Shown here one piece after another: positions 1 through 58,526 of a DNA stretch of 58,526 nucleotides; the first letter of the stretch is position 1, and each line of letters begins with the position of its first letter. The notes under the pieces are model-generated. The model ran no database searches. It had not been told where the DNA came from and worked only from the letters and a program-made list of their open reading frames with translations. This DNA is from an uncultured bacterium. Its GTDB lineage: Bacteria > Atribacterota > Atribacteria > Atribacterales > Caldatribacteriaceae. The stretch spans positions 1 through 58,526 of the forward strand of contig CALAIW010000015.1 of assembly GCA_937922705.1 (NCBI GenBank). Reading direction: 5' to 3'. The position numbers and the translations under genes are program-made.

Positions 1-556
1 CGTTCCTATAAATTGCATTAGAAATAGGAGTGAAAGTAATTTCGTAGTCGTAGGTTTTTGTTTCTCCAGGTGAAAGCTGCTGTGCCGGAATGATAGTCTG
101 GCTTGCACCAGAAAGGGGTTGAAACTGCCCACTACCGGTCTTATATTCCACTTGATCCACAATTGTAAGATTTTCGGTTGTCTTGCCACCACCATTTGTG
201 ACCGTGATTGTCCCCTGTACCCCGTAGACGTCCATCGCAGAGACTGGTGTGCGGGTTGCTGTGACTTTGTAGGTGAGAGTCACCGACTCACCTATCGCAA
301 GGGGGATGTTGGTTCCAGAGCCCAGCTCATTTCCTTGAGCGTCGTACACCTTCTTCACAATACTCCAATCATAGGTAATAGTCCTCTTCCAAAAACCCTG
401 GGCGGTTTTACTTGCAGTGAGAGTTGTTCCCGATTGACCCTGCCTGGTTACCTGACCCACCGAGGGTGCCATGGTTTCGTTACACCCCGAGGCAAAAAGC
501 AGGAACATGAATCCTGCCACCACCGCAAGGACCACCAATAGTGACTTTCTTTTCAT
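1..556 (-). CDS. Exported lipoprotein with a DUF11-like repeat, 3' end outside window (partial)
   Basis: The reading frame is open from an ATG at 556 to the window edge (185 codons), so the C-terminus is missing. The first 25 residues are a lipoprotein signal: MKRKS, a long hydrophobic stretch, then LLFASGC with the lipobox cysteine at residue 25. The mature part is rich in Thr, Val, Ser and Gly and holds phrases such as TITYDWSI and TLTYKVTATRT, the pattern of DUF11-type or Ig-like beta-sandwich repeats in surface proteins. A GAGAGG Shine-Dalgarno lies just upstream. No enzymatic motif is visible; a role as an anchored surface or envelope protein is inferred. A perfect 16-bp palindrome lies 64 bases before the start. 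Confidence 0.8.
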   Translation of the reverse strand, partial: MKRKSLLVVLAVVAGFMFLLFASGCNETMAPSVGQVTRQGQSGTTLTASKTAQGFWKRTITYDWSIVKKVYDAQGNELGSGTNIPLAIGESVTLTYKVTATRTPVSAMDVYGVQGTITVTNGGGKTTENLTIVDQVEYKTGSGQFQPLSGASQTIIPAQQLSPGETKTYDYEITFTPISNAIYRN

Positions 557-619
557 TTCCTCTCATCTCCTTTTGAGAACCTTTGCTTCTATCATAAGGA
601 CATAGTTCCGAATTGTGTA

Positions 620-635
620 TAGGAAATATTTCCTA
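620..635. promoter_or_regulatory. Perfect 16-bp palindrome upstream of the lipoprotein gene
   Basis: TAGGAAATATTTCCTA is fully self-complementary and sits 64-79 bases upstream of the lipoprotein start. Its symmetry and position suit a binding site for a dimeric regulator. No regulator is encoded next to it, so its function is unknown. Confidence 0.35.
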
Positions 636-868
636 CTGCCAAACCCCCCTTGTCCGTCTCCGTCTATCAGGTGATGAAATCTCCAAAAAGCCTTGTTTCA
701 ACCAGGGGTGATATCTGAATCTCAAGGACACCGCCGTTTATCAGGAGCTTTTAACTTGGAGTCGGTGAAAAAGCCTTAATTTAACGTGGTTCTGCGGGGT
801 AGGTGAACGAACTCCCGAAACTTCGCTCCAGGAAGAGTTTGCTGCCCTGGTCTTAACTCAAGTTTTCC

Positions 869-897
869 TTGCCTTTCTCCCCCCTCTGTCCTATAAT
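869..897 (+). promoter_or_regulatory. Candidate sigma-70-type promoter in the gene-poor gap
   Basis: TTGCCT (869-874), a 17-base spacer and a perfect TATAAT (892-897). Downstream lies GCGGAGGG followed by a TTG codon at 916 that opens a 119-codon frame. That frame looks unlike a protein, so the product could equally be a non-coding transcript. The remainder of 557-1464 contains nothing else I can recognise apart from the palindrome at 620-635. Confidence 0.45.
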
Positions 898-1464
898 GTT
901 TTTGCGGAGGGACTATTGTTTTTAGCTAACTTTTATGCTTCAATCTCCTCCTCTCTCTCCCCATACCAATCCAGGAGTCAGGTGCCCGTGAAAGGGCTTC
1001 TCGGTAAGACAAAGTTCCCAAAAACAGTGTTTTCTTTTGGGAAGCTATCCTGGGGATTATGGGGACGATTTTTCTCCCTGGGATACACGCTCTGGCTTCT
1101 GATTTCTTCAGACCCTGCGAGTCTGGGACCCCCCAAGGAGGTGCAGAGTGCCGTTGAGACCAGAGCGCGCATCAATGCCAGAGACGACGACAGCATTACC
1201 TTCTCATGTACGCCACGTGGCGGAATAAAGACCCTTGAGTCCTTAAGACTCTCTTTGAAGCAGGAGCAGAGGTGAACGCCAAAGAGAAACACGGTCTGAC
1301 TCCCCGCATACACACCACGATGTTCAACAAAAACCCAAGATTCTCAAAATCACCCTTGAAGCTGGGGGCTGACGCTATATCTCTTTGTGCCGATGAGAAA
1401 CCAAAAACTATGGGCTCTCTCCAAAAGACTTTCCCACAATCTTCTAAAATTTTTTTTCACTCCC

Positions 1465-1493
1465 TTGACACCCCCAAAAGAGTATGGTATTCT
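1465..1493 (+). promoter_or_regulatory. Promoter of the candidate structured RNA
   Basis: Perfect -35 TTGACA (1465-1470), 17-base spacer and -10 TATTCT (1488-1493). Transcription would start near 1500, exactly where the closing helix of the downstream RNA begins. Confidence 0.6.
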
Positions 1494-1499
1494 AAAGTT

Positions 1500-1665
1500 G
1501 CCACGGGTTCCGAGGGATTGGAGACCGGAGGCTCAGAAAAGGACCTCTTCCCGAGAGAAGAGGTTTGAAAATCCTCCTTGTGAGGATGAGAAGCTGAGCC
1601 TGAAACCCTGAGGGTTTTCCCCAGGGAGATTGAGGTCAAAGGTCTGTTGGGACCCGTGGTTTTTT
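1500..1665 (+). ncRNA. Candidate standalone structured RNA, about 165 nt, family unknown
   Basis: An 11-bp closing helix pairs 1501-1511 with 1649-1659 (one G-U pair) and is followed at once by six T, so the closing helix also works as the terminator stem. Inside are further helices: AGACC/GGTCT (1522-1526 with 1641-1645), an 8-bp stem 1529-1536 with 1594-1601, two hairpins enclosed by it (1543-1550 with 1557-1564; 1571-1576 with 1582-1587), and a hairpin 1603-1608 with 1612-1617. A consensus promoter ends seven bases before it. No plus-strand gene follows, so a riboswitch is unlikely. It does not show the signatures of RNase P RNA, tmRNA or SRP RNA, and its branched centre is unlike 6S RNA. 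The strand is set by the promoter and U-run. Confidence 0.6.
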
Positions 1666-2069
1666 GCTGGGTTTCCGCTCCTGCCCAAGAGCCCCAAAAC
1701 CAAAAGCCTCAGAACCCGAAGACGACGATGCCAAACCTCAAAGGTGACTTTCCTCTTGGAGTTCAAGACTACCCAAAACGTACCCCAAGAACGAACGGTT
1801 ACCACTTCTTTACCCTACTCCATCACCCTCCATACTTCCAGGAATGGGTACAACCTTGCGGAAATTCAGGAGGGGTCTACTAGAGTCCAAGGCAAGGGGA
1901 GATTTTCTTCCTCAACGAAGATGCGGAAAAGACTGTGCTGAAAAGATAGGCTCTACCCGCTCTGCCCACTTTTGAGACTATCCACAAGAATATCTTGAGG
2001 AGAGTGTGTTCCTCCTTCCTTTGATTCTTCAAGGTCACTCTGGGGTTATACAAAGCGCTGCGGCGTTCT
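1666..2069. other. Intergenic sequence, nothing recognised
   Basis: About 400 bases between the candidate RNA and the end of uvsE. Short open frames exist on both strands but none has a good start site, protein-like composition or a recognisable motif. Confidence 0.4.
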
Positions 2070-2975
2070 TTAGGGATACACCACAAGGCGTCTATCGCCC
2101 AGAGCGCGGGCAATCGCCAATGCCCGGAGGGCGCTCTGCTCCTTATCTTTAATCTCTAACATTACATCAAAATCGTAAGGGAAACTTTCCTCCAAAAACC
2201 TTTGAAAGTCACTTTCATCCAGGGTCAAGGCATGATGTCCCATCCGGCCCTCGAAAAGGGGTGAGGAATAATCAACGATTGGGATACCGTCTTTCTCTTC
2301 CCAGGTTTTTGAGACAGCCTCCAATGCCTCTTGAAGCGAACGGCGGTCGGGATTCAAGCGCCAATGAAGCACGTCAAACACCACTGGTACTTTCAAGACC
2401 TCACTCACCCAAAGACAATCGTCCAGGTTGTAGATACGTTCGTCGTTTTCTATCACCAATCGCCTCTGAATAGCTGCATCCAAGAAACGGAAAACCTTGA
2501 TGAATCGTGCTAAAGCTTCCTTCTTATCCCCGTATCGTCCCCCAAGATGGATTTGGATTTTCGCTGTCTGGTCAAGCCCCATGAGGCTTAAAACGCGATT
2601 GTGGTACACGAGGTCTGCAATGGCCGCTTCCACCGTTTCTTTTTTAGGTGCATTCAAAACGGTGTACTGCCCTGGATGCATGGAAATACGCATTCCGTAA
2701 CTTTGGGCAAGCATGCCAATTCGACCCAAATCCCCAGCAAACTCTTCCTCCCAGGGGTAGCAGTTTTTGGGATGTGAGGCGAAGGGAACAAGTTCAGAAG
2801 TAATACGCAAAAAGAGAAGCCCGTGTTGTGCATTCCAGTGAACGATCTCCTCAAGACAGGCGAGATTCTTGGCAACTGTCTCTCGCAAACGCTCCCAGGA
2901 AAGAGAAGCCAACCGAAAGGTAGTACTGGGGCGACACGAAAGACTCAGATTGATGCATGGGTAACCAATACGCAC
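2070..2975 (-). CDS. uvsE: UV damage endonuclease UvsE/UVDE
   Basis: A TIM-barrel endonuclease of about 301 residues that nicks DNA 5' to UV photoproducts, giving an excision route independent of UvrABC. The family signatures are visible in order: VRIGYPCINLS at the N-terminus, SHPKN, MHPGQYTVLNA (metal-binding His), QIHLGG, VIENDE, VFDVLHW and MLEIKDKE. I chose the GTG at 2975 because it follows a GAGGTGAGG Shine-Dalgarno at normal spacing and matches the usual family N-terminus; a TTG at 2996 would add seven residues. It is monocistronic on the minus strand. A light-independent repair enzyme such as this is common in thermophiles and spore-forming relatives. Confidence 0.9.
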   Translation of the reverse strand: MRIGYPCINLSLSCRPSTTFRLASLSWERLRETVAKNLACLEEIVHWNAQHGLLFLRITSELVPFASHPKNCYPWEEEFAGDLGRIGMLAQSYGMRISMHPGQYTVLNAPKKETVEAAIADLVYHNRVLSLMGLDQTAKIQIHLGGRYGDKKEALARFIKVFRFLDAAIQRRLVIENDERIYNLDDCLWVSEVLKVPVVFDVLHWRLNPDRRSLQEALEAVSKTWEEKDGIPIVDYSSPLFEGRMGHHALTLDESDFQRFLEESFPYDFDVMLEIKDKEQSALRALAIARALGDRRLVVYP

Positions 2976-3044
2976 TTGGTACCTCACCTCATCCAAGGGG
3001 ACGGCTCACCTGAAACACGACCCACCTCTCAAGAAACCTCAACC

Positions 3045-3824
3045 CTACCGATAGTACTTTTCCAAAAACTGAGCCATAACCCAGTCAGGGAACAAGCGGC
3101 GCGCAACAAGAGGCCCGAAACGGTTCTTCCACCCGGGTACGTAAACGACCTTGTCGCGTTCATATGCGGCGAGAGATTCTCGCGCTACAACTTCCGGCTC
3201 CATCACACCGGGGTAATCCTTTGGTCGCTGAAGGCCATCACGGGAACGCTCAAAAAACTGTGTTCTCGTTGGACCAGGAGCAACATAGAGAACATGAACA
3301 TTGTGTCTTTTCCACTCAGCCCAAAGGGATAAGGAGAGACTGTACACATAGGCCTTGGTAGCTGCATAGACGGCAAAATTGGCTACTGGGAAAAACCCTG
3401 CCAAAGAGCCAACGTTAATCACACCGCCGCGCCTTTTCTCCACCATACGTCTTCCCGCCTGAAACGTAAGTTCAGTCAAAGCGGTAACGTTGAGCTCGAT
3501 CATCTCCCGGTATCGGAAAAGCTCCCGTTCTAAAAACTTCCCATAAACCCCAATCCCAGCGTTGTTCACCAGAAGGTCGATATCGAAATCCTGCAGAATC
3601 CCTATGGCTTTTTCCAGTTCCCGGGTCAAATCACAGCGTACCACTTCCAGTTGTACTCCGTATCTGGCCTTGATGTGTGTCGCTACACGTTGCAGAGCAG
3701 CTTCATCCCGACCCAAAAGAACCACATGAAGACCCCTCTCGGCTAAGCCATAGGCAAAGTGTTCTCCAATTCCTGAGGAAGCTCCAGTCACCAAAGCCCA
3801 CTGTCCTTTCTGCAGTTTTGGCAT
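3045..3824 (-). CDS. Short-chain dehydrogenase/reductase (SDR)
   Basis: A classical SDR of 259 residues. It shows the nucleotide-binding TGASSGIG near residue 14, NNAG in the middle, a catalytic Ser in NVGSLAG and the YAATK active-site pair. The C-terminal half carries the YVAPGPTRTQFF pattern seen in the ketoreductase-like DltE/YqjQ-type subgroup, but the substrate cannot be read from sequence. The ATG at 3824 follows GAGGTGG; the GTG at 3833 is less likely. It is divergent from plsY, with about 70 bases between the two starts, so the two probably share a regulatory region. Confidence 0.85.
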   Translation of the reverse strand: MPKLQKGQWALVTGASSGIGEHFAYGLAERGLHVVLLGRDEAALQRVATHIKARYGVQLEVVRCDLTRELEKAIGILQDFDIDLLVNNAGIGVYGKFLERELFRYREMIELNVTALTELTFQAGRRMVEKRRGGVINVGSLAGFFPVANFAVYAATKAYVYSLSLSLWAEWKRHNVHVLYVAPGPTRTQFFERSRDGLQRPKDYPGVMEPEVVARESLAAYERDKVVYVPGWKNRFGPLVARRLFPDWVMAQFLEKYYR

Positions 3825-3897
3825 TGCTACCACCTCGAAAACCGCTTTTGAGGGAATACTACCGAAAAAGAGTGGTTGCAGTAAAGCAAAAAGAACG

Positions 3898-4509
3898 ATG
3901 GGGAAAGAGATTCTTTACTGTGTAATAGCGTATCTTTCCGGGTCAGTGTTATATGCCCCTCTTTTGGGAAAGTGTTTTGGCGTAGACCCCTGCGAAGCGG
4001 GAGTAGACAAAAACCCTGGGGCAACGAACGCTTTCCGTTGTGGAGGCATTGTCTTAGGAACGCTGGTTTTACTTGGTGATTTCCTCAAAGGTTTCCTTCC
4101 AGTCTTTCTCCTTTTTGAGAAAACACACTCCTTACGAGTAATACTAGCCATTGCCCCGGTGGCAGGGCATATTTTCCCCCTCTTTTTCCGTTTTCAAGGT
4201 GGAAAAGGCATTGCAACCACTTTTGGGGTTTGGTCCGGTCTTACGTACTGGGTACTACCCTCCATTCTGGGAAGTACATTTTCTGCTTTCCTCTTCCTCC
4301 GCTACTTGGCTACCATTGCACTTCCCGACCATTTCGTCGTTACGGTAGGGATGCTCCATCTCACTGGATGGGCGTTCTTCCGTTACGGGTATCTCTACGG
4401 TTTTATCGCCTTTTGCAACAGCCTCCTCATCCTTTTTGCCCATCGTCACGAATGGAAAAGGAGACATGGCAGCGATGTTTCCTCAGGAGACAATCTTTGC
4501 CCATTTTGA
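3898..4509 (+). CDS. plsY: Glycerol-3-phosphate acyltransferase PlsY
   Basis: A 203-residue polytopic membrane protein that transfers an acyl group from acyl-phosphate to glycerol-3-phosphate, the first step of phospholipid synthesis. The three family motifs are present: the first in the N-terminal segment (SGSVLYAPLLGK), KNPGATN near residue 40, and GHIFPLFFRFQGGKGIAT near residue 87. Length and about six hydrophobic segments fit the family. The last 44 bases overlap the start of the glycosyltransferase gene, so the two are translationally linked and may both serve membrane lipid synthesis. Confidence 0.9.
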   Translation: MGKEILYCVIAYLSGSVLYAPLLGKCFGVDPCEAGVDKNPGATNAFRCGGIVLGTLVLLGDFLKGFLPVFLLFEKTHSLRVILAIAPVAGHIFPLFFRFQGGKGIATTFGVWSGLTYWVLPSILGSTFSAFLFLRYLATIALPDHFVVTVGMLHLTGWAFFRYGYLYGFIAFCNSLLILFAHRHEWKRRHGSDVSSGDNLCPF

Positions 4510-5608
4510 AAGGGTTCATATTTTTGCTCTAGCCCTTGTAGGAATCGCCCTTTGCAATCTCCTCACTCTCCGGAAACCAAATCGAAAAATTGTTACTCTG
4601 GAAAAACCGTTGGTGAGTATTCTGATTCCGGCTCGCAACGAGGAAGGTACAATCACAAGATGCCTCCAATCGCTCCTTTCTCAGGATTACCCACGTTTTG
4701 AGATACTCGTCTGGGACGACTGTTCAACCGACAGAACACGAGAAATCCTCCAAACCTTTCGTGATGGACGCTTCCGCTGGATTTCTGGAACCGAACCACC
4801 ACCAGGGTGGCTAGGAAAAAGCTGGGCTTGCTTCAATCTGGCCAAAAATGCCCAAGGAGAAATTCTTATATTTACCGATGCCGATACCTGGCATGAACCT
4901 TCAATGGTACATACTCTTGTGAACGAGATGCTCGTTTCTCGACTTGATGCTTTAAGCGGTGTTGCTCAAGAAGAAACCAAAACGCTTGGAGAAAAGCTTA
5001 CTGTTCCTTTTCTTGTTTGGAGTGTGGTTGCATTGTACCCTCATTTCCTCTCTTCCCTTTTCCCTCGCTGGCGTGCCCTCGCAGTAGGAAATGGTCAACT
5101 TATGGCATTTCGTAAAAAAGCATACTGGGCTATCAACGGACACCAGGCTGTGCGAGGCAAAGTGGTGGAAGACATTGAACTCGCCCGACTGCTCCGTATA
5201 CATGGGTATCGCTACCGCTTGTACAATCTTACCGAGATTGTTTCATGCCGAATGTACCGCAATTTTCAAGAGGCGTTTCGAGGCCTCACCAAGAGCTACT
5301 TTTGGATTTTCGGAGGAAACACTGCTTTTTCGATTTTTGTTTGGAGTTGGCTTGTGTTTTACACTATATACCCTTTTTGGCTTTTGTTCAGACAGCACGA
5401 GCTGGCTCGGGCGTTACTCACGATCGGGGCAAATGGCTTCTCCTGGTGGGTGGCAAGCTTTTTCTACTGCCTCACTCCCTGGTCTATTTTCTTGAACCCC
5501 CTCATCACGGTCATAAGTACCCTCATCGGATGGTCCTCCATTATTCTCACCAAAACCAGGCGGGTCATCTGGAAAGAACGGTATATCCTCAAAGCGCCGC
5601 CGCGATGA
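4466..5608 (+). CDS. Membrane-anchored family 2 glycosyltransferase
   Basis: About 380 residues. An N-terminal membrane segment (about residues 12-30) is followed by a GT-A domain starting at VSILIPARNEEGTI, with DDCSTD and the metal-binding DADTWHEP, then ARLLRIHG near residue 240, and three or so C-terminal membrane segments. This layout matches processive or lipid-modifying GT2 enzymes such as the carotenoid/diaponeurosporenoate glycosyltransferase type. The ATG at 4466 follows AAAGGAG; a start at 4436 would add ten residues without a clear ribosome site. It overlaps plsY by 44 bases, which suggests a glycolipid or lipid-linked sugar as the acceptor (inference). Confidence 0.8.
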   Translation: MAAMFPQETIFAHFERVHIFALALVGIALCNLLTLRKPNRKIVTLEKPLVSILIPARNEEGTITRCLQSLLSQDYPRFEILVWDDCSTDRTREILQTFRDGRFRWISGTEPPPGWLGKSWACFNLAKNAQGEILIFTDADTWHEPSMVHTLVNEMLVSRLDALSGVAQEETKTLGEKLTVPFLVWSVVALYPHFLSSLFPRWRALAVGNGQLMAFRKKAYWAINGHQAVRGKVVEDIELARLLRIHGYRYRLYNLTEIVSCRMYRNFQEAFRGLTKSYFWIFGGNTAFSIFVWSWLVFYTIYPFWLLFRQHELARALLTIGANGFSWWVASFFYCLTPWSIFLNPLITVISTLIGWSSIILTKTRRVIWKERYILKAPPR

Positions 5609-5827
5609 AAGGTCAAAACCCCGCTATGGATTCGTTTTTCCCTTTTCTTCTGCCCTCTCTACACTACAAGAACCCTAACCGACCACACTGTACACCAAAA
5701 AGCTGGTGCAAATAGCACCAAAAAACGGCATCCCGATAAGTTCTAGAAAAGACCTAGGTACCAAGCAAGGGTACAAAGGGGAATAGGAGGAAGGTAGAAC
5801 GGTTCAAAAAGGGTGAGGTGATGCAAC

Positions 5828-6880
5828 ATGAAAACCATGGTGTTTCTTGTAGCCACACTGACAATATCCCTTTTGTGGTCCCGGTCCGTCCTAGCCCAGG
5901 AGCAATTACCCCGTCGAGAAAAAGCCACCTTTGCGGGAGGTTGCTTTTGGTGCATAGAGAGTGTTTTTGAAAAAGTCCCCGGTGTTATCGAGGTTGTCTC
6001 TGGATACACTGGAGGACACAAAGAAAACCCGACCTACGAAGAGGTGTGTTCTGGTACAACTGGTCACCTCGAAGCAGTGCAAATTACCTATGACCCGGAA
6101 AAGGTAACCTACCAGGAACTCCTCAATATCTTCTGGCAGAACATCGACCCTACCGACTCAGGGGGGCAATTTGTGGACCGAGGTCCCCAGTACCGCACAG
6201 CCATTTTCTATCACAACGAGGAGCAACGCATCCTTGCTGAACAGTCCAAAAGAGCTCTCGAAGCTTCAGGTCGGTTCGGGAAACCCATTGTCACCGAAAT
6301 CCGCCCTGCTACCACCTTCTACCGAGCCGAAGAGTACCATCAGGATTACTACAGGAAATGCCCGCTACGCTACGAACTGTACCGTTCCCATTCTGGTAGG
6401 GACCAGTTCCGAGAGAAATACTGGTTAAAGCCCTGGAAGCATTTCCGCAAACCCCCTCCGGAGGTGCTCCGCCAAAGACTCAGTCCCCTCCAGTACCGCG
6501 TCACGCAGGAAAACGCCACTGAACCACCTTTCCAAAATGCATACTGGGACAACAAAAAGGAAGGGATATACGTGGACATCGTTTCTGGAGAACCGCTTTT
6601 CAGCTCCCTCGACAAGTTCGACTCTGGCACTGGCTGGCCAAGTTTCACCAAGCCCTTAGAGCCGGAAAACATTGTTGAAGTCGAAGACCGGAGTCACTTC
6701 ATGGTCCGTACTGAAGTGAGAAGTCGTTACGCCGATTCGCATCTGGGGCATGTTTTCGACGATGGACCTCCACCAACTGGAAAACGGTATTGCATTAACT
6801 CTGCAGCACTCCGGTTCATCCCCAAGGAAGATTTAGAGAAAGAGGGCTACAGCGAATACTTGAAGCTCTTTCAAAGGTAA
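5828..6880 (+). CDS. msrAB: Exported bifunctional methionine sulfoxide reductase MsrA-MsrB
   Basis: A 350-residue fusion repairing both S- and R-methionine sulfoxide. Residues 1-23 are a signal peptide ending SVLAQE, so the enzyme works outside the cytoplasm. MsrA (about 32-190) has GGCFWC with the catalytic Cys and GYTGG; MsrB (about 205-345) has [18 protein letters not shown] and RYCINS with the catalytic Cys. The two CxxC zinc-binding pairs of many MsrB proteins are absent (YVDIVSG and RYADSHLGH occupy those places), so this is the zinc-free type. Good Shine-Dalgarno GGTGAGG. It stands alone; a hairpin follows the stop. Confidence 0.92.
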
Positions 6881-6885
6881 CCCTA

Positions 6886-6917
6886 GGCCATCCTGGGGAA
6901 CGCATCCTAGGATGGCC
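6886..6917 (+). terminator. Hairpin after msrAB
   Basis: GGCCATCCT (6886-6894) pairs perfectly with AGGATGGCC (6909-6917) around a 14-base loop, six bases after the msrAB stop. There is no real T-run, so this may be a weak terminator or an mRNA-stabilising stem. The following stretch to the tRNA-Leu gene (6918-7093) holds nothing I recognise. Confidence 0.4.
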
Positions 6918-7093
6918 CATTCTCCCTTGAAAGCCCCTCAAACGAAACGTCAGGACGTGAATAACCCTCGCCGAACAATCCAGTAAGTACTTCAAAGCGG
7001 TGCTTTTTATGTGTCCTGGCAACGAGTTCCAGTGGTTCGTGTACCAAAATACTCAGGGACTAGTTAACCGTTCCATGCGTCGCAGTAGGATCC

Positions 7094-7179
7094 TGGTGCG
7101 AGAGGCGGGAGTTGAACCCGCACGGGCTTTCACCCACTGGATCCTAAGTCCAGCGCGTCTGCCGTTCCGCCACTCTCGC
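7094..7179 (-). tRNA. tRNA-Leu, anticodon UAG
   Basis: A class II tRNA of 86 nt including an encoded CCA (7094-7096). The acceptor stem GCGAGAG pairs with CTCTCGC and the discriminator is A. The anticodon arm is CTGGA-CTTAGGA-TCCAG, giving anticodon UAG. The long variable arm and GGTTCAA T-loop are present and there is no intron. Confidence 0.97.
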
Positions 7180-7191
7180 AGAGGCAAAAAG

Positions 7192-7197
7192 ATTATA
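7192..7197 (-). promoter_or_regulatory. -10 box of the tRNA-Leu promoter
   Basis: A perfect TATAAT on the minus strand lies 13 bases before the 5' end of mature tRNA-Leu. The -35 region is weak. It implies the tRNA is transcribed separately from the upstream transporter operon. Confidence 0.5.
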
Positions 7198-7231
7198 CAC
7201 CAAACCCCAGCAAGAAGAGAAGAGAGAGCCC

Positions 7232-8194
7232 CTAGCTACCAGAGGAAACCGCGTGACACCGAACAAGATGCCCCGGCTCCACTTCGACCATTTCCGGTTC
7301 CCTTTCCCGGCATACCTCCCGAACCTCCGGACAACGAGGGTGGAAAACACATCCCGGGGGGAGGTCAATAGGACTTGGAATCTCCCCGGTTGAGAAAACC
7401 CTTGCAGGCTTCAGTTTTTCCTCTTCCTCAGAAACTACAGGAATAGAGGAAAGGAGCATTTTCGTATAGGGGTGTAGAGGCTTCTCAAAAAAGACCCGAG
7501 CAGAAGCAAGTTCCATGATACGCCCAAGGTACATAATAGCCACCCGGTGGGCAATATTGCGCATGAGACTCAAATCGTGGGTGATAAAGAGGTATCCTAA
7601 GTTCCTTTCTCTTTGGATACGCACGAGGGTACTGATAATCTTTGCCTGGATAGAGACATCAAGCGCTGAGGTTGGCTCGTCAAGAACAAGAAGCGATGGT
7701 TCAGTACTCAAAGCACGAGCAATGGCCACCATCTGCTTTTCTCCCCCGCCAAGGGCCCGGGGATACTTCTCGGCGTACTCAGGAGGAAGTTCCACAATAC
7801 TCAGAAGTTCCTCAATCCGTTCTCGAATTCTCCGCGTATCCACAAGACGGTGCACTCGAAGGGGCAGCTCAAGAATTTCCCCTATGGAACGGCGAGGATT
7901 CAGGGAAGACCCAGGGTCTTGAAAGACAATCTGCAGATCTTTTTTGAGGGCAAGAGGCCGTCGAGTGTGAGGCATGGTGATGTCCTGACCCTTAAAGAGA
8001 ATGCGACCCGCAGTAGGACGATACATACCCATAACCATATACGCCACGGTGCTCTTCCCGGAACCCGACTCTCCCACCAGTCCAAAAGTCTCCCCAGGGT
8101 AAATGGCGAAACTCACCCTGTGCACCGCCTTTACCACACCCCGAGAGGTGGTGAAAAACTTCTGGAGATTCTCTACCATAAGGAGTTCCTTCAT
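7232..8194 (-). CDS. Oligopeptide/dipeptide ABC transporter ATPase, OppF/DppF type
   Basis: A 320-residue ATPase that powers peptide uptake together with the OppD-type subunit. Walker A is GESGSGKST and Walker B is LLVLDEPTSALDVS. The signature motif reads LGGGEKQ instead of the usual LSGGQ, a noticeable variation at the ATP-binding face. The C-terminal oligopeptide-transporter domain has the Cys pattern of the OppD/F family (GCVFHPRCP and CRERE). The ATG at 8194 overlaps the OppD stop (ATGA) and follows GGGAGGAG. Last protein gene of the peptide operon. Confidence 0.9.
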   Translation of the reverse strand: MKELLMVENLQKFFTTSRGVVKAVHRVSFAIYPGETFGLVGESGSGKSTVAYMVMGMYRPTAGRILFKGQDITMPHTRRPLALKKDLQIVFQDPGSSLNPRRSIGEILELPLRVHRLVDTRRIRERIEELLSIVELPPEYAEKYPRALGGGEKQMVAIARALSTEPSLLVLDEPTSALDVSIQAKIISTLVRIQRERNLGYLFITHDLSLMRNIAHRVAIMYLGRIMELASARVFFEKPLHPYTKMLLSSIPVVSEEEEKLKPARVFSTGEIPSPIDLPPGCVFHPRCPEVREVCREREPEMVEVEPGHLVRCHAVSSGS

Positions 8195-9171
8195 CGGTTC
8201 TCCTCCCCAAAAAGGAAACAGGCAACACGATGGTTTTCGCAAACCGCAAAAAGCTTTGGTTTTTCCTTGCGGCAGATGTCCAGAGCATAAGGACAGCGGG
8301 GATGGAATCGACACCCCGAGGGAGGTTCAAAGTAATCGGGAATGCGTCCTGGAATCCCCTCAGCAATACCCTCCCCGGTGAGTTTCGGGACACAGGCTAT
8401 GAGAGCTTTTGTATAGGGATGCAACGGCTGAGCAAAGAGTTCCTGGGTTACAGCTTCCTCCACGATAGTTCCGGCATACATTACGTACACCCGCTCTGTC
8501 CATTCTCGAATAACCCCAAGGGAATGGGAAATGAGGATAACCGCCATTTTCCGGTCTTCAGCAAGCCGGTGGATGAGCCGAAGAATCTGGTCCTGAATCG
8601 TCACATCGAGGGAGGTTCCTGGCTCGTCGGCAATGAGGAGTTCCTTTGGAGAAGCAAGAGCAAGGGCAATGCACACTCGCTGGCGCATGCCACCCGAAAG
8701 CTGTACCGGATAGCTCTCGAGGATACGCAGAGGATCAGGAAGAGCAACACTCCGCAGAGTTTCAATAGCTCGCTCTCGAATGGAAGCATGATCTGTCCTC
8801 CCCAGAGCATACCGGATAGCATCCTCAAGCTGTTCCCCTATGGTGAACACCGGGTTGAGCGCTGCCGTAGGGTCCTGAAAAATCATCGAAATTCCTGACC
8901 GCCGAAGACGCTCAAGTTCTTGAGGACGCATGGCAAGGACATTCTGACCCCGAAAGAAAATCCTTCCCCCTCGAATAACTCCTGGGGGTTGAGGAAGAAT
9001 CCCCATGATGGTTTTCATGGTTGTCGTTTTTCCGCAACCTGTCTCCCCTACAAGACCGACCCTTTCCTGTGACCGTACCTGGAGGGTCACCCCGTCAAGG
9101 ACTTTAAGGTATCCTCCATACACGCGAAAGTGGACAACAAGGTCCTGAACGTCAAGAAGCACATCCTGCAT
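8191..9171 (-). CDS. Oligopeptide/dipeptide ABC transporter ATPase, OppD/DppD type
   Basis: A 326-residue ATPase with Walker A GETGCGKTT, signature QLSGGMRQRV, and Walker B ELLIADEPGTSLDVT. The C-terminal extension carries GCRFHPRCPYALDIC, the peptide-transporter family Cys motif. The ATG at 9171 comes right after the permease stop and has GGAGG upstream; the longer open frame running back to 9357 lies inside the permease gene and lacks support. It pairs with the following OppF-type ATPase to form the heterodimeric motor. Confidence 0.9.
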   Translation of the reverse strand: MQDVLLDVQDLVVHFRVYGGYLKVLDGVTLQVRSQERVGLVGETGCGKTTTMKTIMGILPQPPGVIRGGRIFFRGQNVLAMRPQELERLRRSGISMIFQDPTAALNPVFTIGEQLEDAIRYALGRTDHASIRERAIETLRSVALPDPLRILESYPVQLSGGMRQRVCIALALASPKELLIADEPGTSLDVTIQDQILRLIHRLAEDRKMAVILISHSLGVIREWTERVYVMYAGTIVEEAVTQELFAQPLHPYTKALIACVPKLTGEGIAEGIPGRIPDYFEPPSGCRFHPRCPYALDICRKEKPKLFAVCENHRVACFLFGEENR

Positions 9172-9172
9172 C

Positions 9173-10027
9173 TTATGCTTCCTCCAGCGAGAAGAGGTCT
9201 CCGATGCCATCACCAAGAAGGTTAAAACCAAGGACAATGAGCATGATGGCAAGACCAGGAAAGACGGAAATCCACCAGTACTCAGGAAGGTACTTCGCCC
9301 CATCGGCAACCATAGTCCCCAAAGCTGGCTTGGGAGGCTGTTCACCCAATCCCACAAAGCTCAGAGCTGCTCCAATGAGAATAACCCATCCCATATCAAG
9401 GGTCATTTTGGTGAGGATGGTGGACACACAATTGGGGAGTATTTCCCGAAAAAGGATGTGGAACTTACTCGCTCCAATAAGTTCCGCCGACTGAACGAAG
9501 TACTCATTTCGAAGCGACGTGGCCATCCCATACACAAGGCGTGTGTACCAAGGCCACCACATAACCGAGACAGCAATCATGGCATTGGTAAGGTTTGGTT
9601 TTAGGACCGAAGTAATTGCCAAGGCAAGAATGAGTGGGGGAACAGAGAGGAAGATATCGGTGATGCGCATGATGAGAATATCAATCCAGGATTCTTTAAA
9701 GTACCCAGCAAGAAGTCCAAGGGTTACACCCACCGGAACAACAATTGCCAGAACCACAACACCCATAAGGAGGGAGGACCGAAAGGCAAAGAACACCCGG
9801 CTTAAAACATCCCGGCCGAAGACGTCTGTCCCAAAAGGATGGGTTAACGAGGGTGGTTTATTCGCTTCACCATAGTTCACGTATGGACCAGCATGCTCAG
9901 GATATGGTGCCACCCAAGGGGCAAAAATCGCGCAGAAAACGATAAAAGCCACAATAACCAGTCCGACTACCGAGAGAGGGTTTCGGGAGAACTTGTACCA
10001 CCACCTACCAAGACGTGTCCGTCGCAT
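9173..10027 (-). CDS. Peptide ABC transporter permease, OppC/DppC type
   Basis: A 284-residue inner-membrane permease. After a basic N-terminus come the OppC-N segment (SRNPLSVVGLVIVAF), then GTDVFGRDVLSRV and about five more membrane segments with an EAA-like loop (ELIGASKFHILFREILPNC) that contacts the ATPases. The ATG at 10027 follows GAGGGGTGAG one base after the OppB stop. Confidence 0.88.
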   Translation of the reverse strand: MRRTRLGRWWYKFSRNPLSVVGLVIVAFIVFCAIFAPWVAPYPEHAGPYVNYGEANKPPSLTHPFGTDVFGRDVLSRVFFAFRSSLLMGVVVLAIVVPVGVTLGLLAGYFKESWIDILIMRITDIFLSVPPLILALAITSVLKPNLTNAMIAVSVMWWPWYTRLVYGMATSLRNEYFVQSAELIGASKFHILFREILPNCVSTILTKMTLDMGWVILIGAALSFVGLGEQPPKPALGTMVADGAKYLPEYWWISVFPGLAIMLIVLGFNLLGDGIGDLFSLEEA

Positions 10028-10028
10028 C

Positions 10029-11054
10029 CTACTCACCCCTCTCCACCAGGCGAATTCTTGGGTCAAGGTATGCCACGACAAGGTCAACCAGGATATTCAC
10101 CACGGTAAAGACAACCCCAAGAACCATAACCACAGCAACTATAGCTTCAATGTCCTTGCGGAGCATAACGTTAATGCCGTAACGGGAAAGCCCCGGCCAA
10201 TTGAAGAGGAGTTCTACGAGAAAAGCATTCCCAATGAGCGAAGCGAAATCGAGTCCAAGGATGGAAACGGTTGGGATAATCGACGGTTTGAAAAGGTACT
10301 TGGACACCACCACCCGTTCAGGAATGCCGTATGCCCTCGCGGCCGAAACAAAGTCTCTCTTTGCGTTCTCAAGCATACTTGCTCGAGTAATTCGAGCCTC
10401 CTGAAAAAGACCACCCAAGGACAAACTCAGGGCTGGAAGGAAAAGGTGCTTCAGGGCATCAAAGAAAGCCCTCCAGTTTCCCGAAAGAAGACTATCAAGG
10501 GTCATAAGACCAGTGAAACGAGGAGGGGCGGCAATTCCCGGGCTTAAGCGCCCAATGGTGGGAAAGACTTCGTAGTACATCCCAAAAAGGAGGATGAGAA
10601 TGATTGCCACCACAAAGGCGGGAGTGGCAATTCCAATATAGGCTAAGACCCGAATACAGTTATCCACCCAGGTGTTCGCATACCTCGCTGATACAATGCC
10701 AAGAAGGAGCCCAAACACAGCCATAAAAAGGCCAGCAAAAAGAGCAAGTTCGAGAGTCGCGGGGAGGAACTCCTTGATGTCCTCAACAACTGGTCGGCGG
10801 GTATAGAGGGATTCTCCAAAGTCCCCTTGAAAAACCGACCGAAGCCAGAAAAAGTACTGGACGTAAATGGGCTTATCAAGGTGGAGTTTCGCCCGAAGGG
10901 CTTCCACCGCCTCCTGGGTTGCTCGAGGACCCAAGGCAGCTCGAGCAGGGTCCCCAGGCACAAGGCGGGCAATGATAAAAACAACAATAGAGAGACCAAT
11001 AAGGACAAAAATCGAATACCCAAGCCGCCGCACAATATACCGGGAAAAATGCAT
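10029..11054 (-). CDS. Peptide ABC transporter permease, OppB/DppB type
   Basis: A 341-residue permease with the family opening YIVRRLGYSIFVLIGLSIVVF, RLVPGDPARAALG, and the EAA loop RAYGIPERVVVSKYLFKPSIIP. It has six membrane segments as usual for the family and forms the translocation pore with the OppC-type subunit. It lies 62 bases downstream of the binding-protein gene, with a strong hairpin in the gap that could lower its expression relative to that gene. Confidence 0.9.
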   Translation of the reverse strand: MHFSRYIVRRLGYSIFVLIGLSIVVFIIARLVPGDPARAALGPRATQEAVEALRAKLHLDKPIYVQYFFWLRSVFQGDFGESLYTRRPVVEDIKEFLPATLELALFAGLFMAVFGLLLGIVSARYANTWVDNCIRVLAYIGIATPAFVVAIILILLFGMYYEVFPTIGRLSPGIAAPPRFTGLMTLDSLLSGNWRAFFDALKHLFLPALSLSLGGLFQEARITRASMLENAKRDFVSAARAYGIPERVVVSKYLFKPSIIPTVSILGLDFASLIGNAFLVELLFNWPGLSRYGINVMLRKDIEAIVAVVMVLGVVFTVVNILVDLVVAYLDPRIRLVERGE

Positions 11055-11081
11055 TGCTTTCCACCAACCTCAAGAGGAATA

Positions 11082-11104
11082 GGGAGGCCCCAAAGAGGCC
11101 TCCC
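11082..11104 (-). promoter_or_regulatory. Intercistronic hairpin between binding-protein gene and permease
   Basis: GGGAGGCC (11082-11089) pairs perfectly with GGCCTCCC (11097-11104) around a 7-base loop. No T-run follows on the minus strand. Such stems after periplasmic-binding-protein genes commonly protect the upstream message or allow partial read-through, giving more binding protein than permease. Confidence 0.6.
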
Positions 11105-11116
11105 ATATTATACCGA

Positions 11117-12754
11117 TTACTTTTTCTTGAGCAACTCCTCTCGTTTTTCGGGATACACTCGAATATCTGGCATGTAGTGATTGTAACCCATAACGGGATT
11201 CACTTTCTCGCCCCGCTCTGCCCGTTCCGCAGCGGTCCAGTCAATGTAGTAGTCCTGGTAGGCGTAGTTTTCCGGCTGGTCAATGAGGAAAAGAGATGGA
11301 CAAAGGTCCACAATGTACTCTTGAATCTTGCGATACTTGGCGAAGCGTTCCTCCTTGTCCACTGTAGCAATGGCATCCTCAATCATCTTATCAAGTTCTG
11401 GATCCTGGAGCCACTCTGTCTGTTCCCAGGTCCCACAGGAAGAGGAGTGGTACTTTGACTGCAGCATGGATCCAGCCTCAGCATAGTGCGGCGAGACGAA
11501 AATGAGGTACATATGGGCGGTGGTTTCTGGAGTAGCCACTTCTTCGATGATTTTCATCCACGGGGTCTTGATGACATTTACGGTAATACCAAGTTCTGCA
11601 GCGTTAGCCTGAATGAGGAGAGCAACTTTTTCCTCGTCAGGAACTTCAGCACACCAGACAAGGTCCACCGGGTACTCATCGAGTTTATCGGCGTATCGAG
11701 ACTTGGAAAGTTCCTCTCTTGCCTTCTCGAGATCCCGCCTATACTGATACACCTCGGGATTGTGGCCGGGAAGGATAAAAGAAACTGGACCCTGCGCCTG
11801 ACGAGCCCCAGGGAAAATCTGGTTGGCGATAGCATCATAGTCAATGGCATATGCCAGAGCTTTTCGGAAATGCACATCGTCCGTTGGAGGCTTACGGTTG
11901 TGCATCATGCAGAAGAACGTGCTTCCTCCAAAGAGCTTGGCCACCTTCACACCTTCAATTTTACTCACCGCTTCGTAAAACTCCGCAGGCTGCCGGAAAT
12001 CAGAAATTTCAAGCTCGCGCTTTGAGAGAAGGGTTCGAACGGTAGCCGTTTCTGTGGTCCCAATGTACTTAAACTCAGAAGGGGCATCGGGATCAAGGGG
12101 TTTCCAGTACTCAGGGAAACGCACCGCATGGAGATACTCTTCAAGACGCATCTCCTGCACCATGTAGGGTCCAGAACCGGCGTCATGCGTGAGGAGCCAC
12201 TTCTTTCCATAGTCACCCATTGCACCATATTCCCCAGTTGGCTCAATGTGGGCAAGAACTTCATCCTTGTTGAGAATGTACAAACGCACCAGGGCATAAA
12301 GGAAAGGCCCAAAAGGCTTTTTGAGCTGGAAGCGAACGGTATAGTCATCCAGGGCTTCAACCTTCTCAATAATGGGCTTAAAAATGTAACTGTATCCCTG
12401 ACCAATGGTAAGGAGACGCTCCATGCTAAAGACAACATCTTCAGCCTTAAGCTCCTCCCCGTTATGGAATTTCACGCCTTTCCGGAGATAAAAGGTGTAG
12501 GTGAGACCGTCTTCGGAAACCTCCCATGACTCGGCAAGGTGTGGCACAACTTCACCATCATAGGTAGGAAAAACCAAAGTGTCATAGAGGTTGGCAACCG
12601 ACACAGAACTTGAAAAGTCAGCAGCTATCGCCGGGTCGATATACGTGGGCCAGGCTTCGGTAAAGCGGACGATTTTGCTCGAATCAGCCCAACTCGCCCA
12701 GACAAAGAGCAAAATACAAGCCACAAGAGTCATCGAAACGACGAGCTTTTTCAT
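11117..12754 (-). CDS. Peptide ABC transporter substrate-binding protein (SBP family 5)
   Basis: A 545-residue exported binding protein. Residues 1-23 form a signal peptide (MKKLVV, hydrophobic core, ASWA cleavage region); there is no clear lipobox at the cleavage site. The SBP_bac_5 core shows AESWEVSEDGLTYTFYLRKGVKFHNGE, KAEDVVFSMER, and FRKALAYAIDYD. It feeds peptides (or possibly other ligands; the family also binds nickel and oligosaccharides) to the OppBCDF-like system encoded downstream. Flanking peptidase-like genes favour peptides. Shine-Dalgarno GGAGGGAG. Confidence 0.9.
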   Translation of the reverse strand: MKKLVVSMTLVACILLFVWASWADSSKIVRFTEAWPTYIDPAIAADFSSSVSVANLYDTLVFPTYDGEVVPHLAESWEVSEDGLTYTFYLRKGVKFHNGEELKAEDVVFSMERLLTIGQGYSYIFKPIIEKVEALDDYTVRFQLKKPFGPFLYALVRLYILNKDEVLAHIEPTGEYGAMGDYGKKWLLTHDAGSGPYMVQEMRLEEYLHAVRFPEYWKPLDPDAPSEFKYIGTTETATVRTLLSKRELEISDFRQPAEFYEAVSKIEGVKVAKLFGGSTFFCMMHNRKPPTDDVHFRKALAYAIDYDAIANQIFPGARQAQGPVSFILPGHNPEVYQYRRDLEKAREELSKSRYADKLDEYPVDLVWCAEVPDEEKVALLIQANAAELGITVNVIKTPWMKIIEEVATPETTAHMYLIFVSPHYAEAGSMLQSKYHSSSCGTWEQTEWLQDPELDKMIEDAIATVDKEERFAKYRKIQEYIVDLCPSLFLIDQPENYAYQDYYIDWTAAERAERGEKVNPVMGYNHYMPDIRVYPEKREELLKKK

Positions 12755-12766
12755 ACTCTCCCTCCT

Positions 12767-13738
12767 TCAGATAGTGAAAATGCCCTTATCCATAATGACC
12801 TTTCCATCAACGGAAACTGTGGGGTTCACCATAATACCATCGTTGTGAGTTTTAGAGTCGATTGTGCCACCCATATCAAGGTTCATCCCTAAGGCAATAT
12901 GCACAGTTCGGAAGGCTTTCTCGTCTTCGAGGATATTGCCAGTAATGCGGGCCTTTTCGTTTGTACCAATACCGAGTTCCCCAACGTAATACGCATTGGG
13001 ATCCCCAAGGTTTTCGAGGAAACGAGCAAGTTCCTGCGCTTCCCTTCCTCCTTCAATCTTCACCACCTTTCCTCCCCGAATTTCTAAACGAATCGGCTCT
13101 GTAAGCACCCCAAGAGGGGACATAGAGCCATCAATCACTGCCACACCCTCTACAGATTCTTCAACAGGGGCGATATAAGCTTCTCCCGCGGGGAGATTCC
13201 CCCAACGCCCTTTTTCTCTGTACAGGCCATCATCAGGGGGGATTCCAGGCTTCCGACCTTTGATGCTCATGTAAAGATTCGTCCCCCGCTCCGTGGTGAT
13301 GGTAACCTCGTTTCCCTCCTCCAGAATCCGTGTTACTTTCCAGCTGAGCTCAGAAACCTTGTGGTAGTCAGCAGTCATTGCTCCCACCGTCATCATATCC
13401 TCGGTAATTCCCGGCATGCTTGCAATGCGGGCCCCTTTTTCGGTTGCTGCCATTCGAGCTTTCGTATGGGTGAGACTCATCGTGGTCACAAGGAGGGCAA
13501 CATCGCAAGAAAGGAGTGCTGCTCGCACTGCATCCGGGGGTTCCTCGGCATGGTGCGAACGAGGAGTCATAACCATCATAGTACCATCAACCCCCAAAGC
13601 ATGAAGCGCAAGGAAAAAGCTCTCGGCAATATGGATCTTTCCTGTGTCAGTTACAATGAGTACTCGCTCTCCAGGCTGCACCCCCATGCAGTCGCGGACA
13701 GCAATCATTGCCCCTTTCATGAGCGGTGCAAGATGCAT
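12767..13738 (-). CDS. M29-family aminopeptidase-like metalloprotein
   Basis: 323 residues, related to aminopeptidase T/S (M29) in a short form. Expected metal ligands are visible near the C-terminus: Glu in GELGIGTN, Glu in LEDEK, His in VHIALG and the HND pair in THNDG. This suggests an active di-metal peptidase that would trim imported peptides. It shares the DDGLYREKGRWGNLPAGE type of substrate-site region. It is the second of two tandem paralogs, 12 bases after the first, with a GAGGAGG ribosome site, and directly precedes the binding-protein gene. Substrate preference is unknown. Confidence 0.8.
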   Translation of the reverse strand: MHLAPLMKGAMIAVRDCMGVQPGERVLIVTDTGKIHIAESFFLALHALGVDGTMMVMTPRSHHAEEPPDAVRAALLSCDVALLVTTMSLTHTKARMAATEKGARIASMPGITEDMMTVGAMTADYHKVSELSWKVTRILEEGNEVTITTERGTNLYMSIKGRKPGIPPDDGLYREKGRWGNLPAGEAYIAPVEESVEGVAVIDGSMSPLGVLTEPIRLEIRGGKVVKIEGGREAQELARFLENLGDPNAYYVGELGIGTNEKARITGNILEDEKAFRTVHIALGMNLDMGGTIDSKTHNDGIMVNPTVSVDGKVIMDKGIFTI

Positions 13739-13750
13739 TGTGCCACCTCC

Positions 13751-14797
13751 TCAAGCTTTTCCAAGTTTTGCAGCAAGCTCCCGGAGTTCCGGATCCACCA
13801 CCTGGCCCCGGTCGATGATAAGTTCCCCATCAAGCCATACCGAAGTGTTAAGGCAGATACCATCGGAGTGGGATGGAGCAGGAATACCGTCGGGCGGAAG
13901 GAGAATGGCGCCGATATTTCCTACACCCCACTCAGTACACCCCCAAACCCGTTCATCTTCGAGAATGTCTCCAGTGAGCTTTGCCCCAGGGTTAAATCCG
14001 TAGCATACGTGGGCCATGGAAAACATCCGGGGGTGATTGAAACTCCGAAGCCAGGCCTCAAACTCCACCGCTTCTTTCCCACCCTCAACCCTCACGATTT
14101 TTCCTCTTTCCACGACAAGGCGAATAGGCTCTTTGAGAAGGCCAACAGGGGGAACAACCGAACCGTCAAAGACAATAACCCCATTGACAGTATCAAGATT
14201 TGGCGTCCAGGCAATTTGTCCTGACATCATGTGGGAACCAGGGGTATCGGCATATCCAAGTTCACAATTCACAGGGTGTGTGGGGTCGTTCTCGAATTCC
14301 ACATCTCCTCCAGAAGGAGTAGTCATCCGAACCTTTTTTGCCCTTCGAGTTTTCTCGGCAAGCTTTTCCTGAAACTCCCGAAGTACCGGATAGTTTACTC
14401 GCCCAATGCAACGAACCATCATATCGGCGTTCATGCCTACAAGGCACAAATGTCGTAACTTCGGGTTCTCTCGGAGAGCAATATCGTAGGGCGTCGAATA
14501 CAAAAGCCACTCGTTGTTGAACTCCACCCAAGCATCGACCGATTTCAGAACCGCCGTAAGCGGTTCCATAGGGAGCATAGGGTCAGCAGCCTTACCAACC
14601 CCAAGGGGTGCTGGAATCCAGAGAACCAGGGGTTTTGCTCCGCAGGCAAAAGCAGCACGAGCCGTAGCATCTACTACTCGTTCGTCGCTTTCAGTATCTG
14701 CAGTGATAAGAAACGTCTCTCCCTCCTTGAGCTTGAAGAGCTCCCGCACGAGAATATCCGCAGCCTTTCCAAGTTCGTACTCGTAGAGCTTGGGCAA
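13751..14797 (-). CDS. M29/NicX-superfamily metalloprotein with altered metal ligands
   Basis: 348 residues, a paralog of the next gene. The positions that carry Glu and His in the neighbour read AHVCYGFN (His) and TEWGVGN (Glu) here, while LEDER and SHSDG are kept. That leaves a His...His-x-Asp set about 47 residues apart, similar to the iron ligands known for the 2,5-dihydroxypyridine dioxygenase NicX, so a dioxygenase or a peptidase with another specificity are both possible. I chose the TTG at 14797, which follows AAAGGAG at good spacing; frames further upstream run into the riboswitch region on the other strand. First gene of the peptide operon. Confidence 0.72.
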   Translation of the reverse strand: MPKLYEYELGKAADILVRELFKLKEGETFLITADTESDERVVDATARAAFACGAKPLVLWIPAPLGVGKAADPMLPMEPLTAVLKSVDAWVEFNNEWLLYSTPYDIALRENPKLRHLCLVGMNADMMVRCIGRVNYPVLREFQEKLAEKTRRAKKVRMTTPSGGDVEFENDPTHPVNCELGYADTPGSHMMSGQIAWTPNLDTVNGVIVFDGSVVPPVGLLKEPIRLVVERGKIVRVEGGKEAVEFEAWLRSFNHPRMFSMAHVCYGFNPGAKLTGDILEDERVWGCTEWGVGNIGAILLPPDGIPAPSHSDGICLNTSVWLDGELIIDRGQVVDPELRELAAKLGKA

Positions 14798-14831
14798 GAG
14801 AACCACTCCTTTCCTGGTAGTTCCTGAAGAG

Positions 14832-14837
14832 ATTATA
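14832..14837 (-). promoter_or_regulatory. -10 box for the peptidase-peptide transporter operon
   Basis: A perfect TATAAT on the minus strand ends 35 bases before the TTG start of the first operon gene. The -35 region is not clear. Confidence 0.45.
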
Positions 14838-14859
14838 TCATTCTCTCCACGAAGCAAGG

Positions 14860-14887
14860 TTGCCAAAAAACCAGAAAAGAGTATAAT
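14860..14887 (+). promoter_or_regulatory. Promoter of the cobalamin-controlled operon
   Basis: TTGCCA (14860-14865), 16-base spacer, TATAAT (14882-14887). The predicted start near 14894 is some 20 bases before the riboswitch closing stem. Confidence 0.6.
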
Positions 14888-14904
14888 CGAAAGTTGAAGA
14901 GAAA

Positions 14905-15075
14905 AAATACCTTCCGTGGTGCCCCTTTCGGGGAGAATAGGGAAACCGGTGTAAATCCGGTGCGGACCCGCCGCTGTGAGAGGGGACGAAAGGTGCAAGA
15001 GAGCCACTGGGGAAACCTGGGAAGGCGCGCCGAGTAGGTTTGCACCCTCAAGCCAGAAGACCTGCCACGGAAGAT
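14905..15075 (+). promoter_or_regulatory. Cobalamin (B12) riboswitch
   Basis: The hallmark B12 box AGCCAGAAGACCTGCC is at 15051-15066. The closing stem TTCCGTGG (14912-14919) pairs with CCACGGAA (15065-15072). Between them are the conserved GGGAAACCGGTGTAAATCC-like core and the GAGCCACTGG segment. It precedes a strong terminator, so high cobalamin should stop transcription of the two following genes. These are probable cobalamin-precursor salvage genes, which fits the regulation. Confidence 0.95.
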
Positions 15076-15091
15076 CCAAAGAGGGTGATGG

Positions 15092-15127
15092 CAAAGCCCT
15101 CAGGCTCGGCCTGAGGGCTTTGTATTT
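15092..15127 (+). terminator. Riboswitch-controlled intrinsic terminator
   Basis: A perfect 14-bp stem (15092-15105 with 15109-15122) with a 3-base loop, followed by TATTTT. It lies between the B12 box and the ribosome site of the ECF gene. Confidence 0.88.
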
Positions 15128-15147
15128 TACGGAGAGGAGGAAGGATC

Positions 15148-15642
15148 ATGGAACGGGTACGTCCGGTAACGCACCGCTTAAGTCTCTCTGCAGTTTTTGT
15201 TGCACTCTGCATCGTGGGGTCTTTGGTAAAAATCCCAAGCCCCACAGGAACAGTGGCTTTAGATTCCCTCCCTGGATTCTTCAGCGCTTTGAGCTTAGGA
15301 TACGGGGAGGGGGCGCTTGTAGCTTTCCTTGGACACATCTTCACCTCTTTGAATGTTGGATTCCCTTTAGGGTTTCCTGTCCATCTCTTCATTGCTCTTG
15401 AGATGGGCGCCATTGTCCTTCTTTTCCGGTTTGCCTTCGTGCGCTTTGGGGCCTTTGCCGCCATTGCTTTCGGAGTTTTGAGTAATGGTGTTCTTGCTCC
15501 TTTGAGTCTTGTGCCTCTTTTCGGATGGGGGTTTTTCTTGGGGATGTTGCCTTCGCTTCTTGTTGGGTCTCTGGTGAACATTGTTCTTGCAGTAGTCCTT
15601 TTTAGGGTGCTCTCCAGACGATGGAAAGGGATTGTCTTGTAA
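15148..15642 (+). CDS. ECF transporter S-component, CblT-like (cobalamin precursor uptake)
   Basis: A 164-residue protein with about five hydrophobic segments, the size and layout of an energy-coupling-factor substrate-capture subunit. Membrane segments include LSAVFVALCIVGSLV, FFSALSLGYGEGALVAFLGH and LLVGSLVNIVLAVVLF. It would need the shared EcfAA'T module, which is not in this window. The cobalamin riboswitch upstream and the CblS-like gene that overlaps its end by 22 bases point to alpha-ribazole, as in the Listeria CblT/CblS pair, but a related cobinamide or corrinoid substrate cannot be excluded. Ribosome site GGAGAGGAGGAAGG. Confidence 0.8.
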   Translation: MERVRPVTHRLSLSAVFVALCIVGSLVKIPSPTGTVALDSLPGFFSALSLGYGEGALVAFLGHIFTSLNVGFPLGFPVHLFIALEMGAIVLLFRFAFVRFGAFAAIAFGVLSNGVLAPLSLVPLFGWGFFLGMLPSLLVGSLVNIVLAVVLFRVLSRRWKGIVL

Positions 15643-16358
15643 TACCCTTTGGGGAAAGTGAGCTCATTCTTGCCTGTGATTCCCTTGGAGGTATAGGACC
15701 AAAAGAGGGAGATAGCCTCTTTGTCCCCCTTGAAATCTCTGCTCAGTTCACCGCCAGAGTGGCTTTAGCCGAAGTTCTCTCTGCGCACGGAGAACCCCTC
15801 CTTATCTCTGTAACCTTGAGTACTGAACCCTATCCCTGGCTTGAAGAGGCAAAAAAGGGAGTACTTAAGGAGCTACAGAGTATTGGAAAGGAGAACATCC
15901 CCCTTCTTTTCTCAAGTGAAAAAAACATAAGGACATACGCAACCGGTCTTGGAATAACCGTCCTTGGAAGACGACCAAGGGAGAAAAAGCTTCCTGCACC
16001 ACAGGAGGGAATGCTCTATGCCCTTGGGGTTCCCTCATGTGGTGCCTCTGTCCTCAAAAACCTCAACTACCTTGCAGATCTCAGGGACATTTGCCAACTC
16101 CAGGAGATCCTCCCTGACGTACCAATTCTTCCCGTGGGGTCTCGGGGAATTTTCTGCGAAGCCCTGAACTTCATTCGTGGGACTTCTCTTACCCTTGTTC
16201 TTAACCCAAAGCCGCCCTTTCCTCTGTACACGTCCTGTGGACCAGCGACTGCACTCCTTTTTGCAAGTCCTAAGGATATAGCACAAATTGCGAAGTACTT
16301 CTCCAAACCTCTCTGGGTAGTGGGAGAGCTCAGGGCACAAGAACAGCGGAAGCCCTAA
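15621..16358 (+). CDS. AIR-synthase (PurM)-like protein, probable alpha-ribazole kinase CblS
   Basis: 245 residues with the opening of a PurM-type ATP-binding fold: LACDSLGGIGPKEGD near residue 18, followed by a C-terminal portion with LGVPSCGASVLKNLN and TSCGPATALLFA. The protein is shorter than true AIR synthase and lacks its purine-pathway neighbours. In Listeria and Geobacillus, AIR-synthase relatives paired with an ECF S-component are the alpha-ribazole kinase CblS, which makes alpha-ribazole phosphate for the lower ligand of cobalamin. The riboswitch and the CblT-like partner support that reading. The start at 15621 overlaps the ECF gene; the ribosome site is weak. Confidence 0.7.
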   Translation: MERDCLVIPFGESELILACDSLGGIGPKEGDSLFVPLEISAQFTARVALAEVLSAHGEPLLISVTLSTEPYPWLEEAKKGVLKELQSIGKENIPLLFSSEKNIRTYATGLGITVLGRRPREKKLPAPQEGMLYALGVPSCGASVLKNLNYLADLRDICQLQEILPDVPILPVGSRGIFCEALNFIRGTSLTLVLNPKPPFPLYTSCGPATALLFASPKDIAQIAKYFSKPLWVVGELRAQEQRKP

Positions 16359-17313
16359 TTTCCCGTTTCTTAAGCCTTTCAAGAACGACATTGGCTTCCT
16401 CCAGGGGATACACTTCGGTGGATACTGTAAAGTGGTACTGCTTTGCCATGGCAAGAAGCTCTCGAACATCGTTCCGGGTGCTGTTGGCAATACTCTGAAC
16501 GCTTCGCTCTTTGTAAATGAGCTCATAAGGAATTTCTGGGATTGGTGTAGCGTAAATCCCACAGGCCACAACTTTCCCACCCGGAGCAAGATGCTCAAGA
16601 GCCTTGCGAATTAAGTACCCCGAAGGAGCAAAGACCAGTGCTGCTTGAAAGGTTGCAGGAGGTGTATCTTCAGCATCGCCTACAAAAGAGGCACCAAGCT
16701 CCCAGGCGAGGAGTTTGTGGTGTGGGCTTCGGGTAAAGACAAAGACCTCATGTCCTTCGTAACGTGCCATCTGAAGGACAAGATGTGCCGAAGACCCAAA
16801 ACCAAAAAGGGCAAGAACGTCCCCCTTTTCAAGCCCCGCTGCCCGGTACGCTCGATACCCAATAACTCCCCCACAAAGAAGTGGCGCAAGCTCGGTCACT
16901 TTGTAATCCTGGGGGAGAGGGTAAACACTATCCCTGTGGGCAAGAAAGTACTCTGCGTAACCTCCATCCACATCGTATCCCGTGAAGCGAGCGTTCTCAC
17001 AGAGGTTTTCCCTTCCCCGGCGACAGAACACACACTCTCCACAGACGGAGAAAAGCCAGGGTGTTCCTACAAGGTCCCCAGAAGCGATGCCTGATACATT
17101 CTTCCCCACGGTGACCACTTTTCCTACAATCTGGTGCCCCAGAATAAGGGGAAGACGACGTGCTGGAAGCTCCCCTTCAAAAATGTGGAGGTCGGTGTGG
17201 CACACCCCACAAGCCTGGACCTCCACAAGAACCTCCTCATCTTTCGGTTCAGGAATAGGAAGATTACGAAGAACAAGAGGAGAGCCCTGCTTTTCAAGAA
17301 CCATGGCCTTCAT
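16330..17313 (-). CDS. Zinc-dependent alcohol dehydrogenase (MDR family)
   Basis: About 327 residues. The catalytic zinc site is seen in CGVCHTDLH and LGHQIVG, and the structural zinc site as four cysteines in CGECVFCRRGRENLC. The NAD(P) fold shows LFGFGSSAHLVLQ. It resembles the AdhA/propanol-preferring subgroup. Substrate not determinable. I chose ATG 17313, which has GGAGGAG seven bases upstream and overlaps the epimerase end by 20 bases. At the 3' end it overlaps the convergent CblS-like gene by 29 bases. Confidence 0.87.
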   Translation of the reverse strand: MKAMVLEKQGSPLVLRNLPIPEPKDEEVLVEVQACGVCHTDLHIFEGELPARRLPLILGHQIVGKVVTVGKNVSGIASGDLVGTPWLFSVCGECVFCRRGRENLCENARFTGYDVDGGYAEYFLAHRDSVYPLPQDYKVTELAPLLCGGVIGYRAYRAAGLEKGDVLALFGFGSSAHLVLQMARYEGHEVFVFTRSPHHKLLAWELGASFVGDAEDTPPATFQAALVFAPSGYLIRKALEHLAPGGKVVACGIYATPIPEIPYELIYKERSVQSIANSTRNDVRELLAMAKQYHFTVSTEVYPLEEANVVLERLKKREIRASAVLVP

Positions 17314-18235
17314 GGTGCATCTCCTCCGCAAACCACAAAAAGGTTTTCAAAAGCCCTTCTTCAAGAGAAACCCAGGGCTCCCAGGAAAGGACTTTCCTTG
17401 CCTTTTCTATTGAAAGAGCTATTCGGGAAATCTCTCCCTTTCGCTCCTCAGCAAAAACAACCTCTATTTTCCTCCCTGCAGCGCACTCCAAAAGGGCAAG
17501 GAGTTCAAGAACACTTGTCTCCCTCCCCGTTCCAATATTGTACGCCCCAGAAGGAGCGGAAAGAGCAAGGAGATTCGCCCGCGCTACATCCTCAACAAAA
17601 ACGTAATCCCGGGTTTGCCTTCCATCACCAAAGACAATACAAGGTTCACCCCTGAGGATTCTCTGGGAAAAGATCGCTATAACTCCTGCTTCCCCTTTGG
17701 GATCCTGGCGGGGACCATAGACATTCCCGTAACGGAGCGCCACATACGGTATCCCCCAGATAGCTTCATAGTAACGGAGATAACACTCCACAGCATGCTT
17801 TGCCACACCATAGGGGGAAAGGGGCATGGGCGTATACTCCTCTGGAACGGGAAGGTATTCCACCTCCCCGTAGAGCGCCCCACCAGTGGAAGCAAAGATG
17901 ATTTTTTGCACACCAAACTCTTTTGAGAGCTCAAGAACGTTAAGCGTCCCAAGGATATTCACTGAGGCATCAAAAAGAGGGTCATCGACTGAAAAGCGAA
18001 GGTTCACCTGTGCTGCATGATGGTTCACAAACTGGGGGCGCTCCCTGGCAAAAACTGCACTCAAGGCCTCCCTGTTGCGAATATCCACCTCATAGAAGCG
18101 GGCTCGAGGATTGAGGTTTTTCTTGCTTCCCGTTACGAGATTATCCACCACGACCACGGAAAACCCAGCCTCAAGGTAGGCATCAACAACGTGTGACCCA
18201 ATGAATCCTGCACCGCCCGTAACAAGGATCGTCAC
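17294..18235 (-). CDS. NAD-dependent sugar-nucleotide epimerase/dehydratase (GalE-like)
   Basis: 313 residues of extended-SDR type: Rossmann motif TGGAGFIGSHV at the N-terminus, a DIRNRE acidic loop, HHAAQ, and the catalytic SPYGVAKHAVE (Tyr-x3-Lys). ALRYGNVYGPRQDP and FGDGRQTRDYVFVEDVA are typical of UDP-glucose 4-epimerase relatives. Start GTG 18235 follows AAAGGGGGAAAATAGA and puts the Rossmann strand at residue 1. Likely supplies UDP-sugars for envelope glycans; the exact sugar is unknown. Confidence 0.85.
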   Translation of the reverse strand: MTILVTGGAGFIGSHVVDAYLEAGFSVVVVDNLVTGSKKNLNPRARFYEVDIRNREALSAVFARERPQFVNHHAAQVNLRFSVDDPLFDASVNILGTLNVLELSKEFGVQKIIFASTGGALYGEVEYLPVPEEYTPMPLSPYGVAKHAVECYLRYYEAIWGIPYVALRYGNVYGPRQDPKGEAGVIAIFSQRILRGEPCIVFGDGRQTRDYVFVEDVARANLLALSAPSGAYNIGTGRETSVLELLALLECAAGRKIEVVFAEERKGEISRIALSIEKARKVLSWEPWVSLEEGLLKTFLWFAEEMHHEGHGS

Positions 18236-18345
18236 TCTATTTTCCCCCTTTACAAAACCAGGTTTCCTCCGTGTCTCCTTAAGCAAAGTTTACAGGAATA
18301 CTGAGCCCAGGGACAAGGCATGTATAACCCCCTCCTTGACGCCCC

Positions 18346-18354
18346 TGGTATAAT
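18346..18354 (+). promoter_or_regulatory. Extended -10 promoter of the HAD gene
   Basis: TGGTATAAT (TGn plus perfect -10) ends 32 bases before the HAD start. The -35 region is poor, as expected for an extended -10 promoter. The same TGGTATAAT followed by a GA-rich start region occurs at 41747. Confidence 0.6.
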
Positions 18355-18386
18355 GAAGGGAAACCCACAACGCGGAGTGTGAGACT

Positions 18387-19055
18387 ATGATTGAAGCAGT
18401 GATTTTCGATATCGATGGAACCATAACCGATACTAATCCCCTCTTCCTTGAGGCTATTCGCAGGGCTTACCGGGAGTTTACCGGAGATGATAAACCTCAA
18501 GAATGTTTCATTTTTACTCTGGGTATTCCAAGCCCCGAAACGGTACGGAAACTCGGCATTCCAGAGGAAAAAGCCCAGGCCTTTGTTGCCCGTTGGCAGG
18601 AACTCATTAAACTCGGAATGCCAAAAGTACATCTTTTCCCAGGAATACAAGAAGTACTTGAGGCCCTCTACGAAGCCGGGATTCCTATGGCCATCGTTAC
18701 CGCAAAAGTCCGAAGCGAAATGAGTTACCAGTTTGACCGCTTTGGGCTCCACCACCTTTTCAAGGTCATCATTTGTGCTGAGGATGCACCGCGTCCCAAG
18801 CCTTACCCAGATCCCCTTCTTGTAGCCTGTGAAAAGCTTGGGGTTTCTCCGAAAGAAGCGCTTTTTGTAGGAGATAGCGTCTACGACATTACAGCTGCGC
18901 GCCTTGCAGGGGTGCCTTTTGCCCTGGCGAGCTGGGGAGCCCTTGAAAAAGACCGCGTTTTAGCTATGCGTCCCGACTTTGTTCTTTCCTCTCCCCAGGA
19001 CCTTTTGAAAATCCTTCGCACGAGTCTTGAGAAAGTGACACAAGTATCTCCTTGA
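18387..19055 (+). CDS. HAD-superfamily phosphatase (phosphoglycolate phosphatase/beta-phosphoglucomutase type)
   Basis: 222 residues. All HAD motifs are visible: FDIDGTITDTN (nucleophile Asp 8 and Asp 10), TAK for motif II, PRPKPYPDP with the motif III Lys, and GDSVYD for motif IV. The helical cap follows motif I. The natural substrate is unknown. Its last 92 bases overlap the end of the convergent DUF72 gene, an unusually long tail-to-tail overlap. Confidence 0.87.
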   Translation: MIEAVIFDIDGTITDTNPLFLEAIRRAYREFTGDDKPQECFIFTLGIPSPETVRKLGIPEEKAQAFVARWQELIKLGMPKVHLFPGIQEVLEALYEAGIPMAIVTAKVRSEMSYQFDRFGLHHLFKVIICAEDAPRPKPYPDPLLVACEKLGVSPKEALFVGDSVYDITAARLAGVPFALASWGALEKDRVLAMRPDFVLSSPQDLLKILRTSLEKVTQVSP

Positions 19056-19743
19056 AGCGCTTTGCATCTTCAAACATGGGGACGTTGTTGAAAAGGCAAA
19101 AGACTTCCCTGTCATACCCCATAAGCTTTTTCTTCAGTAACAGAAGATCCTCGTCCGTATACTGGTAGCGATACGAGCCCTTTCCATGGAGACGAAAATA
19201 GCACATTTCTCCCCACAGGGGATCGGCATAAAACGGGTCAACCACATGGACAAGGTCAAGATCCCGGCAAATAGCTCCAATCTCTTCGGCCTTCCATGGT
19301 CCTCGAGGTTCCCAGGCAAGGAAGTACTCTCCTCGGGGAAACCGCTCAAAAAAGGAGACGAGATTCTCAACGTGCTCGTCACTTGGGGTAAAGGAGGGGG
19401 GACACTGGAAGAGAAGGACCCGCGCTTGAAGAGCCTCCGCCATGGCAAGGGTGTGGCGGGCACAAGCTTCGACTTCTTCGGTCTTTTGGAAAAATCCAAG
19501 GTTTTCAGGACGAAAAGATTGGGGAAGTCTCGTTCTCCGATAGGTGGGGGAAGTGGCGGGATGAGTGATACCCTGAAAAGCCTTGAGGGTAAAAAGGAAA
19601 TGTTCTGGAGCTTCTCTCCGAAGGCGCAGCAGAGTTTCAAGAGGAACGAGATTGTAAAACGTCTGCTGCACTTCGACAACATCAAACAGCGCAAAGATTG
19701 CGGAACGTTTCTTAGGAAAGCCACAGGTCCCAATATGAATCAT
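18964..19743 (-). CDS. DUF72 (YecE-like) family protein
   Basis: 259 residues with the DUF72 signatures: IHIGTCGFPKK at the start, EVQQTFYNL, FTLKAFQGITHP, LLFQCPPSF, WEPRGPW, and YFRLHGKGSYRYQYTDEDL. The family has a TIM-barrel-like fold and no firmly established reaction. It starts four bases inside the previous gene's stop (overlap), so it is co-transcribed with the SPOR/glycosidase gene and possibly the his genes. Confidence 0.88.
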   Translation of the reverse strand: MIHIGTCGFPKKRSAIFALFDVVEVQQTFYNLVPLETLLRLRREAPEHFLFTLKAFQGITHPATSPTYRRTRLPQSFRPENLGFFQKTEEVEACARHTLAMAEALQARVLLFQCPPSFTPSDEHVENLVSFFERFPRGEYFLAWEPRGPWKAEEIGAICRDLDLVHVVDPFYADPLWGEMCYFRLHGKGSYRYQYTDEDLLLLKKKLMGYDREVFCLFNNVPMFEDAKRFKEILVSLSQDSCEGFSKGPGERKEQSRDA

Positions 19744-21506
19744 TTCGGGCAGAGAAGAATAGCCGAGGACACCTTTCGTTCCCCAGTAAAATCAGAAGGA
19801 AGGTTCAAAACTTTCCCCTCAAGGTAGAATGTTGCCGAGCCACCTCCATCAAGATTCAGAGCAGAACGAACTTGGTACGTCTTGAGTTCGGCTACGAGTT
19901 CTTCAATGGTCATACCTACACTATGTCCCGGGCGTCTCCCGTCAACGACAAGGAAAAGAATGCGTCCGTCTTCAAGATTGGCTACCGCCGTTCGAGGGTG
20001 CCTTTTAGCCACAATATCAGGGTTAAAATCGCCAAAGGGCCCAGGTTGCCCTTCAAAGAAAAGAAGGGGTCCCCCACTCACCGCGTAACGCACCCGTTGC
20101 CACTCAGCAATTTGTTTTTCCGGAGCATATAGGGCCATTCGAACGCGGACACGGTCTCCTGGAACGAAAGTGCTCCGCAGAACTTCCGCACCCTTGCCCC
20201 GCCCAAGGAGGATAAAACCATCTCGAGGAATTGGTGTCCCACCCTGACTTTCAAGTACAACCTCCTCCACTACGCCACGCCGGACAACCACCTCGACGCC
20301 ACTTTGTTTGGGTGTTCGATCACCAAAGAAAAAGTCGTAGAAGGTGACTTCATTACCGTTATTGAGACGATTAATGCCCTTGATTTCCACTTCACCCCGC
20401 GAACTCATTGCCTTGCAAGAGAGGCGAGTTGCGCCAACGACAAGGTGGTTCTCATCGGTAAATCCAGCGGTATACCAACCCTCTTGAGGTTCAGAGAGAA
20501 TGCGCCCATCGATCATAAGGAGTCCTATGGGGTCACCATTTTCAACAAAAAAACTCGCGTTCATGGCAAAGAGAGCATTTTTTCTTCGGGCTATCTCACT
20601 TGTTCTTTCCCGATCCATAACCTGGTCTTTGGCCAAGGCAACCTCAAGACGAAACGGAGCACCAACCGGATCAAAGAGTAACCCAATGGTGAAAAAGGGA
20701 CCAGGAGGTAACCCCTGTAAGGTCGCTCCTCTGGTGCCCTCAAAAGCCACAGGGTACGAAGGAAAACCCTGTTTCTCAAGACGAGAACGCACACTCTCAA
20801 GGTCCCTCTTCGCATATGGTCCAACCCGGACCTTGAAAAGGCTCCCTTCCTCATAGAGGCGAACCTGGTACCCAAGTTCCTTGAGCCATCCTGCAACCCG
20901 TTCTGCCCGCTCCCGTTCTTGATACGCTCCAACCTGGAGGAAGAAAGTGTCCTGTGGAGTGCTTGAGGGTTGAGGAATAACCTGTGCCTCCGGTGGTGAA
21001 AATCCCCACTTCTTTACAACAAACTCGAGATTGGGGTGAATACTTTTGCGCCGCTCAAAGCGAATGTCTCCCTTTGCGTACTTTTTCAAGGTCTCCTTGA
21101 TGATAATGAACTCTTGAGTACTCAAGGACTTTTTTGGGAAGACGTTACCAGAAACATCGCCCCGGATGAGGGGGGGGTCTAAAGAAGCAGCAAGGATGAA
21201 AAAGCGCTTTTCCCTATCACCAAGGCTTTCCAGGTCCCGGAAGGGAACATTCTGCGTATCCACAAAAGAAAGGAGATCATCATAGGAGAGAGACTTGATG
21301 ATTGCCTCTACTGCTTCCAAACGGAGCACCGGATCAGTGTGTTTTTTTCCAGGAGGAAGAGATGGGGACACACCCAAGATATTTTTGAGAGATTGCAGGA
21401 AATCGCCCCATCTGACCGGGACCGGCTGGGTAAAACCTTCGAGAGAGAAAACCAAAACAGAGCACAAAACAAGAATCCAGAAAAAACATACACGCACCTG
21501 TCGCAA
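19740..21506 (-). CDS. Exported SPOR-domain phosphodiester glycosidase (NAGPA/DUF2233)
   Basis: About 588 residues. A signal peptide (CFFWILVLCSVLVFSLEG) is followed by a helical region, then a SPOR domain (about 185-265: FFLQVGAYQERERAERVAGWL, FKVRVGPYAKR) that binds denuded peptidoglycan, and a C-terminal phosphodiester glycosidase domain (about 325-585) with FAMNASFF, AVSGGPLLF, RHPRTAVAN and NLDGGGSATFYL. The likely role is removing phosphodiester-linked sugars from envelope polymers or processing exopolysaccharide at the division site (inference). I prefer TTG 21506, with AAGGAG upstream; ATG 21539 would add 11 residues before the signal peptide. Confidence 0.85.
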   Translation of the reverse strand: MRQVRVCFFWILVLCSVLVFSLEGFTQPVPVRWGDFLQSLKNILGVSPSLPPGKKHTDPVLRLEAVEAIIKSLSYDDLLSFVDTQNVPFRDLESLGDREKRFFILAASLDPPLIRGDVSGNVFPKKSLSTQEFIIIKETLKKYAKGDIRFERRKSIHPNLEFVVKKWGFSPPEAQVIPQPSSTPQDTFFLQVGAYQERERAERVAGWLKELGYQVRLYEEGSLFKVRVGPYAKRDLESVRSRLEKQGFPSYPVAFEGTRGATLQGLPPGPFFTIGLLFDPVGAPFRLEVALAKDQVMDRERTSEIARRKNALFAMNASFFVENGDPIGLLMIDGRILSEPQEGWYTAGFTDENHLVVGATRLSCKAMSSRGEVEIKGINRLNNGNEVTFYDFFFGDRTPKQSGVEVVVRRGVVEEVVLESQGGTPIPRDGFILLGRGKGAEVLRSTFVPGDRVRVRMALYAPEKQIAEWQRVRYAVSGGPLLFFEGQPGPFGDFNPDIVAKRHPRTAVANLEDGRILFLVVDGRRPGHSVGMTIEELVAELKTYQVRSALNLDGGGSATFYLEGKVLNLPSDFTGERKVSSAILLCPK

Positions 21507-21516
21507 GATCGCTCCT

Positions 21517-22173
21517 TCACCTCCTGGGGCCTTTTGCATGACGCCCCTTCAGCTCCTCCATAACCTCCCCGAAAGTAAGACCTTCGTGCTTAAGAAGTAC
21601 AAGAAGGTGGTACAAGAGATCGGCGACTTCACACCTAAGGTGGTCCTGGCGGGTAGTCTTGTCCTCAAAGGCAGCAAGGAGGACTTCAGTCGTTTCTTCA
21701 GCAACCTTACGAAGAATTTTTTCCTTTCCTTCCGCAAGGAGCTTTGCAGTGTATGAGGAAGGAGAAGGATTTTGGGCTCTTTCTTCGATAACCCTAAAGA
21801 GTTCCCCAAGGAAGGCAAAGAGAGGATACGGAGGGTACGCATCTTCCGGATCTGTAACCGCACCGTCTTTGAGCTCCCGGTGGAAACAAGAGAAAAACCC
21901 GGTGTGGCAGGCAACCCCTTCCTGCTTCACCTGGATGAGCAAGCAGTCACTATCACAATCAAGGTATATTCCCTGCACACGTTGCACGTGACCGCTTGTT
22001 TCCCCCTTGTTCCAGAGCATTTTTCTGCTTCGGCTATAGAACCAGGTAGTTCCAGTTTGAAGGGTCCTCCGCAGGGCCTCCTCATTCATATAGGCCACCA
22101 TAAGGACCCTTCCTGTCTCCACATCCTGCACGACTGCCGGAATGAGACCATTTGCATCAAAACGGAGCTCCAT
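21517..22173 (-). CDS. hisIE: Bifunctional HisIE: phosphoribosyl-AMP cyclohydrolase/phosphoribosyl-ATP pyrophosphatase
   Basis: 218 residues carrying two steps of histidine synthesis. HisI (about 1-115) has [30 protein letters not shown], the metal-binding [11 protein letters not shown] and CHTGFFSCF. HisE (about 120-215) has the helical NTP-pyrophosphohydrolase pattern [21 protein letters not shown] and [10 protein letters not shown]. Start ATG follows GGAGGATTAA and abuts the hisF stop. In this organism it is the last his gene of the cluster. Confidence 0.95.
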
Positions 22174-22953
22174 TTAATCCTCCAACCGTACCGGGATACC
22201 ACGCTTGCGCAAAAATGCTTTGGCTTCCGGAATGGTATAGTGACGGTAGTGGAAAATAGAAGCCACAAGAGCGGCATCCGCTTTACCTTCCTGAAGCACC
22301 GCAGCAAGATGCTCAAGTTTTCCTGCTCCACCAGAAGCAATAACAGGAATCTTAACTTTCTCGGCAACCTTTCGCGTAAGGCTTATGTCATAACCCGACT
22401 GGGTTCCATCGGTATCCATGCTGGTGAGAAGGATCTCTCCAGCCCCCAGGCGTTCTACTTGCTGTGCCCAGGCGATGGCATCCTTCCCAGTAGGTGTTCG
22501 TCCTCCATTAATAAAAACTTCCCAGTAGCTTCGAGAGGTAATCCGGTCCCAGGTCCTCTTGACATCAATAGCCACAACCACACATTGACTCCCAAAACGC
22601 TCAGCAAGTTCAGTGATGAGGTTAGGATTGAGCACTGCCTGGGTGTTAATGGAGACCTTGTCTGCTCCTGCCTTAAGGAGCTTGCTGACGTGCTCGACAC
22701 TCCCAATACCTCCACCCACCGTGAAAGGAATCGTCAGGACCTCAGCGACCTTTTCCGCTACGTGGATCATAATCTCCCGCTGCTCGTACGATGCAGTGAT
22801 ATCGAGAAAAACAAGTTCATCCGCACCCTCTTCTTCGTAACGCTTGGCAAGCTCCACAGGGTCTCCGACATCCCGTAAGTCCTCAAAGTGAACCCCCTTA
22901 ACAACACGACCTTCTCTCACATCAAGGCATGGAATAATACGTTTGGCTAACAT
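22174..22953 (-). CDS. hisF: Imidazole glycerol phosphate synthase cyclase subunit HisF
   Basis: 259 residues, (beta/alpha)8 barrel. Conserved residues are seen in [18 protein letters not shown] (catalytic Asp 11), [26 protein letters not shown] (second Asp), [14 protein letters not shown] and [10 protein letters not shown]. It forms IGP and AICAR from PRFAR using ammonia delivered by HisH, encoded two genes upstream. It overlaps hisA by 7 bases. Confidence 0.97.
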
Positions 22954-23675
22954 TCCGAACCTCCCATTTTCTCAAGAATCTCACGAAAGTTCAAACTCCC
23001 CGTGTAGAGTGCCTTTCCAAGAATAACTCCAAGGACTCCCGGAATACTCCGAAGGTTCCAGATATCCCTCTCGTCCCGCACACCTCCAGCAACAATTACT
23101 GAAACACCACTCGCCTCAACGAAACGCCGTACAACCTCACAATCAACTCCTTCAAGTGTCCCATCTCGAGAAACATCGGTAAAGATAAAGTGAAGAACCC
23201 CCTTTTCTCTAAGACGCCTGGCAAAACCGGTAGCTTCAATAGGAGTTTGCTCAAGCCAACCAGAAACAGCAAGATACCCATCCCGAACATCAAGGCTTAC
23301 CGCAAGGGAATCTCTCCCTAAGGCAAGCATCTTCTCAAAAGTCTTAGGGTCCTTAACTGCCACACTTCCCACTACAATGCGAGAAACTCCAAGGTCCAGA
23401 TATCGACAAAGCGTTTCCACCGTTCGTATCCCCCCGCCCACTTCCACAGGAATACGTACACCCTTTACTATTTTTGCAACACTTGGAAAGTTTCTAGGCT
23501 CTCCCAATTGAGCTCCCTCAAGGTCCACCACATGGAGCATTGGTGCTCCTTCTTCTTCAAAACGCTTTGCCACTGCAAGGGGGTCGGTGTGGTAGACCTC
23601 AAGACGATGGTAGTTGCCTTTTGTAAGGCGTACCACCCGTCCTGCGAAGAGGTCAATGGCTGGAATAAGAAGCAT
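22947..23675 (-). CDS. hisA: ProFAR isomerase HisA
   Basis: 242 residues, barrel homologous to His[17 protein letters not shown] carries the catalytic Asp 7, GGGIRTVET the phosphate site, and [14 protein letters not shown] the second acidic residue. [12 protein letters not shown] and [11 protein letters not shown] complete the pattern. It overlaps hisH by 23 bases and hisF by 7 bases. Confidence 0.96.
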
Positions 23676-24282
23676 TGCTATCGATGCTCCTCACCCAGTT
23701 TTCGAGGAACTTCATACCCCAAGTTGCACTTTTTTCCGGATGAAACTGGACTCCCCAAAGATTCCCCACATTCACCACAACCGGTATGGTCACATTGTAG
23801 TTACAGATGCCCACAATACAGGACTCATCCTCAGGGAGAGCATAGAAAGAGTGGGCGAAATAAAAGAAACGCCCCTGGGGGATATTCTCAGTGAGCGGTG
23901 TTTGTCGCTTAAAGTAAATCCGGTTCCAACCCATGTGAGGAATTTTTGTCGTTGGGGGGAGTTTCCGGACCTCCCCGGGGATAAGACAAAGACCCTTTTT
24001 CTTCGGAGCTTCCTGGCTCCTTTCAAAAAGAAGCTGGAACCCCAGACAAATACCTAGAATCGGCTTTCCGTCTTCAAACATCCGGCGGAGAAGAGGAACA
24101 AGTTGACTTTTCTCCAGGTTTTCCATCGCTTCTCCAAAAGAACCAACACCAGGAAGGATGATAGCCTCCGCAGCTTCAAGGCGAGCAGGGTCACATGTTG
24201 CTTCAGAGGTCTTTCCCAGACGTTCCAAAGCCTTCGAGACACTGCGGAGATTACCAATTCCATAATCCACAATGGCGATCAT
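23653..24282 (-). CDS. hisH: Imidazole glycerol phosphate synthase glutaminase subunit HisH
   Basis: 209 residues, class I glutamine amidotransferase. The catalytic Cys is in GICLGFQ (usual form GICLGMQ), and the His-Glu pair is in GVQFHPEKS. VDYGIGNLRSV at the N-terminus is diagnostic. It releases ammonia to HisF. I chose ATG 24282 (GGAGAGG six bases upstream); a GTG at 24288 would add two residues. Confidence 0.95.
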   Translation of the reverse strand: MIAIVDYGIGNLRSVSKALERLGKTSEATCDPARLEAAEAIILPGVGSFGEAMENLEKSQLVPLLRRMFEDGKPILGICLGFQLLFERSQEAPKKKGLCLIPGEVRKLPPTTKIPHMGWNRIYFKRQTPLTENIPQGRFFYFAHSFYALPEDESCIVGICNYNVTIPVVVNVGNLWGVQFHPEKSATWGMKFLENWVRSIDSNASYSSH

Positions 24283-24294
24283 GACCACCCTCTC

Positions 24295-24864
24295 CTACAG
24301 AATTCCTTTGGTTGAAAGAAATGCGTCATCCACAATTTGTGTCGCTTCACAGAGCGCCCGTCCAATAGCCTTAAAAAGCGCCTCAGACGCATGGTGTATA
24401 CTTTTGCCCCACCATATTTTAGCATGGAGCGTGAGACGTGCGGAAGAGGTAAAAGCTCGAAGGAACTCTTCAAGAAGTACCACTTCAAAATTCCCCACTC
24501 GCGCTTCGGGGGGAAAAGGAACATCGTACATAAGGTACGGGCGACTGCTAATATCAAGAACCGCCATGCCCAAAGCGTCATCCATGGGAACAAATGCTGC
24601 ACCGAAACGACGAAGGCCCCTTTTGTCTCCGAGGCATACGTGCAATGCCTCCCCAAGGACAATTCCCACGTCCTCGACCACATGGTGATTATCAACGCGT
24701 TTCTCATCCCCTACTGCTTGCAGGGAGAGGTCCCATCCTGCGTGGAACGCAAGAGCTTCAAGAAGATGGGGAAAAAAGGGGACATCAAGGGAAATAGCGA
24801 TACATCGCTCTCCTTCAAGCCGCAGGGACACTTCGATATCCGTTTCCTTTGTTGTCCGCCGCAA
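24295..24864 (-). CDS. hisB: Imidazoleglycerol-phosphate dehydratase HisB, start unusual
   Basis: About 189 residues from the TTG at 24864. Both manganese motifs are intact: HHVVEDVGI and IHHASEALFKA. However, family members begin with a conserved segment (RKATVERKTKETDI-like), and the frame upstream of the TTG still encodes a good match (PREATLRRTTKETDI) up to a stop at about 24889. The only strong ribosome site, AGGAGGGGG (24892-24900), faces an ATG at 24889 that is out of frame by one base. So either a CTG at 24882 is used or there is a one-base indel (real or sequencing). First gene of the his cluster. Confidence 0.85.
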   Translation of the reverse strand: MRRTTKETDIEVSLRLEGERCIAISLDVPFFPHLLEALAFHAGWDLSLQAVGDEKRVDNHHVVEDVGIVLGEALHVCLGDKRGLRRFGAAFVPMDDALGMAVLDISSRPYLMYDVPFPPEARVGNFEVVLLEEFLRAFTSSARLTLHAKIWWGKSIHHASEALFKAIGRALCEATQIVDDAFLSTKGIL

Positions 24865-25012
24865 AGTCGCTTCTCGAGGCAGATTCCATCACCCCCTCCT
24901 ATTCTACAACAAGATGCTCTCCTTTCACTGAGGGGGAGAAATTTTTAAAGGAGTCTTTCCCCCTACCCCCCTTCTGTGCTAAACTCAAAAGGGGAACAGG
25001 GGGTATCGACGC

Positions 25013-25504
25013 ATGGCCAGAAACGACATTAACTATTTTTTTGGCATCGGCAATCTTACCAAGGACCCTGAACTTCGGTACACCCCTCAGGGGACACCGG
25101 TATGCCGTTTCCGCATGGCCATGAATCGGCGGTACCAGGGGAAAAGTGGCCCGGTAGAGGAAGTAACCTACGTAACCGTTGCCGCCTGGGCAAAACTTGC
25201 AGAGCTGTGTGCCCGCTACCTCCACAAAGGAAGTCGAGTAGCTGTTGTGGGGTCATTGCGCTCAAGCTCCTGGGAGGACCGAAACGGTGGAAAACGAACC
25301 TCCTACGAGATTCGTGCTGAAAATATCCAATTCCTTAGTGCCCCGAAGGGAACACCAGATGAGGAAAGTGTTATCGATTTTTCCCCGGAGATTGATGTAG
25401 AGAATTTTGCTACCTTTGTGGATGAGGAAAGCGAAGAACCTCTGGGAGACCTTGAGGATATTCCACCGCAAGACAATGAAATTGCCGAAGATATTCCTTT
25501 TTAG
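25013..25504 (+). CDS. ssb: Single-stranded DNA-binding protein
   Basis: 163 residues. The OB fold (about 5-110) shows FFGIGNLTKDPELRYTPQGTPVCRFRMAMNR, VTYVTVAAWAKLAELCARYL and KGSRVAVVGSLRSSSWED. The acidic tail ends EIAEDIPF, the conserved SSB tip that recruits DNA-repair and replication partners. The next gene's start overlaps its tail by 29 bases. Most of the divergent intergenic region with hisB is G/C-run-rich and carries no clear promoter consensus. Confidence 0.95.
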   Translation: MARNDINYFFGIGNLTKDPELRYTPQGTPVCRFRMAMNRRYQGKSGPVEEVTYVTVAAWAKLAELCARYLHKGSRVAVVGSLRSSSWEDRNGGKRTSYEIRAENIQFLSAPKGTPDEESVIDFSPEIDVENFATFVDEESEEPLGDLEDIPPQDNEIAEDIPF

Positions 25505-27068
25505 CGCTCTATTCCTTTTTCTCTTCTTAGGAAGTTTCCTTGAAGCCCAAATTGTGGTGACCGTTGATGGGCAAAGCCTCCAAAGTGAGGCTCGGCTTGT
25601 GACTCGAAACGGTACAATCTATGTTGCCGTTGAGGACCTTTTCAAAGACATTGGAGGTATTGCCTACTATTCTCCCATCATGAAAAAGGTTAATCTCAAG
25701 TACGGAAGGTCCTCTTGGGTTCTCTCCCTGGATAAGGGGATTGCAGTTTCTGAAAGACAAGAAGTCCCCCTCAACGGAAAAGTCTTTGTAGAGAACAACA
25801 AAGTTTACGTGTCTTTTGGGCTTCTTGGAGAACTCTTTGGTTTTCGGATAACTCAAAGGACTAAAGAAACTCTCCCAACCGCCCCAGAGAGTCCAGCACC
25901 ACCCTCGCCCCGAGAGGGTCCTATCACCCTCTCGGGAGTGCGATTCTCCTCGTACGACCAGGAAATGCGCACCCGCGTCACCTTTGATTTCCAAGGTGGT
26001 GTCCCTCCTTTCACCTCTCAGGTAGATAGAGCGAAAAGCGTAGTAAACATCACGTTTCAGAACTGCACCCTGGGGAAGAATGTAGCGCCCTCCATTGCTA
26101 TTGGCGATACAAGGGTAGATACAATAGTATTACGAGAACAAAATGGAAGGGTTCAGGCTACCATCACCTTCAAAGGAGCCATCCAGGTTCGGGAAGGAAA
26201 GCTCGATGGAGAAAATCCAAGAGCATACTTTGACCTCACGAGCCTCGTAGAAATTACAGAAACAGCGCCAATCTCACCCTCCCCTTCGCCTCTGCCATCC
26301 CCCTCTCCCCTTCTTAGACCATCGCCTTCACCCTCTCCTGAAGGTACCCCAAGCCCTTCCCTGGAGGTTGTAAACCGTAACGTTATCGTCCTTGACCCTG
26401 GGCATGGGGGGAATGACCCTGGGTGTGTCCACAACGGATATAAGGAAAAAGACATTGTTTTGGCTATTGCCCTAAGGGTGAGACAAATTCTCGAATCCCG
26501 AGGATACAAAGTGTACATGACGAGAGAAGGCGATACGTACCCAACCTTTGATGATCGGTATAACCTAGCAAACAACAAGAATCCCTTTGTCTTTGTGAGT
26601 ATCCATTGCAACGCTTCGCCTAACCCAAAAGCAAGTGGGGTTGAAGTTTTTGTAGGTGGAGCAAAACCGCGGGGCGAAGGAGCACTCGACGTGGCTGAGC
26701 GAGAAAATGCAAAGTTCCTCACTGAGCAAAGCTCGATTCTCTCTAATCCAAACAAACTCGCCTCTGTTTTTGCTTCAGCATACTACGGGAAAAGCCGTGA
26801 AGCAAGCGTAAAACTTGCCGAACTCATGGTACAGCAGATATCACAAAAAACAGGACTCCCTGGACGTGGTATTAAAGAAGCACCTCTTGTGGTTCTTGGA
26901 CACATGCTCTATCCCGCCTGTCTTGTGGAAGTTGGTTTTTTGAGTAATCCCGACGAAGCGAAGAAATTGGCTTCCTCCTCCTTCCAGAACCGCATTGCCC
27001 AGGGAATCGCTGACGCTATAGAGGCTTTTGCCAAAAGTCCTGAACTCGCAAAGCTTCTTGGAGGGTAA
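25476..27068 (+). CDS. N-acetylmuramoyl-L-alanine amidase with AMIN domain (AmiC-like)
   Basis: 530 residues. Signal peptide (IFLFSALFLFLFLGSFLEAQ), an N-terminal copper-amine-oxidase-like beta domain (about 25-130), an AMIN domain (about 150-255) that directs it to the septum or envelope, a Pro/Ser linker (about 262-300), and an Amidase_3 catalytic domain (about 305-520). Zinc ligands and the catalytic Glu are visible: DPGHGG, GYKEKDIVLA, SIHCNAS and LVEVGFLSN. It cleaves the peptide stem from MurNAc during cell separation. ATG 25476 lies inside ssb; GerMN protein follows after two bases. Confidence 0.93.
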   Translation: MKLPKIFLFSALFLFLFLGSFLEAQIVVTVDGQSLQSEARLVTRNGTIYVAVEDLFKDIGGIAYYSPIMKKVNLKYGRSSWVLSLDKGIAVSERQEVPLNGKVFVENNKVYVSFGLLGELFGFRITQRTKETLPTAPESPAPPSPREGPITLSGVRFSSYDQEMRTRVTFDFQGGVPPFTSQVDRAKSVVNITFQNCTLGKNVAPSIAIGDTRVDTIVLREQNGRVQATITFKGAIQVREGKLDGENPRAYFDLTSLVEITETAPISPSPSPLPSPSPLLRPSPSPSPEGTPSPSLEVVNRNVIVLDPGHGGNDPGCVHNGYKEKDIVLAIALRVRQILESRGYKVYMTREGDTYPTFDDRYNLANNKNPFVFVSIHCNASPNPKASGVEVFVGGAKPRGEGALDVAERENAKFLTEQSSILSNPNKLASVFASAYYGKSREASVKLAELMVQQISQKTGLPGRGIKEAPLVVLGHMLYPACLVEVGFLSNPDEAKKLASSSFQNRIAQGIADAIEAFAKSPELAKLLGG

Positions 27069-27070
27069 CG

Positions 27071-27685
27071 ATGGAAGAATTCCGCTACCGAAGAAAGAAA
27101 AAGCGGAAAAAGCGCTCCTTTTCCTGGCAGGCGATTCTCTATGTCCTCCTTGGAGTACTCCTCTTTTTCGGAGTGGTATACGGCGGGGAACTCATCTTTA
27201 GAATACTCCGCTCCTCACCCTCTCCTACACCCCAACCCACAGAAATTGTTCTTCCACCCCAAGAGAACACCATGGAAGTTGTCGTGTATTTTGCCAATCC
27301 GGATTTTACCGCTCTTGTAGGTGAAAAGCGGTACATCGCGAGGGATGATCGATACCTTGAGCGAACCCTTGAGGAACTCCTTAAGGGCCCAAAGGACAAA
27401 AACCTTTTTAACGCTATACCCAAGGGGACCCAGCTCAATGCTGTTTTTGTAGAAGGGAATACGGCTTATGTTGACCTTAGCTCTGAAATGGCGAAAAATC
27501 AATCAGGAGGAACGTCGCAGGAATTCTTAAGTGTTTACGCCGTTGTAGATACCCTTACTGCCTTTCCAGGTATTGAGCAAGTGAAAATTCTTATCGACGG
27601 GAAAGAAACCCAAACACTCTGTGGCCACATCGATATATCCAAACCCTTGCGAAGGGACGAGCGGGTCATTGCAAAGGTTCAGTAG
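27071..27685 (+). CDS. Membrane-anchored GerMN-domain protein
   Basis: 204 residues: a very basic N-terminus ([12 protein letters not shown]), one membrane segment (about 20-42), a short Ser/Pro linker, and a GerMN domain (about 68-200) with [34 protein letters not shown], and [15 protein letters not shown]. The GerMN fold often occurs next to or fused with amidases and is thought to assist cell-wall hydrolases. Its location two bases behind the amidase gene supports that link. Confidence 0.88.
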
Positions 27686-27725
27686 TTTTCGAGAGCTTGG
27701 AGAGTACCTAAAGGAGCGGACGTTC

Positions 27726-28454
27726 ATGCGGAGTGATGGGCGAAAATCAGATGAACTCCGACCAATAAGCATTGTGCGAAATTACCTGAAATACGCTGAG
27801 GGTTCAGTACTCATCGAAGCAGGGAATAACCGCATTGTCTGTGCTATATCGGTGGAAGATCGGGTACCTCAGTTCCTTCGTAATACTGGCCAGGGTTGGA
27901 TCACCGCCGAGTACGCTATGCTTCCTCGTGCTACAACCACCCGCAACATCCGTGACGCAGTAAAGGGGCAAATTGGTGGGCGAACCCACGAAATCCAGCG
28001 TCTTATCGGTCGAGCCTTGCGCTCAGTGGTGAATCTTGAGAAACTTGGAGAGCGAACAATACTCGTTGATTGCGATGTAATTCAAGCCGATGGTGGCACA
28101 AGGACCCTCGCCATAACTGGTTCCTTTATCGCCCTTGTGGATGCCCTCTGGCGATTTCTCGATGGGGGTATTCTCACTGAACGAGGCATTGTCCGGGATT
28201 ACCTCGCTGCGGTGAGCGTGGGTATAGTCAACGGAGAAATGCTTCTTGACCTAAATTTCGAAGAGGATTCCATTGCCCAGGTGGATATGAACGTCGTCAT
28301 GACTGGGAGTGGAAAGTTTGTAGAAATTCAAGGAACGGCAGAGAAAGAGCCTTTCTCCCGCGACACTTTGAGTGCCCTTCTTAACCTTGCAGAAAGGGGT
28401 CTTCAGGAAATCCTCACCATGGAACGAAAGCTTCTTGAGCGAGGCCTCCCATGA
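27726..28454 (+). CDS. rph: Ribonuclease PH
   Basis: 242 residues; phosphorolytic 3'-5' exoribonuclease that trims tRNA 3' ends. Signatures [14 protein letters not shown] at the start, [33 protein letters not shown] and [18 protein letters not shown] are all present. The ATG at 27726 follows AAAGGAGCGG and puts the conserved opening at residue 1. The stop overlaps the rdgB start (ATGA), a pairing common in many bacteria. Confidence 0.96.
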
Positions 28455-29065
28455 AACCGAGAGTCTACATTGTGACGCGGAACCAGGGAAAACTTACCGA
28501 GATACAGGATATTCTTGGAGCCTTTGGCATCGAAGCAAAAGGTATCTACGAAATTGCCGATATCGGCGAAGTTGCAGAGACAGGAAAAACGTATCTAGAG
28601 AATGCCCTTTTGAAGGCCCGAGCTGGGTTTGCAAAGACAGGGTTTCTTTCAGTTGGTGAGGATTCAGGACTCGAAGTTGCCGCTTTAGGAGGACTTCCTG
28701 GAATACACTCTGCGCGTTTTGGAGGGCCAGGACTTTCTCAGAAAGAGCGCATCAATCTCCTCCTTGAGCACCTTCGAGGTGTTCCCAAGGAAAAGCGAAC
28801 CGCACGGTTTGTTTGTGTGGTAGCTTTGGCCAGTCCCTGGGGAGAAAAGGTCTTTGAAGGAGTTTGCGAGGGATACATTGCCGAAGAACCTCAAGGAGAA
28901 TTTGGGTTTGGGTACGACCCTGTGTTTGTCTTCCCACCCTTTGAGAAAACCTTTGCTCAGCTCGGTCCGAAAGTGAAAAACCAAGTGAGTCACCGAGCCA
29001 TGGCTCTCCGAAAGCTTGCCCAATTCCTTCACGAGGAAATCTACCAGGGTCTCAAAGAAGGGTGA
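28451..29065 (+). CDS. rdgB: XTP/dITP pyrophosphatase (RdgB/HAM1)
   Basis: 204 residues. It hydrolyses non-canonical purine triphosphates to keep them out of DNA and RNA. Family motifs: [12 protein letters not shown] at the N-terminus, [31 protein letters not shown] and VSHRAMAL. It is translationally coupled to rph. Confidence 0.95.
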
Positions 29066-29136
29066 TACCTGGAACATGAGAACAAAACGCATCCACAGCA
29101 CCCTAACCTTAGGGAGAAACTTAGCCAAGCTTCGCA

Positions 29137-30048
29137 TCAGGGTGCACTCTCAAAAACCACGCCCTCGTACTTTCTAAGGATACTCTTTCGCCAGCGCAAG
29201 AAAGCCTCTTCGATTTCGGCAAGACGCGACCCATTTCCCTCCTCAAGGAAAGCCACAAGGAGATCTTTGATCTTTTGCGCCTCGCGATCTGGAGGACGAA
29301 GCATCTTCACCAAGTATTCTGGGGGCATTACTCCCTGCCCAATGTCAACCAGAATGTCCCTAACCCTATTGTGAAAGGCAATAATGTCCTCCAGGGATGC
29401 AACTCCCCGCGATACACCAGGAAAGAAAAATGAAGCAACGCTTAAAGCTACCAGGGCAACACAGGCTCCATAGGCAATACGCTCTCCCCAGCGTCTCCAG
29501 GAAAATACCGAAAACCCTGGAGCAATAATCCATCCAAGGCTCATACCAGCAAGAAGCCCTCCAACGTGTGCTGCGTTGTCAATAGCCGGAACAGTAAAAC
29601 CGATGAGGAGGTTAATGAAGATAAAAGGGAGAAGGCTCATCCCCAGTCGATGAAGCGATGTATTCCGATACTTGAGACCTCCGGCAAAAAGAAGCCCCGC
29701 AAGACCAAAAATCGCTCCACTTGCGCCTACACCTACTTGGCGAAAATTGAGAAGAAAGGAAAGAAAACTTCCTGAAAGTCCTGAGAGCACATAGGCTATG
29801 AAGAATTTCCTGTAGCCGTATATCCCTTCAACAATTCTCCCAAGCTGAAAGAGGGCGTAAGTATTAAGAAAAAGGTGCCACACGTTGCCATGGAGAAAAA
29901 TGCAGATGAGAAGCCTCTGCCACTCACCTGAAGCAATAAGCGGCCCATACTTTGCCCCAAGACGCAAAAGGTTAGAAAGAGTAAAGCCACCGCTTGCCAC
30001 GGTGGCTACAAAGAACACCAGATTGAAGACAATAACCGGATAGAGCAT
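29137..30048 (-). CDS. Rhomboid-family intramembrane serine protease
   Basis: 303 residues. Six membrane segments carry the family pattern: ICIFLHGNVWHLFLNTYAL, the catalytic Ser in GVGASGAIFG and the catalytic His in DNAAHVGGLLAG. A seventh hydrophobic segment (ACVALVALSVASFFF) and a soluble helical C-terminal tail of about 80 residues follow. Substrate unknown. The start overlaps the upstream gene's stop by one base. Confidence 0.9.
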   Translation of the reverse strand: MLYPVIVFNLVFFVATVASGGFTLSNLLRLGAKYGPLIASGEWQRLLICIFLHGNVWHLFLNTYALFQLGRIVEGIYGYRKFFIAYVLSGLSGSFLSFLLNFRQVGVGASGAIFGLAGLLFAGGLKYRNTSLHRLGMSLLPFIFINLLIGFTVPAIDNAAHVGGLLAGMSLGWIIAPGFSVFSWRRWGERIAYGACVALVALSVASFFFPGVSRGVASLEDIIAFHNRVRDILVDIGQGVMPPEYLVKMLRPPDREAQKIKDLLVAFLEEGNGSRLAEIEEAFLRWRKSILRKYEGVVFESAP

Positions 30049-30767
30049 CAGGAAACCCGGCTTAGCGCCTCTTCAACCTCTCTTCTCAAGGTTTCGTCAG
30101 TTGAAAGGTAGTGGTTGATTTCGCTTGAGAGCTTCACCAGAAGGTATAACCAGTAAATAGCAAAAGTTACAATACTCAGGACAATGAAGAGCACAATGTT
30201 TCGTCGCGGTATTCGGAACACCCGTCCCCCAAGGCGAACACCATGCTTGTCTTCGAGGTACTGATAGAGCTTATCCTTAAGGTCAGAGAGTTTTCCGGTA
30301 GAGCGAAAGATAAGGGCAAGGTACACAGCAAGAAAGATAAAGGCTAAGATGTTAAAGACAATCGCGTACATCCCCGTAAAGAGCCCAATAATATAGAACA
30401 CCAGGTACAGCCAGAAGGGCCAGGTCTGCACGGTAAACTCCTCAGTGCGATTTGCGAAGAAACCAATTTCTCCCCTCAGTGGATCCTCTAAACGGTCTTT
30501 CAGGTTAAGGAACACATCCCGGGTATTCGCAATATTGCGGTTAATTGCCTGTGCCCACTGGTAGAGGACGAGGAGCTGGAAAATGGCCCCAAGGATACCA
30601 AAAACGGCAACAAGCGCTATGGACCCTCCTGCCGCAGCAGGCTGCAGTTGTGCCGCGGCAACCAATCCCGCAATGACAAAAATAACCGCAAGAATCACAA
30701 ATACCACAGCAAGAATCGCCAAAGGCATACTTACCCGATCTTCCTCAAGAAATCTGGAAATAGCCAT
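30048..30767 (-). CDS. DUF4234-like membrane protein
   Basis: 239 residues, five or so membrane segments. Two N-terminal segments are followed by a soluble loop with NRNIANTRDVFLNLKDRL, a paired segment in the middle (WPFWLYLVFYIIGLFTGMYAIVF), and near the end FIVLSIVTFAIYWLYLLVKLSSEIN, the typical DUF4234 pattern. No catalytic motif. It is cotranscribed with the rhomboid protease, which might cleave or quality-check it (inference only). Confidence 0.65.
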   Translation of the reverse strand: MAISRFLEEDRVSMPLAILAVVFVILAVIFVIAGLVAAAQLQPAAAGGSIALVAVFGILGAIFQLLVLYQWAQAINRNIANTRDVFLNLKDRLEDPLRGEIGFFANRTEEFTVQTWPFWLYLVFYIIGLFTGMYAIVFNILAFIFLAVYLALIFRSTGKLSDLKDKLYQYLEDKHGVRLGGRVFRIPRRNIVLFIVLSIVTFAIYWLYLLVKLSSEINHYLSTDETLRREVEEALSRVS

Positions 30768-30815
30768 CAGTACTCCCTCCCTTTTCTTCCAGATTGTACC
30801 ATAATTGCACGGCTT

Positions 30816-31232
30816 CTATTCCCCAATAATCTTTACGAGAACCCGCTTGGGCCTTTTCCCGTCAAACTCTCCATAGAAAACTTGCTCCCAAGGGCCAAGG
30901 TCAAGTTTTCCATCCGTTATAGCAATAACCACCTCCCTCCCCATGATGGTTCGCTTAAGATGCGCATCGGCATTGTCCTCACCGACATTATGGCGATACT
31001 GTTCATAAGGCTTTTCCGGAGCAAGTTTTTCAAGCCATCGCTCGAAATCCTCGTGAAGCCCCTCTTCATCGTCGTTGATAAAAACGCTTGCGGTAATATG
31101 CATCGCATTACAAAGAAGAAGTCCATCGGTAATGCCACTTTCGCGAACACATTCCTCAAGAAGGGGAGTAATGTTGACGAAGGCACGACGGGTAGGGATA
31201 TTGAACCAGAGTTCCTTACGGTAGCTCCGCAT
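30816..31232 (-). CDS. YjbQ/UPF0047 family protein
   Basis: 138 residues. Family signatures: [41 protein letters not shown] and [20 protein letters not shown]. Conserved His, Asp and Glu residues suggest a metal site. The family was reported to have weak thiamine phosphate synthase activity, but the real role is uncertain. Confidence 0.9.
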
Positions 31233-31263
31233 AGCTCCTCCCTTCGGGGCTTCAAGAGGACTC

Positions 31264-31357
31264 TGGCGGAGAGGGAGGGATTCGAACCCTCGAGGCGGTT
31301 TTTGGTCCGCCTAATCGCTTAGCAGGCGATTGCCTTCAGCCACTCGGCCACCTCTCC
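31264..31357 (-). tRNA. tRNA-Ser, anticodon GCU
   Basis: A class II tRNA of 94 nt with encoded CCA (31264-31266) and discriminator G. The acceptor GGAGAGG pairs with CCTCTCC. The anticodon loop CTGCTAA gives GCU, reading AGC and AGU. A long variable arm and GGTTCGAATCC T-arm are present. It lies at the end of the serine operon. Confidence 0.97.
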
Positions 31358-31370
31358 TCAGGACACCGGT

Positions 31371-31376
31371 AGTATA
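31371..31376 (-). promoter_or_regulatory. Extended -10 promoter of tRNA-Ser
   Basis: TGG followed by TATACT on the minus strand, 14 bases upstream of the mature 5' end. It suggests that tRNA-Ser can be transcribed independently of the serS operon. Confidence 0.5.
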
Positions 31377-31395
31377 CCATGGACACAAAAAGCCT

Positions 31396-32508
31396 TCAAT
31401 ACCCAGAAAGGGCGTACGCCTTTTCAAGAACCCGCTGTACCGCAACCCCATCCTCAACCGTTGCTCCAAGAGAAGGCTTTCCAGCAAGACGGAGAAGAAA
31501 GTCATGAGCACAGGCGATGTGTGCTCGAACCCAGCCAATTGCAAATTTTCCAGGAATTCGGTTCGGATAGGGGTACTGGTGCACCGATTCGATACGTTGA
31601 AACCCTCGTTCCCCACCATATGGGCCAGCAGGGCGGCGAGCATCATATACTGCGAGGAAATTCGGCTGCATAGAGTTATAGCGAATGGCACCCTCCGTGC
31701 CCTCAATCTCCAGACGAAGTTCGTCACAGCTTCCCGTGGCAAAACGGCTTGCCTCAAGGGTCACCGGGGCACCACTGTCAAGGACCCCTAAAACTTCAGC
31801 CCAGTCATCAACCAGAACATCAACTAGCTCTTGCTCTGAAGAAGCTCTGGGACGTTTTCGGATAAAGGTTTTCCCCCGTGCGCTCTCCACCTTAAATGGA
31901 CCAAGAAGGTAGTGAATGAGGTCCACAAGATGGGATCCAAGGTCCGCGAAAGCCCCACCACCAGCACGTTCTTTATCAAGCCGCCAGCTCATAGGACGTA
32001 GAGGGTCATTGTACCCCGAGTGCAGATACTGAGCACGGACACGAACGATCTCGCCAAGAAAGCCACTACGAACAAGTTCCCGAGCTCGAAGGATAGCCGG
32101 AACAAAACGGTTTTGAAAAGCCATACCAAAAGGGATACCTTGGGAGGTAACTGCTTCCTGTATTTTCTCCGCCTCTTCGAGATTGCGTGCAAGAGGCTTG
32201 TCGCAGTACACAGGCTTTTTGGCTCTTGCGGCCTCCAGGACCACCGGAAGATGGAGGAAATTCGGGGTAGCAACAACAACAAGGTCAATATCTTTTCGAT
32301 GCACGAGTTCTTCAAAGTGATGGGTTACAAAAGAAACCCCTGTTTCCTCCTGGACCTTCTGGGCGGTACTCTCCTGGGAAGTGCAGATGCCGCGAACCTC
32401 AGGAATATAAGGAAGTTCAGCATAGTAAAAGGGCAAGGACACAAAGGCAAGAGCATGAATACGCCCGATAAACCCAAAACCCACAATGCCAATACTAAGG
32501 CGTTTCAC
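31396..32508 (-). CDS. Gfo/Idh/MocA-family oxidoreductase
   Basis: 370 residues. Rossmann motif VGFGFIGRIHA at the N-terminus, VVATPNFLHLPVVLEAA, and the catalytic-region CDKPLARNLEEAE. LDKERAGGGAFADLGSHLVDLIHYLLG is the C-terminal domain signature. Usually acts on sugars or inositols with NAD(P). Start GTG 32508 directly follows the serS stop. Its presence in a serine operon is unexplained by known pathways. Confidence 0.87.
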   Translation of the reverse strand: MKRLSIGIVGFGFIGRIHALAFVSLPFYYAELPYIPEVRGICTSQESTAQKVQEETGVSFVTHHFEELVHRKDIDLVVVATPNFLHLPVVLEAARAKKPVYCDKPLARNLEEAEKIQEAVTSQGIPFGMAFQNRFVPAILRARELVRSGFLGEIVRVRAQYLHSGYNDPLRPMSWRLDKERAGGGAFADLGSHLVDLIHYLLGPFKVESARGKTFIRKRPRASSEQELVDVLVDDWAEVLGVLDSGAPVTLEASRFATGSCDELRLEIEGTEGAIRYNSMQPNFLAVYDARRPAGPYGGERGFQRIESVHQYPYPNRIPGKFAIGWVRAHIACAHDFLLRLAGKPSLGATVEDGVAVQRVLEKAYALSGY

Positions 32509-35264
<2,756 letters not shown>

Positions 35265-35278
35265 ACCATCGACCCCCC

Positions 35279-35698
35279 TCAGATATCGAAATACACTTGT
35301 GCCCGGAAAAGCCCTGGCTCAACCTCCTCTACCTTAACCTCGTAATACGTACAGGCCTTCACGACCCGAAAGATTTCGTGCTTTGCAAAATCAATTGGTT
35401 CTCCGCTTACCTTTGCCTTAAGGTAATACTGCCCGAGTTCCAGGATATCAAAATGGGAAAGAAGCACTTCCTCGGCTTCGAAAAGGTACAGCAGCTCGTT
35501 GAGCCAGGTAACCAGAAGATCTTCGTAATCGCTTCCCTCAACAGAAACGGTGGTTGCAAATCCTCTGTCTACTTTTTCTAACGCTCCGATAAGGGAGAAC
35601 ATTCCCAAAGCAGCATTGGCAAAGAGCTCTTCAAGAGACCTCCCCCAGGCAACAAGGCCGATATCCGCAGTGTGGTCAAGAATCTCAAAGGCTTTCAT
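35279..35698 (-). CDS. Archease, RtcB activator
   Basis: 139 residues. The family opening EILDHTADIGLVAWG contains the metal-binding Asp, and the end shows KACTYYEVKVEEVEPGLFRAQVYFDI with the conserved C-terminal Asp-Ile. Archease promotes guanylylation of RtcB and multiple turnover. The start shares one base with the serA stop (TAATG). Confidence 0.93.
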   Translation of the reverse strand: MKAFEILDHTADIGLVAWGRSLEELFANAALGMFSLIGALEKVDRGFATTVSVEGSDYEDLLVTWLNELLYLFEAEEVLLSHFDILELGQYYLKAKVSGEPIDFAKHEIFRVVKACTYYEVKVEEVEPGLFRAQVYFDI

Positions 35699-36654
35699 TA
35701 GTATCCTATTGGAACCCCCTCTCCTGGGCGAAAGAAAGCTCTGAGTTTATTTATCAGAACCTCTGTGGCGTTGAGGAATGCCTCTTCGGTGCTTCCGCCA
35801 ATGTGGGGTGTGCAGATGACATTTTCCTGGGAAAGAAGCTCAAGATCTTCTTCTGAGGGAGGTTCAGTTTCATATACATCTAAAGCCACTCCAGCAAGAT
35901 GCCCATCTTTCAAAACCTCAAGGAGCGCTTTCTGATCGATAACCTTCCCTCGAGAGGTATTGATGAGATACGCACCCTTTTTCATCTTCCGAAGCATCTC
36001 GCCAGAGAGAAGCCCTCTTGTCTCATTATTGAGAACTACATGTAGGGAAACAATGTCGCTTCGCTCAAGGAGTTCCTCAAGGCGAAAAACTCGCTTCACC
36101 CCACGTCGGGAAAACTCTTCCTCGGGAACGTATGGATCGTAAGCCACCACTTCCGCCCGCATAGTCTTGACAATCTCAGCCACCCGCCGGCCAATGCTCC
36201 CAAAGCCTATAATGCCCCAGGTCTTTCCCTCCACAGTCTTTCCAGTGTACTTCCCCTTCGTCCACTTTCCCTCTTTCAAGAACGCACAGGTAACATAGAG
36301 ATGGCGCAGAAGAGCAATGGCAAGCCCTATGGTAAGCTCTGCAACACTTCCTGCTGAGGCTTCGGGTGTGTTTATAACCTGAATTCCCCTCGCCTCACAG
36401 GCCTTTTTGTCGATATTATCCGTTCCCACTCCAGGGCGAGCAACAACCTTAAGTCGCGGTGCATGCTCAACAATTCTTGCGGTAACAAGAGGATTAGAAC
36501 GTACCACAAACACATCCTTATCTTGGATAGCCCGAATAATTTCCTCTTCATCGTCGGAAGCAAGAACCTCAACAGGACCAATTTCTTCGGAAAGCCGCCG
36601 AACCATATCCTCAGGAACACCACGAGCACAGAGGATACGAACCATTCCGCTCAT
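35698..36654 (-). CDS. serA: D-3-phosphoglycerate dehydrogenase (short SerA)
   Basis: 318 residues; NAD-dependent 2-hydroxyacid dehydrogenase without the C-terminal ACT domain. VARPGVGTDNID, NTPEASAGSVAELTIGLAIALLRH, the Rossmann WGIIGFGSIGRRVAE, the catalytic Arg in INTSRGKVID, Glu in DVYETEPP and His in CTPHIGGST are all visible. The T-box and serS context strongly favour 3-phosphoglycerate as substrate. ATG 36654 or ATG 36645 may start it; GGAGG fits the second better. Confidence 0.9.
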   Translation of the reverse strand: MSGMVRILCARGVPEDMVRRLSEEIGPVEVLASDDEEEIIRAIQDKDVFVVRSNPLVTARIVEHAPRLKVVARPGVGTDNIDKKACEARGIQVINTPEASAGSVAELTIGLAIALLRHLYVTCAFLKEGKWTKGKYTGKTVEGKTWGIIGFGSIGRRVAEIVKTMRAEVVAYDPYVPEEEFSRRGVKRVFRLEELLERSDIVSLHVVLNNETRGLLSGEMLRKMKKGAYLINTSRGKVIDQKALLEVLKDGHLAGVALDVYETEPPSEEDLELLSQENVICTPHIGGSTEEAFLNATEVLINKLRAFFRPGEGVPIGY

Positions 36655-36692
36655 CCTCCATCCACCTCCATTTTCGCAGTATCCAGGCCTTT

Positions 36693-37601
36693 TTAAACCG
36701 AAAATCTCTGAAGCACCTCAAGAATTCCGTAAACCTCAGAAGCTTCAAGCGTATCACCATACCTTATCCAGAGAGTCCCATCCCTTCGGGGGACGTAACC
36801 GGCACAAATGCCTCGTTCCTTCAAAGCAGAAAGAACGTCCTCTCCCTTTGTTCCCTCAGGTAACCCAATGATTGCCACTGATGGAAAGGACTCCTCCCCG
36901 GGAATTCCAAAACCCAGGGCTTGCACTTTCTCGTAAAAAAGCTTTGCAAGGTGCTTTCTCCGTTCCCAGATTGCCTCCTTCCCCACTGCCCGCAACGCCT
37001 CAAGGTATGCCACAAAAGAAGAAGGTACTTCCCTTGTACTCCACCTTTGGAGGCGTGAAAAGTCAAGAGCAAACCGAGGACAGCGAGCACGTTCTCTTGC
37101 TTCCCAAGCTTTCTTTGTAACAGCAAAGAACACAACATCCTGAAACGACAAGGGTTCGGCAACCACTGCAAGGTCGACCCCAATTGCTTCAAGCTCAAGA
37201 GGAAAAACCCCAAAAGATTCTCCTACCTCAGCGACGCAAAACGCCCCAAAAGACCGACACACTTTGCTCCATCCTGCAAGGTCCGCACAAAGTCCTGTAG
37301 TTCTCTCCACATGAGGTACAAGAACTCCTCGAATTGTTCTCCTCTCCCGAGTCTGGAGAAAAAGACGCAAATCCTCGGGTGAGGGAGCTCTTCCTCCATA
37401 CCCTCCGAGGCGAACCACCGAAAGCCCAAAAGCTTCAGCAATTTTTGCCCAGCATTCTCCCGTCTCTCCGAAAATCGGGACAATGACCACATCCCCTGGG
37501 GAGAAGGAATTCACCACTGCTACCTCAAGCCCCAAAACCTTGGGAAAGGGACAAAAGAAGATTTCACTTTTCGTTCCAAGAAAGTACCGTACCGTCTCCA
37601 T
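36693..37601 (-). CDS. Class V aminotransferase-like (SerC/AGAT type), apparently without PLP lysine
   Basis: 302 residues, beginning inside the fold: YFLGTKSEIFF matches about residue 55-60 of normal family members, so the N-terminal segment is missing. Where family members have the Schiff-base lysine (VTGSQKALMLPPG), this protein reads VVAEPLSFQDVVFF without lysine and three residues shorter. The aspartate that contacts the PLP nitrogen (VDAVSSLG) is replaced in VAEVGESFG. The remainder aligns well to the end. It therefore probably does not catalyse transamination; it may be decaying or have a non-catalytic role. The ATG follows the T-box terminator directly with no good ribosome site. First gene of the serine operon. 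Confidence 0.75.
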   Translation of the reverse strand: METVRYFLGTKSEIFFCPFPKVLGLEVAVVNSFSPGDVVIVPIFGETGECWAKIAEAFGLSVVRLGGYGGRAPSPEDLRLFLQTRERRTIRGVLVPHVERTTGLCADLAGWSKVCRSFGAFCVAEVGESFGVFPLELEAIGVDLAVVAEPLSFQDVVFFAVTKKAWEARERARCPRFALDFSRLQRWSTREVPSSFVAYLEALRAVGKEAIWERRKHLAKLFYEKVQALGFGIPGEESFPSVAIIGLPEGTKGEDVLSALKERGICAGYVPRRDGTLWIRYGDTLEASEVYGILEVLQRFSV

Positions 37602-37604
37602 AGA

Positions 37605-37638
37605 AAACAAAAACTCTCGCCCAAGGGGCGAGAGTTTT
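37605..37638 (-). terminator. T-box-controlled terminator
   Basis: A 13-bp stem (37610-37622 with 37626-37638), 3-base loop, then TTTTTGTTTTC on the minus strand running straight into the start codon of the first operon gene. Confidence 0.88.
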
Positions 37639-37845
37639 CCCGCGGTGCCACCCTTCTTCGGTGGTTACCCCACCCTCAAAGCGTTAACGCGCAAAAATCG
37701 CGTTGGGTACTACTCTCCTTCGTACCCACAACTCCAGGGCGGATTCAGGGAAGGAAAGGACCGGCTTACACCTTATCCGGCTCTCTGTGCCTTTCCAGGA
37801 CCCCCTACTGCTCCCCTTCATCGCCGTTTCTAAGCCTTCTCGGTA
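37610..37845 (-). promoter_or_regulatory. T-box leader, predicted serine-specific
   Basis: Reading the minus strand, CGATGAAGGGGAGCAGTA opens Stem I, the specifier loop near 37741-37748 reads TGAATCC with UCC (Ser) at 37741-37743, and the T-box core AGGGTGGCACCGCGG is at 37640-37654. The variable base after UGG is C, which would pair with a G discriminator, as in tRNA-Ser (the tRNA-Ser in this window ends GCCA). A terminator hairpin follows. Downstream genes include serA and serS, which agrees with serine. Confidence 0.92.
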
Positions 37846-37851
37846 TAAGAA

Positions 37852-37879
37852 ACTATAGCACAAAACGAAAGAAAGTCAA
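37852..37879 (-). promoter_or_regulatory. Promoter of the serine T-box operon
   Basis: TTGACT (37874-37879), 16-base spacer and TATAGT (37852-37857) on the minus strand; transcription would start near 37845. Confidence 0.6.
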
Positions 37880-37972
37880 CAGAGTAGAGCTTTAATTAAG
37901 TTAGGGGAAACTGTGAATAAATTTCATGCCATCAGGTTGTACAATATAATGCACAAAGAAAGGAGTGAGAAC

Positions 37973-38221
37973 ATGAAATCCATTATGCTCTACGCACTAA
38001 GTACGTGCCCATTCTGCAAGATGGCCAAACGTTTCTTCGAGTCACGGGGCATAGCGTACAACTCTGTTGATGTGGACCTCCTTCCTGAGGAGGAGAAAGA
38101 GAAAACCGTTGCCGAGGTTCAGCGCATTTCAGGACGGCGAGCGTTCCCGGTCATTGTAATAGGTGAAGAGGTCATCGTAGGGTATGATGAACTCCGCATC
38201 AAGGAGGCCCTTGAAAAATGA
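37973..38221 (+). CDS. Glutaredoxin-like thiol protein
   Basis: 82 residues with a thioredoxin fold. The redox motif CPFC is near residue 12, and RAFPVIVIGEEVIVGYDE supplies the conserved cis-Pro and GYD. It is close to the NrdH/glutaredoxin-like group. It overlaps the next gene, a ferredoxin:thioredoxin reductase subunit, by four bases, so it is probably that enzyme's partner. ATG 37973 follows AAGGAGTGAG; TATAAT at 37945-37950 is a likely -10. Confidence 0.88.
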   Translation: MKSIMLYALSTCPFCKMAKRFFESRGIAYNSVDVDLLPEEEKEKTVAEVQRISGRRAFPVIVIGEEVIVGYDELRIKEALEK

Positions 38222-38622
38222 GTGCCGAGAAAATGCTCTGCCCCGTATGCCAGGTTGCGTTTCTCGTTAAGGAAGAGAAAATTCCTGGAAAGAAAATCAT
38301 CTGCCCCGTTTGCGGGGCAGTCCTAATTCTCGAAAAGGAGCGAGATTTTTGGGTCCTTAAGCGACCAAAGGATATGACTCCTGAAGAAGAAATCCGCAGT
38401 CGGGTGGAAAATTTTGCCCGATTGCGGGGGTATTACTTCAATGAGATGAAGGAACCCCTTATTGAGGCACTTCTCAAAAAATACGAACGCTATGGGGACT
38501 TCTACTGCCCCTGTAAAATCGACAACATTCCGGAAAACGTCTGTCCATGCCTTGAAACTCGCCAAGGGAGCGTCGAGCGCAATGGCCGCTGTCACTGCGG
38601 ACTTTTCTGGAAGGAGGCATAG
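38218..38622 (+). CDS. Ferredoxin:thioredoxin reductase catalytic (beta) subunit with N-terminal zinc ribbon
   Basis: 134 residues. The C-terminal half has FYCPCKIDN, NVCPCLETR and GRCHCGLFW, the full set of cysteines for the 4Fe-4S cluster and redox disulfide of FTR. The first 45 residues contain CPVC twice (about residues 8-11 and 29-32), a small zinc-ribbon-like domain not found in the plant-type protein. No variable (alpha) subunit gene is adjacent. It likely transfers electrons from ferredoxin to the glutaredoxin encoded just upstream. Confidence 0.88.
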   Translation: MSAEKMLCPVCQVAFLVKEEKIPGKKIICPVCGAVLILEKERDFWVLKRPKDMTPEEEIRSRVENFARLRGYYFNEMKEPLIEALLKKYERYGDFYCPCKIDNIPENVCPCLETRQGSVERNGRCHCGLFWKEA

Positions 38623-38625
38623 ATA

Positions 38626-39513
38626 ATGCGCATAAGGGGCGTCTTCCTCATCGCAGCCTTTGTACTCCTTTTTGGAGGATACGCCTTTGCCCTGGTAGTG
38701 GCGGCGTCTGTACCTCCGATTTGTAGCCTCATAGCTGAGGTTGGCAGAGAAAGGGTAACCGTCGTGCAACTCATTCCTAATGGAGCCAATCCCCATGCAT
38801 ACGAACCCACACCTTCCGATGTCGCAAAGGCGGCACAAGCCGAAGCCTTTTTCCTCGTTGGTCTTGGTTTTGATACGTACCTTGAAAAGGTCATCAAAGC
38901 AGCGAAAGGAGAGAAAGCGCTGATATTGTACCTTCACTCAGGGCTTGACCTTCTTGAAGATAGGGGGGAAAATCATCACGAAGAAGCAAACCCTCATATT
39001 TGGCTCTCTTTGCGCAACGCTCAGGTAATCCTTGAGACTGTGGCCCGTAACCTCTCTTCTCTTGATCCAGAAGGAGCGAATTTTTACAGAGAGAATGCAA
39101 AAAGATACGCTCAAGTTCTTGCGGAAATTGATACTTGGTTCACCCAAGAGATTTTGTCCTTACCTTCCCGATCCTTTGTAGCCACCCACAATTCCCTCAG
39201 TTACCTAGCCAGGGACTACGGGCTTTTTGAAGCTGGAGTACTTGAAAAAGCCCCAGGATATGAGCCTACACCCCAGGAACTAGCAGAACTTGTCACCCTT
39301 ATGCGAGAGAAAAACGTTCGAATTGTCGTTGCAGAACCACAGTTTAGCGTTAAAGCTGCTCAGGTGCTTGCCGAAGAAACCCAAAGCACCCTCGTTTTCT
39401 TTGATCCTCTTGGGACCTTTCCTGACACCCCATACCACGTGCTCATGAAGGAAAACCTGAGAAAGCTCATCGAGGCCTGGAAAGGGAGTGGCAATGACCA
39501 GCCCGGTGATTGA
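38626..39513 (+). CDS. Zinc/manganese ABC transporter binding protein (ZnuA-like)
   Basis: 295 residues. Signal peptide (VFLIAAFVLLFGGYAFALV), then the metal-binding positions: GANPHAYEPTPSDV (first His), EANPHIWLS (second His), VATHNSLSYLARDYG (third His) and a Glu or Asp in FFDPLGTFP. The His-rich loop of zinc-specific members is reduced to NHHEEANPH, so zinc or manganese cannot be separated. Co-transcribed with the ATPase and permease. Confidence 0.9.
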   Translation: MRIRGVFLIAAFVLLFGGYAFALVVAASVPPICSLIAEVGRERVTVVQLIPNGANPHAYEPTPSDVAKAAQAEAFFLVGLGFDTYLEKVIKAAKGEKALILYLHSGLDLLEDRGENHHEEANPHIWLSLRNAQVILETVARNLSSLDPEGANFYRENAKRYAQVLAEIDTWFTQEILSLPSRSFVATHNSLSYLARDYGLFEAGVLEKAPGYEPTPQELAELVTLMREKNVRIVVAEPQFSVKAAQVLAEETQSTLVFFDPLGTFPDTPYHVLMKENLRKLIEAWKGSGNDQPGD

Positions 39514-40279
39514 AGTACGCCACCTTTCGTTCTCGTACGAGGACATCCCAATACTTGAGGATGTCTCTCTTGCAGTCCAGAAAGGGGAGTTCGTTGCCCT
39601 CATCGGACCAAATGGAGCGGGAAAGACAACCCTTCTTAAAATTATTCTTGGGCTTTTACCCGTACAGCAGGGTGAGGTCCGGGTTTTTGGGAAACCTCCC
39701 AAGTACTTGGGAAATTTGCGCCACCGCATTGGTTACATTCCCCAACTTCCCCATTTTGACCCCTATTTCCCCATCACGCTTCGGGAATTTGTCCTCACCG
39801 GACGGTATGGACTCATCGGTATAGGGAAAAGACCTAAAAAAACTGACTGGGAGGCTGTAGAAAATGCTCTCGAAGCGGTCCACCTCGAAAGCTTGGGAGA
39901 AAAGCTTCTGGGAGAACTCTCAGGGGGTCAGAGGCAACGAGCCCTTATTGCCCGGGCTCTGAGCACCAACCCAGAGGTGCTTCTCTGTGACGAACCCACA
40001 ACCGCTGTGGACCCAAAAAGCAGTGAAAGTTTTTATGAACTCCTTTTACGCCTCAAAGAAGAGGGGAAAACCATCCTTGTTGTGTCCCACGATGTAGGTG
40101 TCATTGCTCAATATGTCGATAGCATCGCTTGTTTGAACCGAACGCTCTTCTGTCACCGAAGGCCTGAGGAAGTTATCTCTCAGGAAATACTTGAAGCACT
40201 CTACGGAAAAGAAGTAGCCTTTTTCCACCACGGAGAAATTCCTCATATTGTGGTGCGAAAGGAAAAAGGAGAGCAATGA
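39494..40279 (+). CDS. Zinc/manganese ABC transporter ATPase (ZnuC-like)
   Basis: About 261 residues. Walker A is GPNGAGKTTL, signature LSGGQRQRALIARAL, Walker B VLLCDEPTTAVDPKS, followed by the H-loop VVSHDVG. The ATG at 39494 follows AAAGGGAG and lies 20 bases before the ZnuA-like stop. Confidence 0.93.
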   Translation: MTSPVIEVRHLSFSYEDIPILEDVSLAVQKGEFVALIGPNGAGKTTLLKIILGLLPVQQGEVRVFGKPPKYLGNLRHRIGYIPQLPHFDPYFPITLREFVLTGRYGLIGIGKRPKKTDWEAVENALEAVHLESLGEKLLGELSGGQRQRALIARALSTNPEVLLCDEPTTAVDPKSSESFYELLLRLKEEGKTILVVSHDVGVIAQYVDSIACLNRTLFCHRRPEEVISQEILEALYGKEVAFFHHGEIPHIVVRKEKGEQ

Positions 40280-41082
40280 GTCTCTTGAGCCTTGGTTTCA
40301 TGCAGCGAGCGATAATCGCTGGATGCCTTGTGGGAATGCTTTGCGCCCTCATCGGGGTTTTTGTTGTCCTCAAGCGGCTTTCGTTTATGGGTGCCGGGAT
40401 ATCTCACGCAGCTTTTGGAGGCGTAGCCTTAGGATACGTTCTTGGAATACATCCAACCTTTACGGCCTTCGTTTTTTGCATCCTTACTGGGCTTGGTATT
40501 GCCTTCCTTTCGAAAGAGCGTCGCCTCAAAGAGGATACCCTCGTCGGCATCGCTTTTGCAAGCACTATGGCTTTTGGGGTATTTCTCATTGGTATTGGAA
40601 AAGTGCGTAACGTGGATATCTTCGGATATCTTTTTGGAAATATCCTTGCCATTACTCGAGAGGACCTCATATTCGCTTCCCTCTTAAGCGGCTTGGTGCT
40701 TTTCGTGCTTTTTGTCTTTTACAAGGAGTTTGTGATTGTGACCCTTGACCCCGAGGGAGGAAAGGCAAGTGGTATCCCCGTTGAAGCTTTCTCATACCTC
40801 CTTGTAACCCTTGTGGCGGCAGTCGTTGCCGTTACCATAAGGCTTGTAGGAATTGTTCTTGCTTCAGCCCTTCTTGTTCTCCCTGCGGCCACAGCTCTTA
40901 TAAGGGCACGGACTATTCCTCAGGCAATGCTTTTTGCGCTTCTTAACGGAATTGCCGTATCCCTTGGAGGGCTTTTCCTTGCCTATTTTCTCAATGCTCC
41001 TGCAGGAGCAACAATAGTTCTCCTTGGAACTGGTGTGTTCCTGGTCGTCTCTATTTCTTCTTCATCTCCCAGGCAAGGATAA
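40276..41082 (+). CDS. Zinc/manganese ABC transporter permease (ZnuB-like)
   Basis: 268 residues with about eight membrane segments; FMQRAIIAGCLVGMLCALIGVFVVLKRLSFMGAGISHAAFGGVALG is the typical start of the family. Start overlaps the ATPase stop (ATGA). Its final 32 bases overlap the convergent GAF-ANTAR gene. Confidence 0.93.
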   Translation: MSLLSLGFMQRAIIAGCLVGMLCALIGVFVVLKRLSFMGAGISHAAFGGVALGYVLGIHPTFTAFVFCILTGLGIAFLSKERRLKEDTLVGIAFASTMAFGVFLIGIGKVRNVDIFGYLFGNILAITREDLIFASLLSGLVLFVLFVFYKEFVIVTLDPEGGKASGIPVEAFSYLLVTLVAAVVAVTIRLVGIVLASALLVLPAATALIRARTIPQAMLFALLNGIAVSLGGLFLAYFLNAPAGATIVLLGTGVFLVVSISSSSPRQG

Positions 41083-41737
41083 TTGCTTCGGCAACTTCTT
41101 TCATGCTTTTTTGCTTATTCATACTGTAGCGCTGCATTCGACGATACGCTTCCTCCTCGGTAAGACCGTACTCTTGCATGAGGATACCTTTGGCTCGCTC
41201 AATCTTTTTGCGATTTTCAAGTTCCTCTTTAACCAGCTCGCTTTCCATAAGGAGACGATGGTTTTCGATGACAATCGCCGCCTGGTTGGCTATAGCCGTG
41301 AGGAGTTTGATTTCATCCTCCGTGAAATTCCGAGGCTCCGAGGTGTAGAGATTAAGGACTCCAATAACCTTTCCCCGCACAATGAGTGGTAGGCTCACAA
41401 GGGAAGCAAGGCCTTCTTTTTCAGCGATATCTTTGTTCACGTAGCGAGGATCTTTTTTCACATCGTACACAATGATGGGACGCCGCTCTAAAGCAGCAAG
41501 CCCGGCAATACCTTCCCCAACCCGAAGGGGAGGTTTCCGGTTGTATAACTCGCTTACTGATTGTGTGGCCTTCACCTCAAGGAGCTTTTTCTTTTCATCA
41601 AGGAGCATAAGAGAACAGATGCTCGACCCCATGACCTGGGCAGTGATGGTAACAATAAGGCGAAGAATATCCTCAAAATACAGGTCTGAGGTTATGAGCT
41701 CACTTATCCGGGCCAAGGCATCGATTTTCTCTTTCAC
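41051..41737 (-). CDS. GAF-ANTAR antitermination regulator
   Basis: About 228 residues from GTG 41737. The GAF domain (about 15-165) shows GEGIAGLAALERRPIIVYDV and LVSLPLIVRGKVIGVLNLYT. The C-terminal ANTAR domain (about 175-228) has RAKGILMQEYGLTEEEAYRRMQRYSM, which binds paired RNA hairpins to prevent termination. The GTG follows AGGTGG; a longer reading from ATG 41776 lacks a ribosome site. The regulated RNA is not identified. The gene is divergent from the phosphohexomutase, and that gene's promoter lies just upstream of this start on the other strand. Confidence 0.85.
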   Translation of the reverse strand: MKEKIDALARISELITSDLYFEDILRLIVTITAQVMGSSICSLMLLDEKKKLLEVKATQSVSELYNRKPPLRVGEGIAGLAALERRPIIVYDVKKDPRYVNKDIAEKEGLASLVSLPLIVRGKVIGVLNLYTSEPRNFTEDEIKLLTAIANQAAIVIENHRLLMESELVKEELENRKKIERAKGILMQEYGLTEEEAYRRMQRYSMNKQKSMKEVAEAIILAWEMKKK

Positions 41738-41746
41738 TGCCCCACC

Positions 41747-41755
41747 TGGTATAAT
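41747..41755 (+). promoter_or_regulatory. Extended -10 promoter of the phosphohexomutase gene
   Basis: TGGTATAAT, 55 bases before the ATG; the same motif occurs before the HAD gene at 18346. It lies just upstream of, or (if ATG 41776 is used) inside, the 5' end of the divergent GAF-ANTAR gene. Confidence 0.6.
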
Positions 41756-41810
41756 GAGGGTAACCTTGGTCTTCATTGTACCATTTTCGTCAACAGGTGA
41801 GGTGGAGGAC

Positions 41811-43166
41811 ATGGCAAAACTCTTTGGAACCTTTGGCATACGGCGCATAGCCAACGAAGTCTTGACCCCTGAAATGGCTACACGGCTTGCCCTGAGCTTT
41901 GGAACCTTCATTGGGGGAGAAAGTGTAGTCGTGGGACGTGATGCCCGAAAGACAAGCGAAATGCTCTATAACGCGGTTATTGCTGGACTTCTCTCTTCTG
42001 GATGCCAAGTAGTCGAGCTTGGAGTGACAGCAACCCCATCCCTTCAGTGGGCTTGCCGACAGTGGCACATGTGGGGAGCCATGGTTACTGCAAGTCACAA
42101 TCCCCCTGAGTGGAATGGCATTAAGTTTATGGAGAAAAGCGGCAAAGGCCTTGACCGGGAGAAAGAAGGAGAGGTGGAACGAATATTTTTCAGCGAAACT
42201 TTCCGTCGAGCATCATGGTTTGAAATTCGCCAAGAAACCCTAAAGCGCGACATTCGTTGGGACTACATCGCAGCTATTATGTCCCGAGTCGATGTCGAAG
42301 CCATCCGAAAAAGAAGCTTCCGGATAGCTCTTGATTGTGCCAATGGGGCTCCCTCTCTCATCACGCCATACCTCCTCTCAGAGATGGGGTGTCGCGTTGT
42401 TACCCTGAATGCCCATCCGGATGGGAATTTTCCAGGAAGGAATCCCGAGCCCACCCCTGAAAACCTTAAAGATATCACCACTCTCATCCGTCACGGAGAC
42501 TTCGACCTTGGTTTTGCCCAGGACGGCGATGGGGACCGACTTATCGTTATCACTAAAGAAGGAGAATTCGTACCTGGAGACTTAAGTGTGAGTCTCGTTG
42601 CGCGGGAGCTTGCCGAGCGACCCATCCCTGGTCCTATAGTCACGACCGTTGCTACTACCCACATCCTCCAAGAGATTGCCCGTGCAACCAATCGCGAGGT
42701 CATCACCACAGCTGTAGGAGACCTCGTTGTGGCTCGAGCTCTTCAGGAGCATGGGGGCATCTTTGGTTGTGAGGAAAATGGCGGAATGATTTTCCCTGAT
42801 TTCGTCTGGGGACGGGATGGAGCAATGGCTGCAGCATTCATCCTCCACATTCTTGCAACTCGCGAAAAACCCTTACACGAGCTTCTTAGGGAACTTCCAC
42901 CATATTACCAGGTGAAACGGAAAATCGCTATTGACCCTGAAAAGCGAGACACCATACTTAAGGCAGTGGAGGCAAAGGTAGCTCAAGAGAAGAACTGCAT
43001 AACTATCGACGGTTTCAAAGTTATTTTTGACGATGGAAGCTGGGTGCTTGTTCGACCATCTGGAACAGAACCGCTCATTCGAGTTTTCGCCGAAGCAAAA
43101 GAAAAAGAGAAAGCCGAAGCTTTAGTTACGGAGTACCTCAGACTCATCGAGGAAGCCCAAAAGTAG
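41811..43166 (+). CDS. Phosphohexomutase (phosphoglucosamine mutase/phosphomannomutase type)
   Basis: 451 residues. The phosphoserine loop is TASHNPPEWNGIK, the metal loop DGDGDRL, the sugar-specificity loop GCEENGGM and the phosphate-binding C-terminal loop RPSGTEPLIRVFAE. The FGTFGIRR start is shared with GlmM and archaeal phosphomannomutase; the GEENGG-type loop does not separate glucosamine from mannose or glucose with certainty. Ribosome site GGTGGAGG. The stop codon sits inside a bidirectional terminator palindrome. Confidence 0.87.
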   Translation: MAKLFGTFGIRRIANEVLTPEMATRLALSFGTFIGGESVVVGRDARKTSEMLYNAVIAGLLSSGCQVVELGVTATPSLQWACRQWHMWGAMVTASHNPPEWNGIKFMEKSGKGLDREKEGEVERIFFSETFRRASWFEIRQETLKRDIRWDYIAAIMSRVDVEAIRKRSFRIALDCANGAPSLITPYLLSEMGCRVVTLNAHPDGNFPGRNPEPTPENLKDITTLIRHGDFDLGFAQDGDGDRLIVITKEGEFVPGDLSVSLVARELAERPIPGPIVTTVATTHILQEIARATNREVITTAVGDLVVARALQEHGGIFGCEENGGMIFPDFVWGRDGAMAAAFILHILATREKPLHELLRELPPYYQVKRKIAIDPEKRDTILKAVEAKVAQEKNCITIDGFKVIFDDGSWVLVRPSGTEPLIRVFAEAKEKEKAEALVTEYLRLIEEAQK

Positions 43167-43186
43167 GCACTGCCTACTTTTGGGCT
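43154..43186. terminator. Bidirectional terminator made by the coding ends of two convergent genes
   Basis: AGCCCAAAAGTAGGCA (43154-43169) and its perfect complement (43171-43186) flank one base. The stem includes the last three codons and stop of both genes, so each protein ends Ala-Gln-Lys. The U-rich runs after the stem on each side are weak. Confidence 0.75.
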
Positions 43187-43824
43187 ATGTAGGTGAGATA
43201 ATAGGCGTTATTTTTCCGCTCAAGGCCGATACTTGTTTCTGGTCCATGACCAGGGAAAACCAAGACACCGTCAGAGAAACGGCGAAAGATCCGCTCAAGA
43301 CTCGCCATAAGGTCCCGGAATGATCCCCCAGGGAGGTCTGTTCGACCAACCGAACCCAAAAAGAGGGTATCTCCACTAAAAAGCCACATTTCTTGAGGGA
43401 AAAAGAGGCATATACTTCCTGGAGTGTGACCAGGAGTCACAAGAACCTCAACTTCTCTGTTTCCCAAAGAAAAGCGCGTCTCTTCCCCTTGAAAAACAAG
43501 ATCAGGAAGAGGGGAAACGAAGGGGCGAGAAACTTCCACAGAGAGGTTGAGATCCGGGCGCGTAAGGTACACCAAATCCCCGTCGTGAATGGCCAAAACT
43601 GCTGATGGGAAAGCCTCTTTAAAGAAAGCGTTCCCTCCAATGTGGTCGATATGTCCATGGGTATTTACGATGTACGACACAGAAAGACCGTGTTCTTCTA
43701 CCCATCGCTTCAGCTCCTCCGAGGGGCACGCAGGGTCAAGGAGTATGGCTTCTTTTCCATCGTGGATGACATAGCAATTTGTGGCAAAATCCCCAAGAAC
43801 AAATCGCTGAAAAGAAAGGCTCAT
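43174..43824 (-). CDS. MBL-fold hydrolase (glyoxalase II-like)
   Basis: 216 residues. Metal ligands are visible in [28 protein letters not shown] and FPGHGPET. The family covers hydroxyacylglutathione hydrolases and other thioesterases; the substrate here is not known. Overlaps dtd by four bases and is the last gene of the 15-kb operon. Three of its codons plus stop belong to the terminator palindrome. Confidence 0.9.
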
Positions 43825-44276
43825 TCCCTTCTCCTCTCCTTACTCTCAAGAAGAATCGTAACTGGACCATCGTTGACCAGTTCCACCGCCATAAAAGCAC
43901 CAAACACGCCGCTTGCCACTGGAATTCCCTCGTCCTTAAGACGACTTACGAATGCCTCGTAGTAGTACCTGGCCATATCGGGGGGAGCGGCCTCATCAAA
44001 ACTTGGTCGCAATCCCCGACGGCAATCTCCATAGAGGGTGAACTGAGACACACAGAGAATTGCTCCACCAATATCAAGGACACTCAGGTTCATCTTTCCT
44101 TCACTATCTTCAAAAACTCGAAGGCGGGGGATTTTGCGCACCATAAACTCGAGGTCCTTCTCGGTATCATCCTTTCGAACACCAAGAAACACAAGAAGTC
44201 CCCTATCGATAGCCCCGACAACTTCCCCATGTACTGAAACAGCAGCTTTTCGTACACGTTGCACCACAGCTCTCAT
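43821..44276 (-). CDS. dtd: D-aminoacyl-tRNA deacylase
   Basis: 151 residues. Removes D-amino acids from tRNAs. [13 protein letters not shown] at the start, catalytic [18 protein letters not shown] and the cross-subunit GPVTI motif near the end all fit the family. It overlaps relA by four bases. Confidence 0.95.
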
Positions 44277-46468
44277 CGCCCGGAGAAAATACCTCCCCTC
44301 TTGACACTTTGAACATTCGGTACTTTGCGGACTTCCTTTAGGACCTCCTCGAGTTCCTCACGATCCCTGACATCTACAACAAGGTGAATGTGTGCCGCAT
44401 CGCTAACAGTATGGGCCCGGACAGCCTTGATTTCCACCTGACAGTTGGCAATGGCTCCAGAGACATCGGCAAGGAGTTTCGGCCGGTCGAGCGCTTCAAC
44501 AATAATGCCAGTATGGAATCGCCCCTCAAGGCCTTCCACCCACTCAGCATCAAGAAAACGATTCATGTCTTGAGAAAGTGCCGTTAAATTCACACAACCT
44601 CTACGGTGCACTGTTATTCCCTTTCCCTGAGTCACAAAGGCTACGATGTCGTCCCCAGGAACGGGAGCACAACAACGGGCTAAGCGCACAACAAGATTCG
44701 ACACACCCTGAACGATAACACTTTCTTCTTCCCTAAAGGGACGGATAACCCCGCTTCTCCTTTTCTCCTGAAAACGCCGGCGAACAACATAGGGAATAAT
44801 CCGATTCACCACATGCCGAGCACTGTAGCGACCTTCTCCTATAGCCACGTAGAGGTCTTCAATGTCCTTTAGGTGTTCCCTCTCCAAGAAAGCATTAAGG
44901 TTCTCGGTGACTTTCACGTTTTCTTCGGGAGTCAAAGAGTACTTTTCCATCTCCCGAACAAAGAGTTCCCGACCCCGTTCCCGGTTTACTTCCTGGTTCT
45001 TCTTTCGAAGGAATGCCCGGATTTTGCTTCGAGCAGAAGGCGTCTTGGCAATCTTCAACCAATCAGCACTCGGACCAGAAGAGGAACGAGAGGTAATGAT
45101 TTCCACGATATCCCCGCTTTTCAGCTCGTAATCCAGAGGAACGATTTTCTTGTTGACTCGAGCCCCAACGCAAGTGTTGCCAATCTCCGTATGAATGAGA
45201 TAGGCAAAATCAATAGGGGTGGAGCCTTTAGGGAGCTTCTTGAGGTCACCTTTAGGGGTAAAAACGTAAACCTCATCGTCGAAGAGACTGATTTTCAGAC
45301 TCTCCATAAACTCTCGAGTGCTTTTGAGATCCTGCTGCCACTCGAGAATCTGTCGAAGCCAGGCCATCCGTTCATCAAAACCATTATCCTTATTCTGTTC
45401 TCTTCCCTCCTTGTACTTCCAGTGAGCAGCAATACCGTACTCTGCGACTTGGTGCATATCCCAGGTTCGGATTTGAATCTCCATGGGAAGTCCTTTTGGT
45501 CCTATCACTGTGGTATGAAGCGATTGATACATGTTTGATTTTGGCACAGCAATATAGTCCTTGAAACGTCCCTCCACAGGACTCCATAGAGAGTGAACGA
45601 TACCTAAAACAGCGTAGCATTCGTCGACGGTTCGCACAATGACCCGAAGAGCAATGAGATCGGGAAGATCCTCAAGGTTTAGGCCTAAGCGGCGAAGCTT
45701 ATTGTAAATACTGTAGATATGCTTAAAGCGGCTTTGAATTTCTCCTTCAATACCAGCCCGCTTGAGACGCGCAGCAAGCTGCGCCTTTGCTTCTTCAATT
45801 TGTGCTTCTCGTTCTGCCTTAAGACGTTCAACTCCTCGCTCAATGGTACAATACGCTTCAGGGTCAAGGAAAAAGAGAGAAAGGTTTTCAAGCTCCACCT
45901 GTATAGCGTACATGCCAAGACGGTGCGCTATAGGGGCAAAGATTTCCAAGGTCTCTCGAGCGATTTCTTCCTTTTTTTGCCGATTCTGGTACTTTAGGGT
46001 ACGCATGTTGTGGAGTCGATCAGCAAGCTTAATGATGATGACCCGGACGTCTTCAGCCATGGCCACAAAAAGGCGCCGATAGTTTTCGACCTGGGCTTCC
46101 TCTTTAGAGGAGTACGAAAAACCAACGTTGAGTTTTGTCACTCCTTGAACCAGGTGAGCCACCTCTTCTCCAAACTCACGCTTCAGGTCTTCTAAGGTTA
46201 TCCCCTTGGCATCCTCAAGAACATCATGAAGAAGCGCAGCAGCAACAGTCACTTCATCCATACGGAGATCGGCCACAATGTGTGCGACTGAAAGGGGGTG
46301 GACAAAGAAAGGCTCTCCAGAGAGCCTCGTCTGTCCCGCATGAGCCTGGAAAGCAAAGTGGTATGCTCGAGAGACAAGGTCCCGGTCAAACTCAGGATAG
46401 TACGAGGAAATCTTTTCAAGGAGCGTCTCAAGACTCTCCTTATCCTCTACCCCACTGGATGCATACAT
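44273..46468 (-). CDS. relA: Bifunctional (p)ppGpp synthetase/hydrolase Rel
   Basis: 731 residues. HD hydrolase domain (about 45-200) with [11 protein letters not shown]; synthetase domain (about 235-350) with [20 protein letters not shown] and [23 protein letters not shown] (about 395-455); C-terminal ACT (about 655-731). Both activities appear intact. It is followed by dtd and preceded by apt, the standard order in Gram-positive and Thermotoga-like genomes. Confidence 0.96.
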
Positions 46469-46475
46469 CCCACCT

Positions 46476-46988
46476 CTATAGTTTCACCAGAGAAACGACC
46501 GGGTACTTGACAAGTCGTTCCCTCCCTCTGAGGGCTTCAAGTTCTATAACGAAACCAATCCCGACAATATTTCCCCCAAGCTCCTCAACCATCTCGCATA
46601 CTGCTTTCGTCGTTCCTCCTGTAGCCAGGAGGTCATCCACAACAACCACCCGTTGTCCTGGCTCAATAGCGTCCCGGTGCATTTCGAGAGTTGCCGAACC
46701 GTATTCAAGTTGATACGTTTTAGAAAGCGTCGCCGCAGGAAGCTTTCCCTTCTTTCGTACCGGGACGAAACCACACCCAAGAAGATAGGCAACGGGTGCC
46801 CCTATAATAAACCCTCGAGCCTCGATACCTACTACAAGGTCCGGGTGAGCCGGACGAAGTGCACTGGCAAGAAGGTCAATTGCCTCTCGAAATGCTTCCT
46901 TCCTCTTGAGAAGTGTCGTAATGTCCTTAAATTGAATTCCTGGGGTAGGAAAATCAGGAATATTGCGAATATACTGAGCAAGATCCAC
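46476..46988 (-). CDS. apt: Adenine phosphoribosyltransferase
   Basis: 170 residues. [24 protein letters not shown] is the usual N-terminus; the PRPP motif is [16 protein letters not shown], and [18 protein letters not shown] contacts adenine. I chose GTG 46988, 16 bases after recJ, with GAGGAGG upstream; a much longer open frame back to 47315 lies inside recJ and is not supported. Confidence 0.94.
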
Positions 46989-47004
46989 GCGAAGTTCAAC
47001 CTCC

Positions 47005-48702
47005 TCACTTTTTAATTCTCCAGTCACGCACCTTGAGATAAAAAGAGTTTTCCGCCCCATTTTGCACCTCAAAAGCGAAATCGGCAAGAGACCCTCCGTA
47101 GAGCTCTTCCGCCTTTTCCCTTCCTTCGAAAACCACTGCTTCCTGGTACTCCTTACCCTGGCGAAGGAGAAGACGAAGGTGATTCCCTTTTCGACCCCAT
47201 GTCCATCGCCGCTCAAGTACCACATTGAGTGTTGCAAGGAGAGGATTGGGGTTTTTCTCCCCGAAGGGCTTGAGTCTTTCCCAGAAAGAGAGAAAATGTC
47301 CATCAAGGTCTCCAAGATTCACAAGCGCATCAACCACAAGACCCCGAAACGCCACAAGCTCACGCACCGTCTGGGCGAAATACTCGTTGAGGCGTTTCCG
47401 CAAAAGTGGTACGTTTTCTATCCGCACCTTTAGCCCTGCAGCCATTTCGTGACCACCATAGCGGAGAAGTAACGGTGCACATTCTTCAAGTGCTCTGAGA
47501 AGATTAAAACCATCTATGCTTCGTCCTGATCCTATAGCTATACCATTGTGTTCCCCAAGAACGATAACCGGACGCAGGAGGCTCTCACTGAGACGAGAGG
47601 CCACAATCCCCAAAACTCCAGTGTTCCATCCCTTTCCAGAGAGGACAACAATGGCATCTTCAAGAAAAGCCTGTTTTTCTGGGTCTTCCAGAATATCCCT
47701 GAGGACCTGTTCTTCTTCTTCTTGCCTTCGAGTATTTAAAGAGTTCAAGCGTTTTGCATAGACCAACGCCTCTTCATAATGGTCGCAAAGGAGTAAGTCA
47801 AGAGCAACTTTAGGGTGGTCTACCCGCCCTGCGGCATTAATCCTTGGTGCGAGAATGAATCCCACTTCCTCGACATCAATAAAGCGTCCTTCAATTCCTG
47901 CAGCTTCACAAAGAGCTCGTATCGGAAGAGACGGATTGCTGTTGAGACTTCGTAAACCGTATTTTGCAATGACACGGTTTTCCCGAAGGAGAGGTACGGC
48001 ATCACCTACGGTTCCAAGAGAGGCAAGGTCAAGGTACTCCTCTGCCGGATCTTGGGTAACCCCAAGGCGTAGAGCTAAGGCTCGAACAAAAAGAAGCGCA
48101 AGACCAGCCCCCGAAAGAAAAGAGACCATGGTATCTGCAGGATCCCAGGTGCTCACAACGGCATCTGCCTCAGGACGCCGTGAAGGATTCGGAAAATGGT
48201 GATCGAGGATAACGAGCTGAGCGCCGTATTCCTTAAGAATCCGTGCTCCCTCGATGTCTCTTATCCCACAGTCAACCGTTATGACCAGAAGAGGAGTATG
48301 CCGCTTTGCAACTATCCGAAGCGCCGCTTCCTGGGTGAGACCGTAACCTTCAAGGAAACGGCTCGGAATGTACACCGCAACATTTTCGGTAAAGCGCCGC
48401 AAAAAACGAGCAAGAATGGCTGAAGCAGTGAGTCCATCAACATCGTAATCCCCAAAAACAAGAATTTGTGAGCCACGACGGAGTGCCTGTTCGGTACAAA
48501 GGACTGCCTCAGAGAGCCCTGAAAGGCCAAAGAGGTTATCGAGCAATCCCAAAGAAGGATTGAGGAAACTTCTCCCTTCCTCAGGAGTAGTAATGCCCCG
48601 GTTCAGGAGGATGCGGGCAGCTGCAGGAGAAAGAGAAAGATCATGCATGAGACGCCGAAGATACACTTCATTAACCTTCCGAATCTGCCAACGCCTCTCC
48701 AA
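47005..48702 (-). CDS. recJ: Single-stranded-DNA-specific exonuclease RecJ
   Basis: 565 residues. DHH motifs: [33 protein letters not shown] and [16 protein letters not shown]1 region with [10 protein letters not shown]-like [13 protein letters not shown], then an OB-like end. It works in RecF-type recombination and mismatch repair. TTG 48702 follows GGAGG eight bases upstream and lies just after the secF stop; ATG at 48747 would overlap secF. Confidence 0.95.
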
Positions 48703-48707
48703 ACACC

Positions 48708-49589
48708 CTACCTCCGGCGGGGTTGACGTTTCTCCCAATCGACCCACAAGGCACTTACTACAAAAATTGAGGAATATGTCCCCACAACAAGACCAACAAG
48801 AATCGCCAGAGCAAAGTCCTGGAGCATCTTTCCACCAAAAAAGTACAGAGCAAGAACAGGTAAAGCAGTAGTCAAGGCGGTATTAATAGTCCGGGAAAGA
48901 ACCTCATTGATGCTCTGGTTGACAACGCCTTCAAGGTCTTCGCCACGTCTCCGTCCTATAAGGTTTTCTCGGACTCGATCCATGACCACAATGGAATCGT
49001 TGATGGAGTATCCAAGAATGGTGAGAACCGCAGCAAGAATAGGAATGGTGAACTCTTTCTGAAGGAGTGAAACCAAGCCAACCACAATAAGACCGTCGTG
49101 AGCTAGGGCGAGAACGGAAGTAACCGCAGGACGAAACTCGAAACGAAACGCCACATAAACGAGAATCCCTCCAATAGCCACAAGGAGAGCTGTAATACCC
49201 ATGCGCCGAAGATCCGCCCCAACCGCTGGTCCAACATCCTCAATGCGGAGAAGCTCCGCAGAGCCGAAGCTATCCTTTAAAAGGGCAACAAGGCGATTTT
49301 GGTCCTCTTGAGAAAGCTTAGGCGCCCGAATGACAACCTCCGTTGGAGAAAATCGCTGAATAACACTTTTTTCAAGGTTCACCGAACCAAGAACTTTACG
49401 GAGTTCTTCAGTCGTAACTTCCCGAGGAAAACGAAACTGAAGAAGCGTTCCCCCTGCAAAATCGATACCGTAGTTCAAACCCCGAAGGGCAATACTTCCA
49501 AGACTCACAGCAACAAGAACCAAAGACACAACATAAGCTATCTTCCGAATCCCCATGAAGTTAACGTGTGTACCCCTGATAAACTCCAT
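48708..49589 (-). CDS. secF: Protein translocase subunit SecF
   Basis: 293 residues. Six membrane segments; GLNYGIDFAGGTLLQFRF after the first one, then a small periplasmic domain, and SINDSIVVMDRVRENL in the transmembrane block. Forms SecDF-YajC with the genes upstream, using the ion gradient to pull exported proteins out of SecYEG. Confidence 0.97.
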   Translation of the reverse strand: MEFIRGTHVNFMGIRKIAYVVSLVLVAVSLGSIALRGLNYGIDFAGGTLLQFRFPREVTTEELRKVLGSVNLEKSVIQRFSPTEVVIRAPKLSQEDQNRLVALLKDSFGSAELLRIEDVGPAVGADLRRMGITALLVAIGGILVYVAFRFEFRPAVTSVLALAHDGLIVVGLVSLLQKEFTIPILAAVLTILGYSINDSIVVMDRVRENLIGRRRGEDLEGVVNQSINEVLSRTINTALTTALPVLALYFFGGKMLQDFALAILVGLVVGTYSSIFVVSALWVDWEKRQPRRR

Positions 49590-49601
49590 GCCAATCCTCC
49601 C

Positions 49602-50789
49602 CTAGGCCCGCATCTTTAAACGATCTGCAAAGAGATCCACGAAAACCTTGCTTACCCAAACCCCTGTAAACATGCTGCAGAGAATACCAAGACTCAGCGT
49701 GACTCCAAATCCCTTAATTGGTCCCGAACCAAGGGAGAAAAGGAGTACTGCCGCAATGAGAGTGGTGAGGTTAGCATCGAGAATCGTCCGAAAAGCCTTC
49801 TGGAAACCAGCATCGATAGAAGCTCTCCAGGTTTTCCCAGAGCGAAATTCTTCTTTGATTCGCTCAAAAATGAGAACATTCGCATCCACTGCCATTCCCA
49901 CTGTAAGTACAAAACCTGCGATTCCTGGCAAAGTCAGTGTTGCCCTAAGCCCGATAAAGAGCGCAAAGAAAAAGAGAATAAAGCACAGAAGAGCAAGGTC
50001 GGCAAGAAGCCCAAAAGAACCATAGTACAGAACCATAAAGGCTAAAACGAGGATAACCCCGATGATCGCTGCCCGAAGTCCTGCTTGCACTGAATCTCTT
50101 CCAAGGGTTGGCTCCACCGAACGGTTCTCGATGACCTCAACTTTTACCGGAAGCGCTCCAGCTCGAAGAAGAATCGCCAGGTTCTGCGCCTCTTCGAGGG
50201 TAAATCGTCCAGTGATTTGTGCTTCTCCTCCAAGAATAGGCTCCTGCACGATAGGGTTTGAAATGAGCTTTCCATCAAGGTAAATTCCAAGGGGTCTTCC
50301 AACGTTAGCGGTTGTGGCTTGGGCAAAAAGTTTTGCTCCTTCACTATCGAAGGATATAGCTACAACCGGTCGCCCAAGGCGATCAAACTGTACCTGGGCG
50401 TTTTTGAGGTGTGCTCCAGTAAGAAGAGTCTGCCCGGTTTCGTCTTTAAACTCAAGGAGTGCCGTTTTTCCAATAATTTCCACCGCTCTTTGGGGGTCCG
50501 TCACCCCTGGAAGCTGTACGAGTACTCGTCTCTCCCCCTGGCGGGCAATAACTGGCTCTGCAACCCCAAGCTGATCAATGCGGTTCCGAATAACCTCTAC
50601 AACCCGGCGAACTGCATCCTCATCAACCGGCGCCTCAGGAGTATCCATACATTCAAGAAGGATATGGGAGCCTCCCCGGAGGTCAAGCCCAAGACGAATT
50701 CGATCTCGAACTGGAAATACCACAAGGAGTGACACGGCAATAAGTCCAAGCACAACAAGTAACCGCCATGGAAGGAATCGGCGTTTCAT
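49602..50789 (-). CDS. secD: Protein translocase subunit SecD
   Basis: 395 residues. GLDLRGGSHILLE near residue 35, DPQRAVEIIGKTALLEFKDE in the P1 region, and AVDANVLIFERIKEE in the transmembrane block. The periplasmic P1 domain is shorter than in E. coli, as in many Gram-positive and thermophile SecD proteins. Twelve bases from secF. Confidence 0.97.
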   Translation of the reverse strand: MKRRFLPWRLLVVLGLIAVSLLVVFPVRDRIRLGLDLRGGSHILLECMDTPEAPVDEDAVRRVVEVIRNRIDQLGVAEPVIARQGERRVLVQLPGVTDPQRAVEIIGKTALLEFKDETGQTLLTGAHLKNAQVQFDRLGRPVVAISFDSEGAKLFAQATTANVGRPLGIYLDGKLISNPIVQEPILGGEAQITGRFTLEEAQNLAILLRAGALPVKVEVIENRSVEPTLGRDSVQAGLRAAIIGVILVLAFMVLYYGSFGLLADLALLCFILFFFALFIGLRATLTLPGIAGFVLTVGMAVDANVLIFERIKEEFRSGKTWRASIDAGFQKAFRTILDANLTTLIAAVLLFSLGSGPIKGFGVTLSLGILCSMFTGVWVSKVFVDLFADRLKMRA

Positions 50790-50812
50790 AGGCGACCCTC
50801 CTTATTAGGAGC

Positions 50813-52278
<1,466 letters not shown>

Positions 52279-53301
52279 TCAGAGGATGAGCATAGCATCA
52301 CCGAAGCTGTAAAAGCGATACTTTTGCGCAATGGCCTCTTCGTATGCCCGCTTTATGAACGCCGTTCCTCCAAAAGCACAGACGAGAAGAAAAAGCGTCG
52401 AGCGGGGGAGGTGAAAATTTGTTACCAGAGCATCAACCACGCGAAAAGAAAACCCCGGGTAGATAAAAAGGTCTGTTGTTCCCTCAAAAGCCTGTAAAGC
52501 CCCACACCGAAGTGCTACAGTTTCGAGAGCCCGTACCGTTGTCGTTCCCACCGCAACCACTCGCTTACCCAATTCTTTAGCCTTTTGAATCTTTGCTGCA
52601 GTCTCCTGGGGAACTGAAAACCACTCTTCATGCATCTTGTGATTTTCCACTCGCTCGGTGGTAACTGGCTTAAAGGTTCCCGGGCCCACATGAAGGGTGA
52701 GCATGGCCTTCTCCACTCCCCTTTTTCCAAGCTCTGCAAGGAGTTCCTCAGTAAAGTGGAGTCCTGCAGTCGGTGCAGCGCAAGATCCAGGCATCCGAGC
52801 ATACACTGTCTGGTACGCCTCAAGAGGAATATCTCTCCTTTTTACATATGGTGGTGTGGGCGTGTGACCGAAACGAGAGAGAATTTCTTGGGTTTCCGCC
52901 TGGGGGAAAAGGGGACGAAGCACCCAAAAACCTTCCTTCCGCTCAAGAATCTCAAAGCGGATGGAAGGGTCTTCCTCAAGAACAAGGATGTGCAAGGGAC
53001 GAAGCCTTGACCCCGAAAGAAGGCATTCCCAGAGACCGTCTCTCTCTTCAAGGAAGAGAATTTCCACCCTTCCACCAGTACGTTCTTTGCGAGCAAAAAG
53101 ACGAGCAGGAATAACTTTTGTATCATTGAGGACCAAAACATCCCCAGATTCAAGGTAGTGGAGAATGTCTCGAAATACCCGATGCTCAATAGTTTGAGTT
53201 TCCCGGTGAAGCACCATGAGACGGCAAGCATCCCGAGGGAACACCGGTTCCTGAGCAATGAGCTCCTGAGGAAGAACAAAATCAAATTCTTTAAGGTCCA
53301 T
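52279..53301 (-). CDS. queA: S-adenosylmethionine:tRNA ribosyltransferase-isomerase QueA
   Basis: 340 residues. MDLKEFDFVLPQELIAQEPVFPRDACRL is the family start; VLNDTKVIPARLFARK, TAGLHFTEELL and HVGPGTFKPV follow. It turns preQ1-tRNA into epoxyqueuosine-tRNA. The ATG overlaps the previous stop (TGATG). Confidence 0.96.
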   Translation of the reverse strand: MDLKEFDFVLPQELIAQEPVFPRDACRLMVLHRETQTIEHRVFRDILHYLESGDVLVLNDTKVIPARLFARKERTGGRVEILFLEERDGLWECLLSGSRLRPLHILVLEEDPSIRFEILERKEGFWVLRPLFPQAETQEILSRFGHTPTPPYVKRRDIPLEAYQTVYARMPGSCAAPTAGLHFTEELLAELGKRGVEKAMLTLHVGPGTFKPVTTERVENHKMHEEWFSVPQETAAKIQKAKELGKRVVAVGTTTVRALETVALRCGALQAFEGTTDLFIYPGFSFRVVDALVTNFHLPRSTLFLLVCAFGGTAFIKRAYEEAIAQKYRFYSFGDAMLIL

Positions 53302-54644
53302 CAATGAACCACAACCCTCCCAAGCTCACATCCTGGAAAGTAGTGACTAAGGATTTCAGAGAAACTTGCCCCACTTTTAGCCATTCCTACCGCTCCCCAC
53401 TGAGAAAGGCCCACTCCATGTCCCCATCCTCGCCCAACAAAGGTAAAAGTACAAGAAACCTCTTGCGACACAAATCGCCTACGAATAGGCTCCGTTGTAC
53501 GTTTTTTCCCTTTCCTTGCCTCTCGTTCCTTCTCCCGAAGCTTCAAGAAGGTGATAATATCGTCAAGGTTCCAATCTCGCTGCATCCATTCCTCATAGTT
53601 AATGGTTGTATCCACGTTTTTCTCCAAATCCTGTGCAGATTCTCCATCCTGTATAGGTTCTTCCGACTGGTTGCTCTCAATAGTAAACATAGTACTTGGC
53701 AGACGGTCAAATCCTATAGCCTCTCTGAATTGGTTTCCAGTAAGTTCCACAGTTCCACGGTCCGTGTCCACAAAGACCTTAATGACTCTCCCGCTCTTTT
53801 CACTTCTTTGGCACCGAATACCAAGGACCGTACTCTGGATATACCCACGCTTTCTGAGAGCTTCAGCAATTTCTCCCGAACTCAAAGTAACCTTCCAGGA
53901 GTTATGAGGTGCCCCATCCTCCCAAGGCGAGGGAACCTCAACAAGGTATGGAACTTCTCTTCCCCACACATTCTCCGCACTGTCGGTGTACCCCCCACTT
54001 TCTGAGTGGAAGACTACTGACGCTGGCTTTCCCCGATAGATAAGGATCACTCCACGCGTTTTCTCGACAAGGTCATTCGTGCGAGGGTCCTCAGCAAATA
54101 CCCCTCCGTAGCGCTGACAGTGGACAGTACTGCAGAAATCAAAACCTTCCTCTTGGTGACGACCAAGGTTCCTTAAGGCATAGGTTCGAGCAACTACAAT
54201 GTGCGCCTTAAGAGCTTCTTCCGGCCAAGAGGGACTTGTTTCAAGCTTCATCGTTCCTTTCAAGTAATCCTCAAGAGGGAGAATGTTGATCACCTCGAGG
54301 TTACCATCTCTTTTGCGAATCTCAAGGCGACCCCGATACGGTCGTTTCCCAAGGTACACCACGTCTTTTCGCGAGATAACCACCAGAGAATGAGCTACAA
54401 CATTTTTTTCTTTCCAGAAAACTCCCGAAGGGGTAAGGGAAAAGGAAAGGGGGCGATTTGCAGCAACAGTGAAGGCCTTTCTTCCAACCCAGACCTCAAG
54501 CCCACCAGGCGAGGAACACGTAATTTCTTCTTGCGTTCGAGCAAGAAGAATTCGCACCTCGATATCCTTTGTACTCCCCTCGCTGCAGAAAACAATTCCA
54601 AGGAGGAGAGCACAGACAATGAGAAATGTCCTTCGGACTCCCAT
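53301..54644 (-). CDS. SpoIID/LytB-family lytic transglycosylase with charged insert
   Basis: 447 residues. Signal peptide (TFLIVCALLLGIVFCSEG), then the SpoIID core with LEDYLKGTMKLETSPSWPEEALKAHIVVARTYAL, which contains the catalytic Glu. The core ends in FVGRGWGHGVGLSQWGAVGMAKSGASFSEILSHYFPG. Between about residues 320 and 395 lies a highly charged, low-complexity insert absent from the Bacillus protein. No sporulation genes are seen in the window, so a vegetative role in peptidoglycan trimming is more likely. Confidence 0.9.
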   Translation of the reverse strand: MGVRRTFLIVCALLLGIVFCSEGSTKDIEVRILLARTQEEITCSSPGGLEVWVGRKAFTVAANRPLSFSLTPSGVFWKEKNVVAHSLVVISRKDVVYLGKRPYRGRLEIRKRDGNLEVINILPLEDYLKGTMKLETSPSWPEEALKAHIVVARTYALRNLGRHQEEGFDFCSTVHCQRYGGVFAEDPRTNDLVEKTRGVILIYRGKPASVVFHSESGGYTDSAENVWGREVPYLVEVPSPWEDGAPHNSWKVTLSSGEIAEALRKRGYIQSTVLGIRCQRSEKSGRVIKVFVDTDRGTVELTGNQFREAIGFDRLPSTMFTIESNQSEEPIQDGESAQDLEKNVDTTINYEEWMQRDWNLDDIITFLKLREKEREARKGKKRTTEPIRRRFVSQEVSCTFTFVGRGWGHGVGLSQWGAVGMAKSGASFSEILSHYFPGCELGRVVVH

Positions 54645-54645
54645 T

Positions 54646-54876
54646 TTATCGCCTCAGAACAAGGGTAAAAAGAAGGGTCAAAAAGAGACTGATAAGAAGC
54701 GAAGTCATAAGGGGAAAGTACAAGACAAAATTCCCTCGCCGGTATACAATGTCCCCAGGGAGACGCCCGAGGCGATTCAAACCCGGAATATGGGGAAGAG
54801 CAAAAAGAAAAAGGCCCACCAGAACAAAAATACACCCTATAATGATGAAAATCCTTGCCCAGTAAGAGATTTCCAT
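54646..54876 (-). CDS. DUF2905 small membrane protein
   Basis: 76 residues with two membrane segments: IFIIIGCIFVLVGLFLFAL and LYFPLMTSLLISLFLTLLFTLVL, joined by the diagnostic loop LNRLGRLPGDIVYRRGNF. Function unknown. It often occurs beside queH, queA or ruv genes, as here. ATG 54876 overlaps the queH end by 40 bases. Confidence 0.88.
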   Translation of the reverse strand: MEISYWARIFIIIGCIFVLVGLFLFALPHIPGLNRLGRLPGDIVYRRGNFVLYFPLMTSLLISLFLTLLFTLVLRR

Positions 54877-55409
54877 ATTCTTTTTTTCACCCCTTCCCAG
54901 TAGCTCATGATACACCCACAGTACTTCTGACGGTAAAGATTGAACTCTTTTGCCATCCGTACGCTTTCAGGAAAACCTGATCGGAAATCCACTCCAATAA
55001 AAGGGATACCCATCTCTTTTCCTATCTGTTCCCCTACCTCAAGAATTCCCACCACATCTTGGTAAGGACTGATAGTGAGGGTGGTGCTGAAAGCTGAGAA
55101 TCCTTGTTCTCTTGCCCATTGTGCAACACGGCGAAGGCGCAAAGCGTAACACAATCTACAGCGCTTGGCAAGGTCCAGGGAGAGCGCGAAGAACTCTCTT
55201 GGATCATAGGGAAAAGGAATGCGAAGTTCTCCCCCTATTTGGGCGATATAGCTTTCCAGAGTAATCCGACGACGTTCGTACTCGTCTACTGGGTGGATAT
55301 TGGGGTTATAGAAGACATTGACAACCGCAAGACCTTCCTTCTCGAAAAAACGGTTCACATAGGTTGCGCAAGGAGCACAGCAGGTATGGAGAGCAAGCCT
55401 ACCTTTCAT
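54837..55409 (-). CDS. queH: Epoxyqueuosine reductase QueH
   Basis: 190 residues. Cysteine clusters HTCCAPC at the start, RCRLCYALRL in the middle and KYCGC near the end bind the iron-sulfur cluster and metal. It reduces epoxyqueuosine to queuosine and replaces the cobalamin-dependent QueG. Using QueH spares cobalamin, in line with the salvage genes elsewhere in the window (inference). Confidence 0.94.
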   Translation of the reverse strand: MKGRLALHTCCAPCATYVNRFFEKEGLAVVNVFYNPNIHPVDEYERRRITLESYIAQIGGELRIPFPYDPREFFALSLDLAKRCRLCYALRLRRVAQWAREQGFSAFSTTLTISPYQDVVGILEVGEQIGKEMGIPFIGVDFRSGFPESVRMAKEFNLYRQKYCGCIMSYWEGVKKRIWKSLTGQGFSSL

Positions 55410-56364
55410 AAAGAGCCACCTTAGTCAAGTATTCCCGTCCAGAAGGAGTGAGAATCCTTCCCCGCTTTGTCCGAACGATGAAGCCCATTTTAACCAGGAA
55501 CGGTTCATAAACCTCTTCAAGGGTATCTGGGTCTTCCCCAAGAACCATAGCGAGGCTTTCAATCCCTGCCGGTCCTCCAGCGTATTTTTCAAGAAGCGCC
55601 TTCAGAAATCCCCGGTCCATCTTGGTAAGACCAAAAGAATCAACTTCAAGTTCAACAAAAGCCTCCTCAACGATGTCCCGTGTAAGGTGCTGCTTGCCCC
55701 GAACTTCGGCAAAATCTCGTACCCTCCGAAGGAGACGGTGTGCTATCCGGGGTGTTCCCCGAGAACGACAGGCAATGGCCTGCGCCGCTTCAGGATCTAT
55801 GGTGACTCCAAGGAGATAGGCTGCTCGGGTAACGATAAGAGCAATTTCCTCTTCAGTATAAAAATCGAGCCGCTCTATAATCCCAAAACGATTCCTCAAA
55901 GGAGCACTAAGAAGACTCACTCGTGTCGTAGCTCCAATGAGAGTAAAAGGCGGAAGGTGAATAGCCACATCCCGAGCAGCGGGACCTTTCCCCACAAGCA
56001 CATGAAGGGTGAAATCCTCCATCGCCCCATAGAGAATCTCCTCACACTGTTTAGGGAGACGATGTATCTCATCAATGAACACTATATCCTTTGGAGCAAT
56101 CGTCGTAAGAACTGCTGCAAGGTCTCCAGGACGAGTAAAAGCGGGACCTGAAAGACAGCGAATATTTTGTCCCATTTCACGGGCAATGATGTACGCAAGG
56201 GTCGTTTTTCCAAGACCTGGGGGGCCGTAAAAGAGAACATGGTCCAAAGGTTCATCCCGCATACGTGCCGCTTGAATATAGACCCGAAGGTGTGCCACAA
56301 CCGTTTTTTGACCGATGAATGCGTCAAGAGACTGGGGACGGAAGGTCTCGTCCTCTCGCTTCAT
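55399..56364 (-). CDS. ruvB: Holliday junction helicase motor RuvB
   Basis: 321 residues. FRPQSLDAFIGQ opens the AAA+ domain, Walker A GPPGLGKTTL, Walker B FIDEIHR, sensor 1 IGATTR, and a C-terminal winged helix ending in RGRILTPSGREYL. Overlaps ruvA by four bases and queH by 11. Confidence 0.97.
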   Translation of the reverse strand: MKREDETFRPQSLDAFIGQKTVVAHLRVYIQAARMRDEPLDHVLFYGPPGLGKTTLAYIIAREMGQNIRCLSGPAFTRPGDLAAVLTTIAPKDIVFIDEIHRLPKQCEEILYGAMEDFTLHVLVGKGPAARDVAIHLPPFTLIGATTRVSLLSAPLRNRFGIIERLDFYTEEEIALIVTRAAYLLGVTIDPEAAQAIACRSRGTPRIAHRLLRRVRDFAEVRGKQHLTRDIVEEAFVELEVDSFGLTKMDRGFLKALLEKYAGGPAGIESLAMVLGEDPDTLEEVYEPFLVKMGFIVRTKRGRILTPSGREYLTKVALYER

Positions 56365-56951
56365 CCACGCCCTCCCAGTCGAACAAGCGCTTGCTTTATA
56401 ACCTCTTCAACGTCCATGTTCCGGCGCTCAATCTCCTTAATAAGGCGCGCCATAACTGGGTTAACCTCTTGAGGTGTATATCCAAGACGAAAGAGCACCT
56501 CTTTTGCTTCTTCAAAAATAGCATCGTAGGGCGATGCAGGAGTAAATCCAGCCTCAAGGAGAATAGGGCGAAGCTCAACAACAAGGCGCCTAGCAGTTTT
56601 GGCGCTTATCCCGCCCTGCTCTTCAAGGGTATGGGTATCCTCTTCAAGGATACAACGGACAAAGTCCTTCCAGTGAAGGCGAGAGAGGATTTTAAAGGCT
56701 GTCCGGTGGTTTATGCCCCGAACTTCCCGAAGAGCGTCAAAAACCTCCCGTTCCTCTTCATCCTCAAACCCATAAAAAACAAATTCCCCGTTTTCCTTAA
56801 GGAAAGAACGCACAAGAAGACAACGCTCCTCGCCTTCTTCTGCTGGTTGGGCAAAGGGAGTAACTCGAAGGCGAAAGGCAAAACCCCCGTTCTCCAAAAT
56901 CCACTCATCCTTTTCCTTTCTTTGCACTTTTCCTCGGATATACTCAAACAT
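56361..56951 (-). CDS. ruvA: Holliday junction binding subunit RuvA
   Basis: 196 residues. [27 protein letters not shown] is domain I; FDALREVRGINHRTAFKILS and GISAKTARRLVVELR are the helix-hairpin-helix motifs; domain III ends EVIKQALVRLGGRG and contacts RuvB. Some normally conserved glycines in the first HhH (GVGPK) are replaced (GINHR). Confidence 0.95.
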   Translation of the reverse strand: MFEYIRGKVQRKEKDEWILENGGFAFRLRVTPFAQPAEEGEERCLLVRSFLKENGEFVFYGFEDEEEREVFDALREVRGINHRTAFKILSRLHWKDFVRCILEEDTHTLEEQGGISAKTARRLVVELRPILLEAGFTPASPYDAIFEEAKEVLFRLGYTPQEVNPVMARLIKEIERRNMDVEEVIKQALVRLGGRG

Positions 56952-57426
56952 TGCGCATCCTCAGATGAAACGCGTGACATACTGCAACCGCTAAAGCATC
57001 AGCAACGTCATCAGGACCTGAAATGTGTTCACACTGAAGAATCTGGCGGACCATATATGCAACTTGGCGTTTTGTGGCTCGTCCATATCCTACAACGGCT
57101 TGCTTTACCTCAAGAGGGGTATACCCATACACCGGAACCTCACAAAGAGCAGCACAAAGAAGCACGATACCCCGAGCAGCTCCCACCGAAAGAGCTGTGG
57201 TAACGTTCCGGTTGAAGAAGAGTTCCTCAACTGCAACTTCCTCAGGAGCATACGTTGTAAAAAGAACACCAAGGTCCTCAAAGAGAGAACGCAAGCGCTT
57301 CTCTGGCGAGAGACTCTCTGAAGTTACAATACATCCGGCATCGAGTAAACGTAACCTATCCCCTTCAACCTCAAGAAGGCCGAAGCCGGTGAGCGCTATC
57401 CCCGGATCGATACCAAGTACCTTCAT
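56944..57426 (-). CDS. ruvC: Crossover junction endonuclease RuvC
   Basis: 160 residues. Catalytic acids are in [12 protein letters not shown] (Asp 7), VAVEELFF (Glu) and [15 protein letters not shown] (two Asp). It cuts Holliday junctions after RuvAB migration. Overlaps yebC by four bases and ruvA by eight. Confidence 0.97.
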
Positions 57427-58175
57427 GAACTCTTCAGCGATTCAAGAAGTTCGTCGGCGATATCAAAGTTAGCGTAAACTTCCTGGACATCATCGTGATC
57501 TTCCAAAGCCTCAATAAGCGAAAGAACTTGCTGTGCCTGTTTTCCCTCAACACTTACCGTAGTTTTGGGAACCATGGTAATCTGGGCAACGGCGTACTGT
57601 AAGCCTCTCCGGTCAATAGCCTCTTTGACTTCTTCAAAGTTTTCGGGAGCAGTAATGACATCAATAGTAGTTTCAGTAGAGCGGATGTCCTCAGCGCCTG
57701 CATCAATAGCTACGGCCATGATTTCTTCCTCGTCAACCTTTCCCTTCTCGAAACTAATGAGTCCTTTACGCTCGAAAACCCAGGACACGCATCCTGTCTC
57801 TCCAAGGTTCCCACCATGTTTGCTAAAAAGATGTCGTATTTCTGCTGTTGTGCGGTTCCGATTGTCTGTGGTAGCCTCCACCATAATGGCAACACCACCC
57901 GGTCCATATCCTTCGTAGATAATTTCTTCATACGCTACGCCTTCAAGTTCGCCAGTTCCCTTTTTGATAGCTTTCTCAATATTTTCCTGAGGCATGTTCA
58001 TTTCTTTTGCTTTCTGGATAGCGAGACGAAGGCGCGGGTTCGTTTCGGGGTTACCGCCACCCTGGCGTGCCGCAACGGTAATAAGGCGAATAAGCTTGGA
58101 AAAGGTTTTACCACGTTCAAGATCGGTTTTTGCCTTCTTATGCTTTATTTGGGCCCACTTCGAGTGTCCAGACAT
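57423..58175 (-). CDS. yebC: YebC/PmpR-family protein (translation factor or regulator)
   Basis: 250 residues. [30 protein letters not shown] is the family opening, with [30 protein letters not shown] following. Family members are annotated as transcription regulators; recent work links YebC to translation of difficult proline stretches. It heads the ruv-que-sec-rel operon 55 bases after the rRNA terminator. ATG 58175; a start at 58184 would add three residues. Confidence 0.94.
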
Positions 58176-58234
58176 ACCCTCCAACGCTCCTTGTTGGTTT
58201 TCTTATTGTATTGTATCACACTCTCCCTAAGGAT

Positions 58235-58272
58235 AAAAAAACCTGGGAGAGACCTTTCTCCCAGGTTTTTTT
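58235..58272 (-). terminator. rRNA operon terminator
   Basis: A 16-bp perfect stem (58235-58250 with 58257-58272) with a 6-base loop; the A/T ends provide a U-run on both strands. It lies six bases after the 5S rRNA 3' end. Confidence 0.92.
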
Positions 58273-58278
58273 ATCTTC

Positions 58279-58440
58279 TTCCCGGCAGCGTCCTACTTTC
58301 CCGCCCAGTTCCCCAGGCAGTATCATCGGCGCTGGAGGGCTTAACTCGGGGTCCCCAAAAAGTCGTCTGACTTTTTGGGGTGCCCACTTCCGGGTTCGGA
58401 ATGGTTCCGGGTGTTTCCCCTCCGCTATGGCCACCGGGAA
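58279..58440 (-). rRNA. rrf: 5S ribosomal RNA with a 42-nt expansion
   Basis: The mature ends pair as an 11-bp helix I (TTCCCGGTGGC at 58430-58440 with GCTGCCGGGAA at 58279-58289). Core segments GCCATAGCGGAGGGG, CCATTCCGAACCCGGAAG and TAAGCCCTCCAGCGCCGATGATACTGC are standard. The gene is about 162 nt instead of about 120 because 42 bases interrupt the normally continuous GGAAGTTAAGC. See the next entry. It lies about 36 bases after the 23S end. Confidence 0.93.
58344..58385 (-). other. Expansion segment inside 5S rRNA (12-bp hairpin)
   Basis: On the plus strand CCCCAAAAAGTC (58353-58364) and GACTTTTTGGGG (58369-58380) form a perfect 12-bp stem with a 4-base loop. An outer GGG/CCC extends it. 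The insertion falls after the position equal to about U55 of E. coli 5S, between helix III and the 3' strand of helix II. Removing it restores a standard 5S sequence. Confidence 0.9.
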
Positions 58441-58476
58441 ACCTCTATACCTCTGGGGAAGCATCCCAAAAGCTTT

Positions 58477-58526
58477 GCGGTCAAGTCCTCGACCGATTAG
58501 TACCCCTCGGCTCAAGGTGTTACCAC
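58477..58526 (-). rRNA. rrl: 23S ribosomal RNA, 3' end (partial)
   Basis: Read on the minus strand, the last 50 bases contain CCGAGGGGTACTAATCGGTCGAGG-type sequence ending in GACTTGACC, the conserved 3' end of bacterial 23S rRNA. The rest of the gene is outside the window. No tRNA lies in the short 23S-5S spacer. Confidence 0.92.

Follow-up and report, generated by a model that had tools for sequence, protein, structure and literature searches.

The window, a contig of 58,526 nt (CALAIW010000015.1, assembly GCA_937922705.1) from the genome of a Candidatus Caldatribacterium sp. (G000 below), ends within an rRNA operon whose last gene encodes a 5S rRNA of unusual length. The features that define this locus, all of which lie on the minus strand, are collected in Table 1. 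The Rfam 5S model aligns to the gene over its full length (model positions 1-120 of 120, 67.8 bits, E 9e-14) and delimits it to 159 nt, not the 162 nt given in the first-pass annotation of this DNA. A second 5S rRNA gene in the same genome (C17:71066-71182; 117 nt, 97.2 bits) likewise lies behind a 23S end, and removal of a 42-nt segment from the expanded gene leaves a sequence identical to this normal copy, with zero mismatches. Both the claim of a genuine 5S expansion with an intact core and the exact extent assigned to the segment are borne out by this alignment.

Table 1. Features of the expanded 5S rRNA locus, in coordinates of the window
Feature	Coordinates	Strand	Basis or remark
23S rRNA gene, 3' end	58477..58526	minus	contig stops within the gene; 5S is the last gene of the rRNA operon
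Expanded 5S rRNA gene, 159 nt (117-nt core + 42 nt)	58438..58280	minus	Rfam RF00001 and the normal copy
42-nt expansion segment	58344..58385	minus	exact alignment to the normal copy; equivalent placements up to 3 nt away, to 58347-58388
Lower stem, 5' side, UGGG, pairs with CCCG	58383..58386	minus	constrained fold and insert-only fold
12-bp stem, 5' arm, CCCCAAAAAGUC	58369..58380	minus	fold z -6.2; invariant across five species
4-nt loop, AGAC	58365..58368	minus	variable: GUCU in G006, GCAG in G003, ACAG in G001 and G004
12-bp stem, 3' arm, GACUUUUUGGGG	58353..58364	minus	fold and five-species comparison
Lower stem, 3' side, CCCG	58347..58350	minus	constrained fold
Rho-independent terminator (CCTGGGAGA...TCTCCCAGG and T run)	58235..58275	minus	immediately 3' of 5S; sequence itself
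yebC-type gene	57426..58172	minus	marker of the slot with the expanded 5S in relatives

Because the flanks carry an AGT repeat, the point of insertion is ambiguous by 3 nt, and four placements (after core position 50, 51, 52 or 53) are equally good. Two of these four, after position 50 or 51, coincide with the bulged A-A of helix III (52-53 in Escherichia coli numbering). It is from this conserved bulge that the arm leaves helix III, and not from the loop A/helix II-III side to which it had originally been assigned. From root to tip, the arm comprises a 4-bp lower stem (in the full context), a 2x2 internal loop, 12 perfect base pairs and a 4-nt loop; the perfect stem and its loop, as anticipated from the sequence, span 58353-58380. 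The insert folds at -25.3 kcal/mol, compared with -10.0 +/- 2.5 kcal/mol for 200 dinucleotide shuffles (z -6.2), none of which folded as well. An expansion segment is defined by more than 12 nt of self-paired sequence inserted between conserved elements of the core, and the 42 nt found here, with that z-score and with an exact core on both sides, answer to this description.

The same arm is present in the 5S rRNA of five species, namely G000, three further members of Caldatribacterium (G001, G003 and G004, from a set of congeners G001-G004) and one member of a sister genus (G006), all of the phylum Atribacterota. The carriers include Candidatus Caldatribacterium saccharofermentans OP9-77CS (G003) and Caldatribacterium isolate RSWS11 (G001). 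An error of assembly could be suspected from the position of the gene at a contig end and from the insert-free second copy in the genome, the latter being the very observation that the first-pass annotation regarded as decisive against the insertion. The second 5S of G000 does lack the segment, but that gene is part of another operon, and four further assemblies contain the expanded copy. Since the insert appears in five independent assemblies of distinct species, and lies inside contigs in G001 and G006, an artefact is excluded for all practical purposes.

Every expanded copy occupies the operon slot upstream of yebC, directly so in Caldatribacterium and at a distance of about 3.5 kb in G006; in G004 the gene is cut by the contig start, and the insert and yebC are visible. 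Counterparts of the terminator lie 3' of the expanded copies in G001, G003, G004 and G006, and the 23S rRNA gene upstream is complete and without large inserts in G001 and G006. The other rRNA operon, which precedes a murJ-type gene, carries a normal 5S in G000-G004 and in G008, while the yebC slot itself holds a normal 5S in G002 and G008, one species in each genus. We do not conclude that the expanded copy is the sole 5S of G006, where the contig on the murJ side stops some 80 nt short of murJ, at the expected site of the other operon. The segment is thus tied to one operon and was probably lost, or overwritten through gene conversion by the other operon, in two species at the least; its repeated gain is a less simple alternative.

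In each of the five carrier genomes the arm motif occurs once, and only in the 5S rRNA gene; searches of 56 further relatives, of 37 genomes belonging to the class of Caldanaerobacter and of 2.9 million viral contigs did not recover it. This distribution bears on the notion that a mobile or repeat hairpin (MITE-, REP- or IS-like) struck a 5S gene by chance, a notion to which the perfect palindrome, the AGT flank as a possible 3-nt repeat and the G006 loop, which is the reverse complement of the G000 loop as if flipped, lend some colour. A motif of single copy confined to 5S, missing from viral contigs and from the Caldanaerobacter class, and the occupation of the same site by different inserts in other phyla, largely refute it, and we reject the mobile reading as very improbable. 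The inverted loop itself (AGAC in G000, GUCU in G006, that is, GTCT in the DNA of L034) is consistent with the flipping of a perfect palindrome, as by a template switch.

The expanded copies also differ from one another outside the arm. The expanded 5S of RSWS11 (L035; C73:47002-47187) reaches 186 nt through a further tandem duplication, of 27 nt in helix III/loop C, which is either real or an assembly loop, and in G003 and G004 the expanded copies have each lost 1 nt close to the junction. A changed helix IV/loop D, CTGCTCTCGCAAACTGGGCGG compared with CTGCCTGGGGAACTGGGCGG in the normal copies, is common to the expanded genes of G001, G003 and G004 (together L042, L033 and L035), with pairing kept.

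Two folds of the expanded RNA were weighed against each other. When the canonical helix III is imposed, the full-length RNA reaches -72.6 kcal/mol and the arm forms an extra helix at the bulge; the unconstrained minimum, at -76.5 kcal/mol, rebuilds helix III with the 3' end of the insert, and the Rfam alignment adopts this same rebuilt helix. The naked expanded 5S RNA is therefore predicted to favour the rearranged helix III by about 4 kcal/mol and, on modelled thermodynamics alone, the arm is not neutral to the core fold. In G006, two pairs of helix III are changed on both sides (G-C to U-A and A-U to G-C), such that the canonical helix retains every pair and the rearranged form loses one. 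These pair changes may be older than the insert, since they are also found in the normal 5S of G011. Free energy alone misfolds 5S rRNA of the Thermoanaerobacter type too. The insert as the 3' half of a rebuilt helix III was considered and set aside on account of the pair lost in G006. We favour the canonical fold with a protruding arm because of the G006 pairs, because free energy fails for the Thermoanaerobacter-type 5S and because the long Thermoanaerobacterium form is known in ribosomes.

A comparison of G000 with G006 provides a measure of constraint on the arm. Every arm base outside the loop agrees (38 of 38). The same two genomes have diverged at 10 of 117 positions of the 5S core, show extensive change in the 23S-5S spacer and differ in yebC at 26% of all sites and at 66 of 96 fourfold sites (69%). 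At the fourfold rate, and assuming independent sites and vertical inheritance, the chance of zero changes in the 24 stem bases is about 1e-12. Variation among the five species is confined to the loop, one lower-stem base and the junction bases. Because 38 nt have stayed identical while the core and the fourfold sites of yebC diverged, the comparison suggests that the arm sequence is under selection, although the identity could also stem from recent exchange between the genera. The 12-bp stem has undergone zero compensatory changes; being invariant, it offers no covariation to prove its pairing in the RNA.

These observations also speak to the view that the expanded gene is decaying and little used, a 5S pseudogene that persists through linkage while the normal copy meets the needs of the cell. 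The existence of that normal copy, the normal 5S in the yebC slot of G002 and G008, the internal duplication in G001 and the single-nucleotide losses in G003 and G004 are all compatible with decay. Set against these are an unchanged core in G000, covarying helix III pairs kept in G006, helix IV changes in G001, G003 and G004 that still pair, an intact 23S and terminator, and an arm that is invariant at near-saturated neutral divergence, on the strength of which we consider decay quite unlikely.

In our interpretation, which we hold to be likely, the yebC-side rRNA operon would yield a functional 5S rRNA that bears a true expansion segment, in the form of one almost straight hairpin arm rooted in the helix III bulge and sitting at the exposed top of the central protuberance, with the canonical 5S fold kept despite the arm. 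Large subunits would take up this expanded 5S as well as the normal one encoded by the murJ-side operon, giving two ribosome types per cell, and the arm sequence would be held by selection, probably as a contact or binding site. The insert, its site, its recurrence in one operon slot of two genera, the intact operon surroundings and the near-invariant arm are matters of observation, from which we infer that the expanded 5S is transcribed, escapes excision, is incorporated into ribosomes and serves some function. With a normal 5S also present in the genome, the expanded copy need not be functional and is in principle dispensable.

A more specific proposal, possible but on the unlikely side, is that the arm would serve as a sequence-specific docking site for a dedicated protein or RNA, on 5S rRNAs and ribosomes of a second, specialized class, and would have been maintained in one rRNA operon of Caldatribacteriaceae since before the genera split. 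Such a role would account for the constancy of both arms alongside divergence in the loop, the spacer and the synonymous sites.

RNase III can cut perfect helices of the kind formed by 12 bp extended by 4 bp. The arm could thus be an intervening sequence, excised by this enzyme after transcription to leave a 5S whose two pieces stay joined through helices I-III, much like fragmented 23S rRNAs; excision is left possible for several taxa by the authors of a survey of expanded 5S rRNAs (PMC7812874). We judge this unlikely, as the helix is short for RNase III and broken by the 2x2 loop, the invariance of the arm exceeds the needs of a cleavage helix and, in Thermoanaerobacterium, a segment at the same site is retained in ribosomal 5S.

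In order to place the insert in a wider context, 84,980 species genomes were scanned for 5S rRNAs with 30-60 nt between CGG and GYTAAGC, a pattern that detects inserts at this site only and in a collection from which records very near the genome of the window may be left out. Nine records resulted. The same insert was recovered in OP9-77CS and RSWS11; the other true matches came from Thermoanaerobacter, Caldanaerobacter and one Aquificota metagenome-assembled genome (MAG), each with a different insert. The rest consisted of a chance hit to tRNA-like sequence, an incomplete 5S tandem where a contig ends, and a gap filled with Ns. A scaffold end of Rhodococcoides kyotonense (L048:1-160) carries a partially tandem-duplicated 5S that is likely an assembly artefact. 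In the Aquificota MAG (WFSI01000088.1; L047:4660-4820) the 5S is 161 nt long, and its insert at the helix III bulge resembles that of Thermoanaerobacter (TCC...GGGGGCCCCCG...GGGGTGCTA in common), reflecting either transfer to another phylum or a wrongly binned contig.

Expanded 5S rRNAs are a rare but known kind of rRNA expansion, and the first-pass annotation was correct on their rarity in bacteria and in citing Clostridia and halophilic archaea as precedents. Stepanov and Fox (2021; PMC7812874) catalogued 89 of them in 15 types, from Clostridia, Pseudoalteromonas and haloarchaea only. Our results add the phylum Atribacterota to that list, the novelty residing in the phylum and in an arm sequence almost unchanged between two genera; we found no publication on Caldatribacterium 5S rRNA or on Atribacter 5S insertions in a literature search with partial journal coverage. 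The constancy of the arm at near-saturated neutral divergence is a comparative hint of selection on such segments. Furthermore, whether ribosomes are specialized can be tested directly in this system, given a genome with one normal and one expanded operon and relatives whose corresponding slot holds a normal 5S.

The closest known counterpart, overlooked initially, as was the conservation of the arm across two genera, is the thermoanaerobacterial type, whose site and size class were already described: an insert of 41-46 nt at 52-53, forming two hairpins and often found alongside a normal 5S, in Thermoanaerobacterium, Thermoanaerobacter, Caldanaerobacter and Caldanaerobius (PMC7812874). The long Thermoanaerobacterium-type 5S was isolated from ribosomes by Sutton and Woese in 1975 (as reported in PMC7812874), and position 52-53 is among the least obstructed sites on the bacterial ribosome (PMC7812874). 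The Caldatribacterium insert shares with this type the helix III bulge, the size class (here 42 nt), the setting in anaerobic thermophiles, the presence of expanded and normal 5S in one genome and the location at the end of an rRNA operon. It differs in phylum and in forming one long arm in place of two hairpins of unequal size, a distinction reproduced when a Caldanaerobacter 5S copy (two hairpins) and the Caldatribacterium insert (one arm) were folded. The two insert sequences are mostly different; their alignment score is matched by 1.9% of mononucleotide shuffles, a weak signal given that both are GC-rich hairpins, and compatible with either shared origin or convergence. That anaerobic thermophiles carry two kinds of insert at this bulge fits the idea of a permissive site on bacterial 5S.

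Other systems resemble this one in part. In Halococcus morrhuae and its relatives, cryo-EM revealed a helical insert protruding from an unperturbed 5S core, the likeness ending with an insert of 108 nt at 104-105 near loop E, in an archaeal 5S that is the only type in the cell (PMC7530397). The 5S rRNAs of Thermacetogenium, Halanaerobium and Halobacteroides likewise bear a long unbranched helix, but one rooted in loop C (positions 34-37). Finally, the intervening sequences of bacterial 23S rRNA are also hairpin inserts in an rRNA gene with a patchy distribution between operons, differing in their residence in 23S and in their excision by RNase III.
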